Assembly: GCA_003439945.1 (NCBI GenBank) | Contig: QVRM01002206.1 | Span: forward strand, 1 to 64,000 | Reading direction: 5' to 3' | Length of the DNA stretch: 64,000 bases | Origin: Dermanyssus gallinae | Taxonomy: Eukaryota; Arthropoda; Arachnida; Mesostigmata; Dermanyssidae | Shown here: positions 1-64,000 of the stretch, one piece after another | Layout of the letters: each line of letters begins with the position of its first letter | How positions within the stretch are numbered: the stretch's first letter is position 1 | Notes under the pieces: model-generated | What the model saw: only the letters and a program-made list of their open reading frames with translations | Told to the model about the DNA's origin: nothing | The model's database searches: none | Program-made: the position numbers and the translations under genes

Positions 1-150
1 TGTTGTTGTCGTCGTCGTCGCTGTGTTTGTTGCTATTGTTGTCACTGTTGTTGTTATTATTGTTCTTGTTGTCACTGTGTTTGTTGCTGTTGTTCTGGCT
101 GTGTCTGTTGCTGTTGCTGTTGTCGCTGCATCTGCTGTCGTGATGCCATT
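1..150. repeat. TGY trinucleotide-rich low-complexity tract
   Basis: Runs of TGT, TGC and CGT triplets fill the first 150 bases. They are imperfect and interrupted, so this is degenerate simple sequence rather than a clean microsatellite. A complementary-type (CAA/CAG)n tract lies further on, at about 628-682. Confidence 0.8.
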
Positions 151-276
151 TTGTTCAATGGTCGTTCGTAGTGGTCTCTAGACTCCTAGAGCCGTCCGGT
201 CATCCTCATCACGATCATCATCATCATCATCATCCCATCTGGCCGCCTCTGGCCGCACGTGTGATGGTCGCTGCAG

Positions 277-450
277 CCCCCCTTTCGGACTCAGTACGAC
301 GTCGACGCGCCCGCAAACTCCAACTCCTTGACCATCTACGTGCTGGGCCGAGAGGAGCACGCGGCGCCGGCGGTGGTCTCGACGTGCTTCCCGCGCTTCC
401 GCCGCAGCGGACCTACAGCAGCGGCTGGCGTGACCATGAACGACCTATAA
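277..450 (+). CDS. Putative terminal exon of an unrecognised host gene
   Basis: The frame beginning after an AG at 275-276 is open for 57 codons and ends at TAA 448-450. The peptide includes FRTQYDVDAPANSNSL, then TIYVLGREEHAAPAVV, and ends GVTMNDL. Third positions are strongly C or G (GAC, GTC, TAC, GTG, CTG, GGC, CGC), unlike the AT-rich DNA around it, which argues for real coding sequence. A stop at 262-264 in the same frame means the exon must begin between 265 and 277, and the GCAG at 273-276 is the only nearby acceptor-like site; its pyrimidine tract is weak. No family was recognised. It could instead be a retrocopy or a chance GC-rich open frame. No AATAAA was seen in the next few hundred bases. 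Confidence 0.35.
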   Translation, partial: PPFRTQYDVDAPANSNSLTIYVLGREEHAAPAVVSTCFPRFRRSGPTAAAGVTMNDL

Positions 451-2280
451 ACACTCATAGACGGTCCGCTAGACCGGCACCGCCACATCTTCTCATTACG
501 ATGCCTACCACGACAACCGCCCGCCACGTACAAGCTGGTTATTGACCCATTCATAGATAGACCTGTTGGCCTGTCGGCTTACCTATGAAACAAAAGAAAC
601 ACAAGCAACAACACTATCAAGGACGTCGATAACAACAACAACAACAACAAGCCACAACAGCAACAACAACAACAATATAAACAACTATTCGAACGTCCAG
701 CCGACGTAACGTAGACGCCACAGCGAAATCAACCACAGTGGCTATAGCGGCGGGATAGCAACCGCGTGGCAGCTCAGCATCAGCTTTCCACCAGCCCTTT
801 CCTTCGCGGGTGGTGATGGTGGCGGGTGTGGGAAAGGAACCCGGTTGTTACCCTGTGCCAGCTTCTCCTGATTCTCCTGGTGCTGACGCGAGCGACAACT
901 ACTACTACTACAACTACTACAACTAACCGCTGTCTCCTGATAACCTTTTCGTAACAGCTTCCAGCTGTTGGATCCAGCCTTGTCCTTTCCGTTCCCGGGC
1001 GCCCCCGCGCCTCTTTTGATGAGACACTGCTCCACTCCATCCCACACGACGAGAACGCTGCTTTTTCTCTCTCTCTCGCTCTCTCTCGCTGGCTCTGTCT
1101 CCCTTTCCTTCAATGTTAGAGACCTTGGGCAGAGACTCTTGGTGGGGAGGTTCTCTAACTCTGCGCGTTATTGCGTCTTGTGCGGGCGCGACGACATTTT
1201 GCCGACGTCGTGGCTGACTGGCGCCATGTTAATAACACTGCCATACGTACAGTACAGGTGGACGTTTAGTAGACAGTCAGAAAACCTTAATGAAATGAAT
1301 GAACAAATGAATGGCCTTTCATTTACGTCGCCAGGTCGACAGGTGCGTGCCTGTACAGATTGTATTATTGCCTAGGTGCCAGGTAGAAACGAGGTGGGGT
1401 GGAGAAGGAGACGACCCCACGAAATGCCCCGCCGAACCTCCCCCCCCCCCCACGTCTCCGGGAACCCGTACAACAATCACCAGTCTTATTACCACCGCTT
1501 CGACCAGACGTCTAGCATTTGACCGGCAGCAAATTATTTCGCTTATGATACATCACTGTGTTATGTACGGGCTCATCTCACGTACAAAGTGTTAGAGCGA
1601 GCTTAACATTTAAAAGTTAACCTAAAAGGGTTTGCTGCTGTTGTCGCTTTATTATTATTATATTATTATTATTATTATTATTATATATTTGACGAATATC
1701 CTCTTGTTAAGCTTTGGTCGTTAATACGCGTAGCCGTTTAAGTTATAGTGCATTATATATGTACCTTGATGTATTTTGTGTAGCTTTCAAGAGACACGTT
1801 TTGCGACAAAGCGCAGCTGGGTTACTTGCTATATGCTACACACACACATAGCCAGTCGATCCGTTTACAACGATGTTGATATTCAAACAAACGAACAGCT
1901 GAAAACAAAAACTCAGCCGTTCTTAAGGACATTTTAGACGTATTTTTTACGCCAGCTATCCAGGTAACGACATACAAAAACAACTGGGACGGTCGAACAA
2001 GAACTGAGGCCTAAAGCATTGACTGAGACTGCTGCATCCTGGACGCGCCAAGAGAGCGAAAAAGAGAGAAGGTAGCTAAGAAGAGCTTGTTCCAGTGCGT
2101 CAACGATAAGGCAACGATGATGCGCGCCTCGTGTCTGTGGTGCTCCGTAAACTTTCGTGGTGGCAAATCCTCAACGTACATATATGACTGCTGGCTGCGG
2201 ATCAAGAAGGTCTTAATCCACAGCTAATGAGGAATAACGTATGCTGGAGCAGCAAAACGTCCCTCCACGCTTGTCGAGGA
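451..2280. other. No gene recognised; simple-sequence patches
   Basis: Contains (CAA)n-type sequence at about 628-682, a CT-rich run at about 1066-1095, a C-run near 1440-1450 and an (ATT)n tract at about 1650-1690. Short open frames exist on both strands but none shows recognisable domains. Confidence 0.5.
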
Positions 2281-2287
2281 AAAAATC

Positions 2288-2330
2288 GGGGACTGTGTCG
2301 ACGGGGGGCGAGGGGGGGGAAGGGGGGGGG
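2288..2330 (+). repeat. Clustered G-runs (possible G-quadruplex)
   Basis: Four G tracts of about 4, 6, 8 and 9 residues fall within 43 bases. The three longest are separated by only two or three bases. This spacing fits a G-quadruplex on the plus strand or its i-motif partner on the minus strand. No gene is visible beside it. Confidence 0.6.
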
Positions 2331-3032
2331 TAAGTCCTATAATGGAGAGCGCAAGTACTTATTTGTCACTGCTTAAGCTTAGCTTAGGATGAGATGACGA
2401 CTGCTGGCCAATGGCATCACGTCGCACATAGCTTTCCGGTGCGATTCTAGGCTAAGAGTATCATCGTCCGGCATAGCACGGCATTCATAGCACGCCGCAC
2501 AGATTACCCATCAGTGGGACACGGTCGCGTGTCAGCCGTCTGCGTCACAGTACCTAAACACAGCGTCAAAACACATAATCTAAGTACATCTACTTCGACA
2601 CAGTTCAGGTAGCCGACTTGTAGAGATCGCGCCAAAGTCAACTTACTTGTATATGTTATGAGTTAAAGTCAACTTACTTGCATATATATACTAGTGGAAC
2701 TTAATGAGAGGACATGAGCCACGGCACGGCGTCTCCGCTGGCGGAGGAAAGGCTGTCGGGCTGAGGCCGAGTCGAACGAACGAACTCGAGCTGTTTATTC
2801 ACATAGAGCGAGCTACATTCATGCAGAATTACCTGTTTGCTGGAACCTGTTCTATTTGTAGCAGCTAGACGTGTTTTCCGATTGTAAGACGCAGTGTTAC
2901 GTCGCCAGTAGCACTTAGGCAATGGCAAATGAGCGAACCTGAGACGCGTGTTGTTATGTGTCAGGTCGGCTCTGGTATCTTTTATTCCAATATATTATAT
3001 GATTTTAATATGTATGTATATATAAATATATG

Positions 3033-3040
<8 letters not shown>
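2331..3040. other. No gene recognised
   Basis: Unassigned DNA. A 16 bp sequence (AAAGTCAACTTACTTG) occurs twice, near 2634 and 2665. Nothing else is recognisable. Confidence 0.5.

Positions 3041-3122
<82 letters not shown>
3041..3122. repeat. (AT)n microsatellite, about 41 units
   Basis: An uninterrupted AT dinucleotide run of about 82 bases, preceded by a degenerate TATG/TATA leader from about 3010. It is the longest perfect AT run in the window. Confidence 0.98.
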
Positions 3123-3124
<2 letters not shown>

Positions 3125-5388
3125 CGACACCCTAGTAAGGCGTCGTCAAAAGACGAAGGGCTCCCGCTCAGACAGGTCCACTCTCTACCGCTCTGGTTTG
3201 TTTCCGTTCCGGCAGCAGGGCTGACACTGTGGCTTTCGTGTTGAGAAGCGACCAGCTAGTTCAGAGCAAATTCGAGCGTGCGCTCCCTCTGAGAGGGATG
3301 AGAAGCCTTCGCGCTCGAGCGGAGCCGCGGTAGACATCGAAGAAGCTGGGATGAAAGACGTGTATATATTTATACACCCGTGGGGAATTGACCACTTGCC
3401 CGACAGAAAGACGAAGCGTGTGGCCAACGCTCACCGTTACTTTGTGTCGCGTTACACGCAGGCAACTCAGTGAGTTAGTATGCTAAACTTTGACACAATA
3501 TTGCGATCAGTTAAACATATCGCAATCGCAGAAGATCGCTCTCATGAGCCGTCGTTCCTTTGGTATAGGATACACGTACGACAAGGCGCTTGCCAAAATG
3601 CTGAAAGATCAACTCCAGAGGCAGCGGCTGGTACAGTAGTTGCCAGTCGCCTCTCCACACCTTAAGCATTCAAACGTGGAAAAAAGATAACAAGCTTATT
3701 TTATTTTTATTAGTATTATATTTCGTTAAATGCTACGGCTGACGACGCTAAGGACTCCAAAGAAGAAAACGGCATTGGCACGCAGTAGCCTGCGCTAACA
3801 TTAGTTATACTATAGTTATACATTATTAATAGATGCCTTACTCGTCTGACTATGCCATCCAACTAGTACCTGATAAAATGACAGGTGATAAATACAAGGC
3901 GTATGCTGTATACGTTAGCCCTCAGGCTTGCAGCTACCCGTACAGCTTTACTAGGGAGCCCGCTTAATTTAATTGTGCTGACACATCGTGTACGGGTTAG
4001 GTAACTAACAGGTCCAGCGAATGTCCCGGCATTATTCACAGTGCAAACGATGGACAACGAGAAAGCTTAGCGACATACTCTCAAGGTACTAGCGAGGACA
4101 TATTTTTAGTGGCGGCTTAATCTGGATGTACTGCAACACTAGGCCTCTTGCGGAACTTAGAACGGCTGGCCGAAACTGACAGCAAATCAAATAGCCTGTC
4201 GCAAATGAGTATTTCCACGATAAACATCATGTACAATAATGTCCAGATGGCTCTTAGAGTAAGACGAGTTGTATGTGGCCTGATGAGGACAAGTTGCGGG
4301 TTAGCCTGTTTTAGGAAACATTCCCAATATAGCGGCAATAAACTTAAGCACCTTCGGGTAATATTAGGTGCCGCTTTTATTATGATTTCTAATTCAAAGA
4401 AAAGTGAACTGACCTGTTTTCTTCTTTAATTACAGACAGCAACTTGACATTGTTTGATCTCGTTGCATGTAATAATAAACGGAGATCGATCATCATTACT
4501 AGCTGATGTACTTGTTGACGAGGTGAGGTAGGATGAAATGGTCGACGTAACCCTAACACCCTGACGTCGGGACAAATCAACCCGAAACAGTCTTTTCTAA
4601 CAAGCCTTAACAATAGAAACATGTTATACGCCAGGGAATGGCCGGTCGCTTTGCAGAAATGATTAGACATTCTAAAAAGGCGAATCATTTGCACACGGGG
4701 TTGTTGCCTCCATAGAATTGTAACACTGTCGGAGTTTTGAATGCGATTTGTTGATAGATCGACGAGATCGGCTCCGATATCCTATGAAGAATCCAATATC
4801 TTCATGATGAAGCTGCATTGCATACATATTATACGCAATGCAATTTATATACCATCACTACTTGCCCGCAGAATACCAATCTATCTACCTTTGGTCTGGT
4901 CCTGCATGTGACAGTCGCCACGTGAATACCAGGTACAGAGTGCATGGTCATCACTCGCTGGTATGTTCAAACGCCTGCAGACGTATGCCCAGTACCATGC
5001 AGCAGGAATGCACAGCGCTGGATCAAAAATTGTTGCACTAGTTCTCTCGCCGGAAACGTGAAGAAAATAGAGCTCAACGAAGAAGTACTTTTGAACTGTA
5101 TATTATACTCAATTTGAGTGCGATAAGCATAATTGAAATCTAGTAGCAATCTATAGAATTTTCAGTTGCTTGAGTTAGTCTTTCTGGATAAACAATATCA
5201 GACATTCCAACAATATTTCATTAAGCACGTACTCATTTAAGTGTTGTTAAAGTGTCAATATGATAAAATACAAGGCCACTTTTAAGCTTGCCTTGATAAA
5301 GAACACCTTGCATCAATATAGATCAGCCGAGATAATTCGTCAACATAGGCAGTCGAAATCGTGCTCTCACAAGACAATCATATCAGTA
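3125..5388. other. No gene recognised
   Basis: About 2.3 kb with no domain, SINE head or terminal repeat that I can identify. The open frames are short and lack coding-like codon use. Confidence 0.45.
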
Positions 5389-5776
5389 GATATATATATA
5401 TATATATATATAGAGGGAGGGAGAGAGAGAGAGAGAGATCCAACGTTGCTAGCGAAGGTGTTCATTCACTATGGCTTTCAATATGACGGAAATATTTTTT
5501 ATAGATACATATATATGCCAACAGCAGTTCATCGCTAAATATACCTAGCCTAACAGAAGCCAGTGTTAAATGATCGTACAGATAAGCTGCAATTTGTCGC
5601 TTAGAAGTGTTGTATATGGTACACAGCCGCAAAGCAGGTAAATGCTACGGCTGCAAATGTGCAAACAGCGGCCAGACCCTTCTAATAGATGACAGGATTT
5701 GCGGTGCATAACGACGATTTATGTTTGATAATCATCCACTTCTGTGATTTAAACATAGTCCAGGGACGCCTTTATA

Positions 5777-5825
<49 letters not shown>

Positions 5826-6026
5826 CGTCATGTTCACTAGGGGGACAAATGTTTACACTCCGTTATAAGTTAAATAAAATTTTATTCGCAATATATATAT
5901 ATATATACTAGTGATAGCTTAGAATTGGCATCTGTTTGGGCTACCCTGAATAATATTTTCACTGGCTTTGCGGGTTAAAAAGCAAAGCTCACAATGACAA
6001 AAAAAATATATATATATATATATATT
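5389..6026. repeat. Cluster of (TA)n tracts with a GA-rich run
   Basis: TA dinucleotide runs lie at about 5389-5412, 5772-5823, 5890-5907 and 6006-6026, with a (GA)n run at about 5417-5439. Short unique segments lie between the runs. This looks like a hotspot for small terminal-repeat elements that carry or recruit TA tracts. Confidence 0.8.
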
Positions 6027-6038
6027 CTCGAAGGTCTC

Positions 6039-6305
6039 GTCTAGGTGATTGTGCGTACCGATCAAAATCGGTGGACTGGCCAAGGCAGGTCGACTGCTTG
6101 GCCACGGCGATCGCCTGATTTAACAAGAATCGATTTTTTTCTTTGGGCTAACCTAAAGGACTTTCGACTGGTCGAGTTCCGTGACGAGCTAGTCGCCACG
6201 ATAGTCTCCGTCGCTGAGACCGCTTAAGCAATGTCTGGCATATTTCAAGACGTGCAACGAAATCTCTGCAGGAGCTACCGATTTTGAATAATGCATTGCG
6301 TAGGC
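6039..6305 (+). pseudogene. C-terminal remnant of a Tc1/mariner-superfamily DDE transposase
   Basis: Translation gives the catalytic-core tail WPRRSPDLTRIDFFLWANLK, the signature that carries the last catalytic acidic residue in a group of IS630/Tc1-mariner-like insect transposases. After a stop at 6225-6227 the reading continues as MSGIFQDVQRNL, matching the usual end of this family. Upstream catalytic domains are missing, so only about the last quarter of the protein remains. It sits between a (TA)n tract on the left and an FB-A foldback arm on the right. The exact subfamily is inferred from motif memory rather than alignment. Confidence 0.65.
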
Positions 6306-6377
6306 ACCCACCCTCGCGCAATTTCTGTAAGCTACTTAGTTGTATGTGTTCTAGCGCTATGACAAGTGATCTATCTC

Positions 6378-6861
6378 ATGGAGTAGATCGTTTATGCCTG
6401 CACTTAATCATGACATGTACTGTCAGAAAACCTTAATTACACCACAACCACTAATCGGATCGTCATAGAATTTGTACTAAAATAATAGCCGTGAATGGAT
6501 ATGTTAGTTCTGAGCGCTGTGATTGGTCGCAGGGTTATGATTCTGAGGTATTAAACGTGCAAGCTAGTTATGTAACTTTAATTTTTGCAAGTCCTTATCT
6601 AATCGACTATGTCATGTCTTTTAGGCGGAGTCTTATGCTCCTTGAAGGAAGCAGCATTTTCTCACGAATACGACGGTGTGCTTTTTCTCCATAGGAGGAC
6701 TTATCACCACATATTGTACTTCTATGTCGGGCAATAAATAATACAGTGTCACAAAATTTAAAAATGTAACTCTCATTTCGAAGCAAGACTTCTCTGAGAC
6801 CACGTTTCATTAAAAAATATTAGCTTTAACAAGTTCTACAATTCCTTGTGTCCCGCTTTAG
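6378..6861 (-). mobile_element. FB-A foldback element, one arm
   Basis: About 480 bp matching, with divergence, the right arm of the complete FB-A element at 8282-9259. It starts with part of the central loop (TTTATGCCTGCACTTAATC) and ends near the outer terminus at a degenerate CTTGTGTCCC. A (TA)n tract of about 27 bases follows at once (6862-6888). The opposite arm is absent, so the copy is truncated next to the transposase remnant. Confidence 0.75.
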
Positions 6862-6892
<31 letters not shown>

Positions 6893-7339
6893 TTGCCTAT
6901 TTAGCCACTTGTGCAACTGCGAACAGGCCTTACCTACATCGCTTTGATTAATAAAGCTGACTCCTCTTTATATCTTCCGTGCGTAGATAAGACACTGCTA
7001 CGAACGCTGTGTTTTTCCAACACTGAGCGAGAGATACTCTCTCGGAACCTATGACTGGAAAGTCCCCTTACATGTCAAGTTCTTGAAGAGGCGCTGTGCA
7101 AGAATCTTATAGGTAGAAGATCCCCAAAGCTTGTCTCCTAGGCAAAAATACCGTCGTACAAAGTCGAGCAGCCTTAACAGTAAGCTAGGTTAGGTAATCA
7201 CGAGAAGGACAGTACTGAGGCCACCACAGAGACAAGAGACAACGAGGACAACTGGCATTTAGTGGGTTTGTGAGTTTCGCGGTACCGTGGCTTTAACAAC
7301 GACGCCCGGTGTGCCTCATGCAATTTACCACTTAATCTT

Positions 7340-7355
<16 letters not shown>

Positions 7356-7385
<30 letters not shown>
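7356..7385. repeat. (TA)n microsatellite after a poly-A run
   Basis: About 15 TA units follow a run of 16 A residues at about 7340-7355. A poly-A next to (TA)n may mark the 3' end of a retroposed copy, but no SINE or LINE body was recognised upstream. Confidence 0.9.
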
Positions 7386-7389
<4 letters not shown>

Positions 7390-7905
7390 GTGTTTAGAAC
7401 CACATGGCAAAACACCCTTTGTAGCTCTGTTATGACCTACTTTCCTCTAGGCAGCACAGATGATGTGGAAAAATCCACCCTTCTTCTCGTATCTTGCAGA
7501 GGAGCAAGCATAGCCTGGCCCTAAGCGCGCTACCTGTCGGCTCTAGCGGTACCCGGTGATGGACCCTGAGATCTAGATCCTGTCCGCATTTGTGCCGGTC
7601 TCAAAGGAGGCACACGAATGATGTAACCTCATGTATGCAGGTGTGGCAAGTTAGTTTAGTGAGTCAGCGAACGGAGATTGCGGACCTCGGCAGGCCGCAG
7701 TTTCAGAGTGCAGATTCCTGCACTCTGAAACCTACCGAGTGAGTTGTTATCAAATGACAGGGAAATCGCCCGACCAGGCTCTCGCTTAAGCCCCGGAACG
7801 GCGCCGTTAGCGACTAACTCTACTAATCCTATTGTCTGTGTCGGCCTACTCTCAACAACCGGGTTTCTATAGAGAAATTAACTACACCTTCGTGTTCGTG
7901 AGAAA
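7386..7905. other. No gene; contains a perfect short hairpin
   Basis: No coding or repeat family recognised. A 14 bp perfect stem with a 4 nt loop lies at 7700-7731 (arm GTTTCAGAGTGCAG, loop ATTC). Confidence 0.5.
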
Positions 7906-7909
7906 TGTT

Positions 7910-8255
7910 TGCTCTGAATGACACATGATGCCGGCTAGAGGATGCGGCATGGTTGTTTAGAAGAGAATTCGCAACAATTGAAGTTATATTAATAACTTTC
8001 ACGGTCAATACTTTAAAACTATAACCCTATGACTAGTCACAACGCTTGTTGTTGTTTGTTTATTTCATTTATTCATCATCATGCATTTAAACCATTCACA
8101 TTATCTCACAATCGTACACGTTGTGCTCTTGTGTCTGGCAATAACGCAAGTGTCACAGAAGTTAGTCATTTCATTCTCACTCCAAAACAAAACTTTTCCG
8201 AGACCTTGTTTCATAAAAATAATAAATATGCTTTACCGAGCTTTACAATTGCGTA
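7910..8255. mobile_element. FB-A foldback element, internally deleted copy
   Basis: About 7910-8050 matches the inner part of the FB-A left arm (TTAGAAGAGAATTCGCAACA). About 8100-8255 matches the outer part of the right arm (GTGTCACAGAAGTTAGTC, GAGACCTTGTTTCAT). The outer left arm and the centre are lost. The complete FB-A copy begins 27 bases downstream, so the two are almost in tandem. Confidence 0.65.
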
Positions 8256-8281
8256 TATGTCTATTTTTTTAATTTTATATA

Positions 8282-9259
8282 CAAGGTGTCCCAGGACGTT
8301 TTCGAGAGCGATATAAAGAATTGTAGAGCTCGTTAAAGCAAATTTTCATTTTAATGGAACATGGTCTCTGAGAATTCTTGTTTTGGAGTCAAGTTTACAA
8401 TTTGTGACACTGGTGTTTTTGCCCGACATAGAAGCATAAAATGTGCAATTACGAGACAACCGGTTCTCCTATAGATAAAGTACGCACATCGTCGTAATCA
8501 CAAGAAAAGCTGCTTCTTCTGAAGAATATGTAATTTCGCCCAGAAAATGTTACTTTTTTAGTCTTTACATTCAATATCTTAAAATCATAACTAAGGCGAC
8601 CAATTACAGCGCTCAAAACAACACATTCAGGCAAATGCGCATTTCATGCCAATCATTTTGGAACCTAATACATGGCAATGCGAGCCGTGATTGCGGTGTA
8701 ATCGAGATTAAGTACATGCATAAATAATCTACTTCATCAGATAAACCACTCTAGGTTATTTATGCATGCACTTAGTCTCGACATTCCGCCGAAAATTTTA
8801 ATTACTTTGCAACCGCGGCTCGCATTGCCATCGGTTTGTTACCAAAATGATCGTTATGAAATGTGCGTTCGCCTGGATGTGTTAGTTTTGAGCGCTGCGG
8901 GTGATCGTAGGGTAATCATTTTAAGGTATTTGGTATGAAAGCTAATAAAAGAACTTAATTTTTGCGAATTCTGTTCTAAACGATCATGTTGCATTTTCTG
9001 GCCGGCTTTATTTGCTTTTCAAGGGAATTTTCTCACAAACACGACAGTGCTTGACTTCAGCATAGGAGGACTGGTTGTCCTGCAATAGCACATTATGTGC
9101 TCCTAAGTCGGGCAAAAACACCAGTGTCACAAATTGTAGTAATTTCACTCTCACTCCAAAACAAGACTTCTCAGAGACCATGTTTCATTGAAAACATATT
9201 AGCTTTAACGGGCTCTATAATTCTTTATATCGCTCTCGAAAACATCCTGGGACACCCTG
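8282..9259. mobile_element. FB-A: complete 978 bp foldback (long inverted repeat) element
   Basis: The left end CAAGGTGTCCCAGGACG is the inverted partner of the right end CATCCTGGGACACCCTG. Complementarity continues through both arms for roughly 465 bases each, meeting near 8715-8760 in a short loop, so nearly the whole element is one imperfect palindrome. Landmarks repeated in opposite orientation include TTGTGACACTGGTGTTTTTG and GGCAATGCGAGCCG. There is no coding capacity, so it must be non-autonomous. TA-rich sequence lies at both edges. The CAGGGTGTCCCAGG-like termini resemble those of TA-targeting IS630/Tc1-mariner-type DNA transposons; that assignment is inferred. Confidence 0.9.
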
Positions 9260-9277
9260 CATATATATATTTATATA

Positions 9278-9405
9278 TGTTCCGTCCACTTCAAAAATAT
9301 CAGAGAGGCAAACGCTTAGAAAGTTTTGAAGGGGTCAAAACCCACCTGGACCACTTTTTGTTTATACCCCAAAAATGGCAAAAGGTAAGCCACGGATTTT
9401 TTTTT
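9278..9405 (+). pseudogene. Mariner transposase C-terminal fragment
   Basis: Translation gives FRPLQKYQRGKRLESFEGVK then THLDHF and PQKWQKV, matching the C-terminal tail of Mos1-type mariner transposases (F-R-x-LQ ... V-K-x-H-L-D-x-F ... W-Q-K-V). About a dozen residues between the HLDHF and WQKV segments are missing. The catalytic region is absent. The fragment lies just after the TA-rich right edge of the FB-A element. Confidence 0.6.
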
Positions 9406-9410
9406 ATTTA

Positions 9411-10630
9411 GTTCGAGAGGCACGCAAGGTAGACAACCGCGCTCTTTTTTCTCTTTTCTTCTGCACCTGTCATAAAACAAGATTGTTTCTGTAGTTTTTT
9501 CGTGTGACCGTGCGTCCTTAAAGGTAATTCAGGCAACAGGTACGACCAGATCATGTTTGTAGAATCTGCAGCACTGACTACCAGGTCCACTGAAAGCTGA
9601 GAAATGTATGTCAATATTAAAGGGATCTTCATGTCTGAAATGCGTTTGAATGCTGCCTCAGTGTCACTGTGCTTCTCCATGGTATGCTCTCGTTTCTTAT
9701 GTTGCTGCTGCTGTAGAAGCCACTATGAGGAAATCTTACGATTGACCTTCATAATTATCTAAGGCTGCGGTAGTGGGTCGTAGGACTTTCAAAGCTCCTG
9801 CTATCATTACTACTTGTAAAATGTTCCTATAAAGATGATGTTTTGTTGAGCGCTTATATTGTATTTGCCATGATTCTGCACGGGGCTGAAACGGCCCTGC
9901 AGCTCAGCCTGAAATTAGCGGGTTAAAACCTCTGGGAATAATTACCAACGTGACTTAATTATCTCTATAGGTAACCCTATACTACGCATGTGCACAAATC
10001 GGCTGCAAAGACCACGAAAGCTGCAACAGCTAAAGATGGGCGGAAACCCCAAGGCGGACCAGCGAGAGTTCCCGGTCCATTAAAAATGTCAAATAAAAAC
10101 AAGCAAAAAATGCATTGTTGATTTAAGGGAGTGGCTCAAAAAGCAAAAGAATCCATGTGTCACGGTGCTCTCAAAATATCTTTGAATTGTATCGGACGGA
10201 CTCTGTCGCCAGAATGCATTCTCTGTGACTGAGGAAATAACATGTCTATCGTGGATACAGCGCAATTGGCACAGTTCGCTGAATGGGAGCTCCCTGTAAC
10301 ATGCAAGCAAATAACACAGCAGGCACACTTGAATGACAATTAAAGCTTGAACGTTATTATTGATTTCGCCGCGATAATCATCAAACGAAAAGATTTGGCT
10401 CATATCGCAATGTGGCTCGGCTCACGCAACCCTAAAGTAAACGTTGAAGGGGTTGAAGTAATATTGTAACGATGGTTGTTACGCTGAGTTAACTGGGAAG
10501 TGTAATCTCAGCCGAACGGCTACTACACAACAACGCAAAGAACTCAGGAACGATGAATGACAACACACAACTAGGTAAGGTCTAACGCGTTGCGCTGCTG
10601 AGCAAAGGATTGGACTCATAGGCTATGCTT
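9411..10630. other. No gene recognised
   Basis: Minus-strand open frames of 90 and 104 codons (9408-9680 and 10089-10403) show no family motif and AT-rich codon use. They are not called as genes. Confidence 0.45.
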
Positions 10631-10631
10631 T

Positions 10632-10819
10632 TGTTTTTCGTAGGGCTAATGCCCGCGTACGGTTTCTTTCATGGCTGATTTTTAATTCGCCACTCCGGCA
10701 TTTACCTAGTCTAAATTGAAAACCATGCAAACTAATTTAGGAGTGGCCGGTCTGGGTCTCGAACCTAGGTTTCCCGAATGCCGAATGCAAAGGCTTTGCC
10801 ACTAAGCCATCTTGCTCGG
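10632..10819 (-). mobile_element. SINE-A copy (tRNA-derived SINE)
   Basis: On the minus strand the head reads CCGAGCAAGATGGCTTAGTG, containing a pol III A box (TGGCTTAGTGG). A B-box-like GGTTCGAGACCC follows about 40 bases later. The body continues with the family's GCCGGAGTGGCGAATT-type segment and a 3' end near GTACGCGGGCATTAGCCC. The same layout is seen at 26639, 43777 and 46041. Confidence 0.85.
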
Positions 10820-11430
10820 ACTATTTACTCACACAATGGGTCGCCGTAGCGTTCGTATAGTCATCATTTTAAACGCTGGGAAGGGTCGGACCCTCCCGAG
10901 CATTCGACATCGACACGAATGTTCCACCCGTACTCGTCGCCGATTGGTCGGTTTAATTACGCTTCATCATTCGCGGCGTTGTCTTCGGCGGTACCGCCGT
11001 AGCTCAGGTGCGTGATGAGGTCCGGTGATGAAGACGATGATGATGGTGATGCTATTGATGTTATGGTTGTGGATTGCGCGGTCAGGCGACGATTGTCTAC
11101 GTGCCTTATTATCGACGGCATGGGGCGGAGCGGTCTCATGCCACGGGGTTGTTGACGATTCTTCCTTGGAAGAGGCGTGAAATGCACGTTTGATGATGTG
11201 CTCGGTTGACTGTAGTATCGCCGTCTTGCAGATACATTGTTTATGACGATGCTGGTGTTGTGATTGGTGACGGTTCCTTGGTTGTTGCGCGGCGCCGTCA
11301 ATTAGCTGTTCCCTTTGCTACACAGTGCTTCGTACACTTCGCCACAACATTAAGGAACGGTTCCAGCCCCTCGCCTCGTCATCAAGCCTTTAGGTGAGAG
11401 GTTTTTAGTAGGCATTAAGCCAAACACGTT
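10820..11430. other. No gene recognised
   Basis: A GATGATGAtGGTGATG-type triplet-rich patch lies near 11025-11065. No domains were recognised in the open frames on either strand. Confidence 0.45.
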
Positions 11431-11606
11431 TTCGGGCTGACCTTCAGCCAACATTTAACGTCCAAGGAACTGCTTTTGCATCGCTTCGTAATACAGACTT
11501 TATCAATACAAATGTACAACGATGGGGCTCGAACCCAGAGGAACACATATGTGCCTGCTCTGGTTGCAAGGCGCATGCGAGGGCTTCCACGCCACCGGGC
11601 TTGACC
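11431..11606 (-). mobile_element. SINE-B copy (tRNA-like SINE)
   Basis: On the minus strand the head reads CAAGCCCGGTGGCGTGGAAG, with a B-box-like GGGTTCGAGCCCC near 11525-11538. It continues through the family segment CATTTGTATTGATAAAG and ends near TTGGCTGAAGGTCAGCCC. The match to the copies at 38793 and 38974 runs along the whole length, with many substitutions. Confidence 0.8.
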
Positions 11607-11609
11607 GGC

Positions 11610-14600
11610 AGTAGGCCAACAATATCGGCATCGAGTCTCGCACCACCCGTCCTGGGTGCGCGTAAAGGCATTTTCCCTTTTCACCTGAAACACGAAACGG
11701 CCTCGGTGTCTGTAAGTAGAGAAGGAGCTATACGTGAAAATTAATTGAAGCATATAACTCGACTTGTCGGCTTCCGGGTAGACGTGGCTTATGCGCGTCC
11801 GTAACCCATGTTGCTTAATCATCTAGCGGAAACAGTTTATAAGGACGTTGTTAACTGACTTGATCAAATTTGTCTAGGACGCTAGTTGACACAGCCAAAT
11901 ATTACCAATTATAGTATAGCATCCACTGAGGTGGCGTTGCATAGTACTGTTGCTGCGACAATCATTCAACTTTGTTGTAAGGAGCATACTCATCTTTGAT
12001 GATCAACAACATCTTTGTTATGTGAGGCAGTACCCTCGCATATGGCTTTGTTTCGATTTGTTCAAATGGATGTTCGCATCACGCCGCTACCGAAAAAAAA
12101 ATTATATGAGGGATGAGTTACAGGCTAACACCTCGCACTTAAAGATTTTAAAAGCAGCAAAGCGTTTTAAATAATTTGTAGAGGTAATAAAAACGGTGAT
12201 AAGAACGAGTTAGATAAGACGTTCTCCGGAATCTGCATTGGTGCAACAGGCGACTCATTTTTTCGCCAAGTCCGACCCAGTCCGTCAGTTGAGGCCACCT
12301 CTTCTCTTTCGTCATTACCCGTTGGTCGGTGGTATACTTCAAGGTTCTCAACTTGATATTAAATTTCGGCTCAGTTTGGCTCATGGCTCACGACTAGCCA
12401 GCAGCGGGTGTTGCTAATACTGCATTTACTCCATCCCCAGCCAGCTCGTATTGCAAACCCAGTTTCACCTTTGGCATTTCGTCGAGAAGGCTGATATAGT
12501 AGTTGCACCTACTCGTTGTCGCCACCAGACATCGACAAGCGTATGCAAAAGAACTTCGCAGGCCGCATCTGCCGTCAGGTCAGTCAGGCTGGCTGTGGCC
12601 TAACCGTCGACCCTGAAGGAAGGACTTGACGTTGAATGGCCGGCTCGTAAGGTGTGTCGCCGACATCGAAGCCGCATCAGGACGGAACGCATAACCACAC
12701 TTGCATGCTGCTGTGTAGAGCATTTACGTTGCCTTAAAAGGCCTTAGCCCACCACTCAACAACTCCTGCGACACTTACCGGAGGAGGCTAAGCGATAATT
12801 ATACGGTATGCGGTAACGAGCGCAACGAGGCATCCCCATGCGCCCAGCAGCAGCAGCGGCGAGACATCCTCATGCGCTCGGCATCGATCTAGGGCAATTT
12901 TTTCCACCATTGCCGCCACGAGTCGTGACACCTCGCGCGGGTGTGTCAACGTAACTAGCCGCTAACAAAAGAAGTGACGTGTTACCTTCATCACACTGTC
13001 GCCGTCCGGTTTACGCTTTACCAGTCAGTACGAGCCGCATATCACCACGACGAGGTGTGTTCGTGTAGAGCGTACGAGGATTTCGTAAGCGGGACGACGG
13101 GTAAAGCTGGCTATTGTCGAACAACAACAATCATTGCCACAATCGTGTTGGCAAACCGCTGCTGGCTACTACTGCACGACCGATCTGCAAGTAAATCGCG
13201 CAATAGCCCCGGCAACGACTCCTCTCTCTCTATGACACGCACAACTGCAATATATGTAGGAGGCCTAGACTGGCCATCCTATATTACAGTTGTGCGTTCT
13301 GTTCTGACCGTTGTTTTTTAGAATAGAATTCGACCTGGGCGTTCGGCTAGCTTCAGCGGCCGGTAAACGAGGGACGATACAACAACGAGCGAGCTGGCTG
13401 GGCGGCCGTACCTGAAAAGGGTAGCAAGCAATAAATCGATCTTTCCTCTTTTCTGTCAATGACGCGACTTCGCGAAGAAGTACGAAAACATCTCATAGAG
13501 AACTGCCTAGCCGGCTGAATGAGGGAGAGAATGAGGGAATGGGAGAGAGAGAGATAAAGCCTCGAGAAGGGTATCTTTATATGTTAACCAGCCGTCACCA
13601 GCTCACCCAGTTGACGGATGATTTAGGGGGCATACGCAACAAGCTCACTGAGGCAACAACAGCTAAAAGTAGAACTTTCTGAACGGCATACAACCATATA
13701 CATACACTACTGTTGAGTACTGAAAGCGAAGTAATCTTCTTCTGGCATAAGCCTCCGTAAGGTTCTTTTTTGTCAATTGTTGTGCACCTGTCGTTTCCCA
13801 GTTTCGGGCGTGACGAAATACCCCAACGGATAACTGCTTTAATTCTATCACCCTGCAGCCTCTTTTGCAGGCCTGCGAAAACTTTATGCAACAAAGGTCG
13901 CATTATACATTATTTGTTTATTTTTGTTGTTATTGTTGACGACCTAACCTCTGAGAAGAAAATAAACCCATCAACACGGTGATATCAGCTTACTAGAAGT
14001 CGCAGCATGGGTTAAATACTACCGTAGCACAGGTTAAATGCTACCCTACGTCATTGTCGTAGAAGAGTTCTGAGGGAAAAATGGGTAGATCTGTATATCC
14101 TTGTAATGGTAAAATAATTAAATCAATGATGAGAAATATAAAGTGCAAAATTAGTAGATTTTACAATAAATAATGAAAGAGGTTCATAGATTTCATTCTT
14201 TTATATGATTCTAATACATCTGTTTTAACAGTGCATCTGAAAAGAGGTTGACAAACGTTTTCCAACAAGTGCAATTTTGTCAGTTCTGTCCATCCCCGTT
14301 TGAATACTTGCCTTAACTAGATAATAATCGGTTATGCCAACACAGTTTTCCGTTACCTAGATAATAATTGGTTACGCCAAAAGAGTTTTCCCTTTACTTC
14401 ATACCATTGAGCCTCGTGGTTCACTGTCTTCCTCCTTTTCTCTCCCTTGTTCTTTCTGTTGTGAAAAAACCTTGCATAGCAAAATGTAACCTCATTGCAT
14501 CATTATTGATATTAAATGTATATCAAGAATAAACGATAATGCAATTATTATTGATTTAAATTATTAGCAGAATTTTGCCAATATCTTATTAGATCCCGGT

Positions 14601-15060
14601 CTATATCACCTGCTGCAGCAGCTGAGGTTTGCCCATAGAGAGAAAACTACCGCGTGATGACAACTGTCTATATGATCTACTTTTTATGATTTATTGCATG
14701 TATTCTAGATAACTACATATAAATATATGGATTCTTTAAAAAAGAGCATTGTAAAGCAATCTTAGCAAGAAATCCTTGCAGATTATTTTACGAGAACGGC
14801 CTCTATAGCGCCATTTTTATATAAGTTTTGCAAACGTATGTCAGACCAGCCACTCCTGAAATCACAACTCAGAAAAAAAAAATCACTCCTATACGAAAAT
14901 TGGCGAAAATCATTTCTTTTTGAGCCTGGCCATACCCCAGAGTGTCAAACAATCAAATTCGGCCAGTGCAACTTTTCGACTGCTAGCGGTCAAAAAATTA
15001 TGGCGATTGGCCGTTACAATTTCATTTGACCGCTTTTCCCATGCAACGTATCAGTAAGAT
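11610..15060. other. No gene recognised; one hairpin
   Basis: About 3.4 kb. 12.4-13.6 kb is GC-richer with several open frames of 60-115 codons but no recognisable motif. A GA-rich run lies near 13520-13555. A long imperfect hairpin lies at 13238-13296. 14.0-14.8 kb is AT-rich. Confidence 0.4.
13238..13296. ncRNA. Imperfect 59 nt hairpin, miRNA-precursor-like
   Basis: The arms begin CGCACAACTG and end CAGTTGTGCG, pairing 10 of 10. After one mismatch another 6 pairs form (AATATA with TATATT). A 4 nt bulge is followed by GGA/TCC and GGCC/GGCC pairing around a loop of about 6 nt. The size and shape suit a short pre-miRNA, but the inner stem is bulged and no known miRNA seed was recognised. It could equally be a tiny foldback repeat. 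Confidence 0.25.
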
Positions 15061-15067
15061 TTTCAAA

Positions 15068-15700
15068 ATGGACAAAAAGGGCGATTATCAAGCATTTTCT
15101 TGCAAAGGCTGAAATGCGACTTAAGTTAAAACTGAGTTAGAGAAATTTTAAGGTGAATTTGTGCCATAGTTTGCCACTGTTTCCAACTGGATTAATAAGT
15201 TTAAAAAAGGTCGCATGAGCACCAAAGATGAACCACGTAACCAAAAAACGTTACTCATGTGAACAAGGTAGAAAACGTGCGGAAATTCTTTGCCGCAGAT
15301 GGACGAGTGAGCATTAGGAAGATAGCGGAGGCCATGGGGATCAGTTTGGGTACTGTGCATTCTATCCTGCACGATAACTTGAAGATGCAAAACCTCAGAT
15401 CAAAGCAGGTGCCGCGTTTGCTCAATCAAGGGCAAAACAACGCGCTTCTGCTTTTCAGTAAAATTTGGCCAATATGTCGAAAAATCCGTCGGATCTTTGG
15501 CGCAGAATCGTGACTGCCGATGCAAAATGGGAGGTCCATCACCCAAAGACCCAAGAAGCATCTCTCGCCGATGGTGTGCACCCACTTGAAGACCTCCGAA
15601 GAGGGTGCAATCGACGGCATCAGCCGGAGTCAAAGTAATGGCTATTTTCTGAGATCAACGGAATAATTCTAAATGACTATCCTTGAGAAAGAGATTAAAC
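15068..15700 (+). pseudogene. Decayed mariner transposase (N-terminal half)
   Basis: Starts MDKK at 15068 and moves through at least three frames. Recognisable blocks are AIIKHFLAKAEM, TVSNWINKFKKGRMSTKDEP, then in another frame VENVRKFFAADGRVSIRKIA, then GISLGTVHSILHDNLKMQN and VPRLL, and later RRIVTADAKWEVHHP. These match the mariner helix-turn-helix domains, the linker with its V-P-x-L-L motif, and the region of the first catalytic aspartate (T-A-D-A-K in place of T-G-D-E-T/S). The HHDN and YSPD blocks are missing. Stops occur in every frame. No clear terminal repeats were found. Confidence 0.8.
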
Positions 15701-15977
15701 GCTCACTTGAAGATATTACGCAGGACTGTTAGCAGACCGCCTGCAGCAAGAAGCTCTGAATAAAAAATAACATTTGAATTTGTTTCGACAGAGTTCGGAT
15801 AGCAAAAACAACGAATGAGATCACTTCACGAAATTTTCCAAGATTCTGCGGTCCTTTTCGCTCATATATCTGTTTTGTAAACATAGCAGACGTAACGGGC
15901 GATTCAAAAACACACATCTATATTTAAGTTTTTTATAAGTGCGTTTTATTAACAGCATGTGCGATGATCATAACTTC

Positions 15978-16017
15978 ATTTGTTTTTCCGTAAGGCTAAT
16001 GCCCGTGTACGATTTTG
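15978..16017 (-). mobile_element. SINE-A 3' end fragment
   Basis: The segment CCGTAAGGCTAATGCCCGTG is the inverted 3' end of SINE-A (compare 43933-43960 and 10632-10662). Head and body are absent. A palindromic (TA)n hairpin follows 40 bases later. Confidence 0.7.
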
Positions 16018-16057
16018 CACTGATACATGCAAGCATCTAAAAATGCAGTTACATTCT

Positions 16058-16101
16058 GTCCACCATATATACATATATATATATATATATATATGGTGGA
16101 C
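16058..16101. repeat. (TA)n tract inside a perfect-ended palindrome
   Basis: GTCCACCATATATA at the left edge is the exact inverted repeat of the right edge, which ends GGTGGAC, with TA units between. The 44 bp form one nearly perfect palindrome. It may be a minimal foldback element or a hairpin formed by arrest in the AT run. Confidence 0.85.
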
Positions 16102-16527
16102 GTAGCATAAGACACGATGATAACGGCGACGGCCGTATCCACGATAACAAAGGGAGAACTACAAGAAAAACGCAGGGTGGAGGAGGCGAGCAAGCAACGA
16201 TTCAAGGGGCCAAAGAACACTAAAGGTTGTTTTAGTTCTCTAAAAGCCCAGTGGTGATAGCCAAGCCTTGAGCCCCAAGTTGTTTCATGCCAGCGAGTTC
16301 CTGGCCTATCTGGTCTCCTTAGTCCAGCCTCTCTTTTTTGCTCACCAAACAAATTTGCTTGACTTGTTGGCTCTCTGTCCCTTTTATTGGCGTCCCTACG
16401 AGTACATCAGGCAGCTGGACACACGTATGCTGAGACGCGCACCCGAGTGAAGTACAAGTGAAGGCTAGCAATCAGGCAGCAAGATTCAACAATGCCCGTT
16501 TACAACTGCTCACTGCCCTTCCTTCAT

Positions 16528-16551
16528 GTATATATATATATATATATATAT
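16528..16551. repeat. (TA)n microsatellite
   Basis: About 12 TA units, 20 bases before the terminal repeat of the decayed mariner on the minus strand. Confidence 0.95.
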
Positions 16552-16570
16552 ACACTTCATATGCCATGCG

Positions 16571-17095
16571 ATACGAGGGTAGATTGAAAAGTTCTGATCT
16601 ATATTGAAACAAAATATTTATTTAATCTTCCAGAGTGTCTTTGTTCCCTTCAAAATAGCTCCCGCCCGCTGCAGTGCACTTGCGTCACGTTCTTTTCCAC
16701 TCTTCGAAACATTTATAAAAGCGTATTTCCAAATCGAGTTGAGCTGGTCCTGAGATTTTTTCTTTAAATATCCTATAGTATTGAAACGTTGTCTCTTCAA
16801 AATATTTTCATTCGTGGAAAGAGGAAAAGTGTGTTTCGCACCCTCCTGAATAAGCAGGTTACGGAAATACAAAAATCGAACCGAAATTAGTGCCGATGTT
16901 TGCGCCGGTGCGTTATCGTGATGAAGGATCTAAGACTTGTTTGCCCAGAGTTTAGGCCTTTTGCGTCGGATGTTCTCGCGCAACCTTCTTAACATTTCGC
17001 TGTAGTATTCCTAATTGACCGTAAAATTAGGCGGCGAAAATTCGTGAAAAATGATTCTCTTGTACCCATAAAAACAAACCCTGCCGACTCGACGT
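16571..17095 (-). pseudogene. Decayed mariner transposase (C-terminal half) with 3' terminal repeat
   Basis: On the minus strand the translation gives FHEFSPP, then TVN-stop-EYYSEMLRR, LRENIRRKRPKLWANKS-stop and ILHHDNAPAQTSALISVRFL. This contains the second catalytic aspartate in HHDN. The C-terminal helices and a stop at about 16618-16620 follow. At least two in-frame stops replace conserved residues. The outer end near 16571 (TACGAGGGTAGATTGAAAAG) looks like a mariner terminal repeat next to a TA. The 5' half is absent: at about 17095 the sequence switches to the 3' end of a LINE. This copy differs from the mariner at 33926. Confidence 0.85.
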
Positions 17096-17128
17096 TGCTT
17101 GTACCTTAAACAAAGTACAAGCAACGTC
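17091..17128. repeat. 14 bp perfect inverted repeat at the mariner/LINE junction
   Basis: GACGTTGCTTGTAC (17091-17104) is exactly inverted at 17115-17128 with a 10 bp spacer. It sits where recognisable mariner sequence stops and LINE sequence begins. Confidence 0.9.
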
Positions 17129-17874
17129 AATGACATCAAACAGGTCCTCGTTCTTAATCAGGCGGCGCAGCTGTCTTATGTCAGCCTCCTTAAACAACTC
17201 GGTCACGGATTTAAGCTCGAGGGCGTGCCTTTCCACCCTGCACAGCTTTTCAACCCTTCTTAGAAAGCCATTCTTTTTAGTAATCCAAGATCTTCCAGTC
17301 TTGGAAGGCTCCACACCTGGCATTCGTACATGAATAGTGCACAACATGTGAATTGTACAGTATTAAATAGGCAGAGGCACTTCTTACAATGAACGCACGG
17401 AGTATCCAGTTGCACAAAAGTAAGCATTTTGCGGCAACATGTGTTACCTGCTCAGTGAATGCCAAGGACGTCAAGAAACGTACACCAAAGTCTTCTCCAT
17501 ACTCAATTTTTGTGAGAACGAGGCCGTCTAAAATGTAGTTATGCTTGGCATTTCTAATACTGAGATGCAATACCCCACACTTGTGGGCGGATACTTTTAG
17601 ACCCATTTTCGACAATCACACAATAAAGTACAAGGGCTTCCTAGTACAGTAAGTACCCTGCGGACAACCAGTAAGAACGCTGCCCTCTCTCGATAATGTC
17701 ACCCCGACTTTCTTTCTAAAAGTCCGATCTCTCAAAAAATCAAAAATCCACTGGGTGATTTTGAGGCCAACTCCTTTAGATGGCAGTACTGACATAAGTA
17801 GATCGTGGGGCATAGTTTCGAAGGTCTTCTTGAAGTCACAGTAGATGACGTCTACGGGGAGTCCCTCACTAATC
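17105..17874 (-). pseudogene. CR1/jockey-like LINE ORF2, downstream portion (split by the BEL element)
   Basis: Minus-strand blocks in order are DVIYCDFKKTFETMPHDLL (RT domain containing the first aspartate motif), QWIFDFLRDRTFRKKVGV and VLTGCPQG (RT motif B), then a jump to LKVSAHKCGVLHL, and the post-RT region with DGLVLTKIEYGEDFGVRF and WITKKNGFLRRVEKLC. The YxDD palm segment is missing between the GCPQG block and the LKVSAHKC block, so the copy carried an internal deletion of more than a hundred residues. Frames change several times. The same gene continues at 25009-25560. The clade is inferred from motif style. Confidence 0.8.
17695..17874. repeat. 180 bp direct repeat, left copy (target duplication of BEL element)
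   Basis: Identical, base for base as far as I can compare, with 25009-25188. It ends CACTAATC directly before the LTR start TGTGACGAAC. Both copies are LINE reverse transcriptase sequence on the minus strand, and removing the BEL element plus one copy makes the LINE continuous again. Confidence 0.97.
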
Positions 17875-17979
17875 TGTGACGAACACTATGTGAGTCGTGT
17901 TCTTCTTAGCGCAGCACCCGCTTCACCCTCTATTGGCGCGGGTGTCAGAGCGGCCGTGCAAGAGAGACGTTGAGAGAAA

Positions 17980-18135
17980 GAACATGCTAGAAGCTGCCAG
18001 CACGCGTAATAGAACACTCGAAGCTATCAACACGTGTAATAGAACACTCGAGAGCAGCTAACGCGGAAATGGAACATTCTTTAAGCTATCATCTTGTGTA
18101 AGTGAACATTCAGTAACCGCTAAGACGTGCACATT
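17980..18135 (+). promoter_or_regulatory. U3 tandem array with GAA-NN-TTC (heat-shock-element-like) motifs
   Basis: Units begin at GAACA: 17980, 18012, 18042, 18072 and 18104, spaced 32, 30, 30 and 32 bases. Each unit has GAACAYTC or a variant, then AGCT-type and GTGTAAT-type segments. GAACATTC at 18072-18079 and 18104-18111 fits the inverted GAA-NN-TTC core of a heat shock element, and GAACACTCGAA at 18012 and GAACACTCGAG at 18042 are related. The copy in the 3' LTR lies at about 24375-24530. A role as enhancer is inferred. Confidence 0.6.
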
Positions 18136-18390
18136 ACATTCAAGACGGCCATCTATCGACAGCCGGCCGAACCCATACGCTAAGTAATGCAGATCGAAAA
18201 TAACGTGTAATTATTGTAATACACAGACAACTATAAGAGCAAACACTACTAAGTATGCATGTTAAGTATGCCAGATACATAAACGACACAAAACTATTCA
18301 ATATGTAAAATGTATTGAGAAATGAATAAATGAGAGCACCCGGGAGCGGTGGCGGGAGAGCGCATCTGCATGCACTTTTAAGTCGGCGCG

Positions 18391-18397
18391 TATATAA
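18391..18397 (+). promoter_or_regulatory. LTR TATA box
   Basis: TATATAA inside CGCGTATATAACGGG. It is the only TATA-like site in the GC-rich downstream part of U3, about 220 bases before the LTR end, and is repeated at 24786 in the 3' LTR. It would place the transcript start at about 18420. Confidence 0.6.
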
Positions 18398-18614
18398 CGG
18401 GCCGACATAATGACCTATTTGAGACGAGCCAGAGACATCGAAGAGAACGAATCGACGGCATCTCCGAACGGCCGGTAGTTTCGCGCGCTCACGCCAAGCT
18501 CCCGAGGTTACTGTGTTAACCGACGTTATCGTGTCGTTCTTTCTTGTGAGCGAAACCTCCGTACGTCCCACCGCGTAGCCCTCATCCTGACAGTAAGAAC
18601 GCGGTGCGTGACAA

Positions 18615-18633
18615 TTTGGTGTCAGAAGCAAAA
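18615..18633 (+). other. Primer-binding site
   Basis: TTTGGTGTCAGAAGCAAAA begins two bases after the LTR end. TGG at 18617-18619 would pair with the CCA end of a primer tRNA. TTTGGTGTCAGAAG is a common form of BEL/Pao primer-binding site. The specific tRNA was not determined. Confidence 0.75.
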
Positions 18634-18727
18634 GAACACCATCTTGGTGTTAAAAGTTCAAGAGCCGCATATTAGTGGCAAAGAGTGAAGAAAACCGTTT
18701 TCGTTAGCGCGAATCGTCTTCCTACGG

Positions 18728-21700
18728 TTGTTTCGACAGGCTACTAAGATGCCGAAAACAGAAGACGTCGAAACTCAACCAGAGTCTAAACATAAAGAGC
18801 TAACAAAGCTTGTGAGCCTTAGGAAGCCCCTCAGAGCCGCAATATCAAAGAAGCATAAAGCCGTATCTGAGCTAAGCAGAACGGACCCTACGGATCCGAA
18901 TCGGAAGGACCGTGCGTATGTACTCCTGGCTTCCATCAAAGCAATCCTCGGAAGGCTCACCAACTTAAATGAAGAAATCAACACCCCGCTGTTCAACTGG
19001 TCGGCGGGTGAGTTCGAAAAAGACGTCGAGAAACAGTTCGAGTACGACGATTTGGGCGTGGAAATGATCAGCTCGTTAGAGCTCATTCTTCGTGACGGCT
19101 CTACCGCGACCACGACAACAACAACAGCCGGCGACAACCCACCACAACCGCTTACCACCGCTCAAGACAGAACCGAGAAGATCCCAAAATTCTCAGGTAA
19201 CGTCAAGCAATTCAGAGAATGGTGGCAGTTATTTGAATACTACATACACAAGAACGACAACCTCCCGGACATCGCTAAATACAAGGCCCTCAAGGATTCT
19301 CTCGTTGGCCCGGCGGCGCGAGAGATTTCACACCTCGACTTCGCCCCGGAGCAATACTGCACAGCGATCGACAGGATCAGAGATATCTTCGGCCGGCAAC
19401 AAGATGCAGTCACCCAACACATCAAGGCTATTCGCAATTTGTGTTACACAAGGGACCTTCATCTCACCGAGAAACTAAATAGGTTCGTGTCAACTTTATC
19501 TCAGAACGTGCTAGCTTTGTCGACACTTAACCCAAATAATAGCCAAGCTCCTACTCTAGTACCGATGATTCTAGATTGCATTCCAACATATTTGGCCGAA
19601 ATGTTCATTGAACAGTACAATGAGAAATGCGAATCACCGGAATACAAAGTAGATAAACTAGATGCTCTAATAGAGTTTCTGAAAAGAAAAACAGACGCTA
19701 AAAATGCAGTTGGGCAAAAAGTTTCGACAAACTTTAGGGTGCAGCATGATAAGCAACTCACTAATCACACAGCTTACCAAGATAAACCTTCGGAATACAA
19801 ACTCAACGGAAATAGAAGTCAATTTTCGATCCACACAACAGCATCCAATGTAGACCATTCATGTATCTTCTGCGGTGAAGCACACAATAGCGATAAATGT
19901 AGAAAAGTGTTGTCCTTCGAAGAAAGGAAAAAAATAATTAACGAGAAAAATGCGTGCTTTAGGTGCCTTAGACGCAACCATGTCGTATCGAAGTGCAGAA
20001 GTAGACAAGCGAATTGTCCTAAATGTAACGGTAGACATTTCGCAATCATGTGCAACAAATCAACAACAAACACCACACCACAAGCATTTTCACAGCCGAG
20101 CACATCCCTAAACACGTCATCAAATTCAAACAACAACACTCTTCTCCCAACGGGGTTCATGCAAGTGTTGTCAGAAAACAAAAACATCACGTGCCGAGTT
20201 CTCCTAGATTCAGGTGCCCAACGCTCCTACATTTCCAAAAAAATAATTGACCAATTGGATCTCAAACCAAACGGACGCGAGCGTATAATTATACACACTA
20301 TAGGAGGAAACGTGTCCAATGTGCAAGAATTTGACATATTCGATGTCACATTAAAGAGCAGATTTGCTCCCTATGAGTCAATTAATGTTAGCTGCTTGGG
20401 TATCCCGGAAATAACCAAAGGAGAACTACCAACAATTCAGAATACACACAATCTACACCCAATCGCAGACATCCACGAGGACAATCTCTCCCGCGCGATT
20501 GACATACTGATCGGCTCTGACTTCCTGGCGAGAGTAGGTTCATTAAAAACCAAATCATTCGACGATCTAGTGGCAGTCCTTACCAAATTTGGTTGGATAT
20601 TCCACGGAAAGTCAGGTTCACCCCTAGATGACCGCATTGAATCAGCTCTATGCGCATTAGTGGCCATGCAGCCATGTACGGCGGTGACATCGCGAGGCTA
20701 TCCCATAGAAGACAAACTCAGCAGTCACGCCGCAGAGCTAGACATAGAGTTTTTATGGAAGACTGAGACAATGGGCATAGAGACTCCGTCAGAGAAAAAA
20801 AACACTCTAATTGACGACGAACTAAACAGCTCATTTAGGAACTCTATTGACAGGTTACCTAACGGACGTTACGTCGTTAGTCTCCCATTTAAGGAAAACC
20901 TGCGCGCACTTGGAGATAACGAAAACATAGCCAAGTCTCGCTTAAGAAACCTCCTGTCAAAAATAAGCAGAAACAAGGTTACACTTAAAGCTATAGACGA
21001 CGAAATCGCCAAATATGTAGAAAAAGGTTATGCAGAGCCCGCCCATCCCAAAAAAGACGGTGAATTATCACACTATCTTCCGGTTCTAGCAGTAACAAAA
21101 CTTGCAGACAATCTCCCAACAGAATTAAAAATCAGAGTAGTAAAAGACGCGGGTGCTAGGAGGAAGGACGAAGCTTCCCTCAATGATGTCCTGTTCCAAG
21201 GCCCTAATCTCTTACCAGACATACTTAAGGTACTGTTCCATTTTCGTAAATATCCGATTGCGATCGTGTCTGATATAGAGAAAGCCTTCCTACAGTTCAA
21301 CATTAACCCAGCGCAAAGAACCTTTTTGAGATTTTTCTGGCCTCTTGGTATATCGAAAGATCCAAAGGCACCCTGGAGGGAATTCTGGGGGACGGTGCTA
21401 GATTTTGGTCTAGTTTGTAGTCCGTGGCTACATTGCGCAGGATTGAGGCACCATCTCGAAGGAGAAATAAACTCCCACCCAGAGCACTCCGAATTCATTA
21501 AAGAAATAATTGACAACTTCTACATGGATGATATTGTCACCGGGGCGTGGTCGTTAAATGAAGCTAAGAACAAATTCCAACTTATGAATGAAATATTCTT
21601 AGCAGGACATTTTCCCTTAAAAAAGTGGGCTACCAACTTAGATGCATTGGGAATCTTCATGAAAGATTCAGCTCCGCTACAGGGCACCACAGTTGCCTTT

Positions 21701-22108
21701 GCCGACGAGAATTTTAAGTTCTTGGGAATACGTTGGAATCAGACCTCAGACCATTTAGGCGTCTTTACGGAAAAAGCAGTTTCCTGCTTTAACAACAACA
21801 AAGCCACCAAACGCAACCTCTTAAAAGGTCTAGCGCAAATATTTGATCCTCTCGGCTTAATCTCTCCCATTGTCATAAGCTCGAAAATACTTCTTCAGAG
21901 ACTATGGCAAAAAAGAGTAGATTGGGACACGGTACTGACCGACGCAAACTTAAAAGCGTATAACGACTTCGTTCAAAGTTTACAGTTAAACCCCACCCCA
22001 CAAATTAGCAGACCGTTTAGTTTACCAAGCGACATAAAACCAGTTAAAGAAGAATTACATGTGTTTTGCGACGCAAGCAAGGTAGCTTACGGCTGCGTAA
22101 TTTATTAA
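18728..22108 (+). CDS. BEL/Pao gag-pol, first open segment (gag, protease, RT, start of RNase H)
   Basis: 1126 codons ending at TAA 22106-22108. The start at 18728 is the first ATG of the frame; a second ATG follows at 18749. Residues 1-370 are gag, with a DUF1759-like region around IPKFSGNVKQFREWW. Residues about 377-441 hold three zinc knuckles (CIFCGEAHNSDKC, CFRCLRRNHVVSKC, CPKCNGRHFAIMC). The protease active site is LLDSGA, with Asp at about 494. RT shows IVSDIEKAFLQF and the catalytic YMDD at about residue 932. FCDASKVAYG at about 1112 opens RNase H. The stop falls inside RNase H and the same frame continues directly after it, so this is a recent nonsense change or a sequence error. The product would act in cytoplasmic virus-like particles. 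Confidence 0.95.
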   Translation: MFRQATKMPKTEDVETQPESKHKELTKLVSLRKPLRAAISKKHKAVSELSRTDPTDPNRKDRAYVLLASIKAILGRLTNLNEEINTPLFNWSAGEFEKDVEKQFEYDDLGVEMISSLELILRDGSTATTTTTTAGDNPPQPLTTAQDRTEKIPKFSGNVKQFREWWQLFEYYIHKNDNLPDIAKYKALKDSLVGPAAREISHLDFAPEQYCTAIDRIRDIFGRQQDAVTQHIKAIRNLCYTRDLHLTEKLNRFVSTLSQNVLALSTLNPNNSQAPTLVPMILDCIPTYLAEMFIEQYNEKCESPEYKVDKLDALIEFLKRKTDAKNAVGQKVSTNFRVQHDKQLTNHTAYQDKPSEYKLNGNRSQFSIHTTASNVDHSCIFCGEAHNSDKCRKVLSFEERKKIINEKNACFRCLRRNHVVSKCRSRQANCPKCNGRHFAIMCNKSTTNTTPQAFSQPSTSLNTSSNSNNNTLLPTGFMQVLSENKNITCRVLLDSGAQRSYISKKIIDQLDLKPNGRERIIIHTIGGNVSNVQEFDIFDVTLKSRFAPYESINVSCLGIPEITKGELPTIQNTHNLHPIADIHEDNLSRAIDILIGSDFLARVGSLKTKSFDDLVAVLTKFGWIFHGKSGSPLDDRIESALCALVAMQPCTAVTSRGYPIEDKLSSHAAELDIEFLWKTETMGIETPSEKKNTLIDDELNSSFRNSIDRLPNGRYVVSLPFKENLRALGDNENIAKSRLRNLLSKISRNKVTLKAIDDEIAKYVEKGYAEPAHPKKDGELSHYLPVLAVTKLADNLPTELKIRVVKDAGARRKDEASLNDVLFQGPNLLPDILKVLFHFRKYPIAIVSDIEKAFLQFNINPAQRTFLRFFWPLGISKDPKAPWREFWGTVLDFGLVCSPWLHCAGLRHHLEGEINSHPEHSEFIKEIIDNFYMDDIVTGAWSLNEAKNKFQLMNEIFLAGHFPLKKWATNLDALGIFMKDSAPLQGTTVAFADENFKFLGIRWNQTSDHLGVFTEKAVSCFNNNKATKRNLLKGLAQIFDPLGLISPIVISSKILLQRLWQKRVDWDTVLTDANLKAYNDFVQSLQLNPTPQISRPFSLPSDIKPVKEELHVFCDASKVAYGCVIY

Positions 22109-23767
22109 CGAAAAATCTACAAAGACGGCTCAGCCGCAATCTCTTTTGTGATGTCCAAAGCCAGGGTAGCCCCTCTTAAAGGTATTTGGACAATCCATAG
22201 GCTTGAATTATTAGGAGCTTTAATCGCGGCAAGAATAACTTCCAAAGTAAAAGATTACATTGGCTTGCCCACCGAATCAATTTATTTTTGGTGCGATAAC
22301 TCCTCAGTTCTGGGTTGGATCGGGGATTCCCCAGAGAAATGGAAACCATTCGTATCAAACAGGATTACGGAAATCCAGCAACTAACCAAACCAAGCGCTT
22401 GGAAATACGTTAAGTCTAGTGACAACCCGGCGGATATTCTGAGCAGAGGATCCACACTACTTTCAAAGCAAACCGCCGACCTGTGGCTTGCCGGCCCCAA
22501 CTGGCTATCATACCCAGGGTTCCCTTCCTACGACCTTAACGTCCAGATTCCAGTTGACCCAGAGTCAGAAATAGAAATAAGGAAAAGTTCCGCTTGCCTA
22601 GCAACGTCTACCCATTTAGGAAAAGTAAACGAGAGCATGCTGCAAGCGGATAGATTTTCTACTTGGGCTAAAGCCGTGCGCACAGTGGCATTCATTAAAA
22701 GATGGCTACCCCATCATAGAAAACACGACAGAAACAACACAAGGAACGAGCACATCAGCTCAGAAGAATACAGCTCAGCCGAAGTGACGCTGTTGAAAAA
22801 TATACAAAGTATTTATTTCAGTTCAGAAATGCTTACTGGACGTGCAAACACACCCAAAACTAGTCGCTTGTTTCAGTACAACCCATTCACGGACAATTTA
22901 GGCCTAGTCCGTTGCAGATCAAGACTAGAGAAATCCAGAGAATTATCTTACGAGGAAAAGTATCCCGTGCTCCTCCCGGGCGAGGACCCATTAGTAAGAT
23001 TATTGATCAGTCACATCCATGCATGCAATTGCATACATTCAAGCGGCGTTTCCGCCACCCTTCACCACATACGTTCGAAATACTTTATTCTACATGCTCG
23101 CAGAGCAATTAAAAAAGTTCTATCCAACTGTAAAGTATGCATGAAGTTTAAAGCAAAGGCGGCAGCTGAGCAAACCCCACCTCTACCAGCTTTCCGCTTA
23201 GAGCAAGTGCCACCTTTTACTTACACGGGCATTGACTTTGCAGGACCTATATACGTTAGAGACGACAATGGTATAAGATTAAAAAGCTACATTACATTGT
23301 TTGTCTGCGCAGTTTCCAGAGCAATATATCTGGAGTTGATCCCAGATCTGTCTTGCGCAGAGTTCCTACTGGCACTCCGCAAGTTTCTAAACAGACACAC
23401 CGCCGTCTCAATTATTTTTTCTGACAACGCATCAACATTTAAAAGAGCGGCAAAGGAAATACAATTTATCTTTAAAAACATAAAAGATAACCAAACGCAA
23501 TCATTATTAGCCCTTTCGGGTATAAAATGGGAATTTATCACAGAGCGATCCCCCTGGCACGGAGGCTGGTGGGAAAGAATGGTACAATCGGTGAAACGAC
23601 CCCTTCGTAAAGTACTCGGCACGAATGTTCCCAACTTCAGAGTTCTAGCCACACTTTTAACGGACATTGAGAACATGGTGAACCAAAGACCGTTAACTTC
23701 AGTATCATCCAGCATAGATGATATAAACGCACTCACGCCAGCAGACCCTGTACGGATACAAAAATAA
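22109..23767 (+). CDS. BEL/Pao pol, second open segment (RNase H, integrase)
   Basis: Same frame as the preceding segment, directly after its stop; the first internal ATG is at 22148. RNase H continues with RLELLGALIA, WCDNSSVLGWI and DNPADILSRG. The integrase zinc domain is HIHACNCIHSSGVSATLHH followed by CKVCMKF. The catalytic core has GIDFAGP (Asp codon at 23234), FSDNAS (Asp at 23423) and HGGWWERM (Glu at 23573), which leaves 49 residues between the second Asp and the Glu. A frameshift at about 23747 makes the frame run out at TAA 23765-23767 while the homologous reading moves to another frame. Confidence 0.93.
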   Translation, partial: RKIYKDGSAAISFVMSKARVAPLKGIWTIHRLELLGALIAARITSKVKDYIGLPTESIYFWCDNSSVLGWIGDSPEKWKPFVSNRITEIQQLTKPSAWKYVKSSDNPADILSRGSTLLSKQTADLWLAGPNWLSYPGFPSYDLNVQIPVDPESEIEIRKSSACLATSTHLGKVNESMLQADRFSTWAKAVRTVAFIKRWLPHHRKHDRNNTRNEHISSEEYSSAEVTLLKNIQSIYFSSEMLTGRANTPKTSRLFQYNPFTDNLGLVRCRSRLEKSRELSYEEKYPVLLPGEDPLVRLLISHIHACNCIHSSGVSATLHHIRSKYFILHARRAIKKVLSNCKVCMKFKAKAAAEQTPPLPAFRLEQVPPFTYTGIDFAGPIYVRDDNGIRLKSYITLFVCAVSRAIYLELIPDLSCAEFLLALRKFLNRHTAVSIIFSDNASTFKRAAKEIQFIFKNIKDNQTQSLLALSGIKWEFITERSPWHGGWWERMVQSVKRPLRKVLGTNVPNFRVLATLLTDIENMVNQRPLTSVSSSIDDINALTPADPVRIQK

Positions 23768-24140
23768 AGCAGTTTTTCCAGAAACGTCCCGACTACCAAA
23801 GGACCCCTCTGAATTCTCAGCAATAATCTTCTCAAAGCGTTGGAAGCACCAACAATCCATACTTAGTGCTTTCTGGAAGCGTTTCAAAGAAGAATACTTA
23901 CAGTACCTACGAACCGCTCACACAAGCCAACCCATCGACCGCAGACCCTTGAAAGTCGGCGACTTGTGCATACTAAAAGACCCCTCACCCTCCAGAGCCT
24001 TTTGGCCTCTTTGTCGCGTCATTTCTCTATCAGGGGGGGAGAGGACGGACCTTAGACAAAGGTCCTGTACCGTCAGGATGGCCTCAGGCCTCACATTACG
24101 CCGACCAATACAGTTACTTTATAAACTAGAGGTAGATTAA
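23748..24140 (+). CDS. BEL/Pao pol, third segment (integrase C-terminus) after a frameshift
   Basis: Continues from the ALTPAD block in the next frame through KRWKHQQSILSAFWKRFKEE and VGDLCILKDP, and ends LLYKLEVD at TAA 24138-24140. These are the standard BEL/Pao C-terminal blocks (W-x-H-Q-Q, F-W-K-R, G-D-L-x-x-I-K-D). The break lies in GCAGACCCTG, where the reading shifts by one. Apart from this shift and the stop at 22106, the pol region is open throughout. Confidence 0.85.
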   Translation: MYGYKNKAVFPETSRLPKDPSEFSAIIFSKRWKHQQSILSAFWKRFKEEYLQYLRTAHTSQPIDRRPLKVGDLCILKDPSPSRAFWPLCRVISLSGGERTDLRQRSCTVRMASGLTLRRPIQLLYKLEVD

Positions 24141-24256
24141 TAAATAAATAATAAAAAAATATAACATGAATACATATACACTTGAACATTGTTGCTCCAC
24201 TCCACCCTCAACGACCACAGCATTTGACACGAAACGATGGCTACACTGCACCACCG

Positions 24257-24269
24257 TTTCCAGGGGGAG
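24257..24269 (+). other. Polypurine tract
   Basis: CAGGGGGAG directly precedes the 3' LTR start at 24270, the position expected for plus-strand priming. Confidence 0.8.
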
Positions 24270-25008
24270 TGTGACGAACACTATGTGAGTCGTGTTCTTC
24301 TTAGCGCAGCACCCGCTTCACCCTCTATTGGCGCGGGTGTCAGAGCGGCCGTGCAAGAGAGACGTTGAGAGAAAGAACATGCTAGAAGCTGCCAGCACGC
24401 GTAATAGAACACTCGAAGCTATCAACACGTGTAATAGAACACTCGAGAGCAGCTAACGCGGAAATGGAACATTCTTTAAGCTATCATCTTGTGTAAGTGA
24501 ACATTCAGTAATCGCTAAGACGTGCACATTACATTCAAGACGGCCATCTATCGACAGCCGGCCGAACCCATACGCTAAGTAATGCAGATCGAAAATAACG
24601 TGTAATTATTGTAATACACAGACAACTATAAGAGCAAACACTACTAAGTATGCATGTTAAGTATGCCAGATACATAAACGACACAAAACTATTCAATATG
24701 TAAAATGTATTGAGAAATGAATAAATGAGAGCACCCGGGAGCGGTGGCGGGAGAGCGCATCTGCATGCACTTTCAAGTCGGCGCGTATATAACGGGCCGA
24801 CATAATGACCTATTTGAGACGAGCCAGAGACATCGAAGAGAACGAATCGACGGCATCTCCGAACGGCCGGTAGTTTCGCGCGCTCACGCCAAGCTCCCGA
24901 GGTTACTGTGTTAACCGACGTTATCGTGTCGTTCTTTCTTGTGAGCGAAACCTCCGTACGTCCCACCGCGTAGCCCTCATCCTGACAGTAAGAACGCGGT
25001 GCGTGACA
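24270..25008 (+). repeat. 3' LTR of the BEL/Pao element
   Basis: 739 bp, offset exactly 6395 from the 5' LTR with no indel. Two transitions distinguish the pair (at 24512 and 24773). Confidence 0.97.
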
Positions 25009-25188
25009 AATGTCACCCCGACTTTCTTTCTAAAAGTCCGATCTCTCAAAAAATCAAAAATCCACTGGGTGATTTTGAGGCCAACTCCTTTAGATGGCAG
25101 TACTGACATAAGTAGATCGTGGGGCATAGTTTCGAAGGTCTTCTTGAAGTCACAGTAGATGACGTCTACGGGGAGTCCCTCACTAATC
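25009..25188. repeat. 180 bp direct repeat, right copy (target duplication of BEL element)
   Basis: Begins AATGTCACCCCG immediately after the LTR's final GTGACA and matches 17695-17874 throughout. After 25188 the sequence becomes unique LINE upstream sequence, and before 17695 the left flank is unique LINE downstream sequence. Confidence 0.97.
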
Positions 25189-25560
25189 CGTCGGCCTGCG
25201 TCGCCGAAGAACATAAGCAGACAATCGGTGGTCGATTGGCCCTTACAGAAGGCAAATTGCGTGCTAATCAGCAGATTCTGTTGCTCAGCACTGCTCAGGA
25301 TTGCAAAGCAGACAATTCTCGCCAGAACCTTGCATGTCACCGCTGTGAGGGTACAGGGAGTTTGTTGGCCGGGTACGTCTGGGCCCCACCTTTGTGGGTA
25401 CAGGGGCAACCCAAGCCTTGCGGTAAAGCGATGGTACACGTCCTCCCTCTAGTGGCCTCGCTTCTGCTACCGTCTGAAGGTTCAATTCAAACATTTTCGG
25501 CGGGCGTTCATTTGCTAGAAATTCAACAATTTTGGAACGGACTTTGCTGCCAACTGATCT
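25009..25560 (-). pseudogene. CR1/jockey-like LINE ORF2, upstream portion (split by the BEL element)
   Basis: Minus-strand reading from high to low coordinates gives LYRKAWVAPVPTK, TLTAVTCKVLARIVCF, LLISTQFAFCKGQSTTDCLL and EGLPVDVIYCDFKKTF, then MPHDLL. These are the finger and first palm blocks of a LINE reverse transcriptase in correct order, with one or more frame changes (near 25440 and 25370). The rest of the gene is at 17105-17874. No endonuclease domain was recognised further upstream, so the LINE is probably 5' truncated near 25560. Confidence 0.85.
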
Positions 25561-26638
25561 ATAAGTCGATCAAGTCGATCTCTAAATCATTGGCCTGGCT
25601 ACCTGATAGTAAATCCGCGGCTGTTAAATACGATATCACAAATTTTTCCAATGGTGGCTAACATCAAAAATCTAACCGAACGAACGTCATCTTCGGTTTC
25701 TTTACGTCCGTCGTGAAATCGACCTATCGTGTATGCACAGTATAGTGTTTCGGAATTTGGCTTGATCACCATAAGTAAATCGTAATATTCGTGGTTCGCC
25801 ATTTTAGAACGTATGATTTGGTTTTAAACATAGAATTTGATGCACATTCGTTGCGTTTCCGGTTTGTCTTGCTTAGAAGCCAAAGCGAACATTCAAAGTA
25901 CTAGGATATGCCGACCATATATATATATATATATATATAAAGAGAGAGAGTAAAAACGCTGCATTGGTTGAAAGTACCAGCTATCATGTCTAAGCGTAAC
26001 GTTTTACATTTCATACTCTTGAACGCTTGCTAAAAAATAAATCAACCACTATTGCTACTACTACTACTACTACTATTAGTACCGTCTTCGTAAATAGCCT
26101 ACAAGTCCTGCGAGACTACGTTGTGCTGACTTTCTGCTAGCGTGTGAAAGGGATAATGGGAAAATCTTGTGAATAGAGCCATTTTAAAGAGGCTGTCATC
26201 TTATTAGAGACGGCCTTCTCTGGACAGATTACATACACGCCCTACACACACTCTATATTGGTCGAAGTATCTCATCTCAGTCAGAGAGATGAGATACTGC
26301 ACTGCGTATAAGACCTTGGAACTACCGCGTGTTAAAACAGACAGACCACCCTACATGTATTACTGGAACTACTGAGTATTAAATGCTTGACTCGTTGGCG
26401 TTTACTTATATTGTCCGCCGTGTAGAGGTCACATCAGTGCTGCAGGTGGACTTGGAGCAAATGTTGCTTGGAGTACGTCCTCCACCATACAGTGCTGTCG
26501 CCCGTACGACAGTGATCGCGGATACGAACGTGTTTGCGAAACTCAAAGGTGGAAAAAAAAATATATATATATATAAGCCCAAGTCTCGCGATGCGATAGA
26601 ATTATACGTCAAGTGTTCGAACAAATAGGAAAAATATA
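25561..26638. other. No gene recognised
   Basis: A (TA)n tract lies at about 25917-25939, followed by a GA run, and a (CTA)n run at about 26054-26080. A second short TA run at about 26562-26574 follows a poly-A. Nothing coding was recognised. Confidence 0.5.
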
Positions 26639-26792
26639 CCGAGCAAGATGGCTTAGTGGCAAAAGCCTTTGCATTGTATTCGGGAGGCCTGGGTTCGAGA
26701 CTCCTAACTTGGTTTTCATGGTTCCCAATTTAAACAAGGTGAATGCCGGAGTGGATTAACAATCGACCATTACCGAAAAAAAAAACGGGGAG
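26639..26792 (+). mobile_element. SINE-A copy (tRNA-derived SINE)
   Basis: Head CCGAGCAAGATGGCTTAGTG with A box TGGCTTAGTGG, B-box-like GGTTCGAGACTCC, then the family body TTTTCATGGTTCCCAATTTA and GTGAATGCCGGAGTGGATTA. It ends in an A-run near 26783. About 25 bases of the middle segment are missing compared with the copy at 43777. Confidence 0.88.
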
Positions 26793-26799
26793 CACAGAT

Positions 26800-28926
26800 G
26801 TCTCAATAAAAAGAGATGGTGCACTACCATCCAACCCCCCCCCCCCATACATAGCCATAGCCGTGCAAATAATCAACCGACATTTAAAAATAGTCGCCAG
26901 TTTCTATAATTCGGATCGTGTCGTACTGGAATGTGTATGTTTGGCGCATATATCACGATATCATGAATGTCGTTTAGTTGCGTTAGATAATAAGTTGTTG
27001 ACAACGTACACATAGGCTTGCAAATCAGTGCCACGCAGAAATGCTTCATAAACGATGAGTCTATTGGAAATAACTCAACGTTTCTTGTTAAATTAACATT
27101 GCCGAAATTACATTTGCAGGCGCTTGAAAGATGCCGTACAGTTGCTAGATCGACCTATACAGCTGAACTACACCGGGGGGCTGGGAAAGCTAATAAAGTG
27201 TTATCCAATGCGGGAAAAGAGAAGAACAATGCGTTTACATGCATCCCGTCGATAGTAGAAATTATTGTAGGACTCGCGCCGAGATAGCTGCTTACCCACG
27301 AAAAACCACTGCTTCCTTAACCCGAATTACACTCAGACTATGTTCGCATGCATTCCGTGGTCTAAGGCCGTAGCTTCGCATATGGATCTTTTACTCCTGA
27401 GGTATTGATATATAACTCGTTTTTTCAAAGGAACTCGTAGTCTGCCATGTTGCTGGTCAAGAAGGTAAGCAAAAGCATTGCCAGGGTGCCGGCAATAAGA
27501 AAGGATCGCTGAAGTTTAGCCGCAAGATAGACTATCTTCTTGTAGGCAACGCTTGAGAGATGTGTGCCTAATAAAAAATGCCCTCTTAATACGTTAGGTT
27601 ATTCGAAAAACTAATGGCGTTTCGCGTTACTAAGATGCTTTAGCGGATTTGACGTCTCTTATACGCTTTACGTCGCACAATGTCCAGTTTAGATACGTAT
27701 GATGTACAGTTTAGGATGCGTCTTATAGACAGATGCTGAATGAAGCGATTAAACAGGCAACTAAGCAAAATATAGAAAATATATTTGCATTTATGAGATT
27801 CTATATATAAAGCGAAACTGACTGATATAGCTAGAATAGCTTACTCAAAATGTCTCCAAGCCCAAGTCGCGCGACGTGTCGAACAAAGTGAACAAAAAAA
27901 AAAACACGTTCTAGGCGGCATTGGCGACCTTTGACACGTCTTCCTTCGACTATGAAAAAGTTCAAGCACTTCGTTATAGGAGAATTGCTTCACTTTGAGA
28001 AAGCCGCGACCACCCGCGATCCGCGATGACGCCACAGTTGTTTGATGTTAAGAATAAGCAGAACAAGAACAAAGACACGAGAGGTATCACGCTGTCGGGC
28101 CCGGGCAAGCTCAAATGCTCTGCTTTGTCTCGGTGCCTCATGCTATACTGAGAGAGGCGCCAGGCGCCTCCCTGATTGTTTCTGCGCGTGAAGTGCATGT
28201 ACTATGTGCCGAATAGAGATTGAGTTGCTCGCCCTCTTTGGTGGACGGGGCGGCGGTAGAAGTCAGTGCGTGTCTTCCGCTTCCGCCTGTAACCATCGGC
28301 ACGAAGCGAGAGCGAACGACAGGCACCTCGTCAAGCATTCTCTTCATTTCGTTTACTGTGCTGGAATAGAATGCGACTAGGGGACACCCCTACGAACGCC
28401 ATGACGATACACATACGCCAAGGCCCCCAGACTTTCGTCTATCCCTCAGAGAGCAGAGAGCCTTGTATGGCTCTCACTATGGCCATACGGGTACCTTCCC
28501 ACCCCCCCCCCCCTGCTCTCTCCGATAGGCCGATAAACTAGCCCGACCCACCGGCGCATCCAGTAAGCGATGCAGCCTGTAAAAACCCGTTACATTGGCG
28601 TAGCAGCAGCAGCAGCTAGGCTATGTCCGGATCGTATTGAGCAATTCATTCAGTCAGATCATTTATGATTTCGAGCCAGCGAGGATCGCCAGTGACTCTG
28701 TCAGCTTGACCTGCTACAAGTACTTGTCGGAAACGTCGGAGTGTCACACGCCATCGCTGCCAATTGCTTCCTCTAGAAGTCTCCATCTCTCTCTTTCCGC
28801 ATGATAGAATTATAAGCTAGTTTCGACTAGCAATCAAGACACGTGTTTTTTCGTACTATATACATAACCTAGATAAATCTTTATTGTCACATAAAATATT
28901 GTATATAATACAATTATATATATATA
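26800..28926. other. No gene recognised
   Basis: A C-run lies at about 26838-26847, a second at about 28501-28513. Around 28138-28347 the minus strand holds a 69-codon open frame with balanced, fairly GC-rich codon use (MKRMLDEVPVVRSRFVPMVT at its start), which could be an exon of an unknown gene, but no motif supports it. The rest is AT-rich and unassigned. Confidence 0.4.
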
Positions 28927-29985
28927 CAGGGTCTTCTATAACCATATGTACTTATTTTATGGTTTGGTAGAACTTGGCAATGGAAAGAAGGGGCCGAAAC
29001 GTCTTGTCTAAGAGTGATGATAAACCGGTCAACGCATGAACGAACCGATCATGTCTGCTCGGCGGAACATTCTGCATAATCTGAATGACACCTGACGCAA
29101 GGTAGCGTAAGGCGAACAGCGGAATTAAGGAAGGTCATAAAAAGTCGATATGCTTGTTATTGTCTTACGTTAAAGCCTCCACGTTTAGAACCGTAAAATT
29201 TTGTCATTACGGCCAAAAATGTACGCTCAAAAAACTAGTCTTAGGCAAATGCAAATTTAGTGCTTATCATTTCATACCATCGTGGCCAAAATGATGGTGC
29301 CTCGTTACGTAGTTGCCAGGTAACTAAGCTTTTTTGAGAGCCATAGTCGTTATGGTTTACGTTGAAGTTTTCACTTCAGAGCCGTAAAATTCTGCTAAGG
29401 CGTTTCCGCCCCTTTCTTCCATTAGAAAAGTATACCTTCGTGCTGAGGTCTACCAAACTTTAAAATGTGTATATAACATTCTGATACACCCTTGCTGAAG
29501 CAGGCCAAAATGCTAGCAAAAATGCATGCCTTCACGTTCGATATGGCGGTAACTACGTACAGCAGCGCCATTACTTTGGTATGGTGCTGATGGACATTAT
29601 ATTTGCTATTGCCTCAGAATAGTCTTTTGGGCATACATTTTTAGTCGTAATGGTGAAATTAATAATTATAATTATTAATTTATATAGTAAAATTAATAAT
29701 TATAATTATTAATAACCTAATCTCGCTACTCGCCTTACGCTAGCTTGCGTCAGTTGCCGCTGAATTATCCGCCGAACACGCAGGTAGATGTTAGTTCCTT
29801 CATGCACTGACTGGTTGTCCCGCAGACGTAGCCTTTGCACAACTATGTGGAAGAAAACAGACAGAAAAGCCACTTTTCTAAATTTCATCCTCGCTCCTAA
29901 CCAAGTCCTCTCCTTCCATTAACAAAAAATATTTTCCTGCCAACTTCTACTAAACCTTAAAATACGTACATACGGTTATGGAAGG

Positions 29986-29993
<8 letters not shown>
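28927..29993. mobile_element. FB-B foldback elements: one short copy plus a nested partial copy
   Basis: The left end CAGGGTCTTCTATAACCATA pairs with two inverted ends. One is at about 29400-29493 (CTACCAAACTTTAAAATGTG ... ACACCCTTG), giving a copy of about 567 bp. The other is at about 29730-29990 (CGTACATACGGTTATGGAAG then GCCCTA). Arm landmarks such as TGACGCAAG and TAGCGTAAGGCGA occur inverted near 29090 and 29735. No coding capacity. TA-rich DNA lies at both outer edges. Ends share the CAGGGT start with FB-A but the bodies are unrelated. Confidence 0.75.

Positions 29994-30039
<46 letters not shown>
29987..30039. repeat. (TA)n microsatellite, about 26 units
   Basis: Begins at the very end of the FB-B terminus (GGCCCTATATA). 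Confidence 0.97.
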
Positions 30040-30042
<3 letters not shown>

Positions 30043-30109
30043 AACAAATACAGCATCATAATTTTCGAATCAAGGACCAATATTCAATGTTGTAATACAA
30101 CACTTGACA

Positions 30110-31100
30110 ACACAGACGATATCGTGGCCGAGTACCTGATGACCAATACCATGAATGCTTCCGCGAAGAAAGCTCCCAGACGAATGAAGGAAGAGCACAC
30201 TTCAACTAATATTTAAAACGAAAGGTAACGACACTGACCCTACTAACTAACGAGATATTGTCTGCACCAATGTAACCGATAAGGCCCTAACGTCTCTGGT
30301 AGATACCGCCACAGACTCACTACCTGCAGAACAACATAGCTTTCACCAAAATCGATGAAGAGCAGACGCCGTACACTACTGCTACTACTACTGCTACTAC
30401 TAAAAAGTAAAGTTTTCGTGCTGACCCTCAACCAAGATTTAACGTCCACGGAACTGTTTTTCACATTGCTTCATAGACGGACCCCCATAAATACAAATGT
30501 GCAACGGTGGGGCTCGAACCCGCGCATCTATGTGTCTCCTCCGGTTGCGAGGCGCAGACTTAGGCCACCACGCCACCGGGCTCGACACTACTACTACTAT
30601 TACTTCTAGACTACATAGGCACCACACACATAGACAAGAAAAATAAAATTACTTATGCTGCATTTGTTACCTTTGAAACGGCATTTGACAGTACACCCAG
30701 AACCCAGAGAACATTTAGCAACTGTCCTCCAAAAGCTTTCTCATCACCGAATCATTGTACAATCGTATATAAAATATGTTGAGCTACAATATCATTACAT
30801 ACATAAAAACGGAGATTGGAGATAATTGAAGAACATTGGGGGGCCGGCCATCCAACGAGGCGGTGTGGCACGAGACGACTCAGTGAGCCCTTTCTTATTT
30901 ATTCTCTCCGTAGCGGTCGGGCTGGGGAATCAACTAAGGAAACCACAAGCACCACGCGCCCTTTATGCGGATGACCTGGTGATTGTTGCAAAGTCGAGAG
31001 ACAACATGCAGTACTATCTTGGCCCACAAGTGGTGCCTCAATATTCAAGTAGACACCAATTCGGCAAAGATGAAGATCCTCCGCTTAAGCCGTAGAGGAG
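30110..31100 (+). pseudogene. RTE-like LINE reverse transcriptase fragment, interrupted by a SINE
   Basis: Before the SINE the reading gives ERRKLPDE-type finger sequence, WKKAHTS-like and then NYRDIVCTNVTDKALTSLVD and LPAEQHSFH (RT finger blocks). After it come AAFVTFETAFDSTPR (first catalytic aspartate block), GGVARDDSVSPFLFIL (motif B, normally RQGDxxSPxLF) and ALYADDLVIVAKSRD with the YADD catalytic pair. Frames change repeatedly and the protein is well short of complete. The SPFLFIL and YADDLVIVA style is closest to RTE-type LINEs; this is an inference. Confidence 0.75.
30417..30585 (-). mobile_element. SINE-B copy inserted in the LINE
   Basis: On the minus strand the head is GAGCCCGGTGGCGTGGTGGC, with B-box-like GGGTTCGAGCCCC, CATTTGTATTTATGGGGGTC and the end TTGGTTGAGGGTCAGCACG. 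Triplet-rich CACTACTGCTACTACTACTG and CACTACTACTACTATTACTT stand on the two sides and may be the target-site duplication, though simple sequence makes this uncertain. Confidence 0.88.
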
Positions 31101-32944
31101 CGTACACCAATGCCGTCCACTGTGTCAGCGCAATTTTTCAAACATTTCCTACAAATGTGTGTGTGGCAAAAAATACTGAGTCTAAATAAATCGGAATCAG
31201 TCGTGATTTCATCGATTTTAAATTCCGAGCAAATGGCCATTATGATGCATTATGTAGCATATGTTTTGCTTGTGTCACTTAAGAACCTGCGCTTCCATGT
31301 GTACAGTACCGCGTAGAAGACCTAATTTATGGGTTGGTAAGCGACCAAAAGAATGCGTCCATAATGCAATTGAGAGATTGGTAAAGCGATGGGCATACGC
31401 TCTTTTATTTATTGGACCACCGAATCATATTTACAATCTTGTCTATGGCCGTAGTAAGAAAATCTAGTATCGACCCAGACCTTTTATTTAATGAGCGAGT
31501 TAGCTTAGATAAGGTATTTTTGAAATAGTAGCTCATAAGTATTCATCTCCTTTGAGCCCCAAATTTGAGACCGTCGATCCATTTTTCGCAAGTTGAAGTC
31601 TCTAACCACCAATCTGTATGGCACTAGTTGTATAGGACAACGCAGATGTCACCGATAGGTGTCACCTGTTGGGTACCACTGTCCTGCAACCACGGACGCG
31701 TAACATTAAAGCAGCCACAGTCGATCCTGTTCGCTGACCAAATCAACAGCTAGATATTCATGTGGAAACCTCTAATCAATGTCTGCGACACCTAGCAGCG
31801 GCAACAGCATATGTAGTTTGTGATAGTTTGTGAAAATGATTCTCTCTGGAGAATCATACATATATAAGTATGAAACATAAAAAAACACGTGTAATATGAC
31901 ACGTGTATTACAAAGGACTGTATGTACGCATGTACTAAATTATCACATTATTAGTTCACATAATGGCATGATTCTCTTAGAAAATCCAATTGCGATTAGC
32001 AACGAACAAGCCCGTAATAGATTGGCTTGTGTGTGCTCATCTGACCATCCGTTATCCAACAGGCTAATGATATGCTGAGGATGGAGTACGATATCTGAGA
32101 CCCATTATGTATTATCCGGGATCCAAAACCATGTATTACCGAATATAAAGATATAAGGTTATATGATCTGACGTCAAAGTAATGATCTATACGATCCGCC
32201 GCGGTGGCGTAAGGCAGTTAAGTAACTTTTCTCAAAGTGAAAGTGTAATGACAAAAACAAATATCGATATAAATGAGAAATATGTATTTATGAAGTCGAC
32301 ACATATGGCAGTGTGCTAATTGCTAGCACAGATTCGGCAAACTTAATCCGAACCGACGAGACCGTTATGCGCGTTATTTTATAGATCTCATGGCCGCTTT
32401 TGACGTAACGCTTTTTAGCGCTCCGAGAAACACAATTATAGAGTATTTAGCCCCAGTTTTTGAGTAGCCAGGGTGTCATCTACCACGGTGTCGTTGGTTC
32501 AATTAATGTTTTATTATTTAAAAACATAATCTCTACTACTGTAGCGATAAGAAGCGACGACCTGGCAGACAGCCGGTTCCACACGTAGGGATCAAACGAT
32601 GATGTTGGCAGCCTACTGGTTTCATCGCCTGTTATGCAGCATGGAAGGATTCCACGATCGTCAGGAGTGTTCTATTATAGTTGCGCGAGGTGCTTAGCCA
32701 AGTGCGACAAATAACACGCCGCAGTAGGTCCAGCAGTTCAGTCGATAGCCGAATATATGATATGAGCTATGTCTAGTGTATATAATTTACCCAACTAGGG
32801 TGCTATTAATAATAATAATCCATAATTATAATGCATATATTTCAGCTTAGATAGGGCTTGGTATAAACATGACGTCATTATTCTACAGTTTACCATCCTC
32901 TAACGTCACAAAAGCGAGCCGTGTTACTAGCTTGCTCTCTCTCG

Positions 32945-32975
<31 letters not shown>

Positions 32976-33734
32976 GCGCGTTATTAGATCCGTAGATAGG
33001 TTAAACACCGAATGTTGTCTTGTAAGCGTTGTCGCTCGCGGGAGAACCTCCTTCATGGCGGCACGTTAGGGCTCCCCACCTACATGCTGCCCAACGATCA
33101 GCAAACTTGTCCTAGAATACTTATATCCACGTAGTATGCAAATTACAGAATCACGAACGCTGGATATCTATCTGCGTAAATGGAGGCAATATGTCGACTT
33201 GATAATGCCTATTACGACACACAAGAGGAAACACTCCTAGTGCTACTGCTGCTACAACAACCTTCAGCCTTCAACTTTGGCTACATTGTTAAACAACACC
33301 TACACTACACGAGGCTAGCGTATTAACACACACACACACACAGTTAACCTTAAGATGCCTACGAGTTTGGCTCTAACTAGAAGGAGGTTTAGGAGTGAGG
33401 AAGTCCACGTTAGCAATATATGGTTCGCATAGCGATACGTTCGTTGCATAATTCGTCATCCAGAAAGCACCCGCCTACCTCTAATTTACTCGTTCACACA
33501 ATGCACAAACACGTACTCTGCCGGATAGCGGCAACGTTTACTGATACGGACATTGTTGACTGCGTCTGATGCGCGTGATGATGATGATGATGGATTTATC
33601 ATTTGCTTGACATGTATACCTAAATGTAATATTTGCTTGATATGCATACCTAAATGTGAAAGGCGGCTTTTATATCAGGAAGGGATGGAGAACTTAGGCG
33701 GCCAGCATAAACGAAGACATGCCAACATATCTAA
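31101..33734. other. No gene recognised; SINE-C scrap and (TA)n
   Basis: A piece at about 32467-32515 (GTCATCTACCACGGTGTCGT) matches the B-box part of SINE-C. A (TA)n tract lies at about 32949-32974, a (CA)n run at about 33328-33342 and a GAT-triplet run at about 33576-33590. The open frames of about 68 codons near 31110-31467 are unrecognised. Confidence 0.45.
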
Positions 33735-33866
33735 GATTTCGATTCCAACAATCCTTGTGGCGGCACGGTCGCTTACTTTGAGCGTTATGGTTTATTATCT
33801 ATTCACAATGAGCATCGCTCCAAAAAGTTTGATCAACATCAATAATAGAACCGGCGACACCCAGAA
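33735..33866 (-). mobile_element. SINE-C copy, 3' part
   Basis: The minus strand reads GGGTGTCGCCGGTTCTATTA, then GGAGCGATGCTCATTGTGAA, and ends near GCCGCCACAAGGATTGTTGG. It matches 38510-38650 in order. The A-box end is missing. Confidence 0.75.
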
Positions 33867-33925
33867 GTTAAAGTGAATGTGACGATGTGTGTACATGAAT
33901 AAGAATATGTTTGCGCATGCATATA

Positions 33926-35242
33926 CACGGTGTGTTCAAAACGTATCGCGACTTTTGAATTTTCGCGGGTTACGTATATTCGAATTTCGATTTCTTGTGG
34001 CGTTATGTTGGTACTCATGTCTCTCACTTATGCCGACAAGCTCGGCCATTTTGAATGTTCACTTAATTGTTGACAGCTGCTTTGCTTGCACGTGTTTTGG
34101 ATCGTCTTCGATTTTTACCTATTCAAAAAAATGGATCAAAGAACCTGTATCAAATTTTGTGTGAAAAACGAAATTAAGTGCGCGGATGCATTCCGAATGT
34201 TGACTGTGGCATACGGAGAAGCTACCTTGGACCGAAGCAACGTTTATCGGTGGTACAAAATGTTCTCAGAAGGCCGAGAATATGTGAACGACGAAGAGCG
34301 TGCCGGACGCCCGAGCACTTCAACAACAGACGAAAAATTAATGAAGTGGAGAAAATGGTATTGGCCAATCGTCGAATCACCGTTAGAGAAGTTGCTGAGG
34401 ACCTAAACATATCGATTGGCTCGTGCCATTCGATTTTTATCAATGATTTGGGCATGAGACGGGTCGCCGCGAAATTCGTACCAAAATTGCTCAATTGCGA
34501 CCAAAAACAGCATCGCATGAACATTGCTAATGAGATGTTGGACTCTGTCCGCGACGACCCAAATTTGCTCCAGAGGGTCATAACTGGTGACGAATCGTGG
34601 GTTTATGGTTATGACGTAGAAACCAAAGCTCAATCATCTCAATGGAAGCTGCCGCACGAACCAAGACCGAAAAAAGCGCGCCAAGTTCGGTCGAATGTGA
34701 AAGTTTTGCTGACAGTTTTCTTCGATTGCAGGGGCGTGGTGCATCATGAGTTCTTGCCACAGGGTAGAACGGTCAATAAGGAATATTACCTGCAAGTTAT
34801 GCGCAATTTGCGCGAAGCAATCCGCCAGAAACGCCCGGATTTGTGGAAGAACAAAAATTGGCTTTTGCACCACGATAACGCCCCTGCTCACACATCGTTG
34901 CTTGTGCGCGAGTTTTTGGCCAAAAACAACACACTAATGATGCCGCAGCCACCGTATTCCCCAGATCTGGCCCCCTGTGACTTTTTCTTGTTCCCTAAAC
35001 TGAAGAGGCCCATGAAAGGACGACGTTACGCTACGCTTGACGAGATAAAGACGGCATCGAAGGAGGAGCTGAACAAGAAAAAAAAAAATGGTTTTTTGAA
35101 ATGCTTCGAAGATTGGAAAAACCGTTGGCACAAGTGTATAATATCTCATGGGGATTACTTTGAAGGGGACAAAATAGATATTCATGAATAAATGAATAAT
35201 TTTTGAAAAAACACAAAGTCGCGATACGTTTTGAACACCATG
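33926..35242 (+). mobile_element. Mariner transposon, 1317 bp, nearly intact
   Basis: Terminal inverted repeats of about 28 bp: left CACGGTGTGTTCAAAACGTA, right (inverted) CATGGTGTTCAAAACGTATC; they share TTCAAAACGTATCGCGACTT and differ by a 2 bp gap and a substitution near the tip. TA flanks the element on each side (33924-33925 and 35243-35244), as expected for TA target duplication. The length and single-gene content are standard for mariner. The transposase has one visible disabling change. Confidence 0.95.
34131..35191 (+). pseudogene. Mariner transposase with a single frameshift
   Basis: Starts MDQRTCIKFC at 34131 and continues through the first helix-turn-helix and EERAGRPSTSTTDE. A one-base loss in the A-run at 34333-34337 shifts the frame, and reading resumes as INEVEKMVLANRRITVREVA and runs to TAA 35189-35191, about 353 residues in total against a usual 340-350. 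The linker has FVPKLL. The catalytic DD34D triad is present: ITGDESW (Asp codon 34589), HHDNAPAH (34874) and APCDFFLFPK (34979), with YSPDLAP just before. A lysine run (KKKK) at about 35080-35091 replaces less basic residues of relatives. Apart from the frameshift, no stop interrupts the protein. It catalyses cut-and-paste transposition at TA sites in the nucleus. Confidence 0.95.
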
Positions 35243-35244
35243 TA

Positions 35245-36400
35245 TATATATATACATACATGCATATATGTGTGTGTGAGTTTAGTAGAGTTCGCAAAGT
35301 ATATCAAATGTTACTACTATCTAGCGCCCGATTAGGAGCTGTGGGAGACAGCCGCGGCTGGCATCCTCATTACAATGATCGATAAGCCACATCTTTAGCA
35401 CAGATACAATTGCGCTCGGACGCATGGCGGTATTCAACTACGCACACAGCCATGATGGCCTGTCATGTCATGTAATGACATCTGCACAGTAATTGCCGAG
35501 GAAGACAGGGGGCGTGACACAAAGCCCCGTCAGATTCTCGGCGAGCTTCACCGCTTGGATTAGAAGGCTACTGATTGTTCCCAGGTTGCCAGGCGTGTCT
35601 GCAAATGAAAAATGTATCCTGTTCATGCAATTAAAGATCTGTCGTTATTGTATTTAGGCAAATATGTAGCGCGCTGATATCTAGGTTTTACTGTCCCAGG
35701 CTGAGACTAACAGTTAGTTTTTGTCTTCTCGAGTTGCTCAAACGAAGTCGCTATAGTATATTCCTACGCAATGTGAACTCTACGTGCACCATCTAAGGTG
35801 GTTACACTATCAAATAGTATTAGTGTCTTTCGCAGAGAAAATTGGTTGACATTATTATATAGTGACATTATCTAATGTCTATCTCATTCTAATAGTTGCT
35901 AAGGCAGTCATTTCTAGGAACCTAGTGGGAATTAGGCGCTACTACCGGACATCATCTTTCTGCAGCGAAGATCGATTCCCCTTTTAAATAATCACGTGTT
36001 TTTTTTCGGCATTGATACTGAGACAGAAAATACTGAAGATTCTACGCCGTCCGCCTCCCCAGCGTCGCACAGTACACTGGTGTCACTACGTCCTCAGGTC
36101 TGACATCAGTCACTTGGTCCAGCTCCTCTACAGTCTAAAGCTTTGTGGCTCGGGTTCCGACATTTAAAGCCTAATCTAAACTCTTCAGGCCTGCACCACC
36201 TCGACCCTTGCGGCTTGCGGCAGCTGAGAGTGGTCACGTTCGAACCGAGATCCCGAAAATTTGCATTTTTTATACAATTTCGGTGCTGTAGTCAAGTCGT
36301 TGTATATTTGGAAGGCATTCCTACATACAAAGTACTTCTGTGTACCTGGACAATCTCGGGTGGTAAGGAAGGAAATATCAGTATAAGGCAGAAAAGCGGG
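35245..36400. other. No gene recognised
   Basis: About 1.1 kb of unassigned DNA after the mariner; a short TA run sits at 35243-35254. Confidence 0.5.
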
Positions 36401-36401
36401 T

Positions 36402-36620
36402 TTGACAATCAGCAGCAGAGACAAGACAACCCCGTGTGCGCACTGTAACAGTAAAATAGACAGGGCCACAAGAGAAACGTGTTCTGACTATGACCAGTGC
36501 TACCACGATAAGTGCCCGCAGGATATAGGCCGCATCCAAAGAGGCGCGCAGCTACGAAAATTGCTACGAGGAAAATGCGAAGCTTTGTGGAAGATCTATC
36601 TTGGACAAATACGTTTTTAG
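36402..36620 (+). pseudogene. LINE ORF1 fragment with a decayed PHD finger
   Basis: PCAHCNSKIDRATRETCSDY followed by DQCYHDKCPQDIG shows the spacing of a PHD-type zinc finger (CX2C, then TC, then YHDKC). One expected cysteine is tyrosine and the usual tryptophan before YH is cysteine. PHD fingers in ORF1 are known from CR1/L2-type LINEs. A related but separate finger occurs at about 37014-37110. The domain is followed almost directly by an ORF2 C-terminus, which indicates an internally deleted copy or two abutting copies. Confidence 0.55.
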
Positions 36621-36639
36621 CCCACTCGTCGTAGAGCAA

Positions 36640-36950
36640 TATCGCGCATACAGAGAAAAGCGTAATTGAGCTTTGCCATAGAGAAGTTCACTGACGGTCC
36701 TGCATTCACGACAGACCGTTGGAAGCAGGGAATGCAAGTGAACAGACGGGTACTCTGCAGACTTACCTGGCATGGCTACCACCAATATATATGCCTAAAA
36801 GGGTATTGCTTTGATATTGAAGATTGTGTATGTAAATATTGTGGCACCTGTAATATTGACCGATACCACATACTGCAATGCAACGAAATAGAAGCTGGTT
36901 CGACGCATGCAGTCGTGAAAGACGTTATCAGCCGACATGAATTTTAGGTA
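36640..36950 (+). pseudogene. LINE ORF2 C-terminal fragment with Cys/His motif
   Basis: The reading RWKQGMQVNRRVLCRLTWHG, then DCVCKYCGTCNIDRYHILQC, matches the end of many LINE ORF2 proteins, where a CxxCG...T.xH.LxxC zinc motif follows an R-L-R-T-G-H block. It ends at TAG 36945-36947. A TATCTATCT stretch near 36984 may be the 3' repeat tail of the LINE. Confidence 0.6.
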
Positions 36951-37009
36951 ATATCTACCAATTTCTGGTGAAATAAACTTGTATCTATCTAAAATGCGAT
37001 TACTAAATG

Positions 37010-38440
37010 GACGTGCGGTCGTTGTAGAATTACCATTGATAGTATAGACACCGCGTTCCCGAGTACCTGTGATTCAGGAGGCAAGTACCAGTAGCCTCCG
37101 AATATTGGCAACCCAGTATCAACCGTGATCGATAAGAAAAGGTCCAACAAATGTACTTGATCTGTAATTTTTTTCAAAAGATCTCGATTAATGAAACGAT
37201 AGCAGAAAGCAATCTAGATCCTGAGAGCAATAAAATGAAGACCAGCGCCTATCGTAAACCGATGGCATATGCGGAGGAGAAGAACCGGCACACATGTCAT
37301 TAACCTGTCAACTTTGCCAATACAGCACCAGCTAGACAGCAACATCGGGACTACCATCTAGGCTCCTGAACGTAACAAAACGGACCCGCCTGTACTGATG
37401 GTAGCAGCAACTGCTTGTGCGGCTGAGGCGGGAAAAAATCGCTACAATAGCATTACAGCAACATAGAGAGAAGGCGTTCGATCGAACAACAGCGACAGAG
37501 AACTTTTGAACAGGCTACGGAGACAAAAGTGGACGCTGTCATAACATCACGTGCGGAGGCGAGCGATAAAAACACGCCGCCTGAAACTCTAATATTAGCG
37601 GAGCTGAGCGAGTAAGCGCTGATGACAGCAGTGCGCTGTTTGGACACCCTTTAATGAGATGAACGTAATTAAACAACGTCTTCTACAAAAAAATTAAGAA
37701 CGTACAGAAGAAGTTCGCGCAGGAGATGGATGTGCTGCAAGCGGCACTTTGAACAAACAGAAACAGAGGCAGATAACTTACGAGCAAAGACGCGCACAGC
37801 AATGCAGATGGTCGCGAATATAAGGACATAAGAACAACAGCAACTCCAGCGAAAAAGAGAAGCTCTGGAAGGAAGTAGGGTGACGAAAATGGCACTTGTG
37901 ATCGGAGGCTCCTGGTTTGGGAAATATAAGAATACATCTTTGACGGAAATTGATAAGGATCGGGGTGTGAATATTTGCTATTTAAGCGGTAGGAACGCCA
38001 ATGACATCGCCAACAAAACAGAAACGTGGCTTCGGGCAAACAGAGGTGCGAGAATGATGGTGTATTAAGGCGGACTGAATAGATTTACTTAACGCCACCG
38101 ACAAACACCAACAACAACTGGTGCCCATGAGTGTGAATGATGCGTGCAACAAGCATGTGTGTCAACCGAGTAGTGAACCTATCGATTTGTAGAGTGCCAA
38201 GTATAGGTATGCACAACAAAGGTACGCACACACGCAGAAGAACTCAACGAGCTCCTTCTAAATACTGTCAAGCAGGCAGAGAGTCCTTTAGTAAAATAAA
38301 GACTGCAATGGCTGCACAGTTTTTATTAAACAGCGCCCACCCAACGCCTCACGAGATCCCCTACGCTACCTCCCTATGTGGGCGAGGAGGAACAGATAAC
38401 ATCAGGCAGGTATCATATTGAAAACCTAAAGGGAACACAA
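37010..38440 (+). pseudogene. CR1/L2-type LINE ORF1 with PHD and esterase-like domains
   Basis: CGRCRITIDSIDTAF and then STCDSGGKYQ (37021-37090) resemble a decayed PHD finger. After a low-identity middle part, ALVIGGSWFGKYKNT and GVNICYLSGRNANDIANKTE (37890-38060) match the SGNH-hydrolase (esterase) domain of CR1-type ORF1, where block I is normally V-I-G-D-S-N. Here the catalytic serine block reads GGSW, so the enzyme would be dead. GGLNRF at about 38070 fits the GGxND-type block III. KVRTHAEELNELLLNTVKQA (about 38220-38280) continues the domain. Frames break at several points. PHD plus esterase in one ORF1 is known from CR1/L2 LINEs. Confidence 0.65.
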
Positions 38441-38468
38441 GGAATCTTTACAATATTCAATCCTCTCT

Positions 38469-38660
38469 TCCTGTGGCGGCGTGGTCTAGGGGACTAGTGC
38501 GCTAATCATAGTTGTCATCTACCGGGGTGTCGCCGGTTCCATCCCTGTTGTTGGTCGAATTTTCTTTGAGCGATGCTCGTTGAGAATAAATGATAAACCA
38601 TACTGCTGAGAGTCAGCGGCCATGCTGCCACAAGGACTGTTGGGGAAACCCTAGATATCT
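38469..38660 (+). mobile_element. SINE-C copy (tRNA-like SINE)
   Basis: Head GTGGCGGCGTGGTCTAGGGG gives an A-box-like element and GTGTCGCCGGTTCCATCCC a degenerate B box about 40 bases on. The body GAGCGATGCTCGTTGAGAAT and end GCCACAAGGACTGTTGGGG recur at 33735-33866 and 59704-59858 on the minus strand. Confidence 0.82.
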
Positions 38661-38792
38661 TAACATGTCCAGCCCTCGGTGCATTAAAGATATACCTCAG
38701 GTTAAGTGCCAAGCCCGTAGGGGACGGATGGATAGTCTAGAATTAAAAACAACCTCCTTAAAAAAAGTTTAATTCTAGGTACAAGATGAAGT

Positions 38793-38960
38793 CGAGCCCG
38801 GTGGCGTGGTGCATTCGCATGCGCTTCACGACCGGAGGGGACACATAGGTGCACGGGTTCAAGCCCCACCGTTGTACGTTGGTATTTATGGGATCCGTCT
38901 TACGAAGCAATGCGAAGGCAGTTTCCTGGATGTTAAATGTTGGCTAAGGGTCAGCCAAAA
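38793..38960 (+). mobile_element. SINE-B copy, first of a head-to-tail pair
   Basis: GAGCCCGGTGGCGTGGTGCA head, B-box-like GGGTTCAAGCCCC, GTATTTATGGGATCCGTCTT and GCTAAGGGTCAGCC end, followed by a run of nine A residues. The second copy begins 13 bases after the end. Confidence 0.9.
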
Positions 38961-38973
38961 AAAAACACAAGAC

Positions 38974-39143
38974 GAAGCCCGGTGGCGTGGTGCGTTCGCC
39001 TGCGCCTCGCGACCGGAGGAGACACATAGGGCGGACACATGGGGCTCGCCCCACCGTTGCACATTTGTATTTATGGAGGTCAGTCTATGAAGCAATGTGA
39101 AAGACACTCCCGTGGACGTTAAACCTTGGCTGAGAGTCAGCCC
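38974..39143 (+). mobile_element. SINE-B copy, second of a head-to-tail pair
   Basis: GAAGCCCGGTGGCGTGGTGC head, GTATTTATGGAGGTCAGTCT, end GCTGAGAGTCAGCCCGAC. It differs from its neighbour at many positions and its B-box region is rearranged (GCTCGCCCCACC), so the pair arose by two insertions or an old dimer rather than a recent tandem duplication. Confidence 0.88.
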
Positions 39144-39419
39144 GACAAACGTTTATGTACAAAACGAGCACCAGGCGCACGGGGAGTTACAGCGGTAGCA
39201 ATCACGCGGAAGAGAGGTATGACAGCACTAGTGCTGGAATTTTTGCGGATAGTGTCTATCAATTGGATCGTCAGCAAAGGAGCAAGTATTTTTTAAAGCA
39301 TCCGGGGAATCTACGACAAAGCAACAGAGAGGGAGGGAGAGAGATGGTGGAGCAAGGGCATATTAACAGAGGAAGCTGACAACCGACAAAAATACCATAA
39401 CAGATAAAATGGGAACAAC

Positions 39420-40790
39420 AATGGGAACTAGGAGTAATCAGAAGGAGAATTCCGGGATCTACCCATATAACAAGAGCAGGACAAGCGGAGTCGGGGATGC
39501 ACAGTTGCAACAATGGTATGCGGTTGTATACTGAAAACTTGCGGGGATAACGGTGAGAGGGACGGAGAAGCAAACATTTCAGGAACCCACAGCTATATAA
39601 GAAGACGCGTCTAGGGGGAAGAAGTAGAGAAAAAAAGTTGGGCTGCATACATTTGCTGCAAATAGAAGCCCCATCGTTACACCAAAAGATAAAATTGTAT
39701 GTACACACAGAAAAGTGTCACAAAATAGTTTCGAAGGAGTTTGAGTATTGATAGAGAGACGTCACCAATGAAAGGTTATTGAGACAAGTAATGGAAGCGA
39801 TTTCATAGCATTTGAATTAAGAAACGAGCCTGGCTGCCTAAGAGTAATAGTTAGATACAGGCCAGTCAGCAATACAGAAAACAAAAACAATGATATAAAA
39901 CAATAAAAATGCTTCTTAAAAAGAGCATAGAAACCATAGTAATTGGAGATTTTAATGCGCATCTGTTCTACTTTATTAGAGATACCGACGAGGTTAGTAA
40001 AGATTCAGAAAATTCGTGTAGCCAAGCAGACTCGAAAAATATGAAACGAAGTATAAAATACGTGGGAACATGCGCGTATATTAAAGCAAAAAGAAGTCGA
40101 CACCGTTCTTGCTAAGCAGTGAGCAGAAAACAGAATTGCAAACATGTGCATTAGGACAATCATTAAGAACATAATGTGGGGAGCGATCACAATTTGATAA
40201 CTTCTAGTGGCCAGAACAGGCAACCGAAGCTACGACAAAAAAACGAGAAAGGCTCAAAAACAGTAACGAAAAAAGAAAGTCTTCAAACTTAGTCGATTGT
40301 CAGGCACCAAGCCTTACAATCAGTCCCTGGTAGAATGAAGATTTAAATAGATGTTTGGAATTAAAAATAAACCTGCCCAGGATTGCGAAAATTGATTAGG
40401 GACATTGTTGAGCCAATGTACGCATACTTGGCTGGTGAACTCAATAGGATTCTTGTAGGGGAGGTTATCCCTTAATAATGGTTAGCAGTCAAATTAGTCT
40501 TCATGCGCCAGGAGCGGAAAATACAATATTTTCCAATCGTAAACCAATGTCAGTTACAAGCGTTGCATACAGAATATTTGTCACCACATTTTGACAGGCT
40601 ACAAAACCGGCTCGAATAAATGAAACTAATAGAACCATGGCAAAGTGGGTTTAGAGCAGACAGAAGAATAAAGAACAGTCTGTTTGCACTGAAACTATAC
40701 AATACATGGTTTGGTTCATTGAAAGACCTGCGTTTTCACAGTGCTTATAATTTCGTAAAAACAATCGGTAAAAGGGGTTTTTCAGTGGAC
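39420..40790 (+). pseudogene. LINE ORF2 fragment: endonuclease and start of RT
   Basis: SDFIAFELRNEPGCLRVIVR then IVIGDFNAHL (39940-39965) matches an APE-type endonuclease, in which GDFNAHH is a catalytic block. GSDHNLI at about 40177-40197 is the last endonuclease block. SVTSVAYRIFVT (40550-40590) and EPWQSGFRADRRIKNSLFAL (40630-40690) are RT finger blocks. The distance from endonuclease to RT is shorter than in complete LINEs, so material has been lost. Stops and frameshifts are frequent. It may belong with the ORF1 at 37010-38440 as one CR1/L2-type element interrupted by SINEs at 38469-39143; the order supports this but does not prove it. Confidence 0.65.
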
Positions 40791-40796
40791 ACATTT

Positions 40797-40857
40797 ACGC
40801 AAGTTTATACACATAGTTCATACCTTCACACAAGTTTACACACATAGTTCACACCCT
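40797..40857. repeat. Two imperfect 30 bp tandem units
   Basis: GCAAGTTTATACACATAGTT and ACAAGTTTACACACATAGTT begin about 30 bases apart, each followed by CAYACC. More degenerate TTTACA-type units extend to about 40930. The array directly follows the RT fragment. Confidence 0.7.
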
Positions 40858-40989
40858 TACGCTAATTATTATACAGTTTACATGTTTACAAAAATTTACA
40901 CATTTGCACCAATTCAAATATTTTCACATGTATTCACGTACATATTTGACGCATTAACGCATCTTAGTCGCATTTTGCGCAATGACCCT

Positions 40990-43776
40990 CGCGAGTTTCC
41001 TCACGGACGAGACTGATCGAATTTCCCCACGAAGGAAACGCCAAACGAACGGCAGACGGTAGAGGAGAGACTGTCTACTGTCTAGTTTCGCTAAAAACGA
41101 GGGGTTTCACAAACGTGGTAATGCGACGGTTAGATTGACGGGCCACCGCGGTTGGTGGACACGAGGAATCTTACCTCTCATTGTTCTAAATTAAAACAGA
41201 GCAACACGCAAATATTACATTTCATTAATCGGGATTAATGGCCGATATCATTTTTCGAAATCCTAAGCAGAATTTATAAACATAATAAGCATGTAGGGCC
41301 CCAGTAATTATCCTTGAGATGTGTCGATTGGCTTCCTCCCACGTGCATTCTATGTGGCCAACCTCAACCGCCTTTCTACTTCCGCATAGGTGCAGCTTAA
41401 ACCAATAAATTGTCACCGGTGCTCACACCAAACACTTTTTAAAATAAAGGAAGTGTGGTGAGTGGCGTAAACAAGTGAAGGCAGCCGCAACGTCTAGGAA
41501 GACTCCGCGGCAGACCTAAGTAAAGTATTCGGGCTGCTTATTGCTTCATAGACGGACTCCTATAAATACAAATGTATGTACAATGGTGGGGCTCGAGTCC
41601 GCTCACCTATGTGCCTCCTCCGGTTGCGAGGCGCAGACGAATCCACCACGCCACCGGGCTCTACCCGAGGCAGACCTGCTTATTTTCTATTGTCTCGGTG
41701 GTATCCTGTCAAAGGTGAGCCAACGTCGGCTCTGTGGACTCCGAAACTTTCTAAAACCGAACTTGGTTAGCTGATGCAATGTACATTTTGGAACTCTTAA
41801 TCACAAGCCTCTTGAAAGCTTCCGATAAGTAAGCGACCAAAGATATAGGGCAGTGGTTAGCAGCCCGAGTACGTTCTTTCTTGTTTCTGACTATATTGAC
41901 TACTTTTGCGTCCTTTAATCTGGTTGCGAACTAAATGAACAGAATATACTGACGAGCGGACAGGCATCTACGGATACACTCGCTAGGAACATTAGTAGAT
42001 TCGCAGCTCCAGCCCGCCTTCGTATTAGGAGCACCAATTGAACTTCGAGTGTACTGATCTCATCTAATCTGAACGATGCCTGATTCGTCTGCCGTCAGCT
42101 CGGATATCCGTCTGAGTTTTTTTTTCGATTGCGTCCGTAAAAGTTAGCTCTATTATCTATTTGGACAAAAATATTGAAATCCGTAGAAAAAATCAGAGGT
42201 GTACGTTTTAGCCTGGCTCCGGCCAATCCATAGACCGGTAACGTTGACAAATCATGTCGTACAATGAAAATCAAGGCTGCGTACGAAAAGTCGCCCCGTC
42301 TCCCTAGTCAAAGTACGCTAATAGCTGTTGTTATTACGTATTATTAAAAGAAAGTTACCAGCAAAAATTGAACTATCGATATAGAGGGGATGCGTTGTGC
42401 GTGGGTGGATTGGACCTTACACTGCGCGATGTTACACCTCTAACGAGTCCTCTAGCGACCGAATATAAATTGCGATCTCAAAACGTCATTTTGTGCCTTC
42501 TTCAGCGCAATCACAGTAAAAATGGTTCGACTTTACAAATGTCGCTTGCCGCCATTTTATTTCAATTTATAGTATTTGATTTTTTAATCATGACTATAAG
42601 CATTAAAAATGTTCGTCTTTTTAATACAAATGCAACGTTCATTGATTTCATTGTTCTGCTTTTTGCTCTCGTGTGTGTGTGTTAGGTGCTACCGTTGTGG
42701 AACTTGTACGTTTCGTTGTCTAGTACATACTGTGTTCGACCCAAACATGGGAATTGGAAACGAAAGTAGCACAGGAGGTGCTAAAAACAAAGCACAGAAA
42801 ATGCAAAGAGAGACAGAATCTTTTGAGGCCGGCACGGCTGAAGAAAGCGCAACTTTGAGTCAAACGGGTTTGTAAGGGCTGGGACAAAGTGCGCTTGACA
42901 GGTGGAGGAACCCGTGAGCGACCCCGGCCAATTGATCCGATAGGGCACTCGCCACTTCTCCTGATGGCTCACAGCACTTTTCTATGGAGATCTGGGCCAT
43001 CAGAGAGTGAAGTTTAAGAGGGGAGGTGCGTTTGGTGGGTGTGAGTCTCAGCGGCGTAACATCCATCCGCTAGGGTCGAGTCCCACACAGCTCGAGATGG
43101 AAAGCAATATTTCCTACTCGTAGTGGTAGCGCGTAACTGAATTTGACCCTCTTCCAAAAAAACGTCTCGTTGTCTCACCAGACTATGCTCCTGAAATTTT
43201 TAGTAAACTCTACGACAAGGAATTGATATTTTTAGAACAATGACGTTAGAGCTCTAGTTAGAACTACCAGATGGCGATTTAGCAGCTACCTATAGCGCTC
43301 ATTCTTAAGTGAACCCGGCAAACTAACTATGACTACAATGCGCTGCTCTATTGTTAGTGGTCAGTTTGAATAGGCACCGAGACGGGAAACTGTTTGCATC
43401 GAAGAATTATAATTTACGAGTTAAGTGTCTGCTAGCGTTAGCTTAGAACGAACCTTGCTAAGACCATTGACCGCTAGCCTGCTAGGGTAACATGCTAACG
43501 CTGTCGGTGGCGATGGCAGCGGAGAGACTCTCAAAGTAAAGTTTTGCTTGTTTGCTACAATGTCCATCAGCGACTTTGATGCAATTCCTCGCTTTTCATT
43601 TCCGTTCATGTAAGACACATAGAAATTAAATTTTCCCATCAAATTGCAGATTTGGGTTAGTATAAATACAATCGGCTGCTTTTGATCAAGACGGAATGCT
43701 ATGTCTATCCACATTTGTAATAATCGCAAAATATCACAATTTACGTGACCATCTCCATAATTTGAGCTCCACGACA
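40990..43776. other. No gene recognised apart from one SINE-B copy
   Basis: Besides the SINE at 41540-41663, this stretch has an unrecognised 88-codon open frame at 42609-42875 whose second half is charged (MGIGNESSTGGAKNKAQKMQ). A GGGTCGAGTCCC near 43072-43083 resembles a B box but has no convincing A box. An unrecognised 131-codon minus-strand frame runs 43421-43816. Confidence 0.4.
41540..41663 (-). mobile_element. SINE-B copy, 5' two-thirds
   Basis: The minus strand begins AGAGCCCGGTGGCGTGGTGG, has ACTCGAGCCCCACC at the B box and CATTTGTATTTATAGGAGTC, and stops near TCTATGAAGCAATAAG. The 3' end found in other copies is missing. Confidence 0.85.
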
Positions 43777-43975
43777 CCGAGCAAGATGGCTTAGTGGCAA
43801 AGCCTTTGCCTTGCATTCGGGAGGACTGGGTTCGAGACCCAGAACGGCCAGTCTTAAATTGGTTTGCATGGTTTCCAATTTAGACAAGGTAAATGCCGGA
43901 GTGGATTAAAATTAGCCATGACATGAAAAAACCGTACACAGGCAATTGCCTTACGGAAAATCTTTTAAAAAGATA
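43777..43975 (+). mobile_element. SINE-A copy, the most complete
   Basis: CCGAGCAAGATGGCTTAGTG head; A box TGGCTTAGTGG at 43787-43797; B box GGTTCGAGACC at 43829-43839; body AGAACGGCCAGTCTTAAATT and AATGCCGGAGTGGATTAAAA; 3' segment GTACACAGGCAATTGCCTTA; A-rich tail from about 43960. The spacing of A and B boxes (about 42 bases) fits a tRNA-derived pol III promoter. Confidence 0.92.
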
Positions 43976-44036
43976 AATTACATCCACATGTTGTCAGCAG
44001 AAGCAATCTACCGAGCTATGGCGGTACTATGATGAG

Positions 44037-44132
44037 GATAAGATACATAAAGAAGTTACGTTCCGATGTTCCTTCCTACAACGGGATAAGATACATAAAG
44101 AAGTTACGTTCCGATGTTCCTTCCTACAGCGG
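44037..44132. repeat. 48 bp tandem duplication (two copies)
   Basis: GATAAGATACATAAAGAAGT starts at 44037 and 44085. The copies are nearly identical (one A/G difference near the unit end), so the duplication is recent. Confidence 0.95.
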
Positions 44133-44139
44133 GAGCAAG

Positions 44140-44840
44140 CCATTAGTGACGCGGGCCCTCTTAGCCATTATAAGCCTAAGTCCTCTAGGATGAATCCATT
44201 CCTGCTTCTCCCAAGGCTTTCTTGATAATCTCGTCACGCTCGTATCAGTGTGCAGTGCCAATCTGCCTGACAGAATTTTAACGCAGCTGAGCTTTGGAGA
44301 TAAGAGTAATTACTGTTTTCAGTACATCTAGTAAAGCGTCACATCCTATGCTAGACAACCAATTTGTAACTACCCTACAAAAATGATTATGGTTAAAGTA
44401 TAAAGGTTCTTGGTTGAATGTTGAAGTATGTAGAAGCCGTTCCTTTGTATTTTGGTAGCACTGTGTCCCACGAATCTGATTTAATCATATAAGCCAAGTA
44501 CTATGATTGTCTAATAATGCAAAACTATTAGCATGCTTTTATTATGTTAAAATTCTCGTTAATGCTTATGTTAAGTCCCTCTATTAGTGCCATCTGTGAC
44601 TGACCAGTCTTGGTTCTGCATTCAATACCTACGTATCACTCTTGCAGACACGAGGTATCATACAAGTAGCAACAAAACACAGAATAAAATTGCATGTCGC
44701 CCTACAGCACGGTCTAGGTTAGTCCAGTTCCGTTGCCGCTGTCGAGATGCAGTATATTTAATTGAACCATAGACATAAAACAATTTCTAGCAACAAGACC
44801 TACATAACCTTTTAAAAAGAGTATGCCCCTAAGATTGATT

Positions 44841-44888
<48 letters not shown>

Positions 44889-45094
44889 TTACTAAATGTT
44901 ATGTGTTAATATTATTATGAATATGCTAATATAGTCATAATGCCAATTATAATGAAATACAATCTAGTAAGGCAATGACATTTTTGGTTCGTACAAGCTG
45001 TATACAAGGCATCAATTTTTTGCACTTTCAACCATAATCATTTTTCAACAACACATATTTACTGTGCTGTTAAACATTTGTTACGAGTGGTGTT
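44140..45094. other. No gene recognised; (TA)n tract
   Basis: AT-rich unassigned DNA with a (TA)n run of about 21 units at 44843-44884. Confidence 0.5.
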
Positions 45095-45850
45095 TTTACA
45101 GGACCGGTTATGTCGACCGTAAACTTGCACTAAGAGCTCGCCGGCATGCCCTTACAGAGTTTCCCCTTTTATACCACAGTTTGACTCTTCTTTGAGTAAC
45201 GCTCCTTCTTGGCTTTTGCAGCCCTATCCTGTTTTGGATATGAATAGAGCAGATTGCGGAGAAGACAGAGCTGAGCGCGGGAACCTTTGATAGTTACGGA
45301 AACCCTATGTCGTATTCACACTCGATCTATGTTCTGTCTCAATGCTTGCCGAGCATTTCATAATTTGTGTTCTTACAACTTTTCATGTAGGAACCTAGCT
45401 ATCTCCACGCTCTTTTAATTCTCTCTCCACCTCTCCCCCCTCTTTCTCTGTTCCTTGCGGCAGTGCAGTCTGCCTTTTGAACGGTGAGCGGAGGTCTTGG
45501 ACGGCTGACCATAGACTTCAACTACCCCACGTTTCTACCATTGTCGCGTTTGCGGTTCGCCAATCGCGTCAAATTCGTTCGTATTCGTCCGCATCGTCGC
45601 GTCTGTCGGATGAGGTCCCTCTTTCATTTCAATCGGTCAGATTTGCCGCAGCGCACTCGTCCTTGATAGTCGGCTTGGGTTTTTGAGCTCGCGATGGGCA
45701 CAGCCTGTTGTTCGGGGCTATTCGAAGACGCCGAGCACGGTTGCGGACTATGACAAATTGAACACTCGCGACGATGACGACGACGACAAACAGCGATGAC
45801 TACGATACACATCTACATGGCAATCTCGAGCAGACTTGCAACGAAAATTG
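45095..45850 (+). mobile_element. Possible degraded LTR with primer-binding-like site
   Basis: The first 200 bases (GGTTATGTCGACCGTAAACT, AGAGCTCGCCGGCATG, GAAGACAGAGCTGAGCG) recur with roughly a quarter divergence at 61095-61305, so this is a dispersed repeat. The segment ends in GCAACGAAAATTGGTGACCG at about 45837-45856; TTGGTGACC right after the end of an LTR is a common Gypsy-type primer-binding site. No gag or pol follows. The GC-rich part at 45480-45790 could otherwise be a host 5' region, with a short ATG frame beginning MGTACC at 45692, but nothing supports a gene there. Confidence 0.3.
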
Positions 45851-46040
45851 GTGACCGGCCAAGTATACGCATGAACGAGCATAGAGCGTCGTGCGTGCCA
45901 ACCGCATGTGGCTGGCCCAAAGATAAGCTAAGCCGGCAAATAAAGCCCTATAGTAGTTAGTAGTAGTGGTGATGGTGGTGCAGGTAGTGTTCGAGCAGCA
46001 GGAGCTCTACCCGACGAGATCTGGCTTTTGGCTTTTAATA

Positions 46041-46204
46041 CACCAAGCAATGTGTACCTGTATTAGTGGCAAATCCATTGCCTTGCATTCAAGAGGTCGT
46101 GGGTTCAAGACCTGGATCGGTCACTTTCAAATTGGTTTTCATGGTTTCTAATTTAGATAAGGTGAACACCGGAGAGAATTATAATCGGTCATGACCGGAC
46201 AAAA
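46041..46204 (+). mobile_element. SINE-A copy with a disrupted A box
   Basis: CACCAAGCAATGTG and TTAGTGGCAAATCC match the head with about 8 extra bases inside the A box. GGGTTCAAGACCTGG is the B box. The body GGTTTTCATGGTTTCTAATT and CGGAGAGAATTATAATCGGT follows. It ends in an A-run and is followed 8 bases later by an FB-A core. Confidence 0.85.
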
Positions 46205-46212
46205 AAATCGAA

Positions 46213-46446
46213 AAGCGCATTTCATGGCGATCATTTTGTTCGAGTGATTGCGCAATAGTTAATTTTCAGAGGACATGTCGGGATTGAGTGCATGCATAAA
46301 TGACCAAGGATTATTTACCTAATGGAGCAGGTCACTTATGCATGCACTTAATCTCATTATGTCCTTTGAAAACTAATTACTCGGCAATCACGGCTCGCAC
46401 TGCCATAGAGCTAGTACCAAAATTAGTGCCATGAAATGCGTATTTG
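46213..46446. mobile_element. FB-A foldback element, central hairpin only
   Basis: AAGCGCATTTCATGGCGATC at the left is inverted at the right (ATGAAATGCGTATTTGCC). The centre has GTGCATGCATAAATGA and its inverse TTATGCATGCACTTAATC around a loop of about 30 bases. Both outer arms are missing, so this is a symmetrical core of about 234 bp. Confidence 0.8.
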
Positions 46447-46639
46447 CCGACAAGTGCACGAAGTGACTCCACCTACGTCTGTAACAGCGGCAGAAGTGCT
46501 ATAGACTTATCATTGTATAATCTTAATAGTACTGTGGTGCAGAGCTTTGAAGTTCTGGAGCTTGCTGCATAAAGCATCTAGTTGTACGAGCTGTATTGCG
46601 CGTCTCTGCACTAGGGCAGGAACAGCAGAAACGTTCACA

Positions 46640-47590
46640 GATGAAGCAAGGATATCCTCCTTAATTTACTCCACAGACTCACGATAGCTCCTATCAAACC
46701 CCACCAAGGACTGATATTATTGACCGGTCCCAAACCATCTCACACACTCCTTAGCGACCTAAACAAAAAGATCAGAAAGGTTGTTAAGTCAAAATGGCTT
46801 AAGCTCGAAAACTCGGTGCTTCCAAAACACGGTCTGGACATCCCCTGTCTCCACACATTTATCTTCTGACTCCGCCTCTCCCGTCTAACAGCACTACAAC
46901 ACTCCACCACCCTGGGGTCCAATGGATGCTAACCACCAAGCACTTCTAAAAAGACCTTGCAAAAACAAGACTTCTCTGCGAGCGCTTGAGAACGTTTATT
47001 GAGACTGCTACACAAATCAACGATTACTGGCCTCAACAACTACATAATACGTTCGATGGGGCACATTTATATAAAAAAACACACGAAACGCCCTTCGTAC
47101 ATTACTAGATTAGGGTATGCCTTACCTATCTGGGGAGGAGTATTTAAATCTACTAAAGCTTAGAATCAACGCACTACCAACACGCGCCAGGTTGGCCAGG
47201 TGACGCCCGGGCTACAACAAACGTTGTAGGTACGGGTGTCATGCGCCTGAGACTTGGCTCATGCCGCTCAGATGTGCGACACAACACAGGCAATTCCGTC
47301 GACCGGGCGCACCGGGTCTAAAGCCAGACCTCGTAATTACAACACCTACCGAGGTCTGGGTTTTGGATGCCGAGGTTTGCGGCCCAAACAGAGACCTGGC
47401 AAGATCACGGCAGGACAAGATCACCAAATACGACGTCGAAATCCTAATTGCGGCGCTTCCCAACCCGCAAAAACCTCGCAGATTCGGATCCATCGCTATC
47501 TCTATGAGTGGTGTATGGGACCCCAAATCTGCGAGTACGCCCTTGAGGCTCGGCGTCACGAAAAGGAATCTTAAGGATTTTTCCGTTTAA
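46640..47590 (+). pseudogene. 3' part of a LINE with restriction-like endonuclease (R2/R4 group)
   Basis: 46640-46900 reads LHRLTIAPIKPHQG and then LNKKIRKVVKSKWLKL and VLPKHGLDIPCLHTF, resembling the RT thumb of R2-group LINEs. After frame changes, CRYGCHAPET and LAHAAQMC give the CX3CX7HX4C zinc motif (about 47228-47282), though it spans a frame change. KPDLVITTPTEVWVLDAEV gives KPD-X12-D, the restriction-like endonuclease signature, followed by KITKY. The last open frame (47261-47590) ends at TAA 47588-47590. No 28S rRNA sequence flanks it. R2, R4, NeSL or another REL clade cannot be separated here. Confidence 0.75.
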
Positions 47591-47599
47591 CCATTGCAA

Positions 47600-49962
47600 G
47601 AAACTTTAAGGATATACCGGTCGCGCCGAGTCCATAAGAGCTGGGGCCGCCAACAAGCAAGGACACGGACAGCTGGATCTTAACTTCACGTGACACCCTT
47701 TTACCACAATTTTTATTAAGGCGAGCACTACCGAGTATGCAAACGTATTGTAAATTATTAATAAATTATCACAATATGTTCTATATAATGCCTTTCTCGA
47801 ATACCATGACAAGAGTAGCTGACAACTGTAAAAATGTCAATGTTATATGCACTCAATATGAGTGAAATAAATGTGATCATATATATATATATATGCTACA
47901 GACAACACATGAATCCTAGTAACCAAGTTTCTCAGAAACCGCAGGTGTTTAACTGTTTTCGTGTCAATTTAAGTGGACCTATGCAGTAAGTAACCTTACA
48001 TCGGCAACTTAGGTGCGAATAACCTGATCCATGCTCACCATGTGTAGAGGTACAATCTTGTCGCCTGTCAATTGTGAATTACAAAGAACGAGGAAAATTA
48101 ATTTCTTTCTATTCAATGTGGAGGGCCGACCCGTTCATGATAATTCTGCTTCATCAAAATCTCCTCTAGAAAAGCGGTTGAAGCGGCGCACTATAGTTTT
48201 CAAACCCATAGACCGCACAGATCTTTGTTGCCGGGGCAGTTGCATTTCGTCTTTGGATGTATGTAATGCAAATATATATGTATGGAACAAATATATATAT
48301 ATATATATTTATGGAGGCTGCCTCGATGGCTCGACTGGTAGCGCTCCCCACAAACTCTAGTGTCACTAGGGCTTGAGGGGGAGCCTAATCACGCTTCCCT
48401 GTAACCCTGTATATATATATAAATGTTGGCCATACATTAAGATGCTGTACACTATCCGACGCTAGATACGTTACCCGTTGGAACAATCAATTAACCGATT
48501 CGAACTCCTTGTTCCCCCAGCAGCAACTGCGCCCTTAAAAAACGTTTCCGTTGCCCATCTCGCTTAATCCCCCCCTCCCTCCCCCCGGAGGACCCTCGCC
48601 TGTCATCCAAGGGTATTGAAATGTCATCAATAGACATGAGGCTTCGGCAAACCCGCCATGCAAAAAAATAATCTTCTGCAGACTGTGTTGTGTGTCTATT
48701 CCACCGTCAGAGGAGTTTTATTCACAACATGAGACACGGCTGATATTGTGAATAATTTAAATGCATAGCAAAGGGCGCGGCGTATTCATACCGACCCAAA
48801 CATCTGCAGCCAGCTTGTGACATTTCAACTCGACTGTGACATTTTCCCGTTGAATAAAAATATTTTGTATTGCATGTATTATTCTATTGTGGCCTGCTTT
48901 CCCATTCAGAGAGCACCTACTACAGGCGCTAGTTTCTGGCGCAGTTAGGTGACAAAAACATCATCCAATTGCACCATCTTAAGGTATCAGCATATATTCA
49001 TACATTACAGTATACACATATGCATAAATTACAATTCATGTATATTTATATATATACATACATATAGTACGGTGAGAAGTGTACCATTTCGGATACAATC
49101 AGCAACGCTATTTATCAAGGTCGGTCGATATCTTCCGCATATCTTCGTCCCGCAGACAAATAAAAACACTACACTTCTCGCGAGCAAATTTAAGCAACGA
49201 GTACAAAATGTGTATGCTCGTTTCGATCAGGCTGCGTGCAACTTTGAGTAGGCACATCCTGTTTTTTTTCATCTCTGACCTGATCAGCGATTGTTGGAAC
49301 GAATACAGATAGAGCGTACTCATTGATCATATATACATCGTACTGGAGGTTGCTTTGGAGGAAGCTCTGGAGGAAGATAATTGGAGAGAGACGACCAAGT
49401 GTCGTCCATTTTTTTTCTATCAAGGGGTCTAGTCACACCGACGGTGCCTGTTTGCAGTGTCATCGACCCAATCGCAAACAGACTCTCCAATATGTGCATA
49501 TGCTTTAAATACACAGGCAGCGCGTATGAACGTAGGGATGTGTTAGTGTATACGCAATATACATATATAATTATACAACTTCAGGGACTATATATATTAC
49601 TTTTTTTATAAAGCATATGCTTATTAAGAATACAAATGGAGCGACAATTGTCTCCCGAGAACGTGTGCACTGGGAATATTACTCTATCTCATATAGAGTG
49701 GGTTGGGACCACTTCAGCAGCGTGTTCCCGCGTTGGACTTCGAAGTCGAGGCGCTGTCTCAAGAAAGCCGCAGATCTCTTGTCTCCGGTTGCGAGCTTCA
49801 GCTGCTCTCAGACTCTGTGAAGAAGTTTGCGAGTGAGGCTGCCTGGGCCGCCCAAGGTCTCGAAGGCTAGCGGTTGAAACTCATGTGGGTATCCTATTGA
49901 GGGGTATTTTGCGAGCTTCCTCGTCTCGGCTAGATTACCGGCGAGGCCTGCCGGGCTCGTCC

Positions 49963-49970
<8 letters not shown>
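47600..49970. other. No gene recognised
   Basis: A short (TA)n tract lies at about 47879-47894 and another at about 48290-48308. GGCTGCCTCGATGGCTCGAC at 48317 followed by TGGTAGCG looks like a tRNA D-arm/A box, but no good B box follows. C-runs lie near 48568-48587. The region 49640-49960 is GC-richer and may be LINE leader sequence. Confidence 0.4.

Positions 49971-49997
<27 letters not shown>
49970..49997. repeat. (TA)n microsatellite
   Basis: About 14 TA units leading directly into the foldback at 49993-50155. Confidence 0.95.
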
Positions 49998-49999
<2 letters not shown>

Positions 50000-50155
50000 A
50001 TATGTAAGCGGGCGTGCCTATGTATTGGTATTCGTGACATGTGCAGTTACATATATGCGTAACCATATATGTATACATATAACATATAATAAATAAATGC
50101 GTATGCATATATGTAACTGCACATGGGCGAGTACATATACTTACGTATAGATATA
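49993..50155. repeat. About 163 bp foldback with a perfect 21 bp core stem
   Basis: The arm at 50038-50058 (CATGTGCAGTTACATATATG plus C) is the exact inverse of 50105-50125. Outside it, ATATCTATATGTAAG near 49993 is inverted as CTTACGTATAGATAT near 50140, so the whole segment folds on itself. The loop is AT-rich, about 46 bases. It may be a very small foldback transposon, or a hairpin RNA source. Confidence 0.85.
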
Positions 50156-50829
50156 TAAAGCCCCTACCTCCCCTACCTTTCGTTTACCTCCCAGCCAGTC
50201 AGGTCCTTCTCTCGCCGCCCGTCTAGCGGGTTATACCTACCCCCCAGGCAAAAAACCGTCACTGAGCCTAGAGAAGAAACGGAGGCGAAAAAAATAAGAA
50301 GGGCCTTTATGGGCTTTCATACGGATAAAGAGCAAGAGGCTCTTGCGATGAAAGGATGGCCTCAATGCACCTTCGGAAATACGAAGCTCAAGCTTTCTTG
50401 GTGACCGAGTCTCAGCCCGGATGGTCCTGCTCCCGACTGCGAAGGAGAAGTAAAGTAGGCTAGTACTGGGCTTGGTAAGTTCCCGGCGCTTCTAGTCTCT
50501 CTGCCTTATTTTCGCGAGGTTCAGCTTATTTCCCTCCATAATGAACAACACCGTAGGAGTGGAGGACGCAGAATAAGAGGAATACACGAATACCACTCAT
50601 TTTCGTAGCCCTTTCACTCTGCGTTCTCCTTAGAAAATAGAATGTCATATTGGCCGCTGTAACTACCAACAACAACGGCAAATTTAGACATTCTGCGCAA
50701 ATGTTGCGAATACAGTCTCATCATGTTCGCTTAAGCAACGCTAGAACTCTGGGCTAGAATGGAACAGCGGCGCTACATATCCTGCCTGTAAGAACGAGCA
50801 CAGGCCGACAACTGCCGTGTTCAATTTTA

Positions 50830-51455
50830 GCCCAGAAAAACCTGAGTTACTCTGATGCTGTGCAGGATCTGCGCACTAAGCTGGATCCGGGCGTATTAAA
50901 AATATACGTGAAAAGAATTTCTGAAACGGCATTTGACCAACTAAAACGACTAGTAAAGATATCGACTCCAAATGTTACGGCAAGGGCCGAGGAACCCATT
51001 TACAAGGCCTCGTTTACGGCAATCGTCCATACACCTTTCCGAACTAAGGCGCTGATTGTCCAAGATCTTGAAATGATGAATGCAGAAGATCTACTTGAGG
51101 CACTAATACTAGCTGGTATAGAGAAGAAAGCCATTGTTCTTAACCCATTTTAGTTGACACGGGATGGTAGAACATCTTCCTAAGTAGTGAGACACCCGCC
51201 AGAGACTGTAGCGTTGTACCAGCGCTGTACCTCAAAACATACTAACCTTCAGCGTAGAGTTCTGCTCCATATTTGGGAAGGCCGGGCATATTTTGTGGGA
51301 TTGCGGCGCCCTGCCTGTGTTACCACCGCCAGCAAGGGGACACAACGCTTCCTCTTTGCAACGCCCGGCCTATACGCAAAATGTGTGGAGGTACTCCGGG
51401 ACAACAAGGAGCCACAGAGCATAGGTTTTTAGAAATAAACCTAAACAAGTTCATT
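50830..51455 (+). pseudogene. R1-like LINE ORF1 (gag-like) with decayed zinc knuckles
   Basis: YSDAVQDLRTKLDPGVLKIY then VKRISET and FRTKALIVQDLEMMNAEDLL match the style of R1/jockey-type ORF1 proteins, where a short RRM-like region precedes CCHC knuckles. In other frames CSIFGKAGHILWDC (51266-51307) is a CX2CX4HX4C knuckle with the second Cys changed to Phe, and CYHRQQGDTTLPLC is a second decayed one. FLEINLNKF at 51425 resembles the start of ORF2 (L-Q-x-N-L-N-K). The DNA upstream from about 50160 may be its leader. Confidence 0.55.
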
Positions 51456-51459
51456 TGAG

Positions 51460-53011
51460 AGTTAGACTTTGCACTTCATTCTGCCGCTCCTGCATTGAAG
51501 CTGGTAGACTGGGTAGCTGTAGACGACCTCCACGTAGTCAATGTTCTAGATATCACCTTCGGAAGAAGGAATCGAATCCAAACCAAAGCTTGAAACTCAT
51601 CTTTTGTTCTGAGGCCTTACTGCCTAGGGTGACAAGTTAGTCTTCGACATCACGATGAGTATTATCCCGGCAGATTCCATGGGATCTACTGGTTCTGGAG
51701 ACCACGGTCCGTCTGTAATTATCATTAACCAGAAGGACCTGGTACAGACCGCGATGTACGCTCCGCACAGGCAACCCTAACAAAATAGGGGTTGAACTAG
51801 TAATAAGAAACGGATATTCGAGTACTAGCCACTGTCTTGGCTTGTACGATAATAATTTTCATCACCTTGGTTATCACACACAATCGACTAACTTACCAGA
51901 TTCATAAACCGTCCTTGCTCGTAGTCATAGGCAGTAGTTGTTGTCGAAAAAGGGTTAGTAACTCCTGCATGTGTGCTTGCGATTTGCTAACTATGGTTCT
52001 GAATATTGAGTGGTTTGTTATGTCGAAGAGTTATAGGGCGGCATCCCATAAAACTCTACCTGGGACTAAACACATTTTAATAATAATAACAACAACAACT
52101 CGTACATATATACCCTGTAGATAACCATATATGCAAATTACTATATATTTTTATATAATTTATAATTTACGGTACCATTTGGTTTTGCTTGTGTGTGTAT
52201 AGCACTGGTATTTGGCGGTAACCTGGTTATGACTCTGGTTCGATGCCAAGCAGAAAGCTGCTAAACGCTTCCGTGTGCCATGGCTTCTCGAACGGAACTG
52301 CCGCTAGATGGTTCCTTCAACCGCCACCACGCGGCGCTGACAGTGGCCGGCGAGAGGCGAGTGGAGAGGTAGTGCGTCTCCCTCTCCTCCACATCGCCGG
52401 TCGTGCAGGGGGGGGGACGTATGACACTTAAAGACGGATAGTTGGCAATTCAGTGGGCAAGGACCCATAAAGTGGGTGCTTATACGCTATCTCGAGCCTA
52501 TGCAGGCGGGGAAACCAGGGCTTAGCGAGTCCCATACTAGTGTCTTCTAGCTGCCCCGATATCTCCCAAAACAGGACAAAAAGTCGGTGTCCACGTTTAT
52601 ATTACGCCCTGTCCCTACAGTCTGCCGTTCGAACCGGACCCACTGGCCGATTGACGCCAAGTACTGGTTCGTAGGGGAAGCCACCAGCCCAGGACAAGAA
52701 CAGCCACACTATGTTCATATCCCAACTCTGTTATATAGTCCTCAGTAGCCTTCCCGGGAGAAAACAGTGGGTTGCAAATTGGGACGAAGCTGGATGATAA
52801 GAGAACTGCGCCCGAGGCAGAAGGCACGAAGTGGATTGGTCTGACACACCCGCGGAGATAACGGTAATCGTACGGAACATCTGGCTGCCCGAAGTCTACC
52901 CGCGTATCTTCCTCATGGAGGCCTCGATGTATGAGAACAGGGGGTTAAGGGTATTGTGCTTCATAGGAAAAAGAGCTGCTTAAGTTCCTCGTCAAGTATT
53001 AAGACCCATTA
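51460..53011. other. Unassigned; possible LINE remnants
   Basis: 52845-52985 reads SDTPAEITVIVRNIWLPEVY then PRIFLMEASMYENRG in one open frame, which looks like conserved protein but was not identified. A G-run lies at about 52408-52416. No APE endonuclease blocks were recognised between the R1-like ORF1 and the RT at 53720. Confidence 0.4.
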
Positions 53012-53165
53012 AAAGGCGCCCCAACATTTCAAGAAACCCTGACTATATACGACTTAGATGTTCTTACAGTTGCCAGAAACGAAACGAAGTATGGGGCTCA
53101 CAAACCGACTAAACCCGTATTTCTCCCACACACAGGTTTAGGTTATATACACATGCTGTACTCGC
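53012..53165 (+). repeat. Inverted repeat, left copy
   Basis: About 154 bp (GGCGCCCCAACATTTCAAGA ... GGTTATATACACATGCTGTA) inverted, with an indel and roughly 15 percent mismatch, at 54700-54877. The spacer of about 1.5 kb contains R1-like gag and RT pieces. Confidence 0.8.
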
Positions 53166-53319
53166 CAGCTCCGAACATCGATTCCGAGACGGAAGATTAG
53201 CTGCGCCTTCCCGCCTGTTACCGGTACCGCCCCAACCTGGCAGCCTTCTATACAGGGATGGAATAGGTCGGGAAGGCCTGCCAGAGGGGCGGCGACCCCA
53301 GGCACTTTGCCGAAGCTCC

Positions 53320-54040
53320 AGAGTGTTACGTATGCGATGCGGATGGCCACTGAGCTAACAGCATGGCCTGTCCTTCATACCGAGGCATAATTGAGAATAT
53401 GCTGAGGACACGAAAAGATCAACAACAAGCCTGGCGCCCCCCTCGGCTCCTGACCTGGCGGCCAAAGAACCAGCCTCGTCGGGGCGTCAAATAGTCCCAA
53501 ACGGCCCACGGTGACCATGGGGCCAAGAATAAGCACAATAGCAACAACAAGAAAGGACCAGAGTAGGTACTAGGGCAAGAACAAGTAAAGTACAAGGCCT
53601 GATTGACCTGAGGAGCAATATCGGGAAAGCAGAATATACCCGAAGCACTTCACAATCAAGGCCAAGACAATTGGGTGACGGGAAGACATGAAGGTAGTGG
53701 TAAACAAAAGTCGACCAGGACCCCGGGCCCCGACGGGATCCCCCGAAAGACTACTTGCCAAGCGGTTCTCCAAATGTTGAGCGCCATAGCGTTTTCTGGG
53801 CGCTATGACTAAACTTTTTGAGAACATTATTGTCAACTGCTTTAATGAGGATACTGAGTTGAAGGACGCCTCCCCGACTCGTGAATTCGGGTTCCGCCGA
53901 GGCGTGTCGACGTACGAGAAAACACCGGGCTTCGTCCTTCTAATACAAATGGGTACGCGCAATGTTTTTAGGTCAACTAACTTGCAAGTTATCATGGAAG
54001 CATTAGAGCATAAATACGTCATGGTTTAGCGCTTAGCCAG
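53320..54040 (+). pseudogene. R1-like LINE fragment: zinc knuckle and RT finger region
   Basis: ECYVCDADGH, a stop, and ANSMACPSY (53329-53385) is a CX2CX4H-type knuckle. Then TRTPGPDGIPRK (53715-53750) is the RT finger block PGPDGIP, and TKLFENIIVNCF followed by ASPTREFGFRRGVST (53806-53910) is the next finger block with the F-G-F-R-x-G-x-S-T motif. The palm with its catalytic aspartates was not found. Frames change between blocks. Confidence 0.65.
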
Positions 54041-54699
54041 CGGTCTCCTGGAAGAGTAGAGGTTTCCTGGGCTCTGGAAGCACGCTGGAACTATCAAACG
54101 TGGACTCGCGGCACACAGTCATTTATGGGTCGCCAGAGAGGTGAAACCGGAGCCAAAAAGGAGACTGCTCGCTTTAGTAGCCAAGTCAGCAGCATCGTAC
54201 GTGGCTTTGTTTTCAGCGAATCTGAACTTAAGGGCGACCTGTAATAGATGGACCCACCTCAGTGAGTAATGGCCATCAGACTGACCTGCGCGTACTGAGC
54301 CACCTCACGGAGGCGCTTCTGGCACTAGCGTGAATGCTTCTGTGGGATCTCCTGGTCGGCTTCAGGAGCGAGAAGTACCCTAACAAGGCTCTGGTGTTCG
54401 ATAGGAATGCCACACTCAGCGCGTGGGCCAAGGAATGGACAACAGTACAGCCGGCGAAGCCACGGGCGGGAAGCTTATTCCTGATCTCCGCGCATGGTAC
54501 GACTGTCTGCAGAACTATCCAGTGACGTAACGCAGGTTTTGAGGAGGCGTGGTTAATGTCAGGCCTACATGCTCGAAATAAGCAGAGCTGCCACAGACAC
54601 GTATTTCGCAACCCTGTGAAACCGACGACGTCGACCGTACGGTGCGGTGAGGCACCGCGTTCCCCTGTGTCAGACCCCATTGTTCAACACATGCACATG
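54041..54699. other. Probable LINE-derived sequence, unassigned
   Basis: ATCNRWTHLSE near 54240-54272 resembles the GRWT block near the end of R1-type ORF2, but surrounding blocks are not recognisable. Open frames of up to 134 codons exist on both strands without motifs. Confidence 0.3.
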
Positions 54700-54877
54700 T
54701 TACGGGCGTACATCATGTGTATATAATCCTGAATCTGAGGTGTGGGAGAAATACGGGTAGTCGATTTAGATCGAGGGTTTAGTCGATTTGTCAGTCCCAT
54801 ACTTCGTTTCTGGCACCTGTAAGAACATCTTAGTCGTATATAGTCAGCGTTTCTAGGAATGTTGGGGCGTCGTTTAA
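54700..54877 (-). repeat. Inverted repeat, right copy
   Basis: Inverse of 53012-53165; carries about 20 extra bases around GATCGAGGGTTTAGTCGATT. Confidence 0.8.
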
Positions 54878-55501
54878 TTGGTCGTAGAACTCGACAATGA
54901 TGAGCTTAACCATCTTTTTTTTCAATGGAACAGAGGAGGCGGATTTATTTTAATTAGGAGTTACATATTTGTGTTATATCGATGTGGCTGCCGGGCATCA
55001 CTTCATTATTAACAAGAAAATTAATCATTTGATAAAGAGAGTACACATAACGGCGTATTCCGCCTTCAACGTTGGCTGGCGGAAGGGAAGTAGTCGTGTT
55101 GAATAAGTTTTCAAAACTCGAGAACTTGCGGTACTTAATTATTAGGCGTTCGCGTTAATTGCTTTAAATCAAAATCTCAGCTGTATGTGTGCATTCTTTC
55201 CGACTTGTCTATCTTAAAACCTCATTTATTTTGCAACCACGAGTCACACTTTTATCCAATTAATATAAAAATTATCCCCACTAACTGCACATTTTCTTAT
55301 AGGTTGCGTCATATGTTCATAATAAAAACACTTAAAGGTGTTGAAGTTTAAGTCTAAAAATCAGATATTGCAGTGTCAATTTAATATTTTGCCAATTTAA
55401 TACGCGATTTTTTTAATTCAGTTTCACTCCTAAACAACACGTTCTCGCCCTCTAATGCATTAAATAATATGATTTTTAAGCCGTATATACATGTGTGTAT
55501 G

Positions 55502-55539
<38 letters not shown>

Positions 55540-56809
55540 AGCAGTGTGCCACTATACGACTGCGCCACACAAAGATTGGTACGATCCACCAGGTTTCGGG
55601 CATATCCTACGCTGCTGATCTGTTTGTTGAGTCAGCTGCTGGTACGATATATACGAGATTCATTGTGTGTGTGTGTATATTGAAAGAGGATTGAAAAAGT
55701 AAAAACAAAACATAAGAAGCGGAGATAGTGAGAAGCGGCCGCAGTACCTGTCGTTAATATCGTCATCTGCCGACCACCCATCAGGGATAGATAAAGGAGG
55801 ATGCTGGCCACACACAGATATGCATACGGCCAAGTGCTGTATTGCAACCGACGGCATGCGTCTTCGCTGCGCTTCGGAGGACAACGTTTTTTACCTTTCC
55901 GTATACGGCCAACGGTGGATGATGGAGGTTTCTTTGCCCCCCTTCGCCCACCACCTCCCCTCTCTATACGTTGTGGAGTCAGTCGCGGTCAGTTGTTGCG
56001 TCGTCTAGGTAGGCATCGTTCTTGTCGCCGTTCTCCTAGCGTTCTCCTCGCTACCGTCGCCGTCTTGCGAGCTTGATGCTAGCATCCTGGCCCTCGTTCT
56101 CCTGAGCTCATCATGGCTGGCCAGACGCATGAGGTACGCCGCTGCGCCACGTAGCTAGATGCATCTCGTTCGTGATCATTTGTCAGCGACCGAATCAACA
56201 TGAACTTCATCATTACGGACTTAGCTAGCAGCAGCAGCAGCTTGACCGCCACCATCACTACCACCGCTGTCACCACCACCAACGCTAGTGTGTAGTCCAA
56301 GACCACGGCTCGACATGGCCTTCATTTGTTGGCTGACGACGTCTTCCTGCGTCGCCCAGACAGGACGCCCCCGTCAGGCATACAGACCTTCGCAGTACTT
56401 CGTAATGCTGTAGTGGGAAGGCCCCGCTTTTCGTTCACGAAACCACGAGTGGCGCGACCCGCACTCTTACTTAAGTTAATGAACGTAAATGAAAGTTAAT
56501 CTTCTTCTTAGTGGCTTGCCGATAGACTGACTTGGCCAGCGTGTGCGTCCGTGGGTGGCGTATGTAGACGCACTTATTGGTATATATTATGTGCATACAC
56601 TACGTTAGTTCTGCGCGTATACTAATGTACATAAATGTGAGTTTTGTACATGCACATGTGTATGTATTTGATGCTGAACAACTGAATTTATTATTTTGTT
56701 CAATTAGTGTGCCCAATAATGAAATAGAGCGCCGGTTGAATGCATACAAGTCCGATCTCTTGAATAGCTGGCAGAGACTTATCCGATGCCCGGCTTTGCT
56801 GTATGTTAA

Positions 56810-56890
<81 letters not shown>

Positions 56891-57246
56891 GTACATAAGT
56901 GCTTAATAAATAGTGATTCGTTAGATAGCAACAAACTGCTACCGTTGTTATTGCTGGCATTGATTCAAAAAACTAAAACAAACATTAAACCTAATAAAAG
57001 CAGAATGTGTTCGCTCACGTCAAGAAACGGACGAGAGCTGGAGCAGCCCTTTTAAACAGCACATTACATTTAGCGTGAGCCGCGGCTGTTTGACTCGGTT
57101 GAAGTGGGTTTAAGCTTTGTTTTAAGCGTGATCGTAAAGCTGGGTTGCAGTCAACTCCTATCAACTCGAAATGTGTTTTTTTTTCGTTAATGAGCGACAT
57201 CACGCACGTTGCCATTTCAAATTCTAAGAAGTACAATCACTATATA
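54878..57246. other. No gene recognised; (TA)n tracts
   Basis: (TA)n tracts lie at about 55507-55538 and 56811-56888, and a (GT)n run at about 55664-55677. The part at 55800-56300 is GC-richer, with AGC and ACC triplet runs near 56230-56282 and a 32-codon ATG frame at 56200. None of this gives a recognisable protein. Confidence 0.4.
56811..56888. repeat. (TA)n microsatellite, about 39 units
   Basis: An uninterrupted TA run of 78 bases. Confidence 0.98.
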
Positions 57247-57712
57247 CAGGGTATTTCAGGAATATATGAAGAACGATATATGGAATTGTATAGCTCGTTA
57301 AAGTAAATAATGTTTCCAATTGAACATGGTCTCTGAGAAGTCTCGTTTCAGAGTGAGAGTGAAATTACTACAATTTGTGACACTGGTGTTTTTGCCCGAC
57401 ATAGGAGCACAAAATGTGCAATTGCGAGGCAACCAGTCCTTGCGTTTTCTGAAGAATATGTAACGCCGGCCAGAAGATGCGACATGGTCGTTTAGAACAG
57501 AATTCGCAAAAATTACGTTATTTTATTAGCTTTCACACCAAATACCTCAAAATCATTACCCTACGACCACTCACAGCGCTCAAAACTAGGACATTTAGGA
57601 ATTTCGTGACGATCATTTTGGTACCAAACGTATGGCAATGCGAGCCGCGGTTGCGGAGTAATTAAAATTTTTCGGAGGGCATGTCGAAATTGAGTGCATG
57701 CATAAATTACTT
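57247..57712 (+). mobile_element. FB-A foldback element, complete left arm
   Basis: Begins CAGGGTATTTCAGGAATA after a TATATA and follows the FB-A arm in order: TTGTGACACTGGTGTTTTTG, TTAGAACAGAATTCGCAAAA, GGCAATGCGAGCCGCGGTTG and the loop start GTGCATGCATAAATTAC. The right arm is absent. Confidence 0.85.
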
Positions 57713-57850
57713 TGTCCCAGAAAGATTTGAAAAGTGATATATTGAATTGTAGAGCTCGTTAGAGCAAATGTTTTTCCAATGAAACATGGTCTTTAAAAAG
57801 TCTTGTTTCCGAGTGTAAATAATACTACTAAAATCCGTGACACTAGTATT
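57713..57850 (+). mobile_element. FB-A foldback element, second partial left arm in tandem
   Basis: Directly after the previous arm the sequence restarts as GTCCCAGAAAGATTTGAAAA and continues TTGTAGAGCTCGTTAGAGCA and AATGAAACATGGTCTTTAAA, the outer part of the FB-A left arm in the same orientation. It ends near GTGACACTAGTATTG. Confidence 0.75.
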
Positions 57851-58113
57851 GTCATATGATTAGTTGATGTCCCATTCCCCGCCCCCGATGTTGGATCTCC
57901 GCAGGTTCCAACAGGGGGGTTCTTTTGGCGCCATTTTTTTCGGCACCGCTTATGGTTAGCGTTGTACTATTCAGCTAGCTATTCTCTCGGCTGTCTGTCT
58001 CTTTGCGGTTAACCCAAGATTGTTAATGGTAATTAATATTTCTAAATGCAGAAATAATATTATATTTATATCATGTTACGACGATGAATGAATGATAACA
58101 TTGAATACATGAA

Positions 58114-58151
<38 letters not shown>

Positions 58152-58580
58152 AAATATAGTATACAATATTTAATATAACACATAATATAATATTTATAAA
58201 CGTAACTCTATGCAATTATGTTTACATATATACACAAACACGTTTAATCATGCATTCCTCTATTTTTCTTAAGCAGCACACGTCCCACTTGAGACATTCG
58301 TAGTTTTGTTTTTCCTAATTAACTGTATATGCAGTACAATTGGCAAAAACAGTTGTCGTCATATATGTTCCAATGCCGATATAATAATAACAATAATATT
58401 GGATATAACTGTATTCATGGCACTTAAAAAAATGTCACGCATTTTAGTACTGAATTGAAGAAGGAACACATTTATTTCTACAATACTCGCTATGCACACT
58501 CAGATGTATTTATTGGAACCGAGTTGGCATCATAAGCCGTGTTTTCGCCATCCAGTGTGACTATTCGAACGCAGGGATAA

Positions 58581-58643
<63 letters not shown>

Positions 58644-59703
58644 ACTGAGTCAAGGCTACCTAACTAGTTACCCACAATGACGCTCTACTGACAATGTTCG
58701 GCTAAAGCGGAGACAAAATTGTCAGGCCGTTTATACCCTCGTTTCGAGCCTCTCTATGTAAAATATACTGCGTCGTTAGCCGCGCACTTTCAGCGTAATT
58801 TGTCAAATTCTCTGCCAGAGTCTGGTGCTGCTCAGTGCACGTGATTTGAGCCCAGGTCTTTTTACATGGTCCGCTTGATCTCACAAAAAAAAAAAATTAT
58901 ATGACGCGCTGCGGTATACTATTCAATTACAGGGTGTATGGTAGAGTATTGTTGAAGTGTTTTCCCTTGGTGGCCTAGATCCTTCAAGGATCGTATGTCA
59001 TCGTTACGAGAGAGGGGTGAATGGTCGATTGGGCGAACTTCCCTACTAGACCCGGTCATGCACGTTCGCCGGCTCATGCGCGCGCCGGAGGGCCTGGACG
59101 CTCGACGACACATGTAATTGTCGTCGTCCGAATTCATTCGCACAGCTTTTGCTTCAGAACAGCAGCAGCCGCTGCGTAAAAATAGTTTCTGTTTGGGCTC
59201 ACAGGGCCAAAACTTCGAGCCGTGAGGGCAAACACGAAGCAGCGCGGGAGTTCTCATTGCTCCCCTTGTCAACGAGCTACACCTGGAAGAGAAGTGGCGG
59301 CAGCAGCAGAAGGAGCAGCCGCAAACGCACCTGTTCATACCCGGTCTGTTATTGTCTAATGCTGCTGCCAATGACGATGACGGTTTTTCATTTCTTCTTG
59401 TTTCAATTCGTCCCGTAGGTTGTAGCCCGCAGGTACGTCGTATTGAATGTGTACGTAGCACCATTCACTCGAACTCGAAGGAAGAGAGCGCGTCTCCACA
59501 ACAAGGAAACGCGGTTGCTCTATGCAAAGCGCTCTTGTCACACTCTCGCTGCAACTCGGCGGCAGTATATATGGGGATGAATGTATTATTCGCTGGACAT
59601 GTATGCCTAAACGAATACACATGTCACCGTGTTATATCGGGGGGTGGGGGGGGGGGGGCTTAAAGCGGCACTAAGCAAGCGGACATGTTAATATCTCCAG
59701 AGC
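57851..59703. other. No gene recognised; (TA)n tracts and a GC-rich patch
   Basis: (TA)n runs lie at about 58111-58135 (followed by poly-T) and 58580-58641. A GC-rich patch at 58960-59640 carries overlapping open frames on both strands, up to 181 codons on the minus strand (58919-59464), but the peptides are rich in Cys, Arg and Ser with no motif and the frames look incidental. A G-run lies at 59640-59659. Confidence 0.4.
58580..58641. repeat. (AT)n microsatellite, about 30 units
   Basis: Interrupted once by a C near 58590. Confidence 0.97.
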
Positions 59704-59858
59704 TTTCCCAACACTCGCTGTGGCCGCATTGTCGCTGACTCTTAGTAGCATGGTTTATTATTCATTCTCACTGATCAACAACTGGAATCGAACAGGCGAC
59801 ATCCTGGTTGATGACAACCATGACTAGCGCACTAGCCCTCTAGACCAGGCCGCCGCGT
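59704..59858 (-). mobile_element. SINE-C copy
   Basis: The minus strand starts CGCGGCGGCCTGGTCTAGAG at the A-box end, has GTCGCCTGTTCGATTCC as a good B box, then TGAGAATGAATAATAAACCA and the end CGGCCACAGCGAGTGTTGGG. A (TA)n tract adjoins its head at 59858-59884. Confidence 0.85.
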
Positions 59859-59885
59859 ATATATATATATATATATATATATATG

Positions 59886-60263
59886 CAGGGTCTCCTAGGA
59901 AGATTTCGAGCAAAATAAAAAAAATTGAGCTCTCTGAGGCAAATATTTTTTCCAACGAAGCATAGCCTCTGAGAAGTCTTGTTCCGGAGTGAGAAGGATA
60001 TTACTAAAATCCGTAGCACTGGTGTTGTTGCTCGACATAAGAGCACACAATATGCAATTGCAAGACAACCAGTTCTTCGCATCGCCTGAAGGTGTAAGTG
60101 TTGAGCGATGTAAGAGGCCGTAGGATTATGATTTTAAGATATTTGGTGTGAAAGCTAGTAAATAAACTTTTTGTTAAATGAATTTTTTAAAAACTCTCCT
60201 CTAAACGACCATGTAACATTTTCGGTTCTTATATCGCTCTCGAAATATTCCTGGGAGACTCTG
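59886..60263. mobile_element. FB-A foldback element, 378 bp deletion derivative with both ends
   Basis: Left end CAGGGTCTCCTAGGAAGATT and right end ATATTCCTGGGAGACTCTG are inverted partners. The left arm keeps about 200 bases (GAGAAGTCTTGTTCCGGAGT, GTAGCACTGGTGTTGTTGC); the right arm keeps about 160. The centre is lost. (TA)n lies on the left and TATATAT on the right. Confidence 0.85.
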
Positions 60264-61094
60264 TATATATGATTAGGCGTCAGACAAGGTTCATCCATAT
60301 CACAAAATGGAATTTGGTAGCACGACAACAACTAAAAAACACCCCCTGTATAGTGTAATGTTAGTCTAGCGCTAAGTTAAGTGGCCCCAGATGGTCGGTT
60401 GATGGCTTGCCCTTTCAAAGGGGGACGGTGAAGAAACTGAGAGTCCTATAGGGAAGGAGCCGAGGGAAAATGGGGCCTCCAAAAGAGATCAGAGAAAACA
60501 CCACAGGGAAACAGCGGGGGAGAGGAAAAACGGAAAATGAGAAAAACGCACAGGAAATGTCATCAGAAGGCACGACGGTTGCTTATGACCCGAAGGCTAC
60601 TGGACATTTGCAGGGATGAGTCTTAAAACCGCTATCTTGGCGCTCACGACAGCTAAGGGGACCGCTAGGCGCAAAAGCTTCCCATGGCAGCTTAGAAAGA
60701 GTGGTCGAGACGAGAAGCCGAGGGAGGTGGGAGTAGAAGGGGAGGTGCAGCCAGGCCCTCCCGTTCAGGACGGTGTATACACTGGCATTAACCCCCTATC
60801 TAGATGGATGTAAGTATACAGAAAAATAGGCGGAGCGATTGCTGAACGAAGGAGAATAGTAGAGACGCCTCTCCCACAGCTTCAAAGAAATGCCAAGTGT
60901 TGCCAAGCCTGGGAGAGTGGGGAGGATTCCGGATTTAGTGTATTTGCGAGTCCCACACTGTCCGTGATGTTTCCCGGCATTGTTCGACACTGTCGGCCAC
61001 AGTGGGGACATTTTGAATCGAACGATCACTGGTGCACACGGCTTGGCACCTGACATACTGAATCTTTACAGTTTTGCACAAGTTTACAAATGCT
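60264..61094. other. No gene recognised
   Basis: A 49-codon ATG frame begins at 60470 (MGPPKEIRENTTGKQRGRGK), polar and basic, and a 65-codon frame at 60616 follows in another frame. They may be LINE ORF1 debris, but no motif confirms it. Confidence 0.35.
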
Positions 61095-61305
61095 GTTCTC
61101 GCAAAGCCGGTATGTCGACCGGAAATAGCACGAGGAGCTCGCCAACTTGCGGCGTACAAATTTTCCCATTTTATGATAAATTTTCACACTCTCTACGCGA
61201 TGTTTCACTAGTTTACGCTCCGTTTGACAGCCCTACTCTGTTTACGAAGGGGCTAGGTCGCGGAGAGGGTAGAGCTGGGGGCCAAAAGCTCCTGAAAGAT
61301 ACTAG
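61095..61305 (+). repeat. Second copy of the LTR-like dispersed repeat
   Basis: GGTATGTCGACCGGAAATAG, GAGCTCGCCAACTTG and GGAGAGGGTAGAGCTGGG align in order and spacing with 45095-45295. The match fades after about 61305. Confidence 0.6.
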
Positions 61306-61423
61306 CTGATTATTTGAACAACATTTATTTGGTTGAGCGATAGGACCTTCGGCCATATCTAATGCATAGTACATAAGCAATTACAACATATTATCCTTTC
61401 TTCAAAAATCGTCTTTACAAAGA

Positions 61424-61510
61424 ACGGAAAAAAATGCACGTGACTGAGTTGGAATGGAAGTGGAAAAAATGCACGCAAGTAAATTGGAATGAAAGTGGAA
61501 AAGAATGCGT
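61424..61510. repeat. About 35 bp imperfect tandem repeat, 2.5 copies
   Basis: Units begin GGAAAAAAATGCACG, GGAAAAAATGCACGC and GGAAAAGAATGCGTCC and contain GAGTTGGAATGGAAGT or AAATTGGAATGAAAGT. Confidence 0.85.
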
Positions 61511-64000
61511 CCAAACGGTGCTCTTTTATTTTCTGTGAGCTTTTCCGATATGTCCTGTCGCGACGCGTCCCTCGGAGCTCTACTGGGAGCCTCGAGGCGG
61601 CACTTAGCAATCATCACCTGTTCACTAATCATAGATCCAAGCGTAGCATAGCCGAACACAAAGTCGTCATTGCTTTGTAGAGCAAAAAAGATGCTTTCGA
61701 ACATCGAAGAAGATTGAAAAAGGCAAGAACGAAATCACGAAGAAAAAGTGAAGAAGAAATTTCATTTATGCGCTTGAGGATTTTGTCAGCAATTGCGAAC
61801 GAAAGCGAGAAATTATGCTGATGTATCGATAAACACGCACCCAGAGATGTCGATGCAAGCCTCGCACGCATCAGGCATGTGGGTTGTTGTTCGGATCGAA
61901 CGGTTCCGATCAGACACGATCGACGAAACAAGACGAAGATCTTGATGGCATGAAACGAGAAGCGATTCTCCGGCCTTTCGGTTTGCGTCACGCCTGCGTT
62001 TAGCCGTATTGATAACCACAGGCCTGTAATCGATAGCGGAAACAGATGCAGGCCGTTTTGCAGGCGAATCCCGAACAGATCAGCCAAAACTCACTCACAA
62101 AATGCCTGATTGAACGCACTTACCCACTTACGTGTACGAGGAAGATAAATGAACTACAATGAAAACAACCAGGCAAGCAGGCGTGCGGAGAAACGGAATG
62201 CCAATGCCAAATAGATAATGTCGATCAGCCGACCACCAATAAATCTGTCTGGTCAAAAGAGAAAAAGCCGGTAAGGGCACATACGTTACTGGTTGGACGT
62301 TGCTTCTAACTGTAAGCCTAACGACACACAAATGTCGCATGAACATGCGCGCCTATATTTGTACATGGGTTTTTTTTCCAGCAACAAGACAACGGTAACC
62401 GCCAAGGACGTTATGCACTGTCCAAGAAAATCGAGATCGCAAATAAAAGCTGAATTGTGGGCTATATAGTGATAGGCAGCAATACAGCGCGCGAGAGAGA
62501 GAGAAAACAGTGTAAAAATAACATGTGTGTTTTTCTCGCGTAATGCATGTAGCCGTACCTGCTAGTTGTCTAGAAAAAGACAGACTTCCAGAAGCGCATC
62601 CAGAAGCCAGATCGAATGACGCGTTCTATTTGCGACCTAATCCACATTACTAAAACCGAATGTCGGCGGCAGAACATATGTCAAAGACAAAACACAACTA
62701 GGGGTTTACCGATGAAATTAATACGATAATGACCAGCTATATGTTATTGACTGTGCTATTGAGTGTACACGTCAGTTTTACCTTCTTGTTCATATTTTCA
62801 TTTGCCAGAGGCACTATATAAGCTCAACAAACTTGTACTCCCATATGTACTGAAAAAGTTGCAAGTTATTTATTCGCTCAAAAGTTCAAAAACCGGAACA
62901 AATTTTACCCTTTACTCGACAAGCTTATCCTTGGATTAATAAATTAGAATAAACACTTTTAGTGTATGACCAGTCAGATTTAAAAAAACGTGCTAAATAT
63001 GAGAAATTAATAGGAAACAACTCAGTGTAGTAAGGCAAAAGTTACGCATTATTTTTATCGTCGACACAAAAGCGAATCAATCCAGCTTGCACGCCTCGAT
63101 TCAATCTTTGTATTCACGTTATGGGGAAAGCTTGATATATATATATATATATATATGAAGGAAGATCGTCTCATACAGTTTTAATGTACTACATTTTAAA
63201 TCATGTACTCGTTTTGTTTGACTGTCATTTTCTTACCATATTTAAATGTGGAATTGCGCACCAGTTTGAAAGAGAAAACTTTACAAATGCACTAAAGAAG
63301 TGAGCAGAAGTAAAGAAAACAAGTGCGGTAATATGGATCCTGCGCTGCGTCTATGTACATTGCAATACGGCAAAATTATCGCAAAATAGTGATTCGTCTA
63401 TTGGAAAGGGTTCATATCAGTTTAAACTTAACAGTATTGTGTTGTCTGAACGTGTGCTATCCCTCTATGGAGTTTAGTCACCAGCTGCGGCTAGTAATTT
63501 AGTGCCCATAATCTTCATAATATAATTTAATATATATTGAGAGGGTAGACGCCGCTTAAGGTATTGCCCAGTTCTTAAGTCACTCATGATACTGGTAGAA
63601 CGACAGCAGTTAGTTACTTATTAACGATCGAAGTTTCCGACTGAACAACATAATACTTATAAGTTATCCTTATAAGTAATCGGTTGTCTAAGAAGATAAA
63701 TTAAATAAAATTTAATTAAAATTTGAACTAAGTTTACAGTAGATGCGATGAGATTCGGTACAAGCTGACGTATTAATATTTTGATTAGGCTTCATTGTTA
63801 TTAGTTTTTTTTTTGTCACTATCACCACGGCCTTTACTCAGATACCTGTGCCTTTATTGTTCAATAGACAGAGGTTGAAATTAGCCTAGCAGGTTATATG
63901 TCTAAACGGCCGTTCTTTGGAATTAAAAAATATTGGATAAGTGGATTGGCTTTGAGTTGCGTTTGTGGCAAGTCGTGCAGCTATAACATGTCGGACCCTT
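61511..64000. other. No gene recognised
   Basis: A 152-codon minus-strand open frame at 61629-62087 has no recognisable domain. A (TA)n run lies at about 63136-63157, and the last kilobase is AT-rich. The window ends in unassigned DNA. Confidence 0.4.

What the first reader, a model, noticed from the sequence alone, without database searches (positions are those of the whole stretch)
17695..25188. BEL/Pao retrotransposon flanked by a perfect 180 bp target duplication
The 180 bp before the 5' LTR (17695-17874) and after the 3' LTR (25009-25188) are identical, and each copy abuts an LTR end exactly. BEL/Pao integrase is known to make duplications of about 4-6 bp, and no such short duplication is present (left flank ends TAATC, right flank begins AATGT). 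Taking out the element and one copy restores a continuous LINE, so the 180 bp is a true target duplication. Possible routes are integration into widely staggered nicks, capture of the cDNA during break repair with long overhangs, or insertion between two pre-existing tandem copies. The exact coincidence of the boundaries with the LTR tips makes random later duplication unlikely.
Basis: partly seen in the sequence, partly recalled or inferred. Interest (0 to 1): 0.85.

Follow-up and report, generated by a model that had tools for sequence, protein, structure and literature searches.

The report
Retrotransposon with 180-base target duplication
A retrovirus-like jumping element sits between two identical 180-base copies of host DNA where about five bases are usual; this most likely records a botched insertion of a kind already seen in some retroviruses.

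Summary
Window 17695-17874 and 25009-25188 are identical over 180 of 180 bases. The match stops exactly at both ends, and each copy abuts a complete TG...CA LTR tip. The element is a BEL/Pao retrotransposon inside a degraded LINE-like reverse transcriptase. No exact short duplication spans the junctions, and the duplicates fit the age of the LTRs (2 of 739 differ).

Long duplications are already in print for retroviruses: HERV-K(HML-2), 111 and 250 bp with empty sites found and up to 450 bp inferred; XMRV, 273 bp in 1 of 15; HIV with impaired integration, hundreds or thousands of bp. Best explanation: uncoordinated integration, the two cDNA ends joined 180 bp apart, the second by integrase or host repair, and the gap filled. 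Live rivals: recombination (or an assembly switch) between two nearby insertions, and other assembly artefacts. Insertion between older tandem copies is unlikely but not excluded. The own-genome search did not complete and no other copy was found, so reads, an empty allele and a family survey are missing. A new member of a known kind; my limited paper searches showed no BEL/Pao example.

The parts
17695..17874 (.). Left copy of the 180-bp direct repeat (host LINE-like sequence)
   Evidence: Identical to 25009-25188, 0 bases of further extension
17875..18613 (+). 5' LTR, 739 bp, TGTGACG...GTGACA
   Evidence: 2 differences to the 3' LTR
18617..18629 (+). Putative primer binding site (TGGTGTCAGAAGC) after a 3-nt spacer ATT
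   Evidence: Sequence; assignment by the general rule that the PBS begins with TGG, recalled
18689..22105 (+). Open stretch with gag (DUF1759, three CCHC-like knuckles), protease, RT (YMDD) and the first part of the Pao A17 domain; followed by an in-frame stop at 22106-22108
   Evidence: Pfam (protease and RVT_1 below curated cut-offs); motifs; ORFs
22109..23764 (+). Same frame after the stop: rest of the A17 domain, H2C2 zinc finger, integrase core; predicted catalytic residues D376, D439, E489 of this stretch
   Evidence: Pfam (rve below its cut-off, H2C2 above); D376 and E489 invariant and D439 at 90% or more in 15 aligned sequences; positions; catalytic role recalled
23727..24140 (+). ORF in another frame that looks like the integrase C-terminal part, so the copy is also frame-disrupted near 23.7 kb
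   Evidence: ORF; different frame; likeness to C-terminal parts of homologues judged by eye
24261..24269 (+). Putative polypurine tract (CAGGGGGAG) directly before the 3' LTR
   Evidence: Sequence; assignment recalled from LTR-element anatomy
24270..25008 (+). 3' LTR, 739 bp
25009..25188 (.). Right copy of the 180-bp direct repeat
17277..17694 (-). LINE-like remainder downstream (LINE orientation) of the insertion; degraded
   Evidence: the 17277-17615 stretch has no Pfam match; LINE likeness judged by eye
25189..25445 (-). LINE-like reverse transcriptase fragment upstream (LINE orientation) of the insertion
   Evidence: RVT_1 in 24921-25445, E 0.0018, 18.5 bits, below its cut-off of 29.6

Best explanation
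A BEL/Pao retrotransposon inserted by uncoordinated integration. The processed right (U5) cDNA end was joined to the + strand just before 17695, and the left (U3) end to the - strand just after 17874, 180 bp apart instead of about 5, in the 5'-staggered sense. Gap filling with strand displacement then copied the 180 bp to both sides. Two variants are included: both ends joined by integrase, or the right end by integrase and the left by host repair. Shown: the two exact junctions, the identical copies and the complete LTR tips. Inferred: that both joints belong to one event, that integrase made at least the right-hand joint, that the target had one copy, and the fill-in.
For: Copies identical and ending exactly at both LTR tips. 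The right tip lacks the ATT that lies between CA and the primer site in the 5' copy (at most one A is ambiguous), as expected after integrase 3' processing (sequence; rule recalled). Zero differences in 180 bp fits the LTR age (P 0.61 at the LTR rate). Precedents: HML-2 duplications of 111 and 250 bp with empty sites found, and eight over 10 bp in Table 2 of a paper that infers 451 putative duplications; XMRV 273 bp in 1 of 15, ascribed by its authors to uncoordinated joining; HIV under integrase inhibitor, where the commonest aberrant form is a host duplication that can be hundreds or thousands of bp.
Against: The mechanism cases have a damaged viral end (XMRV: 5-bp loss at U3) or impaired integrase; the HIV no-drug row had 0 aberrant of 99 (data taken from an earlier paper). 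The aberrant HIV end was often, though not always, truncated, whereas here both tips and the predicted catalytic residues are intact. One ancestral copy is not shown. No reads, empty allele or second family member were available. The HML-2 authors themselves allow that their long repeats could be products of rearrangement.
Confidence: 0.67

Rival explanations
1. Recombination (crossover or gene conversion) inside the element between two alleles in which the same family had inserted 180 bp apart, one at each boundary. Each original insertion had a normal short duplication; the recombinant keeps only one half of each and so shows none.
For: Predicts exact TG...CA tips at both junctions, no short duplication and a 180-bp repeat, all observed. 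A related 'pseudo-TSD' route is proposed for HML-2.
Against: Needs two independent insertions of one family within 180 bp, both segregating together; whether this is an insertion hot spot could not be tested.
Confidence: 0.15
2. Assembly artefact: a switch between haplotypes inside the element, or a contig that ends at the LTR tip joined to an overlapping contig without merging the overlap.
For: LTR ends are natural breakpoints of assembly graphs (recalled) and the two LTRs are nearly identical. No reads could be checked; the own-genome request did not complete.
Against: No N in the window. A haplotype switch would still need two insertions 180 bp apart; a bad join would need a contig that starts at an arbitrary LINE base.
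Confidence: 0.12
3. Normal insertion at the junction of two pre-existing tandem 180-bp (or 176-bp) copies.
For: 180 is a multiple of 3, so the LINE frame cannot exclude it, and a two-copy peptide scores no worse against RVT_1 than one copy (27.6 against 21.0 bits). AAT at both boundaries could be a microhomology, and AATC/AATG could be a decayed 4-bp duplication.
Against: Needs a hit at one exact base pair out of about 180, and either no short duplication or a single substitution exactly at 17874 that recreates the right-hand base. The copies show no difference that would make them older than the LTRs.
Confidence: 0.05

Closest known systems
HERV-K(HML-2) loci with unusually long target site duplications (7p21.2 250 bp, 6p25.2 111 bp, others to 450 bp; Kahyo 2017 PMC5488345: abstract, passages and Discussion section read; Mamedov 2004 known only from citations)
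   Same: Long direct repeats beside LTRs, with the empty site carrying one copy at two loci; same open choice between long-stagger integration and rearrangement
   Different: Human endogenous retrovirus; 5 of the 8 loci over 10 bp in Table 2 are solo LTRs, copies carry 0-3 mismatches, one has 2 nt between repeat and LTR. Here a two-LTR element, no mismatch, exact abutment, no empty allele seen
XMRV clone C-3, 273-bp duplication (Kim 2010 PMC2857682, passages read)
   Same: Insertion with a duplication of the same order; authors propose uncoordinated joining of the two ends
   Different: Gammaretrovirus in cultured cells; its U3 end lacked 5 bp, whereas both tips are complete here
Aberrant HIV-1 integrations under weak integrase inhibition (PMC5041404, passages read)
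   Same: Commonest aberrant form is a host duplication, hundreds or thousands of bp
   Different: Impaired integrase; one viral end abnormal and often truncated
Ordinary Drosophila LTR insertions (PMC8090852, passages read): roo and diver, median 5-bp duplication (that these two are BEL/Pao is recalled)
   Same: Same superfamily as roo and diver
   Different: Short duplication; here none. The same paper reports median 23-26 bp for opus, Tabor and mdg1 and leaves it open

Membership tests
BEL/Pao LTR retrotransposon | Pao A17 domain with RT, DUF1759-type gag and H2C2/rve integrase in that order between LTRs | tested here: met
   DUF1759 8.8e-20, Peptidase_A17 1.4e-25 and 2.8e-13, H2C2 above its cut-off; RVT_1, rve and protease matches below their curated cut-offs
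BEL/Pao LTR retrotransposon | Closest relatives are BEL/Pao polyproteins | tested here: met
   324 hits at E 0.001 among 7992 scored candidates, 120 listed, most of those with PF05380; best named ones are Galendromus occidentalis proteins (51%, 47%)
BEL/Pao LTR retrotransposon | LTRs with TG...CA ends, PBS and PPT | tested here: met
   PBS and PPT by position and recalled rules
Canonical concerted integrase insertion | 4-6 bp target site duplication abutting both LTRs | tested here: not met
   no exact repeat of 3-20 bp; AATC/AATG 3 of 4
Long target site duplication by uncoordinated integration | Long direct repeat abutting both LTR tips | tested here: met
Long target site duplication by uncoordinated integration | Pre-integration site carries one copy | tested here: inconclusive
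   Joined flanks read through in frame with one copy, but a two-copy control scores higher on RVT_1 (27.6 against 21.0 bits); no empty allele seen
Long target site duplication by uncoordinated integration | Both joints made in a single event | not testable with these tools
   Needs population or sister-species data

The most novel reading that the evidence does not exclude
The integrase of this BEL/Pao lineage often or always joins its two ends far apart, so the family as a whole leaves duplications of many tens to hundreds of bases instead of 4-6.
Probability: 0.04. Interest if true: 0.85.

Novelty: new member of a known kind. Interest (0 to 1): 0.4.

Why it matters
If true, rare uncoordinated insertions with hundreds of duplicated bases occur in BEL/Pao elements as well as in vertebrate retroviruses. 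They would also be a source of small duplications, and a trap for programs that seek only 4-6 bp duplications. A family survey in a genome with many young copies would measure the error rate of integration in nature.

Tried and rejected
Searches that found nothing useful: LINE-like fragment against the protein collection, 0 of 43 candidates at E 0.001; integrase stretch in viral contigs, no pattern match, and in genome contigs, 18 pattern matches and none confirmed. In the window's self-comparison (60 longest alignments shown, down to 82 bp) the LTRs and the 180-bp copies match only each other; the 180 bp shares no 14-mer with the rest of the window.

Result against my own argument: I first took the run of RVT_1 from profile position 11-107 to 11-122 across the joined flanks (18.5 to 21.0 bits, both below the cut-off of 29.6) as support for one ancestral copy. 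A two-copy control scored 27.6 bits, so this test does not discriminate and I withdrew it. I raised the tandem rival from 0.04 to 0.05 for that. I also merged the host-repair variant (0.14) into the best explanation (0.55), giving 0.67.

Ideas set aside. (1) LINE-machinery insertion of element RNA: both LTRs are complete, which an RNA copy would not have (recalled anatomy). (2) Nucleosome-length stagger: 180 bp is near a nucleosome repeat (recalled), but the published lengths seen (13, 18, 61, 96, 111, 206, 250, 273, 450) show no grouping there by eye. (3) Target resemblance to the LTR tip: the right junction reads GTGACA AA TGTCAC, a 6-bp inverted repeat; 0.69% of 20,000 random site pairs do as well, but it was noticed after the fact and stays unexplained.

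Literature: (listings with abstract starts; several asked for fewer than all terms) and passages of PMC8781664, PMC5488345, PMC2857682, PMC6911290, PMC5041404, PMC2836005, PMC10742618, PMC8090852, PMC4558846. I saw no long duplication at a BEL/Pao element in them; papers outside this open-licence library were not searched.

Full report
Observation. The LTRs are 739 bp (17875-18613 and 24270-25008) with 2 C/T differences, begin TGTGACG and end GTGACA, and directly abut the repeats. No exact short repeat of 3-20 bp lies across the junctions. The last four and first four bases (AATC, AATG) agree at three of four, which happens by chance about once in twenty (own arithmetic).

The element. Pfam finds DUF1759 (gag) and the Pao A17 domain strongly, an H2C2 zinc finger above its cut-off, and protease, RT and integrase-core matches below theirs. 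The gag stretch has three CCHC-like knuckles and the RT has YMDD. One in-frame stop lies at 22106-22108, and what looks like the integrase C-terminal part lies in another frame (by eye), so this copy is broken. Of the three predicted catalytic integrase residues, two are invariant and one is at 90% or more in 15 aligned sequences. All six named hits in the top 12 for the integrase stretch are proteins of the mite Galendromus occidentalis; the other six have no name. A mite host is therefore suggested but not shown.

The target. The flanks are a degraded LINE-like reverse transcriptase on the minus strand (RVT_1 E 0.0018, below its cut-off; LINE likeness by eye). With the element and one copy taken out, the reading frame runs through and ends at a stop 25 codons past the junction. 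This does not prove one ancestral copy: 180 is a multiple of three, and a two-copy control peptide scores 27.6 bits on RVT_1 against 21.0 for one copy. What favours one copy is that reverse transcriptases have one such catalytic block (recalled), unless this dead copy was duplicated later.

Timing. At the LTR rate (2 of 739), zero differences in 180 bp has probability 0.61. The duplication is not measurably older than the insertion.

Mechanism. A complete tip at each junction means each joint was made at a proper cDNA end. In the 5' LTR copy, three bases (ATT) separate the terminal CA from the TGG that normally starts the primer site. At the right junction they are gone (one A could be shared), as after integrase 3' processing (rule recalled). 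At the left end the cDNA may naturally begin at TG, so that joint does not tell integrase from host ligation. The geometry is that of an ordinary integrase product with the two strand joints 180 bp apart in place of about 5. Strand-displacing repair then yields a 180-bp duplication (inferred).

What is known. Kahyo 2017 (PMC5488345; abstract, passages and Discussion) validated 250- and 111-bp duplications at HML-2 loci by their empty sites. Its Table 2 lists eight over 10 bp (13, 18, 61, 96, 111, 206, 250, 450), with 451 putative duplications inferred in all. Kim 2010 (PMC2857682; passages) found 273 bp in 1 of 15 XMRV proviruses and blamed uncoordinated joining after loss of the U3 tip. Aberrant HIV integrations most commonly carry a host duplication that can be hundreds or thousands of bp, with one normal end and one end often but not always truncated; the no-drug row, taken from an earlier paper, has 0 aberrant of 99 (PMC5041404; passages). 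Drosophila roo and diver leave a median 5 bp, while opus, Tabor and mdg1 gave medians of 23-26 bp that the authors leave open (PMC8090852; passages). So the kind of event is known, at rates from 0 of 99 to 1 of 15 in the sets seen, and this would be a BEL/Pao example.

Limits. The own-genome search did not complete and no related locus was found. Hence an assembly artefact or a recombinant of two insertions cannot be excluded. The Kahyo authors raise a comparable rearrangement model for their own loci.

Verdict. The sequence is as described; it is most likely a rare uncoordinated integration, a new member of a known kind.

Noticed in passing
33921-35249: Mariner-like DNA transposon: 337-aa open frame at 34178-35191 with Transposase_1 (4.9e-19) and 35-nt inverted repeats 89% complementary at 33921-33955 and 35215-35249.
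   Followed up: partly
25003-25016 (right junction): 3' LTR end and target form GTGACA AA TGTCAC, a 6-bp inverted repeat; 0.69% of 20,000 random site pairs match it, noticed after the fact.
   Followed up: partly
11426-11605, 30408-30586, 38789-39155, 41540-41661: Family of roughly 120-180 bp repeats 76-87% alike, two of them adjacent at 38789-38956 and 38969-39142. The 180-bp duplication shares no 14-mer with them.
   Followed up: no
17990-18051 and 24385-24446: Each LTR holds about two tandem copies of a 30-bp unit, function unknown.
   Followed up: no
44036-44134: About two nearly identical (98%) tandem copies of a 48-bp unit.
   Followed up: no
3008-3123, 56811-56887 and others: Long AT dinucleotide arrays, possible weak points for assembly.
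   Followed up: no
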